A program made the translations under genes and the position numbers. From a virus: a stretch of 47,118 nt of DNA. Shown in pieces: positions 1 to 47,118 of the stretch (positions within the stretch are counted from its first letter, which is position 1; every line of letters begins with the position of its first letter). The notes below the pieces were generated by a model. The model was given only the letters and a program-made list of their open reading frames with translations, was not told the DNA's origin and made no database searches. The stretch lies in the IMG/VR virus record IMGVR_UViG_3300033145_000207, positions 1 to 47,118 of that record, one strand, 5' to 3'.

Positions 1-114
1 TAATGGCGAAGATATTTCGAGACTGCCGGGAGAACGGCTTTTGCGATCCCCGGTGCATAATGCGAAAAGGCCAAAAAGAAATAGTGTTTGCACAGTGTGT
101 TGAAAGAGACAGGA
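1..114. repeat. Left copy of 114-bp direct terminal repeat
   Basis: Bases 1-114 are identical to 47005-47118. The repeat lies inside a coding sequence that reads through it in frame, so it most likely reflects a circular or circularly permuted molecule whose assembly overlapped itself. A true short terminal repeat of a packaged linear genome is possible, but a protein-coding repeat of this length fits an assembly overlap better. Confidence 0.95.
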
Positions 115-263
115 ACGTAGAACTGCCTGATCAACTTAGGCCTGACTTATGTTATCTTTGCGAGCAACACACCTGTAATAGCAGGGACGCAAAGGGAAAC
201 TATAGGCAGGACAAAAAATACTGTAAGCTGAACAAACAAAAAGAGCGTAAAGACTGGCAATAA
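3..263 (+). CDS. Cys-rich protein, 3' part of the gene that spans the window ends
   Basis: This is the C-terminal part of a gene that starts at 46707. Joined through the 114-base overlap, 412 bases at the right end plus 115-263 make 561 bases, or 186 residues and a stop. The ATG at 3 is therefore probably internal. The part seen here has two cysteine clusters (CRENGFCDPRC and CYLCEQHTC) with further Cys residues, which suggests bound zinc. The tail is Lys-rich. It follows the replication protein at 46010 and precedes a row of small early genes. I do not recognise the family. Confidence 0.85.
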   Translation: MAKIFRDCRENGFCDPRCIMRKGQKEIVFAQCVERDRNVELPDQLRPDLCYLCEQHTCNSRDAKGNYRQDKKYCKLNKQKERKDWQ

Positions 264-278
264 TAAGAGGATTAAACA

Positions 279-464
279 ATGAAGTTCGAGGGACTTTTTA
301 ACTATCATGGAGAGATCACAAGATTATACCGCCACGGAAATACCGAAAAGCAAGCGATCACGTTCATGCACCAGCAGCTTGCGGAAAAGTATGGAGTAAC
401 AGTTGCGAGAATCAGGCAATACTTTAACGGGAAATCAGACAATTATCATATCAAAAAAATGTAG
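279..464 (+). CDS. Small hypothetical protein, possible HTH
   Basis: 61 residues starting at ATG 279, with AAGAGG about 10 bases upstream. The segment AEKYGVTVARIRQYFNG, around residues 35-51, has the shape of a short helix-turn-helix, but this is weak. The product is basic at the C-terminus. It lies 15 bases after the gene that crosses the join and 14 before the next gene, in the same early operon. No family recognised. Confidence 0.7.
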   Translation: MKFEGLFNYHGEITRLYRHGNTEKQAITFMHQQLAEKYGVTVARIRQYFNGKSDNYHIKKM

Positions 465-478
465 TAGGGAGGTGTGAG

Positions 479-655
479 ATGGATGAAGAAACATTAGAAC
501 GGTGGGCATACGCAATGCAGGATGCATATAGACGTAGCTCGAACAGGGAAAATGCCTGTATATTATTTATGCAGCAATACCCAGAGGTGTCAGCGGACAT
601 AAGACATGCCATGTGGGGAGCAATTGATGCGTATGAAGACAATAGAGAGGTGTGA
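479..655 (+). CDS. Small hypothetical protein, 58 residues
   Basis: It starts MDEETLERWAYAMQDAY and ends EDNREV. The ATG follows a GGGAGGTGTGAG leader, and its own last codons (GAG GTG TGA) form the leader of the next gene. It is acidic and helical-looking, with two Trp and a Cys. No family recognised. The tight spacing, matching leader and uninterrupted frame argue that it is real although short. Confidence 0.7.
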   Translation: MDEETLERWAYAMQDAYRRSSNRENACILFMQQYPEVSADIRHAMWGAIDAYEDNREV

Positions 656-656
656 G

Positions 657-839
657 ATGAGTTGTTGGACAAAGGAAGAGCTTGAGCAGATGCTTGAGGA
701 TGTAATTAACGAGCTTGATTTATCTGACGGTGCCATTGACATACACGGCCCGCTCGGTACGCCGCCCGCGGAATTAGTCTGGCTTGTACTTGCGGAAAAA
801 GATAAAATAATTAATTATTACAGGCAAAAGGAGGTGTGA
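657..839 (+). CDS. Small acidic hypothetical protein
   Basis: I chose ATG 657 (MSCWTKEELEQML) rather than an in-frame ATG at 606, because 657 sits just after the GAGGTGTGAG leader and one base past the upstream stop. The product is 60 residues, acidic in the first half and basic at the end. It ends KEV, whose codons supply the ribosome binding site of the next gene. No family recognised. Confidence 0.75.
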   Translation: MSCWTKEELEQMLEDVINELDLSDGAIDIHGPLGTPPAELVWLVLAEKDKIINYYRQKEV

Positions 840-840
840 G

Positions 841-1122
841 ATGACTGCGAAGTTTACGGACGATACATACATAAAGTATGACCCATTTGATGGTGACCAA
901 GATGTAGACATCCGATGCCGAAAAGTTAAAATAGTAAAAATAAGAAAACCCCAGGAATGTATTTTTGAAATACCACATGCCATAAAACCCGGAACAAGGG
1001 TGAGATATGAATCAGCATTAGTTGATGGTCACTGGGGTAGTTATTATATGTGCTTAGAGTGCCTAGATAGATGGCTTATAGGGGAGTTGGGGCTTAAACC
1101 TAACAACCATATTGAGCCGTAA
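841..1122 (+). CDS. Hypothetical protein with CxxC
   Basis: 93 residues from ATG 841, directly after an AGGAGGTGTGAG leader. The middle is rich in alternating Lys and Val/Ile (RKVKIVKIRK). A CLEC motif sits near residue 77 and a single Cys in CIFEI, so metal binding is possible but not shown. It is the fourth gene of a series joined by the same leader sequence. No family recognised. Confidence 0.75.
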   Translation: MTAKFTDDTYIKYDPFDGDQDVDIRCRKVKIVKIRKPQECIFEIPHAIKPGTRVRYESALVDGHWGSYYMCLECLDRWLIGELGLKPNNHIEP

Positions 1123-1134
1123 GGGAGGTGTGAG

Positions 1135-1448
1135 ATGAACCATATAACCGGTTTAGAGGATTAGCAGAAGCCGGAGTCCAGGGCAATAGCCGGGAGGCGT
1201 GGTTTGAGTGTGAAGGCGAAACATGGCTTGCTGATGCGACAGAGGAGGCACTTCCGGGAGTGTCGAAATACTTAGCTTACACCCTCGAAGAGCTTCTGGA
1301 GATGGTAAATGGCACGATAAATCTCATGCGATACCCTGAACATAAATGGGGAGTATATCTGCACGAAACAGATACCGTCATTGGGCGGGGTGCAGACCCC
1401 AAACACGCAGTAGTTGAAGCAATTCTGTGGCAGCGGGGGAAAGAATGA
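1135..1448 (+). pseudogene. Frameshifted MKPYN... protein (one base short near the start)
   Basis: The expected ATG at 1135 follows the GAGGTGTGAGATG leader, but its frame stops after nine codons (MNHITGLED). A different frame is open from 1134 to the stop at 1446-1448 and reads like a normal protein (PYNRFRGLAEAG ... LWQRGKE). Adding one A to ATGAA would give ATGAAACCATATAAC, encoding MKPYN, like the MKPYYD starts elsewhere in this genome, and restore about 104 residues. Either a real 1-base deletion in an A run or a read error explains it. A GTG at 1260 could rescue a 62-residue C-terminal part. The next gene overlaps its stop by ATGA, so the reading end is intact. Confidence 0.75.
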
Positions 1449-2182
1449 AACCATATTACGATAAGAATCAAATAGTCTCATTTTCAGGAGGTAAAGATTC
1501 GACGGCGATGCTCTTGATGATGCTTGAGCGTGATGAGCCGATCCACTCTGTTGTTTTCTGTGATACCGGGTGGGAGTTTCCAGAGATGCTGGAGCATATA
1601 GACAAGGTTGAAGACTATGTTGGAATGAAGTTTGTGAGGGTAAAACCGAAGGTGGGCTTTGATTATTTAATGTTGGAACGTGAAATTAAAAGCGGAAAGC
1701 ACGCAGGTCTGAAAGGATATGGGTGGCCATCAGTTATGCGGAGGTGGTGTACCCGCGAGAAGGTATCGACAATAAACCGTTTCTGTAAAACCGTTTCCAA
1801 TCCATTGTCTTGTATCGGTATGGCTTATGATGAACACTCTCGTCTGTATTCAAAATTTTCACAAAAGTATTCAATCCGGTATCCGTTAGTTGATTATCAT
1901 GTCACGGAACAAGAAGCATTGGAGTATTGTTACGAGAAGGGGTTTTACTGGAACGGTCTTTATTCTAAGTTCAGAAGAGTGTCTTGTTTTTGCTGTCCGT
2001 TACAGAGGCTTGGGGAACTGCGGAAACTTAGAAGATATTGCCCTGATTTATGGGCAAAGATGCTTGAATGGGACAACAAGATGCCAGCGCACAACACCAC
2101 CGCATTTAAGGATGGTGTTACAGTTCACGACCTTGAAAAGAGATTTGAATATGAAGACAGACAAGAGGTACTGCCACTATGA
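1445..2182 (+). CDS. PAPS-reductase / adenine nucleotide alpha-hydrolase family protein
   Basis: 245 residues from ATG 1445, overlapping the upstream stop as ATGA. It opens with MKPYYDKNQ, the recurring N-terminal tag of this genome, followed at once by SGGKDS (residues 14-19), the ATP pyrophosphatase P-loop of the PAPS reductase superfamily. RWCTREKV and a late CFCCPLQR motif (about residue 180) are typical cysteines of the phage members. Family members activate a substrate with ATP for sulfur transfer or reduction. The target here is unknown: cysteine or sulfate metabolism, DNA phosphorothioation and base modification are all possible. At 245 residues it is much shorter than DndC. Confidence 0.85.
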   Translation: MKPYYDKNQIVSFSGGKDSTAMLLMMLERDEPIHSVVFCDTGWEFPEMLEHIDKVEDYVGMKFVRVKPKVGFDYLMLEREIKSGKHAGLKGYGWPSVMRRWCTREKVSTINRFCKTVSNPLSCIGMAYDEHSRLYSKFSQKYSIRYPLVDYHVTEQEALEYCYEKGFYWNGLYSKFRRVSCFCCPLQRLGELRKLRRYCPDLWAKMLEWDNKMPAHNTTAFKDGVTVHDLEKRFEYEDRQEVLPL

Positions 2183-2445
2183 TTGATTTAAAACCTTATG
2201 ATACGGCTCTGCGCAACGGAATATCCGCATACAAAATAGCAGACAAAGCGCAATGCTCACCCCAGACAGTGTACAATTATATGCGCAAGGAAAAGATTAA
2301 GCGTGACCTCCGCCACCGGCAGGGTAACAGACTGCACGGGGGATATCGGAAGCCGAACAGATTTAATTATTTAAAATGGTTGCGTGGTGTGATTAAGAAA
2401 TACGGAATTGAAGGTGCGATAGAAAGGTATGCCCCCGGCCTGTGA
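2179..2445 (+). CDS. Small HTH DNA-binding protein
   Basis: 88 residues. The ATG overlaps the stop of the sulfotransfer-like gene (ATGA), so translation is probably coupled. Residues 15-40 (NGISAYKIADKAQCSPQTVYNYMR) form a convincing helix-turn-helix of the Hin/resolvase kind. The rest is very basic. Its start, MIDLKPYD, resembles the MKPYYD tags found elsewhere. It is likely a small transcription or replication regulator and is the last rightward gene before a convergent leftward block. Confidence 0.75.
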   Translation: MIDLKPYDTALRNGISAYKIADKAQCSPQTVYNYMRKEKIKRDLRHRQGNRLHGGYRKPNRFNYLKWLRGVIKKYGIEGAIERYAPGL

Positions 2446-2458
2446 TAGCACCGAGGGC
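2431..2458. terminator. Candidate hairpin between convergent genes
   Basis: GCCCCCGG (2431-2438) pairs with CCGAGGGC (2451-2458) with one mismatch and a 12-base loop. It overlaps the 3' end of the rightward HTH gene and lies just before the 3' end of the leftward gene at 2466. No long T run follows on either strand, so it is a plausible but weak terminator. Confidence 0.4.
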
Positions 2459-2465
2459 GGTTAGG

Positions 2466-2621
2466 TTATTGCCAGTAATCCTCGTCAACCGTGGATGCAA
2501 GGTCATCCAGCCATTTCTGATACTCTCTTCTTTCCCATTCCGGCATGTTAGTGATGTCTGCTCTTTCAAGCCCTATGATTGCCTCACATTCCCTTATTGC
2601 TTCGTACTGTGATTCTCTCAT
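2466..2621 (-). CDS. Small hypothetical protein, 51 residues
   Basis: On the minus strand, MRESQYEAIRECEAIIG ... STVDEDYWQ. The ATG (2619-2621) follows GGAGGTGTGAC, the same kind of leader as the rightward genes at 479-1135. The leader is made by the last codons of the upstream minus gene (ATG GAG GTG TGA). The product is acidic, rich in Glu, Trp and Tyr, and probably helical. No family recognised. It is the last gene of a four- to five-gene leftward unit. Confidence 0.7.
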   Translation of the reverse strand: MRESQYEAIRECEAIIGLERADITNMPEWERREYQKWLDDLASTVDEDYWQ

Positions 2622-2622
2622 G

Positions 2623-2796
2623 TCACACCTCCATAAGTTGTTTGATTACTTCACCCCGTTCCTCATTAGCGGCTTTCAGATTTCTGATTACAGAATCTTT
2701 TTCTTTAGCCGCCACCTCAAGCCTTGCAATCATTTCTTTGAGCATTTGGCTTTCAGATTGCAATCTCTCTATTGCTTTAGTCCATTTATTTTCCAT
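2623..2796 (-). CDS. Coiled-coil hypothetical protein, 57 residues
   Basis: I chose the start at 2796 (MENKWTKAIERLQSESQ) because GGAGGAATAGTG stands just before it. A longer in-frame reading to 2847 overlaps the upstream gene and has no such site. Nearly the whole product is a heptad-like helix with alternating Lys and Glu. It overlaps the 3' end of the membrane protein gene at 2786-2938 by 11 bases, which suggests translational coupling. No family recognised. Confidence 0.7.
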   Translation of the reverse strand: MENKWTKAIERLQSESQMLKEMIARLEVAAKEKDSVIRNLKAANEERGEVIKQLMEV

Positions 2797-2938
2797 CACT
2801 ATTCCTCCATAGCTTGTTTGCCAGCTTGCTTTCCATCCGCTCGTCAACCTCTTTTGCTATCACAGATAGCCCGATAACGAGCACCCCGGCGAAAACTCCG
2901 ATAGTTCCGCCCACTACAACTCCGATCCAAAATTCCAT
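2786..2938 (-). CDS. Small single-pass membrane protein, 50 residues
   Basis: Reads MEFWIGVVVGGTIGVFAG, then further hydrophobic residues to about position 27, then a charged tail (KEVDERMESKLANK). It has one clear transmembrane segment with a short cytoplasmic tail. The ATG at 2938 follows AAAAGGAGGCTTAAA. It is the first gene after the promoter/operator at 2956-2989. The role is unknown; small phage membrane proteins of this kind include superinfection-exclusion and host-takeover factors, but nothing here decides that. Confidence 0.75.
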   Translation of the reverse strand: MEFWIGVVVGGTIGVFAGVLVIGLSVIAKEVDERMESKLANKLWRNSDGK

Positions 2939-2955
2939 TTTAAGCCTCCTTTTCC

Positions 2956-2989
2956 TTGACAATTTATGTCAAATTATGATTTAATTCAA
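2956..2989. promoter_or_regulatory. Overlapping divergent promoters with an operator palindrome
   Basis: The palindrome TTGACA-attta-TGTCAA lies at 2956-2972. On the minus strand, TTGAAT (984-989 in the last three digits) and TAAATT (961-966) are 17 bases apart, correctly placed for the leftward genes from 2938. On the plus strand, TTGACA (2956) and TTTAAT (2980) are 18 bases apart. A related 31-base sequence (25 of 31 identical) occurs at 3792 ahead of the late genes, so one regulator may bind both. Assignment is by eye from sigma-70 consensus. Confidence 0.55.
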
Positions 2990-3015
2990 TCAGTTCTAAA
3001 CACATTCCAATGTTT

Positions 3016-3038
3016 GGGGTCGTCCCGGTGACGGCCCC
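3016..3038. terminator. GC-rich hairpin
   Basis: GGGG-T-CGTC / GACG-G-CCCC forms a 9-bp stem with one U-G pair around a five-base loop. It lies between the leftward genes ending at 3059 and the promoter at 2956. On the plus strand it is followed by a T-rich stretch, so it may end a short rightward transcript. On the minus strand it could end the 3059-3620 operon. Confidence 0.5.
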
Positions 3039-3058
3039 CTTACTTGTTCTTTTACAAC

Positions 3059-3364
3059 TTACCTTTGTTTATATCTTGGTGATAGGCCATGTTCTTCAAC
3101 TTGCTCGTCAATAATTGCCTTGAGCTTATCTGGCCCCATGCCTTCCAAGTTTCTCCGTGCGAGTTCCTTTGCCTCTTTCAGCAGTCCTTTTGTACTTGCT
3201 GACATGCCTGATCGAGCCTCAATAACGCAGTAAAGAAAAACAGCGGTCCGGTAATAGAAAAACTCGAAGTCCTCAAAGCCTTTGAACTTTACCTGGCACC
3301 CTTTTACTGCAACGAACCGGGGAGCCTCATTCGGGAATTTTTGTAATGCGTAAAATTCTTTCAT
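3059..3364 (-). CDS. Hypothetical protein, 101 residues
   Basis: Starts MKEFYALQKFPNEAPRFVAVKG after GAGGGAGGTTAGAGA. The N-terminal half is aromatic and beta-like. The C-terminal half is a charged helix (KGLLKEAKELARRNLEGMGP). It is separated from the next leftward gene by about 67 bases and may share its transcript. No family recognised. Confidence 0.7.
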   Translation of the reverse strand: MKEFYALQKFPNEAPRFVAVKGCQVKFKGFEDFEFFYYRTAVFLYCVIEARSGMSASTKGLLKEAKELARRNLEGMGPDKLKAIIDEQVEEHGLSPRYKQR

Positions 3365-3431
3365 TCTCTAACCTCCCTCTTTTTATTTTACTCACTCCCG
3401 CCCCGGATAAGCGCCGGAGGAGGATGAAGGG

Positions 3432-3620
3432 TTAAAAAAGTTCTCCTCTATCTGCGGCACGTTCAAGGTCTGCGCGGTCCGCTTTTTTGAGGGTTTCGGC
3501 AACGATCCCCCTGTGAGTGTAGCTTGCCCTGTCAACAAATTCGGTCTGGACACCCCTTTTTAGAGTTGTGTCAGTCCATCCGATTACGTGCCCGGTTTCT
3601 TTTCTGATTATCTTTTTCAT
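3432..3620 (-). CDS. Small hypothetical protein, 62 residues
   Basis: Starts MKKIIRKETGHVIGWTDTTLKRG. I prefer ATG 3620, which has TGGAGG ten bases upstream, over longer in-frame starts with no ribosome binding site. The C-terminus is a charged helix rich in Ala, Asp, Arg and Glu. It is the first gene of the leftward unit read from the 3621-3790 intergenic region. No family recognised. Confidence 0.65.
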   Translation of the reverse strand: MKKIIRKETGHVIGWTDTTLKRGVQTEFVDRASYTHRGIVAETLKKADRADLERAADRGELF

Positions 3621-3909
3621 TTTTCTGGCCTCCATTAATTTTTTGCTTTCGATGTTCATACAGCAACATCTATGCCAAAATAAATACAATAAAATCAGCT
3701 ATATAAAAAACGGCAAATGTCTAAAATCGGTGAAAATCCCCATTTTTGCACGTTATGACGGTTGAAAGTCACCACTTTTGAACAAATAAAACTTGACAGA
3801 TTGTGTTAAATCATGATTCAATTTTAATCAAGGCGGAGAGCACGATCAAAAAAACCAACTGAACCCAAGGGTCGAAACGCACCGCCTTACTTAAACAGAG
3901 GTGATAATC
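3621..3909. promoter_or_regulatory. Divergent intergenic region with candidate late promoter at 3793-3822
   Basis: This non-coding stretch of about 290 bases separates leftward genes from the late rightward block. The best plus-strand promoter is TTGACA (3793-3798) with TTCAAT 18 bases on; the surrounding 31 bases resemble 2955-2985. TTGACA is partly mirrored by TGTTAA five bases later. An AT-rich stretch at 3680-3715 could hold the leftward promoter. I found no convincing coding frame here. Confidence 0.5.
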
Positions 3910-4032
3910 ATGGCAAGAGGAAACACGGGAAGAGGGTCCAAAGGCAGTTGCGGCGGAACTCGTAAAAGAGACGGAAGCGGCGGCGGGACAGGAAACAGAG
4001 GAACACCCCGACAACCTAAGAAGCGGAAGTGA
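3910..4032 (+). CDS. Gly/Arg/Lys-rich small basic protein
   Basis: 40 residues: MARGNTGRGSKGSCGGTRK ... QPKKRK. It starts after AGAGGTGATAATC. It is very basic and rich in Gly, Arg and Lys with a single Cys, so it probably binds nucleic acid or is disordered. It is the first gene downstream of the candidate late promoter, ahead of the packaging genes. Similar short Gly/Arg-rich products are seen in other phages without assigned function. Confidence 0.65.
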   Translation: MARGNTGRGSKGSCGGTRKRDGSGGGTGNRGTPRQPKKRK

Positions 4033-4035
4033 AAC

Positions 4036-4158
4036 ATGACCTGCCTTAAATGCAAACGCAAGATCACTAAGCCGGCAGAAACAAACAATCAACTCATCAA
4101 TAAATACTGTTGCCACGAGTGCGGTGTAAACTTTAAACGTAACAGATCAAGGGTGTAA
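4036..4158 (+). CDS. Small zinc-ribbon protein
   Basis: 40 residues with CLKC near the N-terminus and CCHEC about 23 residues later, a four-cysteine zinc-ribbon arrangement. The C-terminus is basic (FKRNRSRV). It begins three bases after the preceding stop and ends three bases before the next start, so it is co-translated with the packaging genes. Exact role unknown. Confidence 0.7.
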   Translation: MTCLKCKRKITKPAETNNQLINKYCCHECGVNFKRNRSRV

Positions 4159-4161
4159 GCA

Positions 4162-4641
4162 ATGTCACAAGCCGGAACACTGCCAGTCACCACGGATATA
4201 AAACCACTCCCGCCCGGAACACGTGGAAAGAATAAATATATCCCACTCGAAACACTATTAACCCTACATAAGAAAGAATTAAGTACAATACAGATTGGAG
4301 CCATTGTAGGATGTAGCTCTGAAAACGTAAGAGTAAGACTACACAAGGCAGGAATAACAACCCTTCATAATTATAAGGCAAATAGAGCCGATATGTTCGC
4401 AACCATTCAAAGCCAGTTATTAAATAACATTGTCCCAGATGATATCAAAAAAGCCTCATTATCTCAAAAGGTTATAGCGACCGGTATCTTATACGATAAG
4501 GAAAGACTGGAGCGCGACTTGAGTACGCAGAACATTCAACCCATGGTCTCATTCTCTAATGTAATAGACGTTACCCCTGAAAGCGACGCTTCAGAATCGC
4601 CCACAAGCAACGATCAGGAGACCGTTGATAGTAAGGTATAG
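4162..4641 (+). CDS. HTH protein, candidate small terminase subunit
   Basis: 159 residues. Residues 38-65 (STIQIGAIVGCSSENVRVRL then HKAGI) make a good helix-turn-helix. The C-terminal third is acidic, Ser/Thr-rich and probably disordered. Size, HTH and position two to four genes upstream of the large terminase fit a small terminase that recognises the packaging site. No direct family match is visible, so another DNA-binding role in the packaging operon remains possible. Confidence 0.5.
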   Translation: MSQAGTLPVTTDIKPLPPGTRGKNKYIPLETLLTLHKKELSTIQIGAIVGCSSENVRVRLHKAGITTLHNYKANRADMFATIQSQLLNNIVPDDIKKASLSQKVIATGILYDKERLERDLSTQNIQPMVSFSNVIDVTPESDASESPTSNDQETVDSKV

Positions 4642-4652
4642 GAGGGAAAGCC

Positions 4653-5003
4653 GTGATATGTAAGCAATGTGGTAAAGAATTTGAAGGACAGCGGGCAACA
4701 GCTAAGTATTGCAGTCCCCAATGCCGGAAGTTAGCGTTCCTTAGCGTTCCTGAAGGTGGCATTGAGAACGCTAAAAAGGAAGTTAGCGTTCCGAAGTTAG
4801 ATCGTGACAATATCCACTCGGAGAACTACGACACCACGGGAGAAGGATTTGCGCGGCGTAATAAGAACTGGCCGGACTTTAAAGAAGCGTTCAGGCAGGA
4901 CACAATGGAGGCGTGCAAGCGAATAAATCATGCTAACGTGATAAGAGTAGCTGAAAACGTGGCAAGGCGTGAGAAGATAGCCAGCGCGGACATGGTGGCA
5001 TAG
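4653..5003 (+). CDS. Zinc-ribbon protein carrying repeat-rich DNA
   Basis: 116 residues from a GTG start (MICKQCGKEFEGQ) after GGAGGG. CKQC and CSPQC (residues 3-24) form a compact zinc ribbon like those of HNH and MYM-type proteins. The rest is charged and helical. Its gene holds three direct and one inverted copy of TTAGCGTTCC (4731-4792), encoding the SVP repeats. It lies between the candidate small and large terminases, so it may belong to packaging. Confidence 0.7.
   Translation: MICKQCGKEFEGQRATAKYCSPQCRKLAFLSVPEGGIENAKKEVSVPKLDRDNIHSENYDTTGEGFARRNKNWPDFKEAFRQDTMEACKRINHANVIRVAENVARREKIASADMVA
4731..4792. repeat. Cluster of TTAGCGTTCC repeats, candidate packaging site
   Basis: TTAGCGTTCC is found at 4731-4740, 4741-4750 and 4783-4792, and its reverse complement GAACGCTAA at 4766-4774. 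Short repeats inside or next to small terminase genes are the usual form of pac or cos recognition sites. That role is inferred from position and repeat form only. Confidence 0.5.
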
Positions 5004-5111
5004 ATGGCAAGCCAGGCAGACCTAATAGACTGCATTAAGCGTACAAGGGCGCACCGGAGAGTGGAGAGAGTGCGAAGAGTGTTAAAGGTAATATGGAGCG
5101 TGTTCAGATAG
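5004..5111 (+). CDS. Short very basic peptide, 35 residues
   Basis: MASQADLIDCIKRTRAH ... WSVFR, starting immediately after the preceding stop (TAGATG). It is rich in Arg and Val and could bind nucleic acid. There is no clear ribosome binding site, so translation would rely on coupling. Short length makes it uncertain. Confidence 0.4.
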   Translation: MASQADLIDCIKRTRAHRRVERVRRVLKVIWSVFR

Positions 5112-5190
5112 GGGGGGCTAGACCCTCCAGGGGGGTCGGTGATAGTACTATATTTCCCTCCAGCAAGGTTTTTTAAAACAAAGGTTTTTT
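5112..5190. other. G-rich non-coding gap before the terminase pair
   Basis: Begins with seven G, then GACCC tccaggg GGGTC, a possible five-pair hairpin (more with G-T pairs). It ends with two runs of six T separated by AAAACAAAGG. The gene that follows has no GGAGG site. The stretch could be a terminator with downstream re-initiation or part of a cos/pac region. Confidence 0.35.
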
Positions 5191-5442
5191 ATGGCTACAT
5201 TAAGAGAGACGAGGGAGAAGGCCAAGTTTGACCCAGAGGGTAGTGGGTATGATTATGATACTGCGTTGAAGCATGGAATGAAGCCTGATAAGACTGGTCA
5301 TTGGGCGAGTCGTGAGCCTACTACGGGCAGATTGTTGAAGGGTAGGAAGCATAAGACTTGGTATTTGACAGAGGAGGGTGAGAGGAAGGCTGGGTACAAG
5401 ATTTACAAGGAGGGCGGCTTTTATTATTCTAAGCCGAAGTGA
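5191..5442 (+). CDS. Conserved small phage protein upstream of terminase
   Basis: 83 residues, starting MATLRETREKAKFDPEGSG. The stretch KPDKTGHWASREPTTGRLLKG followed by RKHKTW and a Tyr/Lys-rich end is a pattern I recall from small phage proteins placed next to terminase genes; no function is known. The stop overlaps a GTG of the next gene, so the two are probably translated together. It is positively charged, Gly- and Tyr-rich, and without membrane segments. Confidence 0.75.
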   Translation: MATLRETREKAKFDPEGSGYDYDTALKHGMKPDKTGHWASREPTTGRLLKGRKHKTWYLTEEGERKAGYKIYKEGGFYYSKPK

Positions 5443-5444
5443 TT

Positions 5445-6956
5445 ATGGCGAAGGCACCCAAGTACGATTTTGATACTTCTAAGGAGATGGCTGGATTTGA
5501 GAAGCGTCAGTTGGATTTAGTTCGGGCGTGGGATACGGGCAAGTACAAGTTTATACTTTATGGTGGTGCATTAGGTGGTGGCAAGAGTTATTTACTTCGT
5601 TGGTTTGCGGCGCGTTATTTGATGAAAGTGTTCCTTGAAAAGGGTCTGACGTGGGTAAGTGTCATGTTAGCGTGTGAGAACTATCCTTCGTTGAAAGATC
5701 GTCAGTTGCAGAGAATAGCGCGTGAGTTTCCTGAGTGGATGGGTCGGAACTATGCTGACCACAGGGATTATGGACGGTGTTTTATATTGCATCCTGCTTA
5801 CGGGAACGGGGTTATTTGTTTTAGGAACTTGGATGATCCTGCTAAATATGCGTCGAGTGAATTTGCGGCTATATTAGTGGATGAGTTGACCAAGAACGAT
5901 TACGATGTATTTACGTTTTTGAGGACTCGTTTGAGGTGGCCGGGTATTCCTGACATGGAGTGTCCGTTTATTGGGGGTACTAATCCAGGTTCGATCGGTC
6001 ACGGGTGGTGCAAGGCTCTTTGGATGGATGGGATCTTTGGTGATGAGTGGAGGCCGGAAGAGGGGAGTATAGATTACAGGACGACGTTCCATTATGTTCC
6101 TTCAAAGGCTTCGGATAATCCATATATTGATGCTACGTACTGGAATACCCTTAATACGCTCCCAGAGGCTATCAGGAAGGCTTTTAGGGATGGAGACTGG
6201 AATGTATTCGTTGGGCAGGCGTTTCAGGAGTGGAACGAATCTATACACGTTGTAAGCGATGAGATAGCAAAACAACCCATACCGGAGAATGCGCCGGTTA
6301 TTATGACCTATGACTGGGGATTCGGGGCGCCGTTTTCGATTGGTTGGTGGTGGGTGGATAATGATGGGCGGATTTTCCGATTTGACGAGTGGTATGGATG
6401 GAATGGAACTCCAAATCAGGGCTTGAGAATGACCGATACCGATGTTGGGAAGGGAATTATTCTAAAAGAACAGAACATGGGAGTGTGGGGAAGAGTTAAA
6501 TTGAGACTGGCCGGCCATGATTGCTTTCAGAAGAGGCCGAATTACCTTGGAGGTGGTCAGGGGCCGTCAACAGCAGAGGTTTTCAGGAATTTAGGGTTAA
6601 GTTTAACGCCCGGCGATCCGACACGATTAGCGAAGATTAAACAATTCCATGAAAGATTGAGGTATCAGCCCGGTTCCGTGCCAATGATGCAGATTTACCC
6701 TAATTGCAGGCAGTTTAAAAGGACAATACCGAATCTGGTGGTAGATGAGAATAATATAGAAGATGTTGACACAAAGACTGAAGATCATGTATACGATGAG
6801 GCGTGTTTAATTTGTATGGCAAGACCGATAGGGGACATAGTGATCACTCCCCAAGTAAAGAAACCGCCACAGGACATAACAGAGGTGGCGGCGATGGAAA
6901 GAAAAGAAATATGGGAATCATTCGAGGATAACGAGGGTGAATATGCTTACTGGTAA
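5445..6956 (+). CDS. terL: Terminase large subunit
   Basis: 503 residues from ATG 5445 (a GTG at 5439 would add two). The N-terminal ATPase has Walker A GGALGGGKS (about residues 39-47) and Walker B ILVDELTK (about 143-150). The C-terminal nuclease starts with the acidic MTYDWGFGAPFS motif, then AGHDCF, and ends with DHVYDEACL. The enzyme binds the portal, pumps DNA into the prohead with ATP and cuts the concatemer. Length is usual for the family. It lies ahead of portal, scaffold and capsid, the standard packaging order. Confidence 0.95.
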   Translation: MAKAPKYDFDTSKEMAGFEKRQLDLVRAWDTGKYKFILYGGALGGGKSYLLRWFAARYLMKVFLEKGLTWVSVMLACENYPSLKDRQLQRIAREFPEWMGRNYADHRDYGRCFILHPAYGNGVICFRNLDDPAKYASSEFAAILVDELTKNDYDVFTFLRTRLRWPGIPDMECPFIGGTNPGSIGHGWCKALWMDGIFGDEWRPEEGSIDYRTTFHYVPSKASDNPYIDATYWNTLNTLPEAIRKAFRDGDWNVFVGQAFQEWNESIHVVSDEIAKQPIPENAPVIMTYDWGFGAPFSIGWWWVDNDGRIFRFDEWYGWNGTPNQGLRMTDTDVGKGIILKEQNMGVWGRVKLRLAGHDCFQKRPNYLGGGQGPSTAEVFRNLGLSLTPGDPTRLAKIKQFHERLRYQPGSVPMMQIYPNCRQFKRTIPNLVVDENNIEDVDTKTEDHVYDEACLICMARPIGDIVITPQVKKPPQDITEVAAMERKEIWESFEDNEGEYAYW

Positions 6957-6965
6957 GGAGAAATC

Positions 6966-7181
6966 ATGGAAATCACGATAATCGTTTTAATTGGCGTTAT
7001 CATCTATCAAGCGATAGATCGTCAGTTAGACAAGAGAGAAGCCGTGAAGAGGGAACGGGAGCTTTTGAACAGGCTTATGGCAAGGGATTATGCACAGTAT
7101 GTTCAGGCCAAGATAACAGAGAAGGCTTATGACAAAGAGACTCCTGTGGAGGAGCAACCCGAAATAGGAATACCGATGTGA
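6966..7181 (+). CDS. Small membrane-anchored coiled-coil protein
   Basis: 71 residues starting MEITIIVLIGVIIYQAIDRQ. One transmembrane helix spans residues 3-15 or so, followed by a charged coiled coil and a Pro/Glu-rich tail. Its start follows TAAGGAGAAATC directly after the terminase stop. Its place between terminase and portal suggests a head-assembly accessory or membrane-tethering function, but I do not recognise it. Confidence 0.75.
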   Translation: MEITIIVLIGVIIYQAIDRQLDKREAVKRERELLNRLMARDYAQYVQAKITEKAYDKETPVEEQPEIGIPM

Positions 7182-7188
7182 GGAAAAA

Positions 7189-9225
7189 ATGTCACTTTCA
7201 GAATACAAATTATTTAAAAAAGGCGAAACGGTAGGCAAGAAAGAACTTGTCGGCATTGTTGACCAGTTATTTAATACCGACCTGAATTACGCACGGGCTA
7301 TGCAGGACAGGATTGTTTACCGGAATATTCTATATTATATAGGTGAACAGTGGATAGAATATATACGGTCTGTCGGTTCATTCAGACGCAGACAATTACC
7401 CCAATATATTCCTACTCCTGTTGCTAATGAGATACGTGAATTTGTACGTTCAGTAAGAGCGATGCTTCTTGGGCAAAACCTTATCCCGAAAATCAGACCC
7501 AATACAAATGAAAAAGAGGATATTCAAGCCGCTTCTCTTGGGGAGAAGTTACTTGTGTGGATGGATACTATAAATGATGGGGAAATCTTTGAAGAGAAAG
7601 AGAAGGTGTCTGACTGGCTTTCACTTGCTGGCACCGCATTTTTGAGGACATATCCTGAGATGACCCGTGGGGAGTGGTTCTTTGATAAAAAAGGAAACCT
7701 CGCTAAGACCGGAGAGGTTGTAACCAAGAACGTAATCCCGTTTAATGTGGTCATGGATGAGACTGGCGAGAACCTTAGAGACAAACGCTGGATAGGGATT
7801 AAGACATTAGTTCCAAGAGAGTGGGCTGAAGATACATTCGGAGTGAAGATAGGCCCGGAAAGTCTTAAATCAGTGGAATATCAAAAAAGGCTTATGAAAC
7901 TTGTCGGGCAAGTATCTCCGTGGAAGGGGTATGGGAATACGGCCACAGAGGTAGATGAGCATGACCTCGTTTTGTTTAAGGAGCTGGAGTTAAAACCCTC
8001 AGCCAAATATCCAGAGGGAAGATATATAGCATCATGTGGAGCGGAGTTACTCCTTGATGTTTCATCTATGCCGATACCGTATGATAAGGGGGCTTGGTAT
8101 TATACATTAACGGACTTTCATTATAACAGAGTACCGGGAAAATTCTGGTCGGATGCGGGAGTGAATGATTTAATAAGCCCGCAGAATAGAATAAACGAAA
8201 TAGACCAAGCCCTTGAGATAAATCGGAAGGGAATGGGTAGACCAAGAATCCTCACTCCTACAGAGCTTGGGTTGAAGAAGTTGAGCGAAGGCGGTCAGGG
8301 ATTTCTTGCATTGAAGTATGACCCATTAATGTCAGGCGGAAAAGAACCTCGGATAGAGGCCGGAACTCCGTTACCACAGCAGATTCTTGATGAACGTGCA
8401 GTCGCAAAGGAACAGATACAGGATTCATCGGGTGATCCAAAGAACATCTTGAAAGGCAAGGCACCGAGTTCTAAAGCATCTGGTGTGATGGTTGACATTC
8501 TAAGGGAAACGGCAGAACGATCTCATGTTCCTGATCTGGACAGGTTTAATCGGTCAATGAGCACAACCTATAAGAAGAGACTCTTGCTTGCGAAAAAGAT
8601 TATGACTGAAACTCGGATGATAAAAGCAGTGGGCAAGGATGAAGCAACGAATGTAATCCCGTTTAAGGGTTCTGATTTAAGAGACAATACAGATGTAAGG
8701 CTTGAGTTAGATTCCGGTCTTTCAAGTACAATGGCCGGGAAGAAGGAAATACTTCTTCAGTTGGCACAATATCAGGTCATTAACATGCAAGACCCTGAAA
8801 TGAGGCAGGAATATCTAAAACGATTGGGGTTAAGCGGATTTGCAGAGAAACTTAATGTTGACATCGAACGTGCTGAACGGGAGAACAGCAGAATAGCAAG
8901 CGGGGATGTTAGTGGTATATTGGTAGTAGATGAAGAAAACCTTGACGAGAATGGCGAACCACAAGTTATGGTAGATGACCCATTATTTGAATACGACAAT
9001 CACCAAATCCATGCTGAAGTTCACCGGAAGTTTGTTTTGTCGGCTGAGTTTGTACAACTCCCAGAAGATTTACAGCTTATAGCCCTGAGCCATATAGGGG
9101 CACATTCCGACATAGCAAAGGCACAACAGCAAGAACAGTTAGAAATGCAGATGGCGATGGAAGGAAAGGGACATGAACAACCCAATGCTCCAGAACCTAA
9201 AAAACCAGAACCGGAAGTGATATAA
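7189..9225 (+). CDS. Portal protein (podovirus / P22-like)
   Basis: 678 residues, close to the length of P22-type portals. It begins MSLSEYKLFKKGETVGKKEL, has an N-terminal YIGEQWIEYIRS segment, a central wing and clip region (GKFWSDAGVNDLISPQNRINE) and an acidic, Gln-rich C-terminus (QQQEQLEMQMAM) like the barrel region. It forms the dodecameric ring through which the terminase packages DNA and to which the tail attaches. Assignment rests on length, order and these motifs. Confidence 0.88.
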   Translation: MSLSEYKLFKKGETVGKKELVGIVDQLFNTDLNYARAMQDRIVYRNILYYIGEQWIEYIRSVGSFRRRQLPQYIPTPVANEIREFVRSVRAMLLGQNLIPKIRPNTNEKEDIQAASLGEKLLVWMDTINDGEIFEEKEKVSDWLSLAGTAFLRTYPEMTRGEWFFDKKGNLAKTGEVVTKNVIPFNVVMDETGENLRDKRWIGIKTLVPREWAEDTFGVKIGPESLKSVEYQKRLMKLVGQVSPWKGYGNTATEVDEHDLVLFKELELKPSAKYPEGRYIASCGAELLLDVSSMPIPYDKGAWYYTLTDFHYNRVPGKFWSDAGVNDLISPQNRINEIDQALEINRKGMGRPRILTPTELGLKKLSEGGQGFLALKYDPLMSGGKEPRIEAGTPLPQQILDERAVAKEQIQDSSGDPKNILKGKAPSSKASGVMVDILRETAERSHVPDLDRFNRSMSTTYKKRLLLAKKIMTETRMIKAVGKDEATNVIPFKGSDLRDNTDVRLELDSGLSSTMAGKKEILLQLAQYQVINMQDPEMRQEYLKRLGLSGFAEKLNVDIERAERENSRIASGDVSGILVVDEENLDENGEPQVMVDDPLFEYDNHQIHAEVHRKFVLSAEFVQLPEDLQLIALSHIGAHSDIAKAQQQEQLEMQMAMEGKGHEQPNAPEPKKPEPEVI

Positions 9226-9362
9226 TGCCATATAATATTAAGAAAGTGAAGGGTGGATATAAAGTAAAAAGCCCGAAAGAGTATAAATCGAAGAAGCCAT
9301 TGACTTATAGGCAGGCGAGGCAACAGCAGAAAGCGATTTATTATCACACAAAAGGCAAATGA
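9225..9362 (+). CDS. Small basic protein, 45 residues
   Basis: Starts MPYNIKKVKGGYKVKSPKEY, rich in Lys, Tyr and Gln. The ATG overlaps the portal stop as TAATG, so translation is probably coupled. Similar short Lys/Tyr-rich proteins follow the portal gene in several phages. It has no membrane segment and no known role; it may be a minor virion or DNA-binding component. Confidence 0.7.
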   Translation: MPYNIKKVKGGYKVKSPKEYKSKKPLTYRQARQQQKAIYYHTKGK

Positions 9363-9414
9363 TGTGATTTCAGGTCAGTCAGTATTGATTAACCTTAAAA
9401 CATAGGAGGATGTC

Positions 9415-10293
9415 ATGAAGAAAACCGCAAAAGTTGGTTCGGAGCCGACATGGATGGAAGTTTTGTTAAGACCCCTGATGAACGAACGGGGTGAAATCGG
9501 CGATGATATGTCAGACCCGCCACCTGACGCTGGCGACAACAAATCCGATCCGCCACCGGATGATAAGGGTGATAGCAAGTCAGACCCACCCACTGACAAA
9601 GTTCCTTGGGATAAAGACCCTCGTTGGCAGGAATGGCGTGGAGCAGAAAAGAAACTCCAGACTGTTCTGAAAAACAATGAGGTTGAATCTCTTGAGGAAC
9701 TGGAGGCATTGATTAAGGACGGTGTTGAACTTAAAGGCCGTGTTAAGGATGCCGGAGATATCGAGGATTTAGTTAAGAAGGCTGCTACCCTTGATAAGTA
9801 TGAGGAATATTGGCGAGAGAAAGAAGAAGCTGATAGGTATGAGAACGAGACTGAAGATGAGAAAATCCGCAGACTCGAATCAGACTTGAAAACTGAAAAG
9901 GGAAAGACTCTCGCAAAAGAGCAGGAAATCACTGAGAGGGAAGAAGCAAGGAAAGCCGTTACAAATTATGAACGGGAAATAAACCTTCTTCTTCGGGAGG
10001 ATGAAACTATCGGAAAAGAACAACTTGGATTCGTCAAGGAGTTCTTTGGCGTAGGGAATCCACTTAATGATCTCGATATAAGAGACACGAAAGCGATAAA
10101 GAAAATGGTAGAAGATGGAATGAAGAAAAGAGAGGCTTATGACCAAGCGGTGATTAAAGACTACATTGATGGTAAAACGTCAATACCAAAGATTCCGTCT
10201 GGTGATACAGCAACACCAAAAGTCGAAGAGGTTAAAACCCTCAAGGAAGCCCGGACAATTCTCAAAGAAAGAATGGCTAAGTTCGGGCAGTAA
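9415..10293 (+). CDS. Scaffolding protein candidate
   Basis: 292 residues. The N-terminal part has acidic Pro-rich repeats (SDPPPDAGDNK, SDPPPDDKG, SDPPTDK). The centre is a long charged coiled coil, and the C-terminus is a basic helix (LKEARTILKERMAKFGQ), which in scaffolds contacts the capsid protein. Position directly between portal and major capsid protein, size and composition all fit a scaffold. No protease is visible next to it. Confidence 0.78.
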   Translation: MKKTAKVGSEPTWMEVLLRPLMNERGEIGDDMSDPPPDAGDNKSDPPPDDKGDSKSDPPTDKVPWDKDPRWQEWRGAEKKLQTVLKNNEVESLEELEALIKDGVELKGRVKDAGDIEDLVKKAATLDKYEEYWREKEEADRYENETEDEKIRRLESDLKTEKGKTLAKEQEITEREEARKAVTNYEREINLLLREDETIGKEQLGFVKEFFGVGNPLNDLDIRDTKAIKKMVEDGMKKREAYDQAVIKDYIDGKTSIPKIPSGDTATPKVEEVKTLKEARTILKERMAKFGQ

Positions 10294-10304
10294 GGAGTTA
10301 TATC

Positions 10305-11624
10305 ATGGCTGATTATGCTGATCTGACCAATCTTACCGAGATATTGAAAAATGTCTATGGTGATGGTCTAAAGAACCAATTTAATGATGAGAAGATTACC
10401 TATAATCTTTTCCCGAAATCCGACAGGAAGCCGGGAGGTAACGGGTATGTCTTCGGAGTGAGGTATGCAAGAGCGCAGGGTACTGGTGGAAGGGCAGAGT
10501 CCAAGAAACTTCCTGATCCGCTGACCGGTACTAAAGATAAGGGGACAATCAATCCAAGGTATCTCTATGGAGCGATTAGACTTACTGGCCCTGCGATTGA
10601 AATGGCAAAGGGAAATCCAATGTCTTTTGTGGATTCTCTTTCCGATGAAATGGACGACATCTATCAGAGCATAGTTGTTGACCTTAACAGGCAGTGTCAC
10701 TGGGATGGTTTTGGGCAGTTAGGCAGACTTTCTGCGGCGGCCACTCCAAGTTCTTCGGCTACATGGGCTGGTACTTTTGATAACGACATAGGAGTTATGT
10801 ATATGCAGGAAGGCATGTATGTTGACTTCTATGCAAGTGCTGGTGCTTCACCGATGGATACTGCTTCGCCATGTGTAGGCAGGATACAGTCGATTGCGCC
10901 CTCAACCAAAGTTGTTACGTTTGAGTCTGTAACCACTGCGGCAAAGGCGAATCATCCCTATTTCTCTGCGATACTTCCAGTGATGACCGGGGAGATGGCG
11001 GCTGGTTCAATGGCAATCAAGTCCGGTGCAAGAGAACTTGCGTGGGCTTCCGATGATACTCCGGTAGAAATCACCGGACTGACGGGAATCTACGATGACG
11101 GAACAAAGCTTGACACCTTTGAAGGTATTAACGCTGATACCTACGCGAAGTGGAGGACGAATATTCTTTCCAATTCCAGTGTTGACAGGGAACTCTCCAT
11201 TGACCTTATGCTGAATGCTGTTGACCTTGCCAGATTCACCTCTGGTAAGAAAATCGACACAATTCGCATGGGACTTGGACAGAGGAGAAAATACGCCGGT
11301 CTGCTTATGCCTGACGTGAGATTCGCACCCACTGTACTTAAAGGGGGTTATGAAACCCTCACGTTTAGCGGAGGCGATGGTTCTCTCAAGATTGTGGTTG
11401 ACCCCATGACACAGCCGGGTTCAATCTTCTTCGAGCCTGATGGCGTGATTCAGAAATACGAACTCACACCTCTGGGCTGGGGAAATCTTGACGGAAGCAA
11501 TATGCACAGAAGGTCAGGGTATGATGAGTGGGACCTATTTATCCGACTTTACACGAATTTAGGTACTGAGGAAAGAAACTGTCTCGTGCTCCTGAAAGAC
11601 CTGGTGGAACCTTCGCTGTACTGA
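10305..11624 (+). CDS. Major capsid protein
   Basis: 439 residues starting MADYADLTNLTEILKNVYGD. GLKNQFNDEKITYNLFPKSDR is a typical N-terminal arm of HK97-fold capsid proteins of phage with P22-like heads. Length, place after the scaffold and a strong ribosome binding site support the call. It lacks any obvious protease site. It is followed by a homing-type endonuclease and a beta-helix protein. Confidence 0.88.
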   Translation: MADYADLTNLTEILKNVYGDGLKNQFNDEKITYNLFPKSDRKPGGNGYVFGVRYARAQGTGGRAESKKLPDPLTGTKDKGTINPRYLYGAIRLTGPAIEMAKGNPMSFVDSLSDEMDDIYQSIVVDLNRQCHWDGFGQLGRLSAAATPSSSATWAGTFDNDIGVMYMQEGMYVDFYASAGASPMDTASPCVGRIQSIAPSTKVVTFESVTTAAKANHPYFSAILPVMTGEMAAGSMAIKSGARELAWASDDTPVEITGLTGIYDDGTKLDTFEGINADTYAKWRTNILSNSSVDRELSIDLMLNAVDLARFTSGKKIDTIRMGLGQRRKYAGLLMPDVRFAPTVLKGGYETLTFSGGDGSLKIVVDPMTQPGSIFFEPDGVIQKYELTPLGWGNLDGSNMHRRSGYDEWDLFIRLYTNLGTEERNCLVLLKDLVEPSLY

Positions 11625-11689
11625 TAAGTATAGTGATTTCAGTAACTTAGCTCTTTGAAATAAAAACTGCTTGACAAGAGTTATAATTT

Positions 11690-11722
11690 GGGGTACTCTC
11701 TAAGAAAAATTAGGGGGTACTC
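11690..11722 (+). promoter_or_regulatory. Direct GGGGTACTC repeats in the leader of the HNH gene
   Basis: GGGGTACTC occurs at 11690-11698 and 11714-11722, 24 bases apart, directly before the ATG at 11726. TTGACA stands at 11671, but no good -10 lies 17 bases on (TACTCT). The second copy also carries the ribosome binding site (AGGGGG). It could be a regulatory or insertion-edge feature of the endonuclease gene. Confidence 0.4.
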
Positions 11723-11725
11723 CAA

Positions 11726-12355
11726 ATGAAAACGTGTACGAAGTGTGGGACAACGAAGGCATTGGATTTGTTCTATAACGACAAGAAGTCTAAGGATGGA
11801 AAGTGTCATGCCTGTAAGGTCTGTATGAACGAGGTCACTACTCGGAACTATCAAAAGAAACGCAAACCTCAAAAGGATTGGTCAACAGACGATGGTTTTA
11901 AGATTTGCAGAAAGTGTCTGGAGAGGAAACCGATTAGTGAGTTCAATATACATCACGGTAAGACACAGACCAAAGACAAGTTACGGAATGAATGTAGGGA
12001 TTGCCAGAAGGCCCATTCAAAGGCACACTATTTGACACTTGACAAGGAGAAGGAAAGAGCGAAGCGAAAGAAATGGTATAATAACAACAGAGGTAAGGCA
12101 CATGGCGGTCATTTGAAAAGGAAATTTAATCTTTCGTACGAGGATTATCAGAAGATGTTTGAAGCACAAGATGGAAAATGTGCTATTTGTGGAACAGGTA
12201 ACCCCGGTGGAAGATATGACCATTTTTCCGTTGACCACGACCATAAAACTGGCAAGGTCAGGAAGTTGCTTTGTACTGCTTGCAATCATGGCATTGGCAA
12301 TTTCAAAGACTCTCCCGATCTTTTAAGACGTGCGATAGAGTATTTAGAACATTAA
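11726..12355 (+). CDS. Endonuclease VII-like HNH endonuclease (free-standing homing type)
   Basis: 209 residues. The N-terminus has two zinc-binding CxxC units (CTKCGTT and CRKCLERKP, each with a downstream CxxC) like those in phage homing enzymes. The C-terminus carries CAICG ... VDHDHKTGKVRKLLC..CN (about residues 152-188), the recombination endonuclease VII motif with the His-Asp-His metal site. It interrupts the capsid gene cluster and has its own repeats and hairpins at both edges, typical of a mobile homing endonuclease rather than a structural component. Confidence 0.88.
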   Translation: MKTCTKCGTTKALDLFYNDKKSKDGKCHACKVCMNEVTTRNYQKKRKPQKDWSTDDGFKICRKCLERKPISEFNIHHGKTQTKDKLRNECRDCQKAHSKAHYLTLDKEKERAKRKKWYNNNRGKAHGGHLKRKFNLSYEDYQKMFEAQDGKCAICGTGNPGGRYDHFSVDHDHKTGKVRKLLCTACNHGIGNFKDSPDLLRRAIEYLEH

Positions 12356-12364
12356 CCAGTATCT

Positions 12365-12409
12365 CCGGGGGGCTTCGGCTTCCCGGGAATACACTCCCTG
12401 TGTGGGAGT
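12365..12409 (+). terminator. UUCG-capped hairpin plus second hairpin
   Basis: CCGGGGGGC (12365-12373), loop TTCG, GCTTCCCGG (12378-12386) form a nine-pair stem with two G-U pairs. A second hairpin, ACTCCC (12393) / GGGAGT (12404), follows and runs into TTTACCTTT. Together they can stop or slow transcription between the endonuclease and the beta-helix gene, or stabilise mRNA ends. Confidence 0.65.
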
Positions 12410-12434
12410 TTACCTTTGAAAGAAGGAGAAAAAA

Positions 12435-13409
12435 ATGAAACGAGTAAGAAACTTATCAACAGAATTAACTTCGTTTGTTCAGGCCAATGTTGGTGCTGAT
12501 CTTATGGCGGGAATGGGGGATGTCTTCTTTCTTGCCCCTACAACCAGTTCAACCTCACAGTATTTAACGTGGTTGCAGTCAAATGGTGTAGATAATGGAC
12601 ATTTGTTTACAGATCTTCCATCTGCATATGCCGCACTTACTGCTAATAGGAATGATACGCTTATTGTGATGCCAGGTTCATATACTCTGACGGCTGCTTT
12701 TGTATGGGGGAAAGACTATACCCATATGATAGGTGCATCGGCTCCTATTCCAGTAAACCAGCGTACACGATTTGGGGCTTCTGTTGCAGCCCTATCACCA
12801 CTCATTACATTCAGTGCAGATGGTTCTATAATGAAAAACATTATGTGGTCACAAGATGGGTCACATGCAACTACGGCAGCCATAAATTGTGCTATGACTG
12901 GAGATAGAAATTATCTTGAAAATGTAACATTCAGGAATCTTGGTGCATTGGCAGTAGTAAATGCTTCCATGCGGAACTTAAAGATCACCTCTGGAAATGG
13001 AGAAAACTATTTCAAAAATTGTACTATTGGAGCCGATACATTTGATGCAGTGACAGCGGCAAGTGCCTGTATTGAGTATGCTGGAACAAACACCGGAAGA
13101 GATATTTACGAGAACTGTAATATTCTGCATGGTGGGTCTGCTAGTGGTGTGTTCCTGAAAACAGGAGCAAATTCACTGAATGGGTGGATCAAGTTTAAAG
13201 AGTGTTGTTTTGTAAATAATACTATGGGATCTATGGACCCAATGACTCAGGCGTTTTCTATCGCCGCCACTACAAATGGGTTCATTCTTTCTATGGACAA
13301 CATTGTTCATGGAGCATCAGCATATGAAACAAGCGATAGTAGTCTTATTATCGGGCGTAGTGCGTATGCAGCGGCGACTTCAGACCTTGGGGTAATTTTG
13401 ACCTATTAA
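12435..13409 (+). CDS. Right-handed beta-helix structural protein
   Basis: 324 residues with an AGAAGGAG site. After an N-terminal stretch there are repeated short beta rungs with N and C positions (NIMWSQDGS, ENVTFRNLG, KNCTIGAD, ENCNILHGG, KECCFVNN), as in pectate-lyase-like beta-helices. It lies directly after the capsid cluster. A capsid decoration or head-associated protein is likely. Beta-helices also occur in tailspikes, but the position argues for the head. Confidence 0.7.
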   Translation: MKRVRNLSTELTSFVQANVGADLMAGMGDVFFLAPTTSSTSQYLTWLQSNGVDNGHLFTDLPSAYAALTANRNDTLIVMPGSYTLTAAFVWGKDYTHMIGASAPIPVNQRTRFGASVAALSPLITFSADGSIMKNIMWSQDGSHATTAAINCAMTGDRNYLENVTFRNLGALAVVNASMRNLKITSGNGENYFKNCTIGADTFDAVTAASACIEYAGTNTGRDIYENCNILHGGSASGVFLKTGANSLNGWIKFKECCFVNNTMGSMDPMTQAFSIAATTNGFILSMDNIVHGASAYETSDSSLIIGRSAYAAATSDLGVILTY

Positions 13410-13420
13410 AGGAGGGAATA

Positions 13421-13822
13421 ATGCCAAGTGTAAACCGTAGCTTCTTAAAAGATTTGAAGCTGATGGATAAAAGGCTTAACTGCTTTTTCCATCCTGAAAC
13501 GGAAAAGTTTATTGTAACCTATGAGAGGGCTATGGGAGCTCCGGTTCCCATAGCTACTCTTGCGGGTGTTGAGAATAAACTTTTCCGGCAACCGTATTCG
13601 AGAGACTTGGAGTTTATAAAGTCTGGTGATTTGTCCAATACAACCATTGATGAAAAGATGAAAAAGGTTTCTGCTCACATGGAGTTTGAAAGAGAGAAAC
13701 AACGTGAGCGTTCGCATAATGAGTTCAGAGACAGGATAAAAGACGACAAACGACAACTCCAGTCCGCCTATGAAAAAGTAAGAGACGGTGGAAAACACAA
13801 TAGTGCGTTTAGGAGAATATGA
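13421..13822 (+). CDS. Hypothetical protein, 133 residues
   Basis: Starts MPSVNRSFLKDLKLMDKRLN after GGAGGG. The first half is mixed alpha/beta. The second half is a charged coiled coil (EFEREKQRERSHNEF). Its stop overlaps the start of the glycosyltransferase gene (ATGA), so the two are translationally coupled. It may be a partner of that enzyme or a head-completion protein. No family recognised. Confidence 0.7.
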   Translation: MPSVNRSFLKDLKLMDKRLNCFFHPETEKFIVTYERAMGAPVPIATLAGVENKLFRQPYSRDLEFIKSGDLSNTTIDEKMKKVSAHMEFEREKQRERSHNEFRDRIKDDKRQLQSAYEKVRDGGKHNSAFRRI

Positions 13823-15402
13823 AAACTGCCATCCTCACAATAGTCAATGGCGAAAAGTATGAGAAAATCTGGTCTAAGACCAGACCGTTCTTTGAAAATT
13901 ATGCCGATAAGATAGGGGCGGATTTAGTTGTTTTGAGCGATGCAGATAATATGCCGTCTCCGCATTGGATTAAGTTCGCAATCTATGAATTTCTTAAAAA
14001 AGACTATGACAGGGTAGCTTTCATAGATGCGGATATTCTGATAAGGCCGGATGCTCCTTCATTGTTTGATATAGTTTCTGAAGACAAATTCGGAATTTTC
14101 AATGAAGGAAGGTTCACGCCGCGGGCATTATGTTTGTATGAAGTAAAGTCCGTTTATGGGATTGACCTGCCAAATTGGAATAACCAAGACTACTATAATA
14201 CGGGTGTCATGGTTGTTTCACGGAAACACAGACACGTTTTCAGTCCGGTCAAAAATCTGAAGCCTTTAAGAAATTCCTTTGGCGAACAGACTTATCTCAA
14301 TTATCGTTTATTTGATTTGGGGATTGAGGTTCAAGAGTTAGAATATAAGTTCAATTCAATGTCGATAATGAACAGATTGACCGGATTGACAAGACTGGAT
14401 TCTTACTTTATTCATTACGCTGGATGGCCTGAAGACAAAATCTTTGATGATATTGATAGAGATATTCAGATGTGGAAGGAAAACCCCGAATACAAGTTCA
14501 AGAGGAATGTCTTTATTTATATTGGCGGTGGAATAGGCGATCAGATGTGTGCCGAGCCACTTATAAGGTACTTTAGAGAGTTTCTTTATCCCGATGCTGA
14601 TATTTATGGCTTGTCGTCTGTACCGAGGCTTTTTGAGCATATCGAGGGTGTGAAGATTGCGAGAGATTATCCGAAGGGACTGGATGCCGCACTTGAGATG
14701 AACGCTCACCCCAGCGAAAACCACAACAGAGAACTAAAACTGGTTCATGCGTTATGTAACGGAACAGATTATGTCAGCGTGGCGTGTATCGGAAGAACAT
14801 TGCCGATTAAGGATAAAGAGTTTAAGTTGACTTATTCTCAAGAAGATATGGATGAAGTCTTGAAGGTTTGTCCCAACCCGAAGGATTTAGTTTTGATTCA
14901 TCCTGGAGTTGGGTGGGCGAGTAAAACATTCCCGATAGAATGGTGGAATGAAGTAATCAATGGAATTGACGGAGAGGTTGGAATTATCGGGAAGCAACTT
15001 ATGGTAGATGGGGATGGAGTACCAAAACACTCTTATCTGCCCGTAGATTGCCCTGGGTTTGACTTCCGAGATAAGCTAAGTCTTGGGGGGTTGATTGCAT
15101 TGCTCTCACAGGCGAATACGGTGGTTACAAACGATTCGGCGCCGGTACATTTAGCGGGGGCGTTTGATAATAACATAGTCTTGATCCCAACTTGTAAACA
15201 TCCAGACCATGTTTTGCCTTACAGAAATGGGTCGCAGTATTACAAGGCGTGGGCGTTATATAAAAAGACGTTGTACGATGATAATGTCAGGGGATTTTTA
15301 CCAAGTGATATTAAACCTTGGCATATAAGTGAGTGTGATAATATTTTGGAATACCTTCCTGAGACACAGGAAGTAATAAACTTAATCAACAGTCTAAATT
15401 GA
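13819..15402 (+). CDS. Two-domain glycosyltransferase (GT8-like plus GT9/heptosyltransferase-like)
   Basis: 527 residues. Residues 1-225 look like a GT8/glycogenin-type transferase: MKTAILTIVNGEKYEKIW, then DYDRVAFIDADIL with the DxD metal-sugar site near residue 68, and a GEQTYLNY segment. Residues 228-510 look like a GT9 heptosyltransferase: IYIGGGIGDQMCAEPL, then HPGVGWASKTFPIEWW (about 360) and TNDSAPVHLAGAF (about 437). The two together would move sugars from nucleotide donors. It lies between head genes, so virion glycosylation or host surface-glycan modification is plausible. The substrate is unknown. Confidence 0.82.
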   Translation: MKTAILTIVNGEKYEKIWSKTRPFFENYADKIGADLVVLSDADNMPSPHWIKFAIYEFLKKDYDRVAFIDADILIRPDAPSLFDIVSEDKFGIFNEGRFTPRALCLYEVKSVYGIDLPNWNNQDYYNTGVMVVSRKHRHVFSPVKNLKPLRNSFGEQTYLNYRLFDLGIEVQELEYKFNSMSIMNRLTGLTRLDSYFIHYAGWPEDKIFDDIDRDIQMWKENPEYKFKRNVFIYIGGGIGDQMCAEPLIRYFREFLYPDADIYGLSSVPRLFEHIEGVKIARDYPKGLDAALEMNAHPSENHNRELKLVHALCNGTDYVSVACIGRTLPIKDKEFKLTYSQEDMDEVLKVCPNPKDLVLIHPGVGWASKTFPIEWWNEVINGIDGEVGIIGKQLMVDGDGVPKHSYLPVDCPGFDFRDKLSLGGLIALLSQANTVVTNDSAPVHLAGAFDNNIVLIPTCKHPDHVLPYRNGSQYYKAWALYKKTLYDDNVRGFLPSDIKPWHISECDNILEYLPETQEVINLINSLN

Positions 15403-15434
15403 TTTAACTGTTGAATTAAACAAGGAGGAGAAAA

Positions 15435-15935
15435 ATGATAGTACTTTACAATCCAACGAACGAAGAGTTTGACATGCAGTTTGCCGGAGTTTCGATGTCG
15501 ATGAAACCCGACACAAGGTTAGAGGTGGAAGATGCCTGTGGGAGACATGTTCTTAACTCAATGGGGCAGAGAGGTCTTACAAGTCTTTCTTATGGATGTG
15601 ATGAAGAGAAGATTAAACAAGATGCCCTCAAGAGAAACCTCGATTTTAAGAAGAAACAAATTATTGAGTACAACCAGAAGAACGAGAACAGGAAGGCGAT
15701 GGGGTTGAATTATTTACCCCCGACAATCAATGTAAATGAATACGCTATTGAGCTTGGTCTTAAATTACTTGAACCGTTCTCAATGAAAGACCCTGAACGG
15801 GAGGAGATAAACAAGGCCAAAGCAGAAAACGATGTCCTCCGAGAAGAAATGGATGAGTTGAAAAGAATGATGGCACATCAATCAAAGGTGATGTCCACGC
15901 TCATCAGGAAGAAGGAGGCAAAAAAGGATGAATAA
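15435..15935 (+). CDS. Hypothetical structural-region protein with C-terminal coiled coil
   Basis: 166 residues from ATG 15435 (AAGGAGGAG site). The N-terminus reads as a small beta domain (MIVLYNPTNEEFDMQFAG). The C-terminus (about 120-166) is a charged coiled coil ending KKEAKKDE. The stop overlaps the next start by one base (TAATG), linking it to the adaptor gene. It may be a minor head or adaptor protein. No family recognised. Confidence 0.7.
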   Translation: MIVLYNPTNEEFDMQFAGVSMSMKPDTRLEVEDACGRHVLNSMGQRGLTSLSYGCDEEKIKQDALKRNLDFKKKQIIEYNQKNENRKAMGLNYLPPTINVNEYAIELGLKLLEPFSMKDPEREEINKAKAENDVLREEMDELKRMMAHQSKVMSTLIRKKEAKKDE

Positions 15936-16777
15936 TGACATACTTAAATGCTTACGAATTGTTGTCTTTGGTGAGATATGGGTTAAATGAACACTCTACG
16001 GCTTATGTTCAGGGAACCGATACGTCTGGGAGTTTTCAAAATGCTCATATTATGCAGGAAATTAACAATGCACAGCGTTTTCTGCATGGGATTTTATTTA
16101 AAAGGTTCCCTGAACTATTTTTAACATCGACAACCTTAACTGTAACATCTTCTCTCGCATCTCTTCCGGCGGACTTCTTTAAATTAAGAAGGCTCGAAAA
16201 TTCAGAAGGTATCAAAATCAAACAAATCAGTCTTGACGAAAAGCATCTCGATAGTTATGGAGGTCAGGAGTTTTTCTATTATAGATACGGGAATAATATC
16301 AAGTTCGATCAGGACGATTATTCTGATACGCCTACGTTGTGGTATTACACCCGGCCAAGAGATTTGAATCAGGGACAGGAAGCTGCTGCTGGAGCAAAGA
16401 CAATCACTCTTGCTTCAACTGCTCGTAAAGAAGCCGACTATTACAACGGGATGAAGATAGAAGACGTTACTGCTGATTGGGTTGATACTATCTCGGATTA
16501 TTCTGCGGCAAGGGTTTGTACTATAGGCACTGAAACCTCGGTAGATGATGACTATTATGGCCTTATCTCTGAACTTCCAGAATTCTTCCATCATTTAATC
16601 GCACCGAGAGCCGTGTTGATGCTTCAATCTGCTATTCCATCACCAGACAAACCCACCAAAGCACAGTATTTAGATTTTCAGGAAATGCTTGCTGCTACTT
16701 TACAGGCATACGCGGGAACCTTTGATGGTGATATGACAATGGAAGATATCTTTTACGACTTTGCTCCTTTTGTGTAG
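15935..16777 (+). CDS. Head-to-tail adaptor candidate
   Basis: 280 residues beginning MTYLNAYELLSLVRYGLNEH. The N-terminal helices with EINNAQRFLHGILFKRFPE, followed by LPADFFKLRRLE and a beta-rich middle, are the kind of pattern seen in podovirus adaptor proteins that plug onto the portal. It lies directly ahead of the large nozzle-like gene. Function is assigned by order and fold impression, not by a clear motif. Confidence 0.55.
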   Translation: MTYLNAYELLSLVRYGLNEHSTAYVQGTDTSGSFQNAHIMQEINNAQRFLHGILFKRFPELFLTSTTLTVTSSLASLPADFFKLRRLENSEGIKIKQISLDEKHLDSYGGQEFFYYRYGNNIKFDQDDYSDTPTLWYYTRPRDLNQGQEAAAGAKTITLASTARKEADYYNGMKIEDVTADWVDTISDYSAARVCTIGTETSVDDDYYGLISELPEFFHHLIAPRAVLMLQSAIPSPDKPTKAQYLDFQEMLAATLQAYAGTFDGDMTMEDIFYDFAPFV

Positions 16778-16785
16778 AGGGTAAT

Positions 16786-19206
16786 ATGACAAAAAAACTT
16801 ACAGAAATAACAACAACTCCATTCAGGGGCGGAAATATAACCCGTAACGAACCTGCTCTTTTAGAGCCGGGGGGGTTTTCTAAAATCCAAAATATGCGTC
16901 AAAGGCATCCCGGCTTAGAGCAACGGGGAGGCATGGCAAAGTTACATACTACAGCAGATGGTACAAATAAAGTTCTTTCTGTGTTTCAATTCTCTAAGGG
17001 CAAAAAGACAGAGCGACATACTTACGCACAGATGTCGGATAACGATGTACTCGGAGCCACGGCAGAACCCCCCACGGTTACAACGGGAGCGTTCGGCGGG
17101 GAAGTATTCAGCGGTTCAGCAAATTCAATCCCGGCTTCGTGGAGTGTCTTAGATGATACTTTGTTCTTCTCGAATGGAGTTGACCAGCATCAAATCTATC
17201 CGGGGGAAGGAAGTTACGTTAAGCGATTCATAGTCTATAAAGGTGCGGCGGCTATTCCTACCATACCTGTTTTGGGAGAGGATTATTCAGACGAGGTTTC
17301 TGATGGGCTCACTACTACTGCGGCGATACTTGATTCCCTTTCGACTTTAGCAAATTATGACTGTATCTTTATTATGACACCTGTACCCGCTGATACGTTT
17401 ACATGGACAATCTCAAAAGCCAATGATACGGCTTCAGCGGCACAAATGAAGTACAGAAAAAGTGATGATACATGGGCGGCTGTGGCGAGCTTTACAGATA
17501 ACACTTCTGCAAGTTCAAAGACGCTTGCCACCACGGGACAGACAATGACATGGACATTACCTACAGACTCAATACCAAGTTATATGTTTGGGGAGTGCGG
17601 ATATTGGTATCAGCTCTCATTGGCAAGTGGGGCGTTAGATGCTGAAGTAGAAGTAACGTCTGTGACTTACGAGACTGATTGGCAGAGTATTGAAAACGTA
17701 TGGGATAGCGTCCCTGTTCCCGTAATTGAAACACAGTACTATGATGATTCAGCAGACATATACAAGAAGTTCGGTTCTGTAAATATTGAGATAGATTCTG
17801 CTACAGATGCGGATAAAATATATATCGCTTCTTCTGATCCGATAAATGGAATTTATGTCGATGTGGGTTCAAAGCCTAATTCAACAGCGGCGACTGTTGT
17901 GGATGATGTTCAATACTGGAATGGTGCGGCGTTTGCTTCTGTGGGAACGATTTCTGATGGAACGGCTGGACTTAGTAATTCGGGATGGATTACCTTCGCC
18001 CGTAAAACGGCACACAAAAGCCAATTCAACAAAAATCAATTTTATGCCTACTGGTATTATTTTACGGTAGATAAGACTCTGAATGACGATGTTATCATAA
18101 GTCTTTCAACACAACCTTATTTTGATATAAGTGATTTTGGGAAAGGATATTGTAATTGTGCGTGGAAAGACAGAATGGTTTATGGATTTGACAAAGATCA
18201 ATATCTTTTTGTGTCTGCAAAGGGGAGACCACAAATTTTAAACGGAATTGATTTTGGGATTCTTGATCCGGGTGATGGTCGCAAGAATAAACCCGTAGCG
18301 ATGAAGAAGTTTCATAATGAACTAATGGTATGGCAAGAGGAGAAAGGTGTCGATGGAGGGTGTCTGACGCTGTTTGAAGGGTATTCTCCCTCTACCTTTG
18401 GAAAGTTAGTCCTCTCAACCAAGATAGGAGCATTAAATTCCAAGTGTGCAGAGGTAATAGACGGAGTAAAGATAGGGACTCGTACTGATGAGGTCATAAC
18501 TACGGCGGCGTTCTGTTTGAGTAATTATGGTGTGTTCATGTGTAATGGTCAGCAGGTTTTCGGTGTCTTTCAGGATATTGAGAATTACTTTAATCCACAG
18601 AAAACAGAATGTATCAGAAGAGGTTACGAGAAAGAACACTGGTTAAGTTATGATGCGGCAGAAAACACAATAAACATAGGCCTTGTTTCTGGAACTTCAG
18701 CCACGGTTCCGAACGTCTTTCTGGTTTTAGACCTTGAAGATTTGACATGGAGTTTTGATTCAAGGACACCTGCGTTATCATGTATGACAAACGTAGAAGC
18801 CGGAAGCGGAAATAATCCCATTCTCCAGATAGGTGGTGGAGTTGCAGACGGAACCGTGTATCTCCTTAACACAACCACTAATGACGTTACAATTGCGATA
18901 GATTCTTATGTTACCGTAGAAGTTAGTGGTAAAGGTATAAATGCTCATGTGGACGATGGGGTTATCAGAACAAAAGTTCAGTCGGCTGGTAGTGTAACAC
19001 TTACTCCGTATATAAACTCTATCGCAAAAACAGCGAAAACTTTAAGTATGACTGCTGAAGTGGCAACACAGACAATAAGACGGCACAGAGAACACTTTAA
19101 CTTAACAGGACAGCACTTATCATTCAAGTTCCAGAACAACACGGCAAGTCAGACACTTTATTTATTAGACTATGGCCTTGAAATAAAAGAGTATGAGAAT
19201 CAGTAA
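16786..19206 (+). CDS. Tail nozzle / hub-like structural protein
   Basis: 806 residues. The start has TTPFRGGNITRNEPALLEPG then MRQRHPGLEQRGGMAKLH, a signature I associate with podovirus tail-hub or nozzle proteins in which a short list of loops is followed by a large beta-rich body. The rest is Ser/Thr/Gly/Asp-rich beta sheet with few charged helices. It probably sits below the adaptor and forms the DNA exit channel. Longer than P22 gp10. Confidence 0.6.
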   Translation: MTKKLTEITTTPFRGGNITRNEPALLEPGGFSKIQNMRQRHPGLEQRGGMAKLHTTADGTNKVLSVFQFSKGKKTERHTYAQMSDNDVLGATAEPPTVTTGAFGGEVFSGSANSIPASWSVLDDTLFFSNGVDQHQIYPGEGSYVKRFIVYKGAAAIPTIPVLGEDYSDEVSDGLTTTAAILDSLSTLANYDCIFIMTPVPADTFTWTISKANDTASAAQMKYRKSDDTWAAVASFTDNTSASSKTLATTGQTMTWTLPTDSIPSYMFGECGYWYQLSLASGALDAEVEVTSVTYETDWQSIENVWDSVPVPVIETQYYDDSADIYKKFGSVNIEIDSATDADKIYIASSDPINGIYVDVGSKPNSTAATVVDDVQYWNGAAFASVGTISDGTAGLSNSGWITFARKTAHKSQFNKNQFYAYWYYFTVDKTLNDDVIISLSTQPYFDISDFGKGYCNCAWKDRMVYGFDKDQYLFVSAKGRPQILNGIDFGILDPGDGRKNKPVAMKKFHNELMVWQEEKGVDGGCLTLFEGYSPSTFGKLVLSTKIGALNSKCAEVIDGVKIGTRTDEVITTAAFCLSNYGVFMCNGQQVFGVFQDIENYFNPQKTECIRRGYEKEHWLSYDAAENTINIGLVSGTSATVPNVFLVLDLEDLTWSFDSRTPALSCMTNVEAGSGNNPILQIGGGVADGTVYLLNTTTNDVTIAIDSYVTVEVSGKGINAHVDDGVIRTKVQSAGSVTLTPYINSIAKTAKTLSMTAEVATQTIRRHREHFNLTGQHLSFKFQNNTASQTLYLLDYGLEIKEYENQ

Positions 19207-19218
19207 GGAAATCGAGCA

Positions 19219-20319
19219 ATGACCCGCGAATATGGCCGCAAGCCGTACATAAGTAAGTCTTATCACGAGATGATGACTCGTGTTCCGAATAAGGCGGAGT
19301 GGAATCAGCGACTCGTAAAGCAGAGCGAGTTTGAGAAGCCATATAAGGATGACAGCTACTCGGACATGCAACACTACTGGCCGACAAATCATATCCCCGG
19401 TGCAGACTATCCGGGGATGCCGATAGAGGGGATGCCTTCAAGTGGGAGGCCGTCAACAAGATTACAATGGTGGGGGTGTGAGGGTTCGATCTTTGAAAAA
19501 TATAGTAGTGGAGATTGTCTGGGTGTGGGTGAGACAGCCACGGTTGAGTTTAAAGAAAACACAGTAGGCGGGCCAGGTTTTGGTGGCGACCCAATAGTTG
19601 ATTATAAGGCAGATCATCCATTGAGGATTGTTTCTATAGCAAAGGAACAAGCAACGGAACTTACTTCGTATTTGTATGTAACTGTTACATTGGGCGAATC
19701 AACAACAGCGAGTTCATTGACAATTACAGCAACGACAGAATCTGGCGAGACCTGTACTGCGAGTGTGAACCTTTGTACTTGCACTCCTGATGCTGGAATG
19801 GCGTGGGATTCGGGAACAAGTGCTGAAACTATAGCTCAAAGTGAAACTGCAACGATTGCTGTAACTGGAAACAATAGTCCATTCAGGTGGTCGGTTAGTG
19901 GAACTGGATTTACTGTAGTTCATGGGATAACGGATTCTTTGACAAATACGCTTAGTGCCAGTAGTACCGCTTGCGGAACTGCGACAATAACCGTTATAGG
20001 GTGTGATGGTGTTTCTGTTACCGGGGACGTAAGATGTACCACGGGGACGTGGGTATGGGTATCGGACGATGCGGTTGACCCGTGTTATGATAGTTTGACC
20101 TGTTTGCCCGAAGATGAAACTTGTCCCCGGACTTATTCAGGGGAATATACCTGCGAAGCGGTTACTGGGGGGACTAAGAAGATTTATACTTTCCATTGGT
20201 ATGCCTGTGCAAGTGCGCCATGCTCTTGCAGTTGTGATATGGGGGATCCTCCTTGTGCTTCTCCTGTTGGAGACTGTAAGGCATATAAAAGTTCAAATTA
20301 TAAATGGAGTTGTGCATGA
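19219..20319 (+). CDS. Cys-rich structural protein with Ig-like domain
   Basis: 366 residues. The first 90 are basic and aromatic (MTREYGRKPYISKSYHEM). The middle is a Ser/Thr-rich beta sandwich (ETIAQSETATIAVTGNNSPF then RWSVSGTG) like bacterial Ig-like domains. The last 80 or so hold 11 of the 19 cysteines (CYDSLTCLPEDETC, CSCSCDMGDPPC, CKAY, WSCA). Such cysteine density is unusual in a phage virion protein and suggests disulfides or a metal site outside the cell. It follows the nozzle gene and is probably an exposed tail component. Confidence 0.65.
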   Translation: MTREYGRKPYISKSYHEMMTRVPNKAEWNQRLVKQSEFEKPYKDDSYSDMQHYWPTNHIPGADYPGMPIEGMPSSGRPSTRLQWWGCEGSIFEKYSSGDCLGVGETATVEFKENTVGGPGFGGDPIVDYKADHPLRIVSIAKEQATELTSYLYVTVTLGESTTASSLTITATTESGETCTASVNLCTCTPDAGMAWDSGTSAETIAQSETATIAVTGNNSPFRWSVSGTGFTVVHGITDSLTNTLSASSTACGTATITVIGCDGVSVTGDVRCTTGTWVWVSDDAVDPCYDSLTCLPEDETCPRTYSGEYTCEAVTGGTKKIYTFHWYACASAPCSCSCDMGDPPCASPVGDCKAYKSSNYKWSCA

Positions 20320-20690
20320 GAGATTTTGAAAAGGATATGGAAGTATTCAGCTTTGGCCAGCATCAAGATGTTCTAACCTATATGAAAAAGTTGAAGGATA
20401 AGAAGTGGGGGCTTGCTGATGTTGCTGAATACGTAGAAAACAAAATGGAAGAAAGGCGGCTATCAAATCTCATTGATTTTGATGGATTACGAATAGAAAG
20501 ACCCCGATGTGAGGAGTGTAATTCTGAACTTAGATTAAGGGTAAATGCTGAAGACGAAAAGGGAAAGAGTCATTCGACAAGTTGGTTATGCTTGGAATGC
20601 GGCAGAGAAGAATATTCAGACAAAACAGTACAAGAATGGTTGGAGATATTAAGTGAAGCTGAGAAACAAGACGATAAAACTGAAAAATAA
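20316..20690 (+). CDS. Zinc-ribbon hypothetical protein
   Basis: 124 residues from ATG 20316, overlapping the stop of the Cys-rich gene (ATGA). CEECNSEL and CLECGREE, about 30 residues apart in the centre, form a zinc ribbon. The flanks are charged helices. It is the first of three small genes between tail and internal virion genes. Function unknown. Confidence 0.7.
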   Translation: MRDFEKDMEVFSFGQHQDVLTYMKKLKDKKWGLADVAEYVENKMEERRLSNLIDFDGLRIERPRCEECNSELRLRVNAEDEKGKSHSTSWLCLECGREEYSDKTVQEWLEILSEAEKQDDKTEK

Positions 20691-20805
20691 CATCTCGGCG
20701 GAAAAATGTCCGATATGTGGAAAGAACCTTAAATTCAAGGCACGGTGCTGTGGACAGGCAGAAAGTTATCTTGTCTGCGGATGCGGGTATAAGGAAATAG
20801 TATGA
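20653..20805 (+). CDS. Small zinc-ribbon protein, GTG start
   Basis: 50 residues. A GTG at 20653 lies inside the previous gene and is preceded by GGAGATATTAA. KCPICGKNLKFKARCCG ... VCGCGYKEIV has four or five well-spaced Cys of a zinc ribbon, and the frame is open to TGA 20803-20805, overlapping the next start (ATGA). The start codon is uncertain, but the frame and motif are convincing. Confidence 0.6.
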   Translation: MKLRNKTIKLKNNISAEKCPICGKNLKFKARCCGQAESYLVCGCGYKEIV

Positions 20806-21104
20806 AATACATTATGGCAATTATAGCAGTCGAGGCATTGACACAGTTAATCTGCAAGGCGGAGTTATTTGATACACCAAGAGAAAAAATGATGTCTTGG
20901 GGATGGTGGTTTAATGATCTTCTCTCATGTCCCTATTGTGTAAGCGTCTGGAGTGCTTTATTTGTTATAGGATTACTGGTATTTTATGAATATACATTTT
21001 GGTTTATACTGTTACTGGTTCTTCACCGGGTAAGCAATGTTTTTCATGACGCTTACGGTGTTTTGCTGAACATAAAAATAAACCTCATATTAAGGAGGAA
21101 ATGA
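20802..21104 (+). CDS. DUF1360-like membrane protein
   Basis: 100 residues. LLSCPYCVSVWSALFVIGLL resembles the conserved CPYC segment of the DUF1360 family. There are three likely transmembrane segments (about 2-17, 47-64 and 66-80) and a basic tail. It overlaps the preceding gene (ATGA). The family is found in phages and bacterial surface loci, with no fixed biochemical role. It would sit in the host inner membrane. Confidence 0.7.
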   Translation: MKYIMAIIAVEALTQLICKAELFDTPREKMMSWGWWFNDLLSCPYCVSVWSALFVIGLLVFYEYTFWFILLLVLHRVSNVFHDAYGVLLNIKINLILRRK

Positions 21105-21808
21105 TGGCTAATTGGGAAGATGTAGCAAAAAGAGGAGGAACGGTAAGTCCTACCGGATATGTCAGACCGGAAGCCTATATGCCGTCAAAACCAAGTGTAA
21201 GTACACCAAATGCACCAGCAGAGGAAGATTTATATTCTTATGGAGGTGGCGGGGATTACTTTGGTAACATAGAGCCATACCTTGCGCCAAAACCAGAGGC
21301 AGAGACACCTTCATACAGGAAGGTAAGTACTCCATCATATTCCACGACATCCACGTCATTCACTCCGTCAAGAGAACGACCTGAATATGGAGATATACCT
21401 GCATATGGAATGCCTGAACGAGATGAAGAAAGAATCTCTGAACTAAGAGAAAAGGCTATGGGAGTTCCCATGAGCCGTCTCAGGAGAGCTTTAAACAGGG
21501 CTTTGGTGGAATCACGGTACTCGACTAACCCCATTGTAAGGGCGCAGGCACGTAAACAGGCTTTGGCCGGATATGGTCAGGGAATAGGCGAAATCGGTAC
21601 GGCGGCTGGACGTGAAGCAAGGGCGGAATATGCACCTGAATATCAGGCACAAATAGCAAAAACAGCCGCAGAGTACGGAGCTAAATTAAACAAACAGAAA
21701 ACTGAGTATATGGCAGATCTTGAGGACTATTACAAAACAGGAACACAAAAACAAACAACCAGTTCACGTTCTACTAACTGGGTAATCAATCCCAGCTTCA
21801 GGAGTTAA
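21104..21808 (+). CDS. Internal virion / ejection protein candidate (small)
   Basis: Starts MANWEDVAKRGGTVSPTGYV at the second of two adjacent ATGs (AAGGAGGAAATGATG). The first 110 residues are Pro, Tyr and Ser rich and disordered. From about 110 a charged Ala/Arg helix region follows (RRALNRALVESRYS, EYQAQIAKTAAEYG). The order small, medium and very large just before the tail fibre mirrors podovirus ejection-protein sets (P22 gp7, gp20, gp16). Assignment by order and composition. Confidence 0.55.
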   Translation: MANWEDVAKRGGTVSPTGYVRPEAYMPSKPSVSTPNAPAEEDLYSYGGGGDYFGNIEPYLAPKPEAETPSYRKVSTPSYSTTSTSFTPSRERPEYGDIPAYGMPERDEERISELREKAMGVPMSRLRRALNRALVESRYSTNPIVRAQARKQALAGYGQGIGEIGTAAGREARAEYAPEYQAQIAKTAAEYGAKLNKQKTEYMADLEDYYKTGTQKQTTSSRSTNWVINPSFRS

Positions 21809-21810
21809 TC

Positions 21811-22626
21811 ATGGACATAAATAAAAAACCCGGATACGTAAAGACTGGAACGGCATCAAGTGGCGGGAAGGAATATGCTGTATGGGGGCCGCCAAAGACT
21901 CGTGAGAAACCCACTGAGAAAGCACAACCAATGCCCGAACAGACCCCAAAGGGAATACTTGACCGCCAGAAATGGGAAAGATTCCAGTTTAAGAAACACG
22001 GCAATCCATTTGTTCCAAGAAAACAAATTTATGGCGAAATAGACAGAATCACCAAAGAGAATGAAGAAACTCTATTTGCTCATGTCTTTGGCAATCAGTA
22101 TAGATTTGAAGACAGGGGGAGTTTAGACCCGCAAGCACAGGGTGTATATAGAAGCGCATTATTGAAGTTCAGAAAGAATGTATCAGACTCCATTATGGCC
22201 GATGTAGAACAAAAACAAGCCCAGCACAAAGAACGTATGGCTCTGTGGGATAAATATTACGGGAAGGATAAGCCGGAAGAAGTCAAACTGATGAAGGGCA
22301 AAGGCGGGACAATGATTCCTAAGGTTGAAGATGCCGAGTTCTGGACTGGAGGAGAAGATAAGGGCGGTATTACCAATATTGATAGGAAGAGAGTGTTTGA
22401 CGCACTTAGTTCGTATGAAAAGAAGCCTACAGATGAGAAATTTATGATTCTCAAGGATATGGCGGCAGATTTGGGATATGTCTTAGGGGAAGAGGAAAAA
22501 GAAGAAACAGGAAAATTCACAGAATGGTTGGCGAGGGTATTGGGATGGAAGCCTCAAGAAGAGAAGATTTCTTCACGTAAAGAAAGTGAAACAATAGATG
22601 AATATCTTAAGAGGGTTGGAGGATGA
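21811..22626 (+). CDS. Internal virion / ejection protein candidate (medium)
   Basis: 271 residues, starting MDINKKPGYVKTGTASSGGK. It is highly charged with Lys/Glu-rich helices and a short conserved-looking segment near the C-terminus (KFTEWLARVLGWKPQEEK). Its stop overlaps the start of the 1271-residue gene. It probably joins the ejectosome that carries DNA through the envelope, but no family is recognised. Confidence 0.55.
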   Translation: MDINKKPGYVKTGTASSGGKEYAVWGPPKTREKPTEKAQPMPEQTPKGILDRQKWERFQFKKHGNPFVPRKQIYGEIDRITKENEETLFAHVFGNQYRFEDRGSLDPQAQGVYRSALLKFRKNVSDSIMADVEQKQAQHKERMALWDKYYGKDKPEEVKLMKGKGGTMIPKVEDAEFWTGGEDKGGITNIDRKRVFDALSSYEKKPTDEKFMILKDMAADLGYVLGEEEKEETGKFTEWLARVLGWKPQEEKISSRKESETIDEYLKRVGG

Positions 22627-25600
22627 ATTTAGAGCAACTCAAAAGTGCTGGTTTTAATGATTCCGAGATACAGGAATACGTGGCATCCAAGTCAACCCAA
22701 TTAACTGAAGCAGGATTCTCGCAAGAAGAGATTGCTGGTCACTTTGGGACACAACCTGAAGTTCGGAAACCCTTTATGGGGGCGACCCGTAGTTTTGCCC
22801 CGACCATTGGTGAAAGAGCAATGGATATTGGGAAGCAAGTCTTTGAAGCACCAAAATCGTTAGGTGAAGTTGGATTGATGATGGGAACTGGTTTTGCGTC
22901 GTGGGTGTTAGGAAGCGGACATGATATAGCGGTAACCGGGTATGGGGAGGCAACCAAACAGGATTTAAGTGAACGTGGTGATATAGCCGCAGAGGAATGG
23001 GGTAAGGCAGTATGGCAACCAGAAACACCCGCAGGCAAGAAAATGGGCGAATGGATTGGCAAAGTTATAGAAGTTCTTATGGCTCCGGCGAAAGAGTTTG
23101 CTCACAATGCAGGTGCTTCTTGGGACAGCCCCTTAATGGAAAAAGTAGTCAGGTTTGTGGCAGAGATTGGTACGTTTAAAAAACTTGGTGAAGGAGCAAA
23201 GGGTGTAAAGGCACAGCTTCCAGAATGGTACGGCAAGATGCCTAAGAAGGAACAGGTAATTGTTGACAATATGGTTAAGGAACTTGTGGTTGAGAAGAAG
23301 CCCATAGAACCAGCCAAAACACCCGTAGAACCCGCTAAGAAGCCCTTAGAACGCCCTGTAGAGGCTATTCCAGAGAAACCTATACCATCTATCAAGGGGA
23401 AGGAGAAAGTCGCTGAGAAGCAACCGTGGGAGATGACAAGGGGGGAGTACGTTGAAGCAAATTCTTTAAAGCCAGCACTAAAGAATTTGGAGACTGGGGA
23501 GATTTCGGTTGGTGAGCGTGGGCAAATTCATGCCGACATTATAGATAAAATGGAAGGGAAGAGAATTGAAAGTGGATGGGTTGATGGCAAAGGCCGGTAT
23601 GTTGATTTCAAGGAAGCACAAAAGATTAATAAAGGAAAAGATGCGAAAGATACGTGGAAGAAACTCAAGGACAAACATGAAGCAGACGTAGCTATTGCGT
23701 ATGCAGAAGGCAAACAAGTTCCAAAGAAAGTGCTTGCTGAATACCCTGACCTGAAGCCAGTAGAGAAGATACCTGAGAAGCCAGAGGTAGTTCCAAAGGC
23801 AGATATAAATGAAATGTATGCTAAAGCGATGGAGATAGCAGATAAGGAAGGCAAACCCGTTGAGGTCAAAAGGTTGCAGGATGAACTAAGGGAGATTGGC
23901 GGCACAATAACCACTCCTGCTGAAATGAGGAAGTTGCGGCAAACAATTCATGCGTGGAGTGCATATAAAGGATTAACAAAGAGTCAATTAACGCAGATTA
24001 CGAAAAAAGAAACTGGGCATTTATCCACGACACATAAAAACATTACAGCCGAGCAATTAAAAAATATTCTAAATGCTGTTGCTAAAACAAGACCACGAAA
24101 AATAGGGTGGAAACAAAATATAACCAAAGAGACAGAAACCAGAATTGTTACATTAAAAAATAATCTTCTTGATAGAGGAGAAATAACGGAAGAGGCATAT
24201 CAGGGAATCCTTAGTGGTATGAGGATAAAGGAACCCAAATATATTAGCAGAAGCAGGTTTATAACAGAATCCGAAGGTAAGAAAGTTATTGACAAGATGC
24301 TCAAGTCTGTTCCGATAAGTCGATTGAGGTCTTCTGCTGATGCCGGACTAAATAAAATGCCAGCCGTAAAAAAGACTGCTGATACTCTTGATACACATTT
24401 CAAAAAAGAGCAACAAGGTCTTGCTATTAAGAATGTAAAAACAGTTTCTTTATTGGATATGCACCACTTTGCAGATGCAATGCAGAAACAAACAGGGAAG
24501 CCGTTTGGCGATTTAAGGGAAGCGATATCACATAAGAGGCATGACCTTGAGTATAGAATTGATAGAGAAATAGAAAAAGTCTCTACTGCTGGTGGAGAAG
24601 ATTTCTTAAATATAAGTAATGATAAGGTAGCACTCAAAAGGATAAATGATTACGTTGCTTCAAACCTTCCTGAGTATGTGAGGGGCAAACCACAAAAGCC
24701 TAAAGATATTACAAGTTCTGAAAAGGCTATCGCTGAAGCAATGATTGAGGGGCTTAGGCAAAAAGAGGGTGATGTCAGGTATAACAGATTTTATGAATGG
24801 AGAGACCACGGAACCCGAATACCAAATGCCCCTGATGTGGAACTGAAAAAAGCAAATAAGATACTCGAAACAGAAGGCGATGCGGCACTTAGAAAATGGC
24901 TTGATGGAAGAAGTTGGGGTGTCATCAGAAGTGGTTATGATGTTGGTGAGGTCATCAATCCAAGCATTAAAACAATGGAGATGAAACCTGGTTTTGGTAA
25001 GCGTGGACTAAGGGCGAGGGAAGCTGTCGAATTTCAGAAGTATGAAAAAGATATTCTTAGAAGGTATGCGAGTTATATCCGTCAAATGACATATCGTACA
25101 GAGTTAAAGCCATTGGTAGATGCTTGGGTGGAATTGTTTGAGGCGAACAAAAACAGGTTTGCAGACCCCGGCAGAATGGCAGAGTTGTTAACAAGAAATA
25201 TCCGAGAGACACTCGGACAAAAGGAAAAGCCACAAGTTTTAGAAGAACTTATTATTAGAGCATATTCTCAGGCGGCGAGAGCTATCTTTCTGGATGTCAG
25301 AAAGGGCGTTAGGAATTTATTCCAGAATGTAGCCTTCTATACAAATCTTGGCGATGTCTTGAAAATGGAGAAAATGTCTAAGGCTGATAAACTTTACTTT
25401 GAAAAATATGTTTCTCAAATGAAAGGAATCCAGAAGGATTGGTTGTATCAGGATTATCGTGGTGTTCCGGGCTTCTCCAAATTAAATGAATGGGCTGACC
25501 AGATAAATGTTATGGGTCGGAGTGATACTGTAAACAGATTGGCTGCATTCAAAATGAAAACGGCTGCTGTCAGGGCGGCGATTAAAAAGCATCCTGGTTA

Positions 25601-26438
25601 TAAAACAGATTCAGGCGAATTGACCGCAATGATGAAAGAATCACAATGGGGTGATATAGAACCAATGGAACGCAGGCACGCTCTTGATGTTTTGGCAAGA
25701 GAGGGCGAGGAGGCGATGGTTCACTATGTTGCAGATGCTACTGTAAAGAAGGTTCATTTTCTGTATGAAAGAGCAGAACGCTCTCCCTCTGAACAGGGTA
25801 ATGAATTGTCACGGGTTGCCAGTAATCTCCTAACCTTCAGGAAGGGGTACGTACAGAGAGCCGTTCTTGATGCAAGAAAATTAAGGTCTGGAGAAAAAAT
25901 GATAGAGAAGCCAGTTGGTGGGCGTAAACAGGCAGTGAAATCTATTACCGGAATGACTGTAATGGGTGCAATAGCAAGTTGGTTTTATATGCAATTTACC
26001 GGAGACAAGAGAATGCCCTATGCCCCGCACATGATTATCGGAGACTTGTCTCTTGGTGGTCTTGCAACTGGCATGCAAGAACAAATAGGAGACTTTACCG
26101 GAGATGTAATGCGTGCAGTTACCGGAGACAAGGTAGCACTCGGTAGGGCAATAAACGGAATAACCCGTGCGGGAGATTCGTTTGTTCCTTTTTACAATGA
26201 AGTGATTTTCGCAATAGAGGGGCTAACTGATTATCGAGACATTGACAAGGCCACATTAAGGCAAATTAGAAGTGCTATTGATAGCAGATACAAAGCCAAA
26301 CCTATGGGCTATTACAAGAAGAAAAGAGATGCGATAGAGTCGGCACAGCATATAATATTTGGAACGGAACAAGAAGAAATAAACAAACCAAAGAAATCAG
26401 GAATAACATTAAAAAGAGCACATAAAATAGGAGGATAA
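22623..26438 (+). CDS. Large internal virion / DNA ejection protein
   Basis: 1271 residues. The N-terminus has two similar short motifs (SAGFNDSEIQEYV, EAGFSQEEIAGHF) often seen in such proteins. A Pro/Lys/Glu-rich linker follows, then PWEMTRGEYVEA and VPKKVLAEYPDLKP, a pattern shared by many phage ejection and injected proteins. Most of the rest is charged helix. Near the C-terminus GMTVMGAIASWFYMQF and GDLSLGGLATGM are short hydrophobic helices that could insert into the envelope. No lytic transglycosylase motif is obvious. Confidence 0.7.
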   Translation: MNLEQLKSAGFNDSEIQEYVASKSTQLTEAGFSQEEIAGHFGTQPEVRKPFMGATRSFAPTIGERAMDIGKQVFEAPKSLGEVGLMMGTGFASWVLGSGHDIAVTGYGEATKQDLSERGDIAAEEWGKAVWQPETPAGKKMGEWIGKVIEVLMAPAKEFAHNAGASWDSPLMEKVVRFVAEIGTFKKLGEGAKGVKAQLPEWYGKMPKKEQVIVDNMVKELVVEKKPIEPAKTPVEPAKKPLERPVEAIPEKPIPSIKGKEKVAEKQPWEMTRGEYVEANSLKPALKNLETGEISVGERGQIHADIIDKMEGKRIESGWVDGKGRYVDFKEAQKINKGKDAKDTWKKLKDKHEADVAIAYAEGKQVPKKVLAEYPDLKPVEKIPEKPEVVPKADINEMYAKAMEIADKEGKPVEVKRLQDELREIGGTITTPAEMRKLRQTIHAWSAYKGLTKSQLTQITKKETGHLSTTHKNITAEQLKNILNAVAKTRPRKIGWKQNITKETETRIVTLKNNLLDRGEITEEAYQGILSGMRIKEPKYISRSRFITESEGKKVIDKMLKSVPISRLRSSADAGLNKMPAVKKTADTLDTHFKKEQQGLAIKNVKTVSLLDMHHFADAMQKQTGKPFGDLREAISHKRHDLEYRIDREIEKVSTAGGEDFLNISNDKVALKRINDYVASNLPEYVRGKPQKPKDITSSEKAIAEAMIEGLRQKEGDVRYNRFYEWRDHGTRIPNAPDVELKKANKILETEGDAALRKWLDGRSWGVIRSGYDVGEVINPSIKTMEMKPGFGKRGLRAREAVEFQKYEKDILRRYASYIRQMTYRTELKPLVDAWVELFEANKNRFADPGRMAELLTRNIRETLGQKEKPQVLEELIIRAYSQAARAIFLDVRKGVRNLFQNVAFYTNLGDVLKMEKMSKADKLYFEKYVSQMKGIQKDWLYQDYRGVPGFSKLNEWADQINVMGRSDTVNRLAAFKMKTAAVRAAIKKHPGYKTDSGELTAMMKESQWGDIEPMERRHALDVLAREGEEAMVHYVADATVKKVHFLYERAERSPSEQGNELSRVASNLLTFRKGYVQRAVLDARKLRSGEKMIEKPVGGRKQAVKSITGMTVMGAIASWFYMQFTGDKRMPYAPHMIIGDLSLGGLATGMQEQIGDFTGDVMRAVTGDKVALGRAINGITRAGDSFVPFYNEVIFAIEGLTDYRDIDKATLRQIRSAIDSRYKAKPMGYYKKKRDAIESAQHIIFGTEQEEINKPKKSGITLKRAHKIGG

Positions 26439-26442
26439 AACA

Positions 26443-26802
26443 ATGTCCAGAAGTATGATAAGTAAGGAAGTCTTAGCGACGGCATTGGCGGCAGATGACG
26501 GTACTGTATATTCCAATTCAAGGGTATTCCACGACTGTGATGGAACGGCGTGTTTGAAGATTATAAGTACCGCAGGAAGCATTACCATTACGCAACAGTG
26601 TTCATTGGATGATGTTACGTTTTATGATCCTGAAGATGCAGACGGAGCCGTGGGTGCGGTTGAGGATACTATCACTGCCACTGCTGGGAGGTATTTATCA
26701 TTCACTCCCGTCTTAGCTCCGTTCATAAGATTCAAGATTGTTGAGAATGGTACTGCTGAAACTGCCGTAACACTGGAACTTGTATATAGAGTAGAACTTT
26801 AA
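26443..26802 (+). CDS. Small structural protein, copy A of a tandem pair
   Basis: 119 residues (MSRSMISKEVLATALAADDG). It is beta-rich with the segments SNSRVFHDCDGTACLKI and YDPEDADGAV. The next gene encodes a close relative (roughly two thirds identical by eye). It lies before the tail fibre with an AGGAGGATAAAAC leader. Small beta-sandwich proteins here are often minor tail or decoration proteins. Confidence 0.75.
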   Translation: MSRSMISKEVLATALAADDGTVYSNSRVFHDCDGTACLKIISTAGSITITQQCSLDDVTFYDPEDADGAVGAVEDTITATAGRYLSFTPVLAPFIRFKIVENGTAETAVTLELVYRVEL

Positions 26803-26820
26803 AAACAGGAGGCTAAAGCA

Positions 26821-27183
26821 ATGTCAAAAAGTATAGTAAGTAAAGAGCTATTATGTTCTGCATTAGCAGTCGGTAAGAATGGAACAAAATACTCAAACTC
26901 AAGGGTGTTTCACGATTGCGATGGAACTGCGTGTCTAAGGGTCGTAAGCACAGCAGGAAGTATCACCGTAACACAGCAGTGTTCTACTGATGATGTTACG
27001 TTTTATGACCCTGAGACTGCTGCTGGGGCGGCTGGAGCCGTAGAAAATGCCATTACCGTAACTACTGGAAGGTATCTTTCGTTTACTCCTGTCTTGGCTC
27101 CGTTCGTAAGGTTTAAAATAGTTGAGGCGGATGTCGCTGCAACCGCAGTAACGCTTGAACTTGCATATAGGGTGGAGGTGTAA
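26821..27183 (+). CDS. Small structural protein, copy B of a tandem pair
   Basis: 120 residues (MSKSIVSKELLCSALAVGKN). It shares SNSRVFHDCDGTACL, SITVTQQCS, DDVTFYDPE, RYLSFTPVLAPF and the C-terminal YRVE with copy A. The genes are separated by 18 bases with their own AGGAGG site, so this is a tandem gene duplication. It may form hetero-oligomers with copy A. Confidence 0.75.
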   Translation: MSKSIVSKELLCSALAVGKNGTKYSNSRVFHDCDGTACLRVVSTAGSITVTQQCSTDDVTFYDPETAAGAAGAVENAITVTTGRYLSFTPVLAPFVRFKIVEADVAATAVTLELAYRVEV

Positions 27184-27184
27184 C

Positions 27185-27679
27185 ATGGCTTTTCAAAGCG
27201 GAGGAAAAGGGAACGTAGAGAAGGAACTCAAGACAATAAAGCGTGTCATTGAGCGACCAACATTCAAGGACGTAGAAGTAGAACGTCCTGTCTTTAAGAA
27301 TGTTGATGTAGAAGTTCCACAATTTGTCACAAAGAAGTACGAGAAGCCTGTTTATAAGGAAGTAGTGGTTGAGGTTCCTGTTTATAAAGAGGTTATCGTA
27401 GAGGTTGAGAAGGTCGTTATCAAGGAAGTCATACAAGAGGTTATTGTCCCGAAGTTTGTAGAAAAGATTGTCGAAGTTCCCAAGTATGTCGAGAAGATTG
27501 TCAAAGTAGATAAGGTAGAACTCATACCAAAGACAAAGCTGGTAGAAGTTGAGTATAAAGTCGATAAGCCTGTTCTTGTCGAGCGAGACCTTATTGTTGA
27601 CCGCCCGAAGTTCAGGGAAAGAACAGTTGATATTATAAAACCACATTATGTCTGTCAAAATTGTGGGAGGGAAGTCTGA
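27185..27679 (+). CDS. Repetitive Val/Glu/Lys/Pro fibrous protein with C-terminal CxxC
   Basis: 164 residues from ATG 27185, one base past the upstream stop. The body is a chain of VEVP-x-YKEV and VPKYVEKIV-like units of 8-12 residues (VEVPQFV, VEVPVYKEVIVEVEK, VPKFVEKIVEVPKYVEKIV), followed by a VCQNCG knuckle at the end. The pattern resembles alveolin-type charged repeats, probably by convergence. It could form an extended beta rod beside the tail fibre. Confidence 0.7.
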   Translation: MAFQSGGKGNVEKELKTIKRVIERPTFKDVEVERPVFKNVDVEVPQFVTKKYEKPVYKEVVVEVPVYKEVIVEVEKVVIKEVIQEVIVPKFVEKIVEVPKYVEKIVKVDKVELIPKTKLVEVEYKVDKPVLVERDLIVDRPKFRERTVDIIKPHYVCQNCGREV

Positions 27680-27969
27680 TGTTCGAGAATGGAACAAAGG
27701 ATGTCAAAATCATAGGTGGCCCCATAAGTTTTTATGAAGAATACACGACTACCCAACTATATGTTGAGCGGCCTCTTGGCGGTGCGTGTAATTCTATAAC
27801 TATATCTAATGATTCAGACTCCGATACTGTGTCTATTTCGTTTGATGGGGCAACCTTGGAAGCAGATCTGAAATATGGAGAGTCCCTGACTTTAAACACT
27901 CAAGACAAGAAAAGTGTTTACATACTCGGCGAAGCAGGTGGCGATAATGTCAGGGCTTGGGGTTGGTGA
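27679..27969 (+). CDS. Small structural protein, 96 residues
   Basis: Starts MFENGTKDVKIIGGPISFYE, using ATG 27679, which overlaps the upstream stop (TGATG). GGACNSITISNDSDSDTVSI then SFDGATLEADL reads as a beta sandwich, as in many small phage tail proteins. The stop overlaps the tail-fibre start (TGATG), so the run from 26443 to 32153 is tightly coupled. Confidence 0.7.
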   Translation: MFENGTKDVKIIGGPISFYEEYTTTQLYVERPLGGACNSITISNDSDSDTVSISFDGATLEADLKYGESLTLNTQDKKSVYILGEAGGDNVRAWGW

Positions 27970-30900
27970 TGCAGAAAAGTATCTTAGATAAAACAGGACA
28001 AACGGCTAACTTAGCTCATACACGGAAGCACTCAATAACGGGTACTGACGACCACACCTCTACGGCTACTGAAGACCAACTTCTGAAAGCCAACGCCAAC
28101 GGCCTTCCGGTTGATGCTACCAATAGTGATACAGAGGTCTCTGATGCGGTAACAAAGGCACACTCAAATGCTTTAGACCATGACCAGAACACAGACACAG
28201 CACTTGGAGCACAGACCGAAGACCTCGATATGAACGCTCACCAGGTTGTATCCTTGTCTGTACCGGATGCGGCAGGTGAAGCGATACGCCAAACGGCGAA
28301 GATAACCGAAGCCGCACTTGAAGATGCTGTTGATAAGAAGCATACCCGTTCCCATTCTATCGTAGGCACAGATGACCACAGCGATGTTGCTGATTTTATA
28401 GATGGCCCGCTGTCCCCTGGTGTGTTGACCGGTGGGCTTATTTCAGAGGGTACAGAAGGTACGGTAACCGTATCTGCTATTACGGCTTTGCTTCGGACAG
28501 GTACAGAAACCACCGACCCACTTGTGAAAGTAACTCTTGCTGAGCAAGCCAATAAAGTGATTGGTTCTGCGGATACTAAATATCACGTTGGCCTTGACTA
28601 TAACGGTGGAGCACCACAGATTTTAGTTCAGACAGGTAATTTCAACAGAACCACTGAGATTGGTTTAGGTACTTGTATGAAGGATACCAGCAGCCCTGTG
28701 AAAGTTCACTTTGCAAATGCTGGTCAGAGAAATCAAGACGGGGTGAACAAACTACAAAGACGGGCAACTTCTCTAAGAAGGACAGAGCTTGCTTCTGGTT
28801 GCAGAATAGCTGACGTAGGAGGTGCTACACGGCAATTTAGTATTCAGAAGGGTGTGGTCTATCACGGAATCTATCGCATGACTCCTTTTGATGATGCTCC
28901 CTATAATCCATATATATCAGGTGATGATGGATACTTTCTTGTCTATGGGGATTCAACGGCAGGATTTACTATTTCTGACGGCACGGATACAGTCATAAAC
29001 AATACTCAATATTGGAATACCACAACTCATGCACTGGCTACCGTTACAGTCAATCAGTACGCTTGTCATTGGGTGTATATACATACTGACGATGAACACG
29101 TTTATGTAATGCTGGGGAATGACAGTTACAAACTTGCTGAAGCTCAATTATCGCAGCCCCCCAGTGATACACCTTTAGAGATAAGTGACTTTGGATTGCT
29201 GCTTGGCTGTATCATAATAGAAAGAAATGCTACCGCTTTTGAATTAGTCCAGATGGTAACAGATACTTTCTTCACTGGCTCTGCTGTAGGCGTCCATAAT
29301 AGTCTTGGCGGGCTGAATGATGGTGATGACTATGAGCATATAACACAAACACAGAAGGATGCTCTTCATACACAGGGAACTGATACCGCACTCGGCGCAG
29401 TAGGAACTAAGAATCCTCCAATAGACGCAGATAAGGCATTATACAGAGACAGCACGGATTCAGACGCTTTGGTGACTTCTACATGGACACAAGTTAAAGC
29501 ATTTCTGAAAACCTACTTCGACACACTCTATAACAAGTATGTCCTTGAAAACCATGCCTCTAATCATACAGACGGTACAGATGATATTCAGAGTGCGACC
29601 AATGCACAGAAAGGTGTAGCTACCGCCGCCCATATCACGGCCATTGAAGCGAATACCAATCTACAGCATACGCAAGGTACTGATACCACACTCGGCACAC
29701 AAGCCTCTGATATCAACATGGGGACTCATAAGCTCACAGCTCTTTCCGTTCCGAGCGCTAACGGGCAATCAGTAAGAACTACCACTAAAATCACAGAGGC
29801 TAATCTTGAGGATGCAGTAGATAAAAAGCATGCGATTGGTGGGGATACAACGCTCGGTACTATGACTGCTGATGTAAATATGAATACCCATAAGCTGACT
29901 TCCCTGTCTGTGCCTTCAAGCAATGGTGATTCAATAAGAGCAACGACTAAAATTACGGAAGTGAACCTTGAAAGTGCGGTAGACTTAAAACACTCCAATG
30001 CTACTGACCATACCCAAGGTACTGATACAACCCTTGGTACAATGACCCAAGACATTAACATGAACGGCTTGTATCAGGTAGTAGGACTTCAAGCTCCAGC
30101 AGCTTCGGGAGAAGCACTTAGGCAAACGACCAAATCCACAGAGTCAAGGATAGACAGAGCCACTGACGGAATTACTCCCTACATAATAGCTACTGGAGAA
30201 ACTGTTACAATAGATACAGACGAACAACTTAACGTAACAGAAGAATACCTTATTGAAGGAACTGGATCTCTCGAGGTAAACGGAAATGGTTCACTTAATA
30301 TAAGTGACGGACCAAACACAGGGGAACGAGATACAGTCTTTACGGCGGCGGATAATACTAAACTTGATGGTATAGAAACAGAAGCCACAGCCGACCAGAC
30401 GGGAGCAGAAGTCAAGTCTTTGTATGAAGCCGAAGCCGATACCAACGCTTACACTGATACCGAGAAGACCAAATTAAGCGGCATTGAAACTGGTGCAACT
30501 GTATATCCCAGTACCGGCGAACAGGCGTTCCTGGATGCAGACCATTCTAAGTTAGATACGATAGAAGATTCTGCTACTGCTGATCAGACTGGGGCTGAAA
30601 TTAAGGCACTTTATGAGGCAGAGAATGATACTAATGCTTACGATGATGATGCGGTTAGTAAATTAGCTGGTATAGAGGCAAGTGCAGACAAGACCGATTC
30701 AACGAATGTAAATACTGCCGGTGCAGTGATGGAATCTGACTTTGATGCTACAACATTTATGTACGCTACAAGTGATAATACTCCAGAAAAAAAGACCGTT
30801 TCCGAAACACAGGACATCTTAAAGGTGGGACTTCGTTCAGAAAACCTTATTCCTAATTCTGGTTTTTGGAGTTGTTCTGAATTAACATCTCTCTCAAATT

Positions 30901-32153
30901 ATGGTTCAGCAATAGCCGATGACGATGCGGCCAATGATGATACCTCTGACTGGACTAAAAATAACTGCACGCTTACATTTGATACAGATCATTATGTAAT
31001 TGACCCTTCTGCTAATGCAGCTACTATCAGTTATGCCAATTCTGCGGCTGGTAAACTTGGTCATCTTTACAGGATATCTATTGATGTGAAGGATGGGACT
31101 TCAGCCGGTGTCTCGATTTATCCTTGGAGATATTGTGGTTCGGTTTTTATTTATGGAAGATGGTTTACAACAACAGCTTCATGGGTAACACACACCTTTC
31201 TTTATTATCAAGATTACGGGACAACTGTAAACCAAGGATTATATCTCGGTGTTGACCCCGGCGGAAATGTTCAGATTAAAAACTTCACTGTTTATGAAGT
31301 CAATCCTACTTTTTCTACTACGTATAGTTGTGATGAACATTCCAAAACATCCGGGACTGTTGAAAGAATTACCGAAGACTCTACACACTGTCGAGGGTTT
31401 TATGGGTTAAAACTTACCCGTGGAGCTTTCACGATGGCACATGATTTCAATAAAGGTGTAGAAGCATACCCACACTGGTACTCAAAGTTTGCCGGACAGA
31501 CAGTTACCTTTGGGATGTATGTTTATTCTGTAACTGCTGCTGATAATGCTAAAATAAGAATAACTGATAGTGCTGGATACACAGAATCATCTCTTGTAGG
31601 AGCCGATACTTTAACATGGGTTGAAATAACAAGAGACATTGCTTCAACGGTTACTTCTTTTGATGTTTCTGTTTATTGTACCGGAACTGAAAATGACGTT
31701 TGCTATATTTCAAGACCAACCTTGGTAATAGGGGATACTATTGGAGATGGAAACTGGTCACATCCCAAAAACGAAATTATCAGATTTGCGGCGCCGATAA
31801 GTTCTTCCCGAATAAATGCTATATCTTCTTTGAGTTCTCAGAGTATCGCAATAAATCCTCAGGGAGATAGTGGAGGAGCTATAGGTTATGGAACAGAGGC
31901 CATATTAACTGATATCAGATGTAACGATTCTGGTTCAGCCACAAATGAAGTATATAGCATGATGGGGGCTGATTCTACCTATCCTTCTTTTATCGTAAGG
32001 TGTAGTGGGCTTGCTGCGGACAAGCAAAACAGAGATACGGGATGGATATACACTGAAAGACTGAGGGAGTCAACTTATACAACTATTGTCGCATCTGGTT
32101 CGGGAACCTTTGATATGCAGGAATATAAATACTTAGGGATAATGGTGAAATAA
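27969..32153 (+). CDS. Tail fibre protein with repeat modules
   Basis: 1394 residues from ATG 27969 (MQKSILDKTGQTANLAHT). It has about four 50-residue repeats of the form DTTLGT..DINM..HKL..LSVPS.NG.S.R.TTKITE.NLE.AVD at nt 28190-28345, 29675-29830, 29840-29990 and 30015-30150. It also has adhesin-like DNTKLDGIETEATADQTG and DHSKLDTIEDSATADQTG repeats near 30350-30700. The C-terminal third has two jelly-roll-like regions that may bind carbohydrate. The N-terminal end should dock on the tail, and the rest recognises the host. A C1q-like protein follows. Confidence 0.85.
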   Translation: MQKSILDKTGQTANLAHTRKHSITGTDDHTSTATEDQLLKANANGLPVDATNSDTEVSDAVTKAHSNALDHDQNTDTALGAQTEDLDMNAHQVVSLSVPDAAGEAIRQTAKITEAALEDAVDKKHTRSHSIVGTDDHSDVADFIDGPLSPGVLTGGLISEGTEGTVTVSAITALLRTGTETTDPLVKVTLAEQANKVIGSADTKYHVGLDYNGGAPQILVQTGNFNRTTEIGLGTCMKDTSSPVKVHFANAGQRNQDGVNKLQRRATSLRRTELASGCRIADVGGATRQFSIQKGVVYHGIYRMTPFDDAPYNPYISGDDGYFLVYGDSTAGFTISDGTDTVINNTQYWNTTTHALATVTVNQYACHWVYIHTDDEHVYVMLGNDSYKLAEAQLSQPPSDTPLEISDFGLLLGCIIIERNATAFELVQMVTDTFFTGSAVGVHNSLGGLNDGDDYEHITQTQKDALHTQGTDTALGAVGTKNPPIDADKALYRDSTDSDALVTSTWTQVKAFLKTYFDTLYNKYVLENHASNHTDGTDDIQSATNAQKGVATAAHITAIEANTNLQHTQGTDTTLGTQASDINMGTHKLTALSVPSANGQSVRTTTKITEANLEDAVDKKHAIGGDTTLGTMTADVNMNTHKLTSLSVPSSNGDSIRATTKITEVNLESAVDLKHSNATDHTQGTDTTLGTMTQDINMNGLYQVVGLQAPAASGEALRQTTKSTESRIDRATDGITPYIIATGETVTIDTDEQLNVTEEYLIEGTGSLEVNGNGSLNISDGPNTGERDTVFTAADNTKLDGIETEATADQTGAEVKSLYEAEADTNAYTDTEKTKLSGIETGATVYPSTGEQAFLDADHSKLDTIEDSATADQTGAEIKALYEAENDTNAYDDDAVSKLAGIEASADKTDSTNVNTAGAVMESDFDATTFMYATSDNTPEKKTVSETQDILKVGLRSENLIPNSGFWSCSELTSLSNYGSAIADDDAANDDTSDWTKNNCTLTFDTDHYVIDPSANAATISYANSAAGKLGHLYRISIDVKDGTSAGVSIYPWRYCGSVFIYGRWFTTTASWVTHTFLYYQDYGTTVNQGLYLGVDPGGNVQIKNFTVYEVNPTFSTTYSCDEHSKTSGTVERITEDSTHCRGFYGLKLTRGAFTMAHDFNKGVEAYPHWYSKFAGQTVTFGMYVYSVTAADNAKIRITDSAGYTESSLVGADTLTWVEITRDIASTVTSFDVSVYCTGTENDVCYISRPTLVIGDTIGDGNWSHPKNEIIRFAAPISSSRINAISSLSSQSIAINPQGDSGGAIGYGTEAILTDIRCNDSGSATNEVYSMMGADSTYPSFIVRCSGLAADKQNRDTGWIYTERLRESTYTTIVASGSGTFDMQEYKYLGIMVK

Positions 32154-32948
32154 ATGTCAAAAATACTCTTAGAAGAACAAGCAACACCAGATACTCCGGC
32201 AACCGATAAGGTAGCTATTTACCCAAAGGCTGGAGGTGGTGTTTACAAGAAAGATGATGCAGGGACAGAAAAAAGGTTGGTTGAACAAGATGGCGTCCTC
32301 GGCACACCTGCTTCAGGTAATCTTTCAGGGTGTACTGGATACCCTATAACCATCGCCACCGACACAATCTGGGATGCCGCTGGAGATTTGGTATATGGCA
32401 CAGGGGCGAATACTGCGGCTAAACTTGCGGCTGGTGCGGCAGGTGCTTTGGTTGGAATGAACGCTGGACAGACTGCACCAGAATATAAGTCGGTCTTGGT
32501 ATCTGCTGATGGTGAAATGACCAATCCGAGCCAGCCTGTATTCTCTGCCAGTCCTTCTATAGCCGACGTCACAGGAGATGGAACAGTCTATTCAATGAAT
32601 ACCGCTATTTATGCCGAAATAATCGACCAGGGAGGAAACTTTTCTAATGGTGTATTTACTGCTCCAGTTACAGCCCCAGTATTATTCTGCGGGATTTTGC
32701 GTTTGAATGGGTTGGCAATCGCCAATACAGAGTTGTTTTTTGGTTTAGTTACAAGTAACCGAACTTATTCTGGGATTATAAGAAATAATGCTTTTGATAC
32801 TTTTGGTGAAAATGGAGGTCAATCTTTTTCCATTATTGCAGATATGGATGTTAATGATACAGCATACTTTACATTACAGGTTATCGGTGGAACAAAGATT
32901 GTAGATATATCATCAGATTCAAAGATTTGTGGCTATTTACTTAATTAA
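32154..32948 (+). CDS. C1q-like tail tip / appendage protein
   Basis: 264 residues. The last 130 (PSQPVFSASPSIADVTGDGT onward, DQGGNFSNGVFTAPVTAPV, FSIIADMDVNDTAYFTL) match the C1q/TNF-type jelly roll found at the ends of phage fibres. The N-terminal part (TPDTPATDKVAIYPK, GLY/THR-rich linker) resembles the docking tail of such proteins. It starts in the base after the fibre stop. Probably a trimeric receptor-binding head or an accessory to the fibre. Confidence 0.75.
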   Translation: MSKILLEEQATPDTPATDKVAIYPKAGGGVYKKDDAGTEKRLVEQDGVLGTPASGNLSGCTGYPITIATDTIWDAAGDLVYGTGANTAAKLAAGAAGALVGMNAGQTAPEYKSVLVSADGEMTNPSQPVFSASPSIADVTGDGTVYSMNTAIYAEIIDQGGNFSNGVFTAPVTAPVLFCGILRLNGLAIANTELFFGLVTSNRTYSGIIRNNAFDTFGENGGQSFSIIADMDVNDTAYFTLQVIGGTKIVDISSDSKICGYLLN

Positions 32949-32960
32949 AGGAGAAGAATT

Positions 32961-33221
32961 ATGAATATTACGGTAGAAATACCAGACGAAGGGAAAAGAG
33001 TTTTAGAATCATGGCTTGGAGAAGGACAGATTCAGCCTTGGTTACAGCATGCGATTAACAACAAGCTAAGGCAAAGAACCGATGCTTCGGTTGAAGAAAG
33101 CACAAACCTGAATTCGAAGAAGTTAGAAGAAGCCGATAAAATACTTGCTTTAAAAAACGTTGTATTGCCAACAAGAGATGAACGGGATGGAATAGCAGAA
33201 CTTGAAGTTGAAAAGGCTTGA
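32961..33221 (+). CDS. Hypothetical protein, 86 residues
   Basis: Starts MNITVEIPDEGKRVLESWLG after AAAGGAGAAG. It is highly charged with a helical C-terminal half. Its 3' end carries the promoter of the next gene (33218). No family recognised; by place it may be a fibre-assembly helper. Confidence 0.65.
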   Translation: MNITVEIPDEGKRVLESWLGEGQIQPWLQHAINNKLRQRTDASVEESTNLNSKKLEEADKILALKNVVLPTRDERDGIAELEVEKA

Positions 33222-33246
33222 CACAAATGACTAATTTTGTTATAAA
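33218..33246 (+). promoter_or_regulatory. Strong sigma-70 promoter for the second HNH gene
   Basis: TTGACA (33218-33223) is separated by exactly 17 bases from TATAAA (33241-33246). Transcription would start near 33252, about 70 bases before the ATG at 33320. The promoter is embedded in the end of the previous gene, so the endonuclease can be transcribed independently of the late operon. Confidence 0.72.
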
Positions 33247-33319
33247 TAATGAAACGGAAACAAGCGTGAACTTGCCTCCGTTCCTAATCAAAAACCTCAT
33301 ATATTGGAGATATGAAGCA

Positions 33320-33979
33320 ATGACTGACCGGACTATACCACAAATCCCAACTAAAATATGCACTAAATGCGGAACTGAAAAACCTTTGTCTGAATTTTAC
33401 AAACGCTCAGACAGGGATACGTATCTTTCGTGGTGCAAAAACTGCAAGAACGAATCCGACAAAGGATGGGTTGCAGACAATAGGGAAAAGCATCGAGAAT
33501 TATGCGATAAATGGTATCTGGATAACAAGGAAAAGCATTTAGAAGATAGTAAAGAATGGTATCAGAACAACAAACATCGCAAGTTGGAAACGACAACCGC
33601 AAGAGAAAAGAGATGTGTTTTGGCAACTCCTGCTTGGGCCGATAGAGAGTTAATGAAAAGCATATATGCTCTGGTAAGGGAGATGACAGAAGCAACAGGT
33701 ATTCCGTATGAGGTTGACCATATAATCCCATTACAGGGTAAGAATGTATGCGGCTTGCATGTCCATAATAATTTACAGGTCTTGACTCAAGAAGAAAACC
33801 GGCACAAAGGAAACAAATATCACCGAAGTTGGATAATGCCGGGAGATGACCCTGAAGGCAATGACGTAATAAGTAAAGCCGTGGCGAAGAAACTTCATAA
33901 GCCGGAAGTGGTAATTGCGTATAAGGCGAAGATGGCGGAACTGAGTGAAGAACCAAGCGTGGAACCAATAACCAAATAG
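33320..33979 (+). CDS. HNH endonuclease (free-standing)
   Basis: 219 residues. I chose ATG 33320 (MTDRTIPQIPTKICTKCG) because it lies after the promoter and GGAGATATG. CTKC and CKNC in the first 50 residues form a zinc finger. EVDHIIPLQGKNVCGLHVHN then NLQVLTQEENRHKGNKY is a clear HNH motif. It sits between the fibre and lysis genes and has its own promoter, the usual setting of a mobile phage HNH enzyme. The minus strand is open here too, but is a shadow. Confidence 0.85.
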   Translation: MTDRTIPQIPTKICTKCGTEKPLSEFYKRSDRDTYLSWCKNCKNESDKGWVADNREKHRELCDKWYLDNKEKHLEDSKEWYQNNKHRKLETTTAREKRCVLATPAWADRELMKSIYALVREMTEATGIPYEVDHIIPLQGKNVCGLHVHNNLQVLTQEENRHKGNKYHRSWIMPGDDPEGNDVISKAVAKKLHKPEVVIAYKAKMAELSEEPSVEPITK

Positions 33980-33988
33980 GAGACTGAT

Positions 33989-34114
33989 ATGGAACAATTT
34001 TCCGCAGAGTATGTAGTTGACATGGTTGGGAGCTTTCAATCTGGACTGAAAGACGTAAGAGATGCAATGGATTCAGGCTTTGAGAAACTGGAACAAATAA
34101 GAATAGGAGGCTGA
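33989..34114 (+). CDS. Small hypothetical protein, 41 residues
   Basis: MEQFSAEYVVDMVGSFQSGL ... EQIRIGG. An ATG at 33989 follows TAGGAGACTGAT. The product is an amphipathic helix with acidic and hydrophobic faces. Its own last codons (AATAGGAGGCTGATATG) supply the ribosome binding site of the next gene. Possibly a small lysis or fibre-related factor. Confidence 0.6.
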   Translation: MEQFSAEYVVDMVGSFQSGLKDVRDAMDSGFEKLEQIRIGG

Positions 34115-34115
34115 T

Positions 34116-34367
34116 ATGTTCGAATCATTACCAAATGCGATAGCTTTTTCAACTATGATAGTGACCGGTGGCGGTATAGCTATAACTGGAATCTGCAAAA
34201 TGAAGCCTCCGAAAAGTAATGGATTCATGCTCAAGTCACTTTGTGATGAAAAGTCAGGAAACATCTTAGCCTCTGTTGCTCGATTAGAAAAGACGCAAGC
34301 TGATGCCTTTAAAGAAATGAAACGTACCCAAGACAAGATATTCGACAAAATTGATAAGTTGAAATAG
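34116..34367 (+). CDS. Small membrane protein with C-terminal coiled coil
   Basis: 83 residues. The N-terminal part (FSTMIVTGGGIAITGICKM) is a likely membrane segment, then a basic linker and a charged coiled coil (SVARLEKTQADAFKEMKRTQ). It stands directly ahead of the lysis enzyme gene. A holin-regulator or spanin-like function is possible; no family recognised. Confidence 0.65.
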   Translation: MFESLPNAIAFSTMIVTGGGIAITGICKMKPPKSNGFMLKSLCDEKSGNILASVARLEKTQADAFKEMKRTQDKIFDKIDKLK

Positions 34368-34377
34368 GGGGGGGGAG

Positions 34378-34716
34378 ATGAACTACTTTAAAAAAGAAGA
34401 ATTTGCCTGTCCGTGTTGTGGCAAGGATGATATAGACCCTGACTTCCTGATGAGGCTTAATGATGCCAGAGGATTTGCTGGGGTTCCTTTCGTGATAACG
34501 TCCGGCGTACGTTGCGAGAAACATAATGCAGAGGTAGGTTCTACTTCACGGAATCATGTTGAATGTAAAGCGGCAGATATAGCCTGCACAGAAGGCTGGA
34601 AAAGATTGAGGATTGTTCGGGGACTTATACAGGCAGGATTTAAGAGAATTGGAATCGGGAAGACATTTATTCATGCCGATACAATGCCTTTGAATGCGTC
34701 AATATGGGTGTACTAA
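34378..34716 (+). CDS. M15-family peptidase endolysin
   Basis: 112 residues. FACPCCGKDDIDPDFLMRLN at the N-terminus is the typical opening of peptidase_M15_3 lysins. TSGVRCEKHNAEVGSTSRNH, then CKAADIAC, and later FIHADTMP supply the His, Asp and His zinc ligands. The enzyme would cut peptide cross-links of peptidoglycan at lysis. No signal peptide is present, so it needs a holin, which follows. Confidence 0.9.
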   Translation: MNYFKKEEFACPCCGKDDIDPDFLMRLNDARGFAGVPFVITSGVRCEKHNAEVGSTSRNHVECKAADIACTEGWKRLRIVRGLIQAGFKRIGIGKTFIHADTMPLNASIWVY

Positions 34717-34726
34717 GGAGGGTGAT

Positions 34727-35131
34727 ATGTTTGATATATTTGGAGCTATAAAAATGGTAGCCTCTCCACTTACCGACATAGCAAAGGGGTGGCAGCAGAG
34801 GAAAACTGTTAAGCTGGAGAGTGATCTTGCTATCGCAAAGGCCAAGACGGATGCGAATATTAAAAAGATTGAGACTGGTCAAGCAGCAGATATAGCATGG
34901 GAGAAAACCTCTCTCGACCAGAGTGGCTGGAAAGATGAGTATTGGACTATCGTACTTTCCATTCCCATGATAATGTGTTTCATTCCTGGCCTTGTTTCCT
35001 ATGTTGAAAGTGGTTTCGCCGCACTACAAGAAACCCCTCTCTGGTATCGCTATGTTGTAGGTATAGCTATCGGGAGTGCCTTTGGTGTTAAGTCGGTAGC
35101 TAACTTCATGTCACTGAAGAAGGGTGTTTGA
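34727..35131 (+). CDS. Holin candidate (3TM GTA-holin-like)
   Basis: 134 residues from ATG 34727 (MFDIFGAIKMVASPLTDIAK) with GGAGGG before it. A charged helix (VKLESDLAIAKAKTDANIKK) lies in front of two hydrophobic helices (WTIVLSIPMIMCFIPGLVSY and YVVGIAIGSAFGVKSV). This layout is like the gene-transfer-agent holins. It would form the inner-membrane hole for the endolysin. It is the last rightward gene before the terminator. Confidence 0.75.
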   Translation: MFDIFGAIKMVASPLTDIAKGWQQRKTVKLESDLAIAKAKTDANIKKIETGQAADIAWEKTSLDQSGWKDEYWTIVLSIPMIMCFIPGLVSYVESGFAALQETPLWYRYVVGIAIGSAFGVKSVANFMSLKKGV

Positions 35132-35136
35132 AACTT

Positions 35137-35191
35137 GGCAGGGCGGTTTGTGGCTCCCCCTTGGCCACTTCTCTCCTTTTTCCGCCCTGCC
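35137..35191. terminator. Bidirectional terminator hairpin between convergent blocks
   Basis: GGCAGGGCGG (35137-35146) is perfectly complementary to CCGCCCTGCC (35182-35191). Inside, GTGGC (35150) pairs with GCCAC (35164). The late block ends at 35131 and the leftward recombination genes end at 35193, so both directions may stop here. CTTTTT precedes the right arm on the plus strand. Confidence 0.75.
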
Positions 35192-35192
35192 A

Positions 35193-35474
35193 TTAATTCG
35201 TAATTGCTTTTATAGCTTCATCTATTTGTTCTTGCGTAAAAAAGTTCAATAATATTTCCTTTATCTCAGATGGCTTTTTATCTTCAGTTTTCTCACAACT
35301 CCAAAAACAAAACAATAACAAATCTGCACACAGATTAATCGGATATTTAAGCTCTTGATAACGCACTGCAAATGCTTCAAGCATTTCATTTCGTAACTTC
35401 TCAAAATGACGCAATAAATCAAGTTCAATGTCTGTTGTGTATACGTTATGCTTGTCCAAAATATCTTTTATCAT
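35193..35474 (-). CDS. Hypothetical protein, 93 residues
   Basis: Minus strand, MIKDILDKHNVYTTDIELDL after AGGAAGAG. It is largely helical, with CADLLLFCFWSC as a hydrophobic stretch that could be buried or membrane-associated. It is the promoter-distal gene of the leftward block. No family recognised. Confidence 0.7.
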   Translation of the reverse strand: MIKDILDKHNVYTTDIELDLLRHFEKLRNEMLEAFAVRYQELKYPINLCADLLLFCFWSCEKTEDKKPSEIKEILLNFFTQEQIDEAIKAITN

Positions 35475-35480
35475 CTCTTC

Positions 35481-35696
35481 CTACCCCCTTGGAAACTCTT
35501 TCGCTATATCCTTCCGTTCCTCAATAGACAACAATTCGTTCTCTTGGAAGGCGCCATAGTATGCACCTCCAATCATATACATAGAAGCCGTCCCACCACT
35601 GGTAAACTTCATCTTGCCTCGTCCCTTTACAATGCACAGGCCGTCTCTGCCAAGAACAAAAACATGCTCTCCTAACTTAAATTTATACTCGGTCAT
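35481..35696 (-). CDS. Small beta-rich hypothetical protein, 71 residues
   Basis: MTEYKFKLGEHVFVLGRDGL followed by CIVKGRGKMK resembles the small SH3-like barrel of KOW or CarD-type domains, by impression. It has a clear AGGAGG site. It might bind nucleic acid, but this is not shown. Confidence 0.65.
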   Translation of the reverse strand: MTEYKFKLGEHVFVLGRDGLCIVKGRGKMKFTSGGTASMYMIGGAYYGAFQENELLSIEERKDIAKEFPRG

Positions 35697-35728
35697 TTTA
35701 TCCTCCTAAGTATATGCCATGTATTGGC

Positions 35729-36154
35729 TTATTCACTTTTTTGTGGCGGTGGTATATAGACCCCTTGATCCGCCCCCCACCTACATATTCTTGCGACATA
35801 ACTCGTTTCACCACAAAAGAACTCTTCCGTTGACAACTTTGTGGTGGATCCCCCGATCATCTTACCCGGTGTTATCTTGCTTTCGACTGGATTAAATTCG
35901 AGTTTCAAATCTTCATGCATATCTTCGGGGTTGTCATGCCCGATATAATCCGCAAGAATAGGAACAACCACATCCCAATAATAAGCATTTTGTTTCAGCG
36001 TTCTCTTCGTTTTGTGTTTTCTGATAATAATATCAAGATGTGTCCCGGTTTTAAATGTGCTTACCCATCTGGCAATAGATTCCTTAACATGATCTTGGAG
36101 TTTTAATTTCCGATCAACAACATCACCTTCAAAGATCGGGACTGGCTGTTTCAT
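35729..36154 (-). CDS. NinB-like recombination protein
   Basis: 141 residues. KTKRTLKQNAYYWDVVVPIL then ADYIGHDNPEDMHEDLKLEF is the pattern of NinB/Orf family proteins, which help load recombinases on single-stranded DNA. It lies next to RecT and the RecE-like nuclease, which supports a recombination role. The N-terminus is basic (DVVDRKLKLQDHVKESIARW). Confidence 0.72.
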   Translation of the reverse strand: MKQPVPIFEGDVVDRKLKLQDHVKESIARWVSTFKTGTHLDIIIRKHKTKRTLKQNAYYWDVVVPILADYIGHDNPEDMHEDLKLEFNPVESKITPGKMIGGSTTKLSTEEFFCGETSYVARICRWGADQGVYIPPPQKSE

Positions 36155-36339
36155 CTCCCTATCCTCGTAGCTATGGCTTTTGTTATACGAGAAGCTGCTG
36201 TCCCATATCCAAGAATGCCCCTTGATTCCGAGAGGACTATCTCTCTTATCTCTTTCTCATCCGGCAGAAACTTCTCGTATGCGTCAATAGCCCCATCCCA
36301 ACTACTATCAGTAAACGTATTCTTCTCCGGCTTTTCCAT
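36151..36339 (-). CDS. Small acidic hypothetical protein, 62 residues
   Basis: MEKPEKNTFTDSSWDGAIDA ... AIATRIGR. The ATG overlaps the RecT stop (TAATG), and its own stop overlaps the next start (ATGA). It is therefore translated between RecT and the NinB-like gene. It may bind RecT or DNA. No family recognised. Confidence 0.65.
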   Translation of the reverse strand: MEKPEKNTFTDSSWDGAIDAYEKFLPDEKEIREIVLSESRGILGYGTAASRITKAIATRIGR

Positions 36340-37325
36340 TATGACTCTCCTTTCGAGGATTCATATGTCACCAATAACCCCGCATAAGAATCTATCAGGT
36401 ACTTTAGTTTCGCAGGTGTTGCCTCTTCACCTTCCATCGCCCATGCGTAGAACTTCTTCTTTTCCTCCGCGCTCATCTTCATCTTGTAGTTCAACTGCTT
36501 CTTGAGAGCGGCTATAACGGCTTTTTCTGTTTCTTCCGGGGTGGTAGTGGCCTTCGTGGGTTCAGGGGCTTGTGGCGCCTCCTGACGCTTCTCAGGCGTA
36601 GTTTCTTCGACTACTTCAGCTTCTTCAACTCGTTTCATTAAATTATCAGCCGAAGTAAATTCATCCTTCTTCAACCCTTCATGCTCATTTAAAACATGAA
36701 CCGCTGTTGACATTCGTTCCGTCTGCGGAAGGTATTTATAGAGCTTCTTGACAGCAGACTTGCGCCACATCTCCGCTTCAAATGCACCCTTCCAGGGAGA
36801 GTATGAACTGTTAAGTGCTTTTGATGTTTTTTTGATATTATCAATCTCGGACTTGGTAAGCACAATAAACTTCTTGATATTGTCTGGCAGAATGGCTATC
36901 GCATAAACAAAGGCCATCTCTCCGCGTTCAGTCTCAAGGCTTGGTTTGTGTTTCAGGTAGGGACATAATCCCATTTCATAATCGAACTCGTCCTTTTCGT
37001 AAACCACCGTTGCGTCAATGTCTATTACTCCGCCTGCGTCCGTGGCGATCTTACAAAGCCCCCTGTACCCGAAGTCAAGACAACACTTACCATCTCTCGG
37101 TATAAGATATGCCTGCTGCAAAACCGGATTCAAGGTTGCACCCGTCAGGGCTACGTTGATAATGGCGTTTTTTATGCTCTGTGGTGAGCATTTCTGGAGG
37201 GCGTTATTCCCCCTGAACGATTGTACCGCAAAGATAACTTCCTTTGTGTACTTCACTTCATCAACAACCTCGACGAAGCTCGACTTTACCTTTTCGTCAT
37301 AAATCGCTATCTCATAATTTTCCAT
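36339..37325 (-). CDS. recT: RecT single-strand annealing protein
   Basis: 328 residues. The N-terminal segment VKYTKEVIFAVQSFRGNNAL, then CSPQSIKNAIINVALTGATL and NPVLQQAYLIPRDGKCCLDF, then GYRGLCKIATDAGGV, is a clear RecT core. KGAFEAEMWRKSAVKKLYKY follows. The C-terminal Pro/Glu-rich tail (APQAPEPTKATTTPEE) is disordered. The protein anneals single strands made by an exonuclease; the RecE-like gene upstream provides that. Confidence 0.92.
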   Translation of the reverse strand: MENYEIAIYDEKVKSSFVEVVDEVKYTKEVIFAVQSFRGNNALQKCSPQSIKNAIINVALTGATLNPVLQQAYLIPRDGKCCLDFGYRGLCKIATDAGGVIDIDATVVYEKDEFDYEMGLCPYLKHKPSLETERGEMAFVYAIAILPDNIKKFIVLTKSEIDNIKKTSKALNSSYSPWKGAFEAEMWRKSAVKKLYKYLPQTERMSTAVHVLNEHEGLKKDEFTSADNLMKRVEEAEVVEETTPEKRQEAPQAPEPTKATTTPEETEKAVIAALKKQLNYKMKMSAEEKKKFYAWAMEGEEATPAKLKYLIDSYAGLLVTYESSKGES

Positions 37326-37334
37326 GATTCCCCC

Positions 37335-37475
37335 TTAATCTTTAAGTTTTACTGTAGTCAGTATCAGACCCCCAAACAAGATAATCCACCAATGTCCAAA
37401 ATATATAGCCACCGCCGTAAAACAAGCAATTATCCCAACATTCTCAAAAGCAATCGCCCAGTATGACATTTTCAT
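37335..37475 (-). CDS. Small membrane protein, 46 residues
   Basis: MKMSYWAIAFENVGIIACFT then AVAIYFGHWWIILFGGLILT, two hydrophobic segments with a basic tail. GGGGGAATT stands before the ATG at 37475. It lies between the RecE-like nuclease and RecT in a position that suggests it is co-transcribed. Its role is unknown. Confidence 0.65.
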   Translation of the reverse strand: MKMSYWAIAFENVGIIACFTAVAIYFGHWWIILFGGLILTTVKLKD

Positions 37476-37483
37476 AATTCCCC

Positions 37484-38290
37484 CTAATCATATGTCTGTA
37501 AGTAGTTTGGTTTTGTTAATTCTACCGCTCCCGCATTCTGATAGTGCGGATAAAAGCCAGCATCTCGGCATTCTTTTTCTATTAACAAAAGTCTCTTATA
37601 TTCGTTATATCCCCAGTTCAAAAAATCTTCATTAAGGGTATAAACTTCCGTTCTATATGGTTCTTTATCTTCAACCGCAATGAATGCAAAACAGTCTGGT
37701 ATCATTATCCCCTCGGTGGCCTGTTTGATTCCATCAAGGTACATTCCGGCTTGTTGTGGGTATCTATACTGAACCAAAGAATGCTGGAAACCATGCGTGC
37801 TGGCGTCCCGCGTCTTTTTTAAATCAACAACAACTCCGTCAACTGTAGGTATCTTATCCGGCCTTGCTTTACATTCAATCCCCGTTTCTTCATCTGTCCA
37901 AATAACGGTTTGTTCTGAAAGACCCCCTGTAATTAGTTTAGACGCAAGGGGATGGAGCATTATCTTTTCTTTCATACCTTTAATGGTGTTAAGTTCATCC
38001 GCCGTGATTACCGTCTTATCTTTGTTCTGTTCTACAAATATGCGGTAATCTTCTTTTCCCTGATTAGTTCGTCTATTGATTTCTGGCGATATGGCGACTT
38101 CGTTTTCAAAAATATCCGGCTCCAAAACGTAAACATGGAATGCCCTGCCAAAAGCGAAGATAGCCGTGTCGGGTGTTTTGATTTGTGCCTTTGCCGGATA
38201 GACAGACAATTTGTCAAGATAAGAATTGCTCACCCGATCAAGCGCATGGTATTCCTTATGCCCAATGCTCCCATAAATTCCGTTTTTCAT
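37484..38290 (-). CDS. RecE-like PD-(D/E)XK exonuclease
   Basis: 268 residues. The N-terminus (YHALDRVSNSYLDKLSVYPA) and the nuclease core EETGIECKARPDKI with VVVDLKKTRD (D156-LKK) match the phage RecE/DUF3799-type PD-(D/E)XK nucleases. The later YPQQAGMYLDGI and FIAVEDKEPY motifs are also typical. It degrades one strand of a DNA end so that RecT can anneal the other. Order with RecT supports this. Confidence 0.88.
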   Translation of the reverse strand: MKNGIYGSIGHKEYHALDRVSNSYLDKLSVYPAKAQIKTPDTAIFAFGRAFHVYVLEPDIFENEVAISPEINRRTNQGKEDYRIFVEQNKDKTVITADELNTIKGMKEKIMLHPLASKLITGGLSEQTVIWTDEETGIECKARPDKIPTVDGVVVDLKKTRDASTHGFQHSLVQYRYPQQAGMYLDGIKQATEGIMIPDCFAFIAVEDKEPYRTEVYTLNEDFLNWGYNEYKRLLLIEKECRDAGFYPHYQNAGAVELTKPNYLQTYD

Positions 38291-38511
38291 ATATCACCAT
38301 CCACTGTATGTCGGCTTCTGCCCCAGCCTTTGCCCATCAAACGCCGAGGAGGATTCTTCTGGATGTGTTTTCTATCGAGCCATTTCCCTACCAGTATTTT
38401 CAGTTCTTCCTCCCGGCGCATAGGAGCATACCCGGAGAAGATTCTTTCTATTACGCTACGGTTGTGTGCTAAACTCTCCCTCTCCCACCATTGTGCTATT
38501 CGTTTAAACAT
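38287..38511 (-). CDS. Small basic hypothetical protein, 74 residues
   Basis: MFKRIAQWWERESLAHNRSV ... HTVDGDI. The stop overlaps the nuclease start (ATGA), so translation is coupled. It is Arg/Lys-rich with a WW-like aromatic start and could bind DNA. No family recognised. Confidence 0.65.
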   Translation of the reverse strand: MFKRIAQWWERESLAHNRSVIERIFSGYAPMRREEELKILVGKWLDRKHIQKNPPRRLMGKGWGRSRHTVDGDI

Positions 38512-38523
38512 GATTCTCTCCTT

Positions 38524-38766
38524 TCATAGTGGTAAAACTTCGTTCGTTGAGAGTCTCTTTGTTAGGGTCATAAACGGATACCAACTCCATCCGTTTTCTG
38601 ACGCTGACATCCAACGCAACGTTTCATATTTACCATCAATCATCGTATCGTCCGTGTGTTCCTTTACGTGGTTTATCGTAATCGGGTTCTGTAGCTGATA
38701 ATCGCGCGAACATCCTTTTGGATAAACGACATCACCTACCTTTAACTTGAGGTTACTTTTCTTCAT
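38524..38766 (-). CDS. Hypothetical protein, 80 residues
   Basis: I use the ATG at 38766 (MKKSNLKLKVGDVVYPKGCS), which follows GAAAGGAGAATAAG, instead of an upstream ATG at 38802. The product has a small beta-like N-terminal domain (KVGDVVYPKG). Its role is not known. Confidence 0.65.
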   Translation of the reverse strand: MKKSNLKLKVGDVVYPKGCSRDYQLQNPITINHVKEHTDDTMIDGKYETLRWMSASENGWSWYPFMTLTKRLSTNEVLPL

Positions 38767-38807
38767 CTTATTCTCCTTTCGTCGTAATATGGTTTCATTC
38801 AACCATC

Positions 38808-39116
38808 CTATATTATTTTACCACAGTCCGGGCAAGTTCCCCTCACAAGTTCATCTACCATACCAACCCAGTTACAATCCTCATTAGAGCAGAAACGCAT
38901 CAGGGCAACGAACTCTTCGACATCCATCCCATAATCGGGCTTAATCATGCTCTCTATTTCGGCAATGTCCTTGTAGTCTTCAAAGCCAAGCCTGCTGATA
39001 GCGAGTCTGAACTCCTTGTGCCATTTTTCAATCTCCGGGTCAGGTCGGAAGCCACCTCTTAAAAATGCCTCGTAATCCCGTTCATCCGAATCGTGTACAT
39101 CAGGTGTTCTCTTCAT
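38808..39116 (-). CDS. Hypothetical protein with C-terminal zinc ribbon
   Basis: 102 residues. The first 70 are charged and helical. CSNEDCNWVGMVDELVRGTC then PDCGKII is a four-cysteine ribbon. The ATG overlaps the stop of the next gene upstream (ATGA). Many proteins of this block carry such ribbons. Confidence 0.7.
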   Translation of the reverse strand: MKRTPDVHDSDERDYEAFLRGGFRPDPEIEKWHKEFRLAISRLGFEDYKDIAEIESMIKPDYGMDVEEFVALMRFCSNEDCNWVGMVDELVRGTCPDCGKII

Positions 39117-39265
39117 AACTTTCCCCCTTTTTTCGCTTTTTTTAGTCTATCCCCTAACTCCCTACGCTGTTCGTCTGTTAGGTTCCTTTTTGCCACAGTT
39201 CTATGAGGATTTAGACTGTAGAATGCTTTTCTTGAATCTATCCCCAAGTACTTTTCTTTGCTCAT
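39113..39265 (-). CDS. Small basic protein homologous to the C-terminus of its neighbour
   Basis: 50 residues: MSKEKYLGIDSRKAFYSLNP ... LKKAKKGGKL. It overlaps the 3' end of the gene at 39201-39497 and ends at the start of the next gene (ATGA). NPHRTVAKRNLTDEQRRELG then DRLKKAKK matches NPNREVKKRVLSDEQRKVLG then DRFKKS of that neighbour, so a partial duplication is likely. The ribosome binding site (AGGG) is weak. Confidence 0.6.
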   Translation of the reverse strand: MSKEKYLGIDSRKAFYSLNPHRTVAKRNLTDEQRRELGDRLKKAKKGGKL

Positions 39266-39497
39266 CAGACAACACCCTCTTTTTTACTTCACGGTTAGGG
39301 TTATACCTCATATAGGGATAATTTGGGCAGTCTTCCACCCCACAATCTTGCTTGCCATCTGCGTATCCGCCCATACATTCATAACAGCGGGCATGGATGG
39401 TCTGCATCGGGGTAAGTTTTTCACCGAAGAGAAAGGCCAATAAATACTTTCTGTCCACGGTAGCGAGTCCATGTTTCTCAACGTCTTCAATTCTCAT
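39201..39497 (-). CDS. Cys-rich conserved phage protein
   Basis: 98 residues. CYECMGGYADGKQDCGVEDC then PNYPYMRYNPNR is a short zinc-binding signature that recurs in phage proteins. The C-terminal region is repeated in the next gene (39113). No function is established. It has an AGGAGGAAG site. Confidence 0.75.
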   Translation of the reverse strand: MRIEDVEKHGLATVDRKYLLAFLFGEKLTPMQTIHARCYECMGGYADGKQDCGVEDCPNYPYMRYNPNREVKKRVLSDEQRKVLGDRFKKSILQSKSS

Positions 39498-39507
39498 TTT
39501 CTTCCTC

Positions 39508-39732
39508 CTATAAATTTGAAAGCGTTACTTTGCCGGTGAATGGTCTGAAGTTGGGTTTAATCCAATTATCTGCATAAAGCCCAATGGGTCTCGTGACAAC
39601 TTCACTTGGCTTAATAAGTGTACCGGTATACCCATTTGTAAACAATACTATCTCCCCGTTCTCGGCGATCTTTAACATCGGATATGTGTCTTTTATCCCA
39701 ACAGGTTCTTCCTCAATCGTTACAGTTATCAT
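39508..39732 (-). CDS. Small beta-rich hypothetical protein, 74 residues
   Basis: MITVTIEEEPVGIKDTYPML ... GKVTLSNL. It has alternating Ile/Val and charged residues and no helix signals. The start overlaps the 3' end of the next gene upstream by 20 bases. No family recognised. Confidence 0.65.
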   Translation of the reverse strand: MITVTIEEEPVGIKDTYPMLKIAENGEIVLFTNGYTGTLIKPSEVVTRPIGLYADNWIKPNFRPFTGKVTLSNL

Positions 39733-40162
39733 CGTTCTCCTCCTTCATCTTGTCAAGTATCTCCAGTATCCCCATAAGGCTTGCAATGCCTTCGTCAAGC
39801 ATTCTTTTCATCCGGGTGAAGGGGTCAGATTGATCTTGTACTTGTGCCTTCGTCATTCTTGCCATTGTTTCAAAGAGGTCGTCTTCCACTTCCAGCATAT
39901 CGGTACTGAGACATTTTGGACACCCAGGTTCATGGTCAGATGTCGGGGAGATAAGATCATTGTAACTTCCTCTCCAAAAACACTTCTGGCACTCAATTAT
40001 GGGGTCGTCGTCTATTCGTTCGCAATCTGCTTTGAGGATGAAGTCGTCCATTCCTGAACGCCTGTAATAATCTTCATTATATTCTTCAACCTCGTATTCC
40101 TGTCCCATTTTGTACCAAACTCCTAATCTCAACTTATTTACTCTTACTTTTAGTATCTTCAT
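39713..40162 (-). CDS. Zinc-ribbon hypothetical protein, 149 residues
   Basis: MKILKVRVNKLRLGVWYKMG begins a beta-rich part. CQKCFWRGS and CPKCLST, about 25 residues apart, form a zinc ribbon. The C-terminus is an acidic coiled coil (LEILDKMKEENDDNCND). It is the second gene of the leftward operon. Confidence 0.7.
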   Translation of the reverse strand: MKILKVRVNKLRLGVWYKMGQEYEVEEYNEDYYRRSGMDDFILKADCERIDDDPIIECQKCFWRGSYNDLISPTSDHEPGCPKCLSTDMLEVEDDLFETMARMTKAQVQDQSDPFTRMKRMLDEGIASLMGILEILDKMKEENDDNCND

Positions 40163-40171
40163 GGGGTTCTC

Positions 40172-40363
40172 CTATTCCGTAACTGAATCAGCTTCATATT
40201 CTATCATACTTTTATACTGCCACTCGGCACCACATACACATCGAAAGGCGGCTCCTGCTTTGAAATCTTGGAGTTGCCATCTTCTGTTTTCTGCTTCCTT
40301 TATATTGAGGCTTTTCCCACAATTAGGACAATGATTAGGATAGAAATTTATTAAAAACTTCAT
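40172..40363 (-). CDS. Small zinc-ribbon protein, first gene of the leftward operon
   Basis: 63 residues: MKFLINFYPNHCPNCGKSLN ... CVCGAEWQYKS. CPNC and CVCG form a zinc ribbon. The gene starts after GGAAGGGGGAAAACT and reads from the 40364-40944 control region. It could be a transcription factor of the early leftward genes. Confidence 0.7.
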   Translation of the reverse strand: MKFLINFYPNHCPNCGKSLNIKEAENRRWQLQDFKAGAAFRCVCGAEWQYKSMIEYEADSVTE

Positions 40364-40944
40364 AGTTTTCCCCCTTCCTTTGTTGTGAGACGGGAGGCAG
40401 AATCTTGTGTATTAGTATTTTGAGTGACTTTCACACTATCTGCTCTGCAAGGGTTACACCCTCAGGGTTACTATAGTTACCACTCCCGTCATATTAAAGT
40501 GATAGGCCGGATTTTCGCCGACACGGTACTATCCTTAAAGCCTACAATATTATTAACATGGTGGCTAACCCATGCAGGTACATTACCGCTGTACCGCTAT
40601 CACTATATTAAAGAACTGTACGGGGTCTGACATGGTGGCCTGTCTCGCCCCGTGTGTTGTTAATAAATGCCACCGCCTCTTGCCTCTCTCCGATCCTGCC
40701 GTAATCTGTGGATGGTGTCTTTTTTGTCATCCCTCGTGATTTACTTGCAGGCCAGAGTTATTGTTGATTGCAAGATACCATCGCCGAGTTGCTATGTCAA
40801 GAAAAAAAACGACATTAGCTAAACTTTCTTAGCTATTCTAATATATCTAATAACTTATTGCCCAAATCAGTACAGTAATTTGTAATATGACACTGTAAAG
40901 AAAAGTCTTGACTTGTATTTAATCTTCATATATCATCAATAATC
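40364..40944. promoter_or_regulatory. Hairpin-rich 580-bp control region
   Basis: No gene of normal size is found. It contains: GACGGGAG (40389) / CTCCCGTC (40483); AGTGATA (40498) / TATCACT (40598), enclosing GGTACA (40577) / TGTACC (40590); and ACGGGG (40620) / CCCCGT (40648) around GACA / TGTC. ACATGGTGGC is repeated at 40556 and 40630, and ATATTAAAG at 40491 and 40605. The right part (40800-40890) is AT-rich with TTAGCTA twice. It may hold the leftward promoter and a structured RNA or replication control. Confidence 0.55.
40908..40936 (+). promoter_or_regulatory. Promoter giving a nearly leaderless repressor message
   Basis: TTGACT (40908-40913) and TATCAT (40931-40936) are 17 bases apart. 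Transcription would start near 40943, at or just before the ATG at 40945. No GGAGG-like site precedes the gene, unlike almost all others here. Confidence 0.6.
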
Positions 40945-41139
40945 ATGAAAATCAATACTGAAAAGATACAAAGAGAAATGAAGCGGGTGGGAATGACCCT
41001 CGACCAAATGGGGTGGTTACTGGAACCTCAAACAGACCGCAGGGGGGCATGGTATCTTATTCACCGCGCTAAACGAATGGATAGTATCACCAGGATAGCG
41101 AAAGCCCTTGATATGGAAGACAAGGATTTAGTAATATGA
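40945..41139 (+). CDS. Cro/CI-like small repressor
   Basis: 64 residues (MKINTEKIQREMKRVGMTLD). The N-terminal part (TEKIQREMKRVGMTLDQMGW) and the end (SITRIAKALDMEDKDLVI) look like the HTH region of XRE/Cro repressors, with a slightly unusual turn (LLEPQTDRRGAWYL). It probably binds operators in the neighbouring control region. It sits just before the tRNA-like element. Confidence 0.72.
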   Translation: MKINTEKIQREMKRVGMTLDQMGWLLEPQTDRRGAWYLIHRAKRMDSITRIAKALDMEDKDLVI

Positions 41140-41140
41140 G

Positions 41141-41253
41141 GGGTGGGGCGAAATTGGCAACGCATACGACGAGACATTAGCAATACCGTGATATCCGGGC
41201 TAACTTGATCGAGCGTACTATTGCAGGTTCAAGTCCTGCCTCCCGTCTCACAA
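41141..41253 (+). tRNA. tRNA-like element, degenerate or atypical
   Basis: A clear T arm GCAGG-TTCAAGT-CCTGC (41223-41239) and a D arm GCG-AAATTGGCAA-CGC look like those of a tRNA. The central region is too long and holds nested stems (TACG/CGTA, TTAGC/GCTAA) in place of a normal anticodon arm. The 3' strand CTCCCGTCTC pairs only imperfectly with the local 5' GAGGGGTGGG (two mismatches) but perfectly with 40389. It may be a pseudo-tRNA, a tRNA-like regulatory RNA or an attachment-site relic. No anticodon can be assigned. Confidence 0.4.
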
Positions 41254-41267
41254 TGAAAGGAGAGAAC

Positions 41268-41318
41268 ATGGCAAAGAAAACCGAGCGAAAAAAGAGGGGG
41301 CAAAAACAATGCAATTAA
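41268..41318 (+). CDS. Mini-cistron MAKKTERKKRGQKQCN carrying the next ribosome binding site
   Basis: 16 codons from ATG 41268, after GGAGAGAAC. Its AGAGGGGG lies ahead of the next gene's ATG at 41309, which it overlaps. Its first 20 bases repeat the start of the HNH/NinG-like gene at 42295 (ATGGCAAAGAAAACCGAGCG). It is likely a leader or remnant rather than a functional peptide. Confidence 0.45.
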   Translation: MAKKTERKKRGQKQCN

Positions 41319-41572
41319 AAGAGAAAATAGCTCGTAGAATATGGGGGTTGGTTTCATGGAATGGTGGCTTGAATCCAACTACCGATGGTATCCCCGTTAC
41401 ATTTGATGATGACATCAGTGGATTAAGGCCCTTTTGTCGGACATTAGCGGGTGTGGCGGTTGAGATTGCCCTGGAGCATGCCGCTGAAATCGCCGAATCG
41501 CTTTATGAGAAAACATATTGGAATGCTCCATCTGCCGGAATAGCAGCCAAAAAACGGGAGGTTAAAATATGA
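41309..41572 (+). CDS. Hypothetical protein, 87 residues
   Basis: MQLKEKIARRIWGLVSWNGG ... AKKREVKI. Amphipathic, with a helical C-terminal half rich in Ala and Glu. It begins inside a mini-cistron and ends by overlapping the next one (ATGA at 41569). No family recognised. Confidence 0.7.
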   Translation: MQLKEKIARRIWGLVSWNGGLNPTTDGIPVTFDDDISGLRPFCRTLAGVAVEIALEHAAEIAESLYEKTYWNAPSAGIAAKKREVKI

Positions 41573-41604
41573 AACCATACTATGACGGAAAAGGGAGGAA
41601 ATAG
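41569..41604 (+). CDS. Mini-cistron MKPYYDGKGRK
   Basis: 11 codons. The ATG overlaps the upstream stop (ATGA), and codons GGA AAA GGG AGG AAA form the ribosome binding site for the next gene, three bases after the mini-cistron stop. It matches the MKPYYD N-terminus of the protein at 1445. It may act as a translation bridge or a recombination remnant. Confidence 0.5.
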   Translation: MKPYYDGKGRK

Positions 41605-41607
41605 GAT

Positions 41608-41856
41608 ATGAAGTATAGAAAAAGGCCGGTAATAGTTGAGGCGTTTAAGTGGGGAACCGACATTGTTCCTGAATGGTGGGAATCTGCCGATGGAATCGAA
41701 ATAGTGGTTTCAACTGGTTCTGCTATTATTCCAACACTTGAGGGAAACCACGAAGCAAGGATAGGCGACTATATTATTCAAGGTGTTCAAGGGGAGCTAT
41801 ACCCATGTAAGCCTGATATATTTAAGGAAACATACGAAGAGGTACTACCACTATGA
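41608..41856 (+). CDS. Conserved small phage protein (PTLEG...GDYIIQG type)
   Basis: 82 residues. MKYRKRPVIVEAFKWGTD, IIPTLEGNHEARIGDYIIQG and LYPCKPDIFKETYEE form a pattern common in phage genomes, of unknown function. It ends VLPL, exactly as the protein ending at 2182, with near-identical DNA at the junction. It has an AGGGAGG site inside the mini-cistron before it. Confidence 0.8.
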   Translation: MKYRKRPVIVEAFKWGTDIVPEWWESADGIEIVVSTGSAIIPTLEGNHEARIGDYIIQGVQGELYPCKPDIFKETYEEVLPL

Positions 41857-41885
41857 AACCCCATTACGAAGGGAGAGGGGGTTGA
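41853..41885 (+). CDS. Mini-cistron MKPHYEGRGG
   Basis: 10 codons. The ATG overlaps the upstream stop (ATGA), GGGAGAGGGGG supplies the ribosome binding site, and TGA ends one base before the next ATG at 41887. Same design as 41569. Confidence 0.5.
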   Translation: MKPHYEGRGG

Positions 41886-41886
41886 T

Positions 41887-42282
41887 ATGGTGAACATAAC
41901 TGTAATTAACTACACAACTCTGAAAGAATGTTTCTTGAAGTGCATTGATAAACCAGACCTGACTGATGAAGAAGCAAAAAATCATTACTGGGTTGGACAC
42001 AATGGCAAGCGTGGTTTTAGAATAAGAGTTGACAAGTGGCTCGCCAAAGAAACAAAAGTGTGGGGCTGGGCTGAATACAGTAAGAAGACAATCCATGTAT
42101 ATGTTGCTTCTGATGCCGATATTTTTGAGGTAATTAAAGTGGTATCTCATGAACTCGGACATTTTCAGCGGCCCCGGTACCCATTTGGACATGATGAAGA
42201 AAAGAAGGCTAACCAATATCAGAAAATAACCACTACGGCGATAGATATAGCTAAAACGCTATGCTGGAACAAGAAAGGATGA
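41887..42282 (+). CDS. HExxH zinc peptidase-like protein
   Basis: 131 residues. VIKVVSHELGHFQRPRYPFG (HELGH at 88-92) with a downstream GHDEEKKANQ (glutamates at 104-105) forms a zincin motif like the ImmA/IrrE and minigluzincin families. The N-terminal domain has NHYWVGHNGKRGFRIRVDKW. In phages, such enzymes can cleave repressors or host factors; which target is not visible. It lies 750 bases after the Cro-like gene. Confidence 0.78.
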   Translation: MVNITVINYTTLKECFLKCIDKPDLTDEEAKNHYWVGHNGKRGFRIRVDKWLAKETKVWGWAEYSKKTIHVYVASDADIFEVIKVVSHELGHFQRPRYPFGHDEEKKANQYQKITTTAIDIAKTLCWNKKG

Positions 42283-42317
42283 AAACATATTACGATGGCA
42301 AAGAAAACCGAGCGTAA
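42279..42317 (+). CDS. Mini-cistron MKTYYDGKENRA
   Basis: 12 codons from ATG 42279, overlapping the peptidase stop (ATGA) and running into the start of the next gene at 42295 in another frame. It matches the other MKPYY-type mini-cistrons, with Pro to Thr at position 3. Here it overlaps the next gene instead of ending before it. Confidence 0.45.
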   Translation: MKTYYDGKENRA

Positions 42318-42675
42318 AAAGCTTGATAAAGAGCTTCTTGATTTATGGTCGCTATGTATCCGGGCAAGAGATAGGGTTTGTAGATACACCAACCGCGACG
42401 ATCAGCTATCGGCTCATCATATCATCGAGAAAAACCACAGGTGGGGGCGGTATGCTTTGGAAAACGGGATTACCCTAACCAACGATGTCCATCGGCTTCA
42501 AAAAGGCTGGCCGGAACAATTTCGGGATAAGGTTCTGGAAATAATCGGTGAGGAAGAATTTAACAAGCTTAAGACCAAGTATATGTACCAGCCACCATGC
42601 AAAAGAACGATCACGGAATTAAGAACAATTAAGGAAGAATTGAAAATCGAACTTAAACGATTGGAGGCATTATGA
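42295..42675 (+). CDS. HNH / NinG-like nuclease
   Basis: 126 residues. CIRARDRVCRYTNRDDQLSA then HHIIEKNHRWGRYALENGIT and LTNDVHRLQKGWPEQFRD has the His-His and Asn-His positions of HNH enzymes of the NinG/Rap recombination group. The basic N-terminus (MAKKTERKKLDK) is shared with the mini-cistron at 41268. It may resolve recombination or replication intermediates. Confidence 0.75.
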   Translation: MAKKTERKKLDKELLDLWSLCIRARDRVCRYTNRDDQLSAHHIIEKNHRWGRYALENGITLTNDVHRLQKGWPEQFRDKVLEIIGEEEFNKLKTKYMYQPPCKRTITELRTIKEELKIELKRLEAL

Positions 42676-42707
42676 GCCAAAAGGAGAATAAATTATGGAC
42701 GTACTAA
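42672..42707 (+). CDS. Mini-cistron MSQKENKLWTY
   Basis: 11 codons. The ATG overlaps the upstream stop (ATGA), AAGGAG within it is the ribosome binding site for the next gene, and it overlaps that gene's start at 42695. Same bridge design as the MKPYY set but with a different peptide. Its GGAGGCATTATGAGCC start recurs at 42935-42950. Confidence 0.45.
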   Translation: MSQKENKLWTY

Positions 42708-42925
42708 CATTTTACGGTAGTGAAATAGACCAACTTAAAGAACGCATAAATAAAAGTGGTATAGAGGGTATTGAAACCGCATATGTCCGTGAAGATTATG
42801 AGCCAGCGGGGGATTTAATGATGCGAAGTTTACTTAATTCTGGCGAATATGTGCAACGGAGAGTTCCAATGCACGATTTTAATTCTAAATGGAAAATATT
42901 CAAAACTGAAATGGCACCTTATTAA
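42695..42925 (+). CDS. Small hypothetical protein, 76 residues
   Basis: MDVLTFYGSEIDQLKERINK ... FKTEMAPY. Acidic, with one short helix. It begins inside the mini-cistron at 42672 and ends by overlapping the next (TAATG). No family recognised. Confidence 0.65.
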   Translation: MDVLTFYGSEIDQLKERINKSGIEGIETAYVREDYEPAGDLMMRSLLNSGEYVQRRVPMHDFNSKWKIFKTEMAPY

Positions 42926-42945
42926 TGCTTAAGGAGGCATTATGA
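42925..42945 (+). CDS. Mini-cistron MLKEAL
   Basis: Six codons: ATG CTT AAG GAG GCA TTA TGA. The ATG overlaps the upstream stop (TAATG) and the TGA overlaps the next ATG. AAGGAGG is within it. It is the shortest bridge and may only be a by-product of the ribosome binding site. Confidence 0.35.
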   Translation: MLKEAL

Positions 42946-43133
42946 GCCGAGACGTACCATACACTGAAAAGCAACTCAATGCCCTGGTTGAAGCAGTCAA
43001 AGACAATCTTACCTCCGGGCCTGTGTGTGACAGCACCATGAAGTGTAAAGGCTGGGAGGCAGATCCTGGTGCAGAGACGGATAAGTATTGCAAGCACTGT
43101 GGCCGAGAACGAGTATGGAGGGATAAGACATGA
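42942..43133 (+). CDS. Small Cys-rich hypothetical protein
   Basis: 63 residues. CDSTMKC and CKHCGRE together suggest a zinc-binding site. Starts MSRDVPYTEKQLNALVEAVK after GGAGG. It overlaps the next gene by ATGA. No family recognised. Confidence 0.7.
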   Translation: MSRDVPYTEKQLNALVEAVKDNLTSGPVCDSTMKCKGWEADPGAETDKYCKHCGRERVWRDKT

Positions 43134-43297
43134 ATGGAAGAGTAGCAAAAAAATTAAGGCGCGAAAATGGTGGACAGGAAATAGCACATCTCAGAAGATA
43201 TGTGAGACGTGAAAATGGGATGATTGTACTGCATCCCTCAATGACACGTGTTGGTTATCAGATGGATAAAAAAGAATACAAGGCATGGGCGCGATAA
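43130..43297 (+). CDS. Small basic hypothetical protein, 55 residues
   Basis: MNGRVAKKLRRENGGQEIAH ... KKEYKAWAR. The ATG overlaps the upstream stop (ATGA). GGAGGG lies 12 bases before. Very basic, so nucleic-acid binding is possible. It overlaps the next gene by 13 bases. Confidence 0.6.
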   Translation: MNGRVAKKLRRENGGQEIAHLRRYVRRENGMIVLHPSMTRVGYQMDKKEYKAWAR

Positions 43298-43518
43298 CCC
43301 GCCTGTACATCCTGGCCTTGATGATTGTGATCGTTTTCTGGCTCACACTCACCCAGGTGGACACCGGGAGGATAGAAGATTATCCAGACCCCGTAGTCCC
43401 GGAAGCGATTAAACAGGCTATGCAAAAGGCAGGAGCACTATACAGCTACAGAATACTGGAAGACGACACACTGGAAATTAACCGAGGTGACGGAAAATGG
43501 CTGAGGTTGAGATATTGA
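43285..43518 (+). CDS. Small membrane protein, 77 residues
   Basis: MGAITRLYILALMIVIVFWL then TLTQVDTGR gives one N-terminal transmembrane helix or signal anchor and a 50-residue soluble tail, probably outside the cytoplasm. It has no strong ribosome binding site of its own (the start is inside the previous gene). No family recognised. Confidence 0.65.
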   Translation: MGAITRLYILALMIVIVFWLTLTQVDTGRIEDYPDPVVPEAIKQAMQKAGALYSYRILEDDTLEINRGDGKWLRLRY

Positions 43519-43541
43519 AACCATGGAGGAGAAATAATGAC

Positions 43542-43784
43542 ATGTTGATAACAGAAATAATACGAAACTCAATTCCAGAAGCGAACGATGAGCTGTGCGA
43601 ACATATTCTGTGGGGGAGGACACCGTATCCAGTTGGAGCGATAACAACGAAAAGCCTATATCAAGCCGCTAATCGGTACAAGCGGGCACGTGACAACGGA
43701 ATAAGGTTATGTGATTTTTGTGATAAGATAGCTATGCCTCATAAGTGTGTATGTTCATCATGCGACAAAGCATTGAGAGGTTGA
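43542..43784 (+). CDS. Small zinc-ribbon protein (MKP-type leader fused upstream)
   Basis: MLITEIIRNSIPEANDELCE ... CDKALRG. I use ATG 43542 with GGAGGA 11 bases before it. A TTG at 43515, overlapping the upstream stop (TTGA), would add MKPWRRNND in the same frame, so this gene carries a fused version of the recurrent start tag. CDFC and CSSC at the C-terminus form a zinc ribbon. Confidence 0.65.
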   Translation: MLITEIIRNSIPEANDELCEHILWGRTPYPVGAITTKSLYQAANRYKRARDNGIRLCDFCDKIAMPHKCVCSSCDKALRG

Positions 43785-43825
43785 GATATTAAAACCATAC
43801 TATGAAGGGAGAGGGAGGGATGATA

Positions 43826-44047
43826 ATGAAAGATATTAAAACATGGGAAAATGCAACTCATCTCTTGGAATGCGCTCACGCAATAGGGCTAAATAGATAT
43901 GAGTATGAGATGCGATGTCATGTCCTGAAAACAATGCCCGACGGGCGCGTAAAAGTGCTTGTGTTCGGAGATATGTATTGGAAGAGGGGAACCGATAAAA
44001 GTCGCATTCGTTACGTTTTTAAACACCGCGTGAGGCTGCGGACATGA
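43826..44047 (+). CDS. Small hypothetical protein
   Basis: MKDIKTWENATHLLECAHAI ... KHRVRLRT. I use ATG 43826, seven bases after GGGAGG, in preference to in-frame ATGs at 43802 and 43820. Upstream at 43789 is a degenerate copy of the MKPYYEG module with TTA in place of the start. The product is basic with aromatic residues. No family recognised. Confidence 0.6.
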   Translation: MKDIKTWENATHLLECAHAIGLNRYEYEMRCHVLKTMPDGRVKVLVFGDMYWKRGTDKSRIRYVFKHRVRLRT

Positions 44048-44196
44048 CCCCATATTACGATCATAAATTCAAACCCAAAACCAAGTGGGTGAGGGATCTG
44101 TTAGCTCTGCGTAAAAAGGGGATCTTCCCACTCTTAACCGTAGATGAGATTTTAACAGAGAAACAAAAAAGACGAGGAAACAACCATGAATTATAG
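44044..44196 (+). CDS. Small protein with MTPYYD start, 50 residues
   Basis: MTPYYDHKFKPKTKWVRDLL ... RRGNNHEL. The ATG overlaps the upstream stop (ATGA). Its start is a variant of the MKPYYD tag, here fused to a basic helical protein. It overlaps the next gene by 11 bases. Confidence 0.6.
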   Translation: MTPYYDHKFKPKTKWVRDLLALRKKGIFPLLTVDEILTEKQKRRGNNHEL

Positions 44197-44380
44197 AAGC
44201 ATAAAGCAATGCCCTTTTTGCGGGGCTAATCCGGTAGTCGGAAGCTTGGGCGGCGATAAACAGAACTGGGCGATATATTGCCCGGCCTGCGGGATTCCGT
44301 GCGTTGAAAATAGAGTTGATGAAACGTTAGACGATATTAAGGAAAAATGGAACAAGAGAAGCCTTGACAAACCATTATAA
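44186..44380 (+). CDS. Lar-like restriction alleviation protein
   Basis: 64 residues: IKQCPFCGANPVVGSLGGDK, then YCPACG and a C-terminal KWNKRS. CPFCG ... WNKR is the signature of the Lar family of small phage zinc proteins linked to relief from host restriction. Four cysteines form a zinc ribbon. It is placed before the methyltransferase and nuclease-like genes, in keeping with a counter-restriction or modification cluster. Confidence 0.72.
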   Translation: MNYRSIKQCPFCGANPVVGSLGGDKQNWAIYCPACGIPCVENRVDETLDDIKEKWNKRSLDKPL

Positions 44381-44404
44381 CTGTGAAATGATGTAGGTGA
44401 GGAT

Positions 44405-44523
44405 AAGGTAATAGTCTATGGTGGATAATCAAACAACAATTATTATGAATTTGAGACGCATTGCGGTGCTGGTTTACCAGCAGGGTGGCCCACCATCCAC
44501 CTTACCTTGCCGTAGTGCGTCTC
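44405..44523 (+). ncRNA. Pseudoknotted structured RNA candidate upstream of the methyltransferase
   Basis: Stems seen in order: AAGGTAA (44405-44411) with TTACCTT (44502-44508); GGTGGAT (44420-44426) with ATCCACC (44495-44501); GAGACGCA (44453-44460) with TGCGTCTC (44516-44523), extended by CGG/CCG (44464/44510); TGCTGGT (44467-44473) with ACCAGCA (44476-44482). The first two nest with each other but cross the third, making an H-type pseudoknot. It lies in a 164-base gap with no gene and ends 22 bases before the ATG at 44545. A cis-acting element (riboswitch-like) or a small RNA is likely. Confidence 0.65.
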
Positions 44524-44544
44524 TTTACGTTTGAGGAGGCATGA

Positions 44545-45498
44545 ATGGAATTAACCCACTTCAATAAAGCGAAGAATGAACTTGCGTTGGCAACCAGCGT
44601 AGATGAGATAAAAACGATTCGGGGTAAAGCCGAAGCTCTTAGGGCATACGCAAAACAAGCCGGCGAATCACTTGAAATGCAAAACCAGTGTGCCGAAATA
44701 AAAATTAGGGCAGAGCGCAGGGCGGGGGAAATAATACCGGAAAAGATTGAACATGGTGGAGACAGAAGGTCAGAATCAAGGTTGCACGATGAAACCTTGA
44801 AAGATTTGGATATTACCAGAACCCAATCCCACCGCTGGCAGGCAATAGCTTCTGTGCCAGAAGAAGCATTTGAAGAACATATCGCGCAAACAAAAGCGGG
44901 AGGGAAGGAATTGACGAGCGTTGGTGTTTACAAATTAGCCAAAAAAGAAGAACGGCGGGTCTATTTTAATGAATTGAAAAACACCGTTAAGCCAATTCCA
45001 GATGGATTATATAGTGTAATTCTCGCAGATCCACCTTGGAGATATGAGTTTTCTGAAACAGATAGCAGAGCAATAGAAAATCAATATCCGCCAATGGATT
45101 TAGACGCAATTAAAGAAATCAAAATTCCTGCAACAGAAAATTCAATTCTGTTTCTGTGGGCAACAGCACCCAAACTTGAAGAAGCCCTGTCTGTCCTTAA
45201 TGCATGGGGCTTTAAATACCGTACATGCTCAGTGTGGGATAAGGAAATTATAGGAATGGGATATTGGTTTCGGGGGCAACATGAATTATTGCTGGTTGGT
45301 GTAAGGGGTAATTTTAAAACTCCAGAAGCGAGTGAAAGGGTTAGTTCTGTTTATAGAGAAAGGCGAACCAAACACAGCAAAAAGCCAGAGTACTATTATG
45401 ATTTAATAGAAAAGTACTTCCCAAATGGCAATTATTTAGAGTTGTTCGCCAGACAAAAGCATAGACAAAAATGGGAAGTTTGGGGAAATGAATGTTGA
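44545..45498 (+). CDS. MT-A70-type adenine DNA methyltransferase
   Basis: 317 residues. The N-terminal 150 are a helical, charged region of the kind fused to such enzymes (MELTHFNKAKNELALATSVD; RRAGEIIPEKIEHGGDRR). The catalytic part has ILADPPWRYEFSETDSR (DPPW at about 161-164), then ILFLWATAPKLEEAL, YWFRGQHELLLVGVRG and SKKPEYYYDLIEKYFPNG then NYLELFAR. These are standard MT-A70 motifs that methylate adenine N6. It may protect phage DNA from restriction. ATG 44545 follows GAGGAGG by six bases. Confidence 0.9.
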   Translation: MELTHFNKAKNELALATSVDEIKTIRGKAEALRAYAKQAGESLEMQNQCAEIKIRAERRAGEIIPEKIEHGGDRRSESRLHDETLKDLDITRTQSHRWQAIASVPEEAFEEHIAQTKAGGKELTSVGVYKLAKKEERRVYFNELKNTVKPIPDGLYSVILADPPWRYEFSETDSRAIENQYPPMDLDAIKEIKIPATENSILFLWATAPKLEEALSVLNAWGFKYRTCSVWDKEIIGMGYWFRGQHELLLVGVRGNFKTPEASERVSSVYRERRTKHSKKPEYYYDLIEKYFPNGNYLELFARQKHRQKWEVWGNEC

Positions 45499-45998
45499 TA
45501 AATGATTTTAATGAAGATTTAAAATTTAGTCATTCTGCTGAAGATTTGCCGATATGGGAAATTATTTACAATAAAGCATTTCCCGATAATCTTGGCTTCG
45601 TCAATATGCGTGACAATGGCCAAACCCAGCATTTGGGAATAGACCGCACGTTAATATTGGCATCCGGGAAGGCAATCTATATTGACGAAAAAGTGAGACG
45701 TAAGGACTATGGTGATATCTTAATTGAATATATGAGCAATGACCAAAAGAACACTAAGGGGTGGGCAGAAAAACCTTTGTTTTGTGATTATATAGCATAC
45801 GCCATATTGCCAAGAAATGTGTGCTTTCTATTGCCCGTTCCTCAACTACAAAAAGCATGGATAGAGAACAAGCCCGATTGGTTGTTGAAATATGGCACAC
45901 GTTCAGCGGACAACAAATATTATAAAACACTAAATTGTCCAATTCCTATAGATATTTTATTTAAAGCAATAGGCCAGACATTGAGGATAAAATTTTAA
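45492..45998 (+). CDS. PD-(D/E)XK-like protein next to the methyltransferase
   Basis: 168 residues, overlapping the methyltransferase stop by a few bases. GIDRTLILASGKAIYIDEKV then RRKDYGDILIEY contains D51 and D65-E66-K67, spaced like a PD-(D/E)XK nuclease core, then KGWAEKPLFCDYIAYAILP. I recall similar proteins in phages and bacteria with unassigned function. It could be a restriction-like nuclease or a nicking or repair factor, with the methyltransferase as its counterpart. Confidence 0.6.
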   Translation: MLINDFNEDLKFSHSAEDLPIWEIIYNKAFPDNLGFVNMRDNGQTQHLGIDRTLILASGKAIYIDEKVRRKDYGDILIEYMSNDQKNTKGWAEKPLFCDYIAYAILPRNVCFLLPVPQLQKAWIENKPDWLLKYGTRSADNKYYKTLNCPIPIDILFKAIGQTLRIKF

Positions 45999-46009
45999 GG
46001 TAAAAGAGT

Positions 46010-46834
46010 ATGGCTAAATACAGACCAGTCCTTTGTACTATGTGGGACGATCCAGACTTTGAAAACTACCCTCCAGAGGGCAAGTTACTGTTTCTGTATC
46101 TCTGCACCAACCGCAGGACTACTGAATCGGGCATATATCCCATAACAATCAAGTCTATCAAAAACGAAACCTGCATTAAGGAAGAAACCATTAAGAAACT
46201 GTTAGCTAACAGTTTAAAAAATGTTACCTATGACTTTGAAAATTCCTTTGTGTTTGTGCATAGGTTTCTGAATTACAATTCAGGTGGCAGACCAGAAAGA
46301 ATAGAAGCCGGGATCAAATCGGATAACCTGAACTATCAGACACCTCTTTGGAATATGTTTATTGAAAAATATCCGCACCTGAAAAGTGGTTTTGAAACAA
46401 AAAATCTTATTACTTATAAACTAAATACTAATACTATAACTAATACTATAACTAAAGAACCGTTACCAAACGGTTCGGTAACAGTTAGCAAACCGTTAAA
46501 GAAAATGAATAAAGAAACATACTTAGAATGTGTTGAATTGACAGACATAGAATATAAAAAATTGGTTGAAAAAGAAGGAAAGGTAAATACCGACAAGGCC
46601 ATAGAGTTTCTTAACAACTACAAAATGAGTTCAGGAAAGAAATATAAATCGGATTATCACTCAATGCTAAACTGGGTTTTTGAGAGAATAAAGCAGGGAG
46701 GCAACAATGGAACCAATAAGCGATACGATAGGAAGGACAGGAATTGGGCCGAACAACAAGCCGACGAAGAAACCGAGCGAATCAACCGGGAGTGGAGGGA
46801 AGCTAAGGCAAAAGCCGCCGCTGGTAATCCCTAA
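46010..46834 (+). CDS. Replication protein (DnaD/replisome-organiser-like)
   Basis: 274 residues. The N-terminal 120 (MAKYRPVLCTMWDDPDFENY ... GIYPITIKSI) is a winged-helix-type domain. KYKSDYHSMLNWVFERIKQG near residue 220 is a motif of phage replication proteins with a DnaD-like C-terminus. The tail is Lys/Glu/Ala-rich. Tandem and inverted repeats inside the gene (46429-46497) look like an origin. It would bind the origin and load the host helicase. Confidence 0.72.
   Translation: MAKYRPVLCTMWDDPDFENYPPEGKLLFLYLCTNRRTTESGIYPITIKSIKNETCIKEETIKKLLANSLKNVTYDFENSFVFVHRFLNYNSGGRPERIEAGIKSDNLNYQTPLWNMFIEKYPHLKSGFETKNLITYKLNTNTITNTITKEPLPNGSVTVSKPLKKMNKETYLECVELTDIEYKKLVEKEGKVNTDKAIEFLNNYKMSSGKKYKSDYHSMLNWVFERIKQGGNNGTNKRYDRKDRNWAEQQADEETERINREWREAKAKAAAGNP
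46429..46497. repeat. Candidate replication origin repeats inside the replication gene
   Basis: TAATACTATAAC occurs twice in tandem (46429-46440, 46441-46452), encoding the ITNTITNTIT stretch. Then AACCGTT (46458) pairs with AACGGTT (46469), GTTACC (46462) with GGTAAC (46477), and AACCGTT recurs at 46491. AT-rich repeats inside the initiator gene are the arrangement of the lambda origin in gene O. Inferred from form and place. Confidence 0.55.
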
Positions 46835-47118
46835 CGAGATCCCCGTTGCCGTTGCTACTATGGCAAGACACCTTGAATGTTCGGGGTATAATCTTCAAGA
46901 GAATCCAGACTACCAGGCAATCGCCGGGCATTTAATATCATATAGCAACCGCCACGTTGGGTGGGATGAGTTCGCAATAAAAATAGATCCGTTGCTAAGG
47001 AACTTAATGGCGAAGATATTTCGAGACTGCCGGGAGAACGGCTTTTGCGATCCCCGGTGCATAATGCGAAAAGGCCAAAAAGAAATAGTGTTTGCACAGT
47101 GTGTTGAAAGAGACAGGA
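46707..47118 (+). CDS. Cys-rich protein, 5' part of the gene that spans the window ends
   Basis: Starts MEPISDTIGRTGIGPNNKPT after AGGGAGGCAAC and overlaps the end of the replication gene in another frame. The first 45 residues are Pro, Lys and Ser rich and probably disordered; a folded part follows (VAVATMARHLECSGYNLQEN). It runs off the right end and continues at 115-263, giving 186 residues in total. The direct position after the replication gene suggests a replication accessory role, such as a helicase loader, but no such motif is seen. Confidence 0.8.
   Translation, partial: MEPISDTIGRTGIGPNNKPTKKPSESTGSGGKLRQKPPLVIPNEIPVAVATMARHLECSGYNLQENPDYQAIAGHLISYSNRHVGWDEFAIKIDPLLRNLMAKIFRDCRENGFCDPRCIMRKGQKEIVFAQCVERDR
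47005..47118. repeat. Right copy of 114-bp direct terminal repeat
   Basis: Identical to bases 1-114. It lies inside the open reading frame started at 46707. See the left copy at 1-114. Confidence 0.95.

Follow-up and report, generated by a model that had tools for sequence, protein, structure and literature searches.

In P1-like phages, C4 RNA represses antirepressor genes as an antisense RNA that acts in trans. The record of phage P1 (L231, NC_005856) annotates a1 (TTGACAG), b1 (GTTAGTGC), C4 RNA, a2, b2, icd and ant, and its C4 RNA is built of a long closing stem, a hairpin P2, a hairpin P3 with the segment b' in its loop, and the segment a' directly after P3. The site at which c4 RNA blocks ant mRNA lies close to the ribosome-binding site of that mRNA (PMC12197685). 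In the isrK-orf45-anrP region of the Salmonella prophage Gifsy-1, translation is silenced when an upstream RNA pairs with a small ORF, and the next gene requires this small ORF to be translated, so that the two are translationally coupled (PMC4825925); the nucleotides of orf45 are more conserved than its amino acids, as noted in a review (PMC12197685). A further antisense RNA, the CI RNA of phage P4, pairs with a site further upstream in the transcript to which it belongs (PMC4825925).

The window analysed here is the whole of the IMG/VR phage record IMGVR_UViG_3300033145_000207 (47,118 nt, positions 1 to 47,118), in which a structured leader precedes a gene for an MT-A70 adenine methyltransferase (44545–45498, plus strand; Pfam PF05063, E 1.6e-24), the presumed regulated gene. 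This leader is probably a C4-type antisense RNA that carries its own target and gates the methyltransferase through an upstream open reading frame (uORF); possibly, the leader RNA is also able to act as a small RNA.

Structure of the leader

An earlier note, made from the sequence alone, described four perfect stems of 7–8 bp within 119 bases (44405–44523). All four are present on the plus strand: AAGGTAA (44405–44411) with TTACCTT (44502–44508), GGTGGAT (44420–44426) with ATCCACC (44495–44501), GAGACGCA (44453–44460) with TGCGTCTC (44516–44523), and TGCTGGT (44467–44473) with ACCAGCA (44476–44482). ATGGTGG (44418–44424) and CCACCAT (44490–44496) add a fifth stem of at least 7 bp inside the same bases. 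The judgement that so many stems are unlikely by chance is borne out, four stems of at least 7 bp being reached in 3 of 3000 dinucleotide shuffles of the 119 bases and the observed five in none. The third stem crosses the first two as an H-type pseudoknot, as had been proposed, and this structure is kept with compensatory changes in the leader of locus L060. The other details of the stems were accurate in part. The third, said to be extended by CGG/CCG, is longer than 8 bp but really consists of 15 continuous pairs with G-U (GAGACGCAUUGCGGU with GCCGUAGUGCGUCUC). The letters of the second are present, but GGTGGAT/ATCCACC is not kept in L060, and AUGGUGG/CCACCAU is the better pairing; it was redrawn in this form because GGTGG (44484–44488) and CCACC (44497–44501) are thereby freed for P3, and because this pairing is kept in L060 and in P1 C4. 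The pseudoknotted structure of the leader is well supported. Its position just before the MT-A70 gene is confirmed as that of a leader, with 21 nt rather than 22 between the third stem and the start at 44545.

Transcription would be expected to start near 44399, from a predicted sigma-70 promoter (44364–44392, plus strand; -35 TTGACA at 44364–44369, 17-nt spacer, -10 AATGAT at 44387–44392), which puts the target segment a1 about 6 nt from the predicted RNA start. Strong -35 and -10 elements also lie directly before the first strand at L060, L026, L022, L063, L019, L086 and L078. Segment a1 (AAGGUAA, 44405–44411), the putative Shine-Dalgarno sequence of the uORF, pairs with a' (UUACCUU, 44502–44508), and b1 (AUGGUGG, 44418–44424), which holds the uORF start codon, pairs with b' (CCACCAU, 44490–44496). 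The C4-like domain, delimited by its minimum free energy (MFE) fold and a descriptor match, occupies 44453–44523 of the plus strand and comprises the closing stem (44453–44467/44509–44523), P2 (UGCUGG-uuua-CCAGCA, 44467–44482), the outermost base of which is common to the closing stem, which can breathe, and P3 (GGUGG-CCCACCAU-CCACC, 44484–44501), the loop of which holds b'. Segment a' abuts P3 on one side and the 3' strand of the closing stem on the other, placed as a' is in P1 C4. The domain folds at -41.2 kcal/mol (z = -6.9), and 0 of 200 shuffles are as stable.

Comparison with the C4 RNA of phage P1

The MFE layout of the window domain is common to L060 (172–244) and P1 C4: a closing stem, P2 with a 4-nt loop, P3 with a 7–9-nt loop, and a' after P3, the fold z-scores being -6.9, -5.6 and -4.4, respectively. 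Upstream of the domain, the pairing of a1 with a' and of b1 with b' follows the order and spacing of P1; by descriptor scoring, the lengths of a1 and b1 are 7+7 with a gap of 6 in the window, 7+6 with a gap of 6 in L060, and 7+7 with a gap of 7 in P1. The likeness to C4 of P1 and P7 (Rfam RF01695; clan CL00128 with RF03163) therefore takes in the closing stem, P2, b' in the P3 loop, a' directly after P3, and an upstream a1-gap-b1 similar in length and spacing, with a promoter ahead. A descriptor of this anatomy, applied to 1.67 Mb of phage DNA, gave three matches at loci below 60% GC, namely the window, P1 C4 and L060, and none in reversed or complemented controls; its control matches all fell in loci of 64–70% GC, where one real-strand match (L093) is also noise-like. 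A first, looser descriptor had returned as many control as real-strand matches and the tightened form was used; since both the window and P1 were already known when it was tightened, it shows specificity, not discovery.

The window differs from C4 of P1 and P7 in lacking an Rfam score, an a2/b2 site close to the regulated gene and an a1b1 hairpin domain, and its next gene encodes MT-A70 where that of P1 is icd-ant. The element had not been recognised earlier as a known family, and no relevant Rfam match was found for the window, either at the gathering threshold or at E ≤ 10. The C4 model itself (RF01695), against which the P1 control scores 68.8, matches neither the window nor L060 at E ≤ 10, so that by the family's own score, with its membership cut-off of 45 bits, neither counts as a C4 RNA. 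A second target a2/b2 at the methyltransferase start was sought and no good pairing was found (-11.9 versus -21.0 kcal/mol at the uORF start), and the mechanism must thus work from a1/b1 alone. The start of the DnaD-like gene was also tried as a2/b2 and rejected on its weak pairing energy (-9.5); separately, the a1-gap-b1 pattern recurs there (45997–46016, AAGGTAAAAGAGTATGG) with 3 mismatches.

Covariation in L060

Among relatives of the methyltransferase, several carry strong crossed helices immediately ahead of the start codon. The closest cassette is that of L060, where the next gene downstream of the methyltransferase shares 83% identity with window 45492–45998. Its leader has the same parts in other letters: GAGGTAA/TTACCTC, TGTCGG/CCGACA, a 17-bp closing stem, and the hairpins UCGGA-gaaa-UCCGA and UGCGG-[CCCGACA]-CCGCA. 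Covariation in a homologue had been suggested as a check in the earlier note, and it is found: of 40 pairs compared between the window and L060, both partners differ in 16 and a single partner in 3, while 19 are unchanged and 2 no longer pair. In a1/a' an A-U pair of the window is G-C in L060, b1/b' has two double-sided changes and one broken end pair, and P2, P3 and b' covary as well. For the full C4 anatomy this comparison involves two sequences, the window and one relative.

Searches for further homologues extended the set little. The nearest phage relatives by terminase (L024, L025) are fragments without the leader region, DNA similarity searches in named phages gave chance matches only, and no viral contig matched a pattern search with the P2 hairpin. 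A pattern of promoter plus ATGnnGGAnAnTCAAA returned 80 stretches, with the pseudoknot only in L060 and the contig of L026, the others being apparently coding, and a search of species genomes with the protein downstream of the methyltransferase found none.

A small open reading frame across the structure

The region had been taken for a gene-free gap, but a 38-codon ORF (MVDNQTTIIMNLRRIAVLVYQQGGPPSTLPCRSASLYV, 44418–44534, plus strand) crosses it, beginning with the ATG at 44418 in b1, with a1 in the position of its Shine-Dalgarno sequence, running through the C4-like domain and closing with the TGA at 44532–44534 over the Shine-Dalgarno sequence of the methyltransferase gene (GAGGAGG, 44533–44539), 10 nt before the methyltransferase start. 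Neither the C4 architecture, nor the uORF, nor the coincidence of the pseudoknot's 5' strands with the uORF ribosome-binding site is in the earlier note. L060 has a 34-codon ORF at the matching place. When b'-a' was paired with the TIRs of the 55 ATG ORFs in the window, the uORF was the best partner at -21.0 kcal/mol, the next reaching -17.5. P1 resembles the window in this respect too, with a frame that opens at a1/b1, crosses the RNA and ends just before the next gene: from the ATG at 3268, which lies between a1 and b1, an unannotated 66-codon frame (3268–3468) extends across the C4 RNA and a2/b2 to the TAA at 3466–3468, 2 nt before icd.

An open frame across the region raises the question of whether the stems arose by chance or reflect coding constraint on a small gene, and one other stretch of the window does reach the five-stem level, at 46165–46166 inside the DnaD-like gene and nowhere else. 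This reading is very improbable given the fold z of -6.9 and the 16 double-sided changes, and the uORF peptides of the window and L060 matched no Pfam or PHROG family. A conserved coding frame had been named beforehand as evidence against an RNA element; the uORF is open in both loci, but their frames separate along the nucleotide alignment after a 7-nt gap and then a 1-nt gap. Over most of their length the two peptides are thereby misaligned, whereas the base pairs covary, so that the structure, not the peptide, is conserved.

Proposed mechanism

In the mechanism proposed here for the C4-type leader, the sigma-70 promoter would start an RNA whose first segment, a1 with b1, is predicted from the sequence to serve as ribosome-binding site and start codon of the uORF. 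The RNA would then fold into the C4-like domain, presenting b' in the P3 loop and a' just after P3, and these segments may pair with a1/b1 of the same RNA, as the pseudoknot, or of other copies if the domain is released by processing and acts in trans. Such pairing would keep ribosomes off the uORF, and a closed uORF would shut the methyltransferase through lost translational coupling, the uORF stop lying over its Shine-Dalgarno sequence. Once a1/b1 are freed, ribosomes would melt the structure and both the uORF and the methyltransferase would be switched on.

The role of the uORF as gate of the methyltransferase is suggested by analogy with IsrK-type leaders, of which the window has the pairing of an upstream strand and the frame, the coupling being supposed from the same analogy. 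The window resembles isrK-orf45-anrP of Gifsy-1 in its succession of promoter, structured RNA, small ORF paired upstream and putatively coupled gene (PMC4825925). In contrast, IsrK ends at its own terminator before orf45, activates in trans and has an antirepressor as its target, whereas the C4-like part of the window sits inside the uORF.

Transcription may in addition terminate where the closing stem ends in U-rich sequence, and such termination could also be the whole of the control. In such an attenuator of the P4 CI type, the closing stem would be an intrinsic terminator and the pairing of a'/b' with a1/b1 would set readthrough, leaving the uORF a minor part. P4 CI RNA acts by premature termination via seqA/seqC, and the IsrK terminator is read through (PMC4825925); many members of the wider set described below have U-rich sequence after the closing strand, which is strong in L026 (TTTTTTTATTTT) and L022 (TTTTTCTTTT). 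The corresponding stretch of the window (UCUCUUUACG), however, is weak, short and broken, none is found in L086, L129, L078 and L081, and attenuation leaves the uORF pattern unexplained. Attenuation alone is thus an unlikely account, and P4 CI RNA, which acts on transcription termination of replication genes, is likened to the window by description, not by sequence. Two other functions were considered. One was that coaxial helices seal the 5' end of the RNA between them, the first strand often lying at the predicted RNA start; it was rejected, as a short uORF leader explains this position too. For an R-loop primer for replication no evidence was found.

Related leaders in other phages

A scan for H-type pseudoknots with a strong sigma-70 promoter over 1.35 Mb of DNA below 58% GC, with no gene criterion, gave, at its strict setting, 9 matches on real strands and 2 on control sequences, which were reversed or complemented. 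Eight of the real pseudoknots are distinct, and all of these end 10–27 nt before an ORF. These precede MT-A70 genes in the window, L060 and L063, HNH endonuclease genes in L022 and L197, a gene for a DnaD-like protein with an HNH segment in L026, and genes without known function in L061 and L165. In seven of the eight, the first (S1/S2) strand covers or adjoins an ORF start, and the ORFs concerned end between -15 and +20 nt from the start of the next gene (about 0.7 of 8 in shuffles, p ~1e-7). Among MT-A70 leaders, the only ones counted in this respect, 9 of 83 have a pseudoknot unmatched by any of 200 shuffles, a figure to be read against the generally richer structure of intergenic regions. 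Most of the wider pseudoknots have no P2/P3 of C4 form, and only the window and L060 are therefore claimed as C4-type.

This positioning bears on whether the RNA might instead be a small RNA acting in trans on phage or host mRNAs and lying before the methyltransferase by chance. C4 RNA does act in trans, and the start of the DnaD-like gene (45997–46013) resembles a1-b1, but the adjacent uORF start is by far the best partner (-21.0 against -9.5), and the placement of all eight pseudoknots close before an ORF, found without any gene requirement, makes a purely trans-acting RNA quite improbable.

The variety of the genes likewise bears on ligand sensing. H-type pseudoknots occur in SAM-II riboswitches, and the position before a methyltransferase had led to the suggestion of a cis-regulator, for example one sensing SAM, SAH or the methylation product. 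Ligand sensing of this kind finds no support: no riboswitch family, SAM and SAH included, matched at E ≤ 10, the helices vary freely without a conserved aptamer core, and similar pseudoknots precede unrelated genes, which together render a riboswitch scarcely credible. Looser pseudoknots before varied genes, without a common sequence core, are as expected of regulation by base pairing.

Crossed helices with a promoter were located at L022 4925–5011, L026 1570–1674, L061 3172–3279, L063 1041–1125, L062 461–505, L165 1161–1259, L197 2158–2256 (minus strand), L086 5348–5416 and L078 about 1050–1150. The genes that directly follow them are of the HNH, DnaD-like, MT-A70 and unknown kinds, and in most cases a small ORF opens within the first strand. 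In L019 (1500–1860), a long GGC-rich run of short repeats (GGCAAGGCACGGC...) lies just before a methyltransferase pseudoknot leader.

At L081 (825–920), an int-alpA RNA (RF02996, 53.8 bits) precedes an MT-A70 gene and overlaps the leader of that gene. An upstream strand, CGGATGAGGC, contains an ATG and pairs with this RNA at GCCTTATCCG, which points to a C4-like nature of int-alpA RNAs as well. The int-alpA RNA shares with the window a closing stem with two inner hairpins and a U-rich end; unlike the window, its Rfam model has no upstream partner strand, and RF02996 matches neither the window nor L060. It is tentatively proposed that these leaders share a sequence-free phage design, consisting of a promoter, a small ORF whose 3' half is antisense to its own ribosome-binding site, and a crossed helix ending at the next gene, which might control MT-A70 methyltransferases, HNH endonucleases, replisome organisers and others, with C4, IsrK-orf45 and int-alpA as special cases.

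Implications and neighbouring genes

The window suggests that the C4-type RNA switch controls phage genes beyond antirepressors: the gene here is a DNA-modifying one, the phage shows no visible kinship to P1, and the RNA has diverged beyond the reach of Rfam. From the frame that crosses it, the RNA would seem to act on a small ORF with which the gene is coupled. If this is true, such RNAs could be found by anatomy, not by sequence, and may time the production of phage methyltransferases and endonucleases; for P1, it may be asked whether the unannotated frame from the ATG at 3268 matters for C4 control.

Several neighbouring features of the window were also observed. A Lar-like restriction alleviation gene (44186–44380, Pfam PF14354) overlaps with its end the -35 element of the leader promoter. 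Downstream, a 168-aa protein (45492–45998) matching no Pfam family has a conserved IDEKxRR like the PD-(D/E)xK nuclease motif; in unrelated phages, too, it regularly follows MT-A70. Up to five 7-bp stems cluster a second time at 46151–46183, inside the gene for the DnaD-like replisome organiser, and this cluster is possibly a replication origin. A RecT-like annealing protein and an exonuclease VIII-like gene (36339–38290, minus strand) are encoded on the strand opposite to the rest, and a PAPS reductase domain protein (1427–2182, PF01507) lies at the left end of the phage record.
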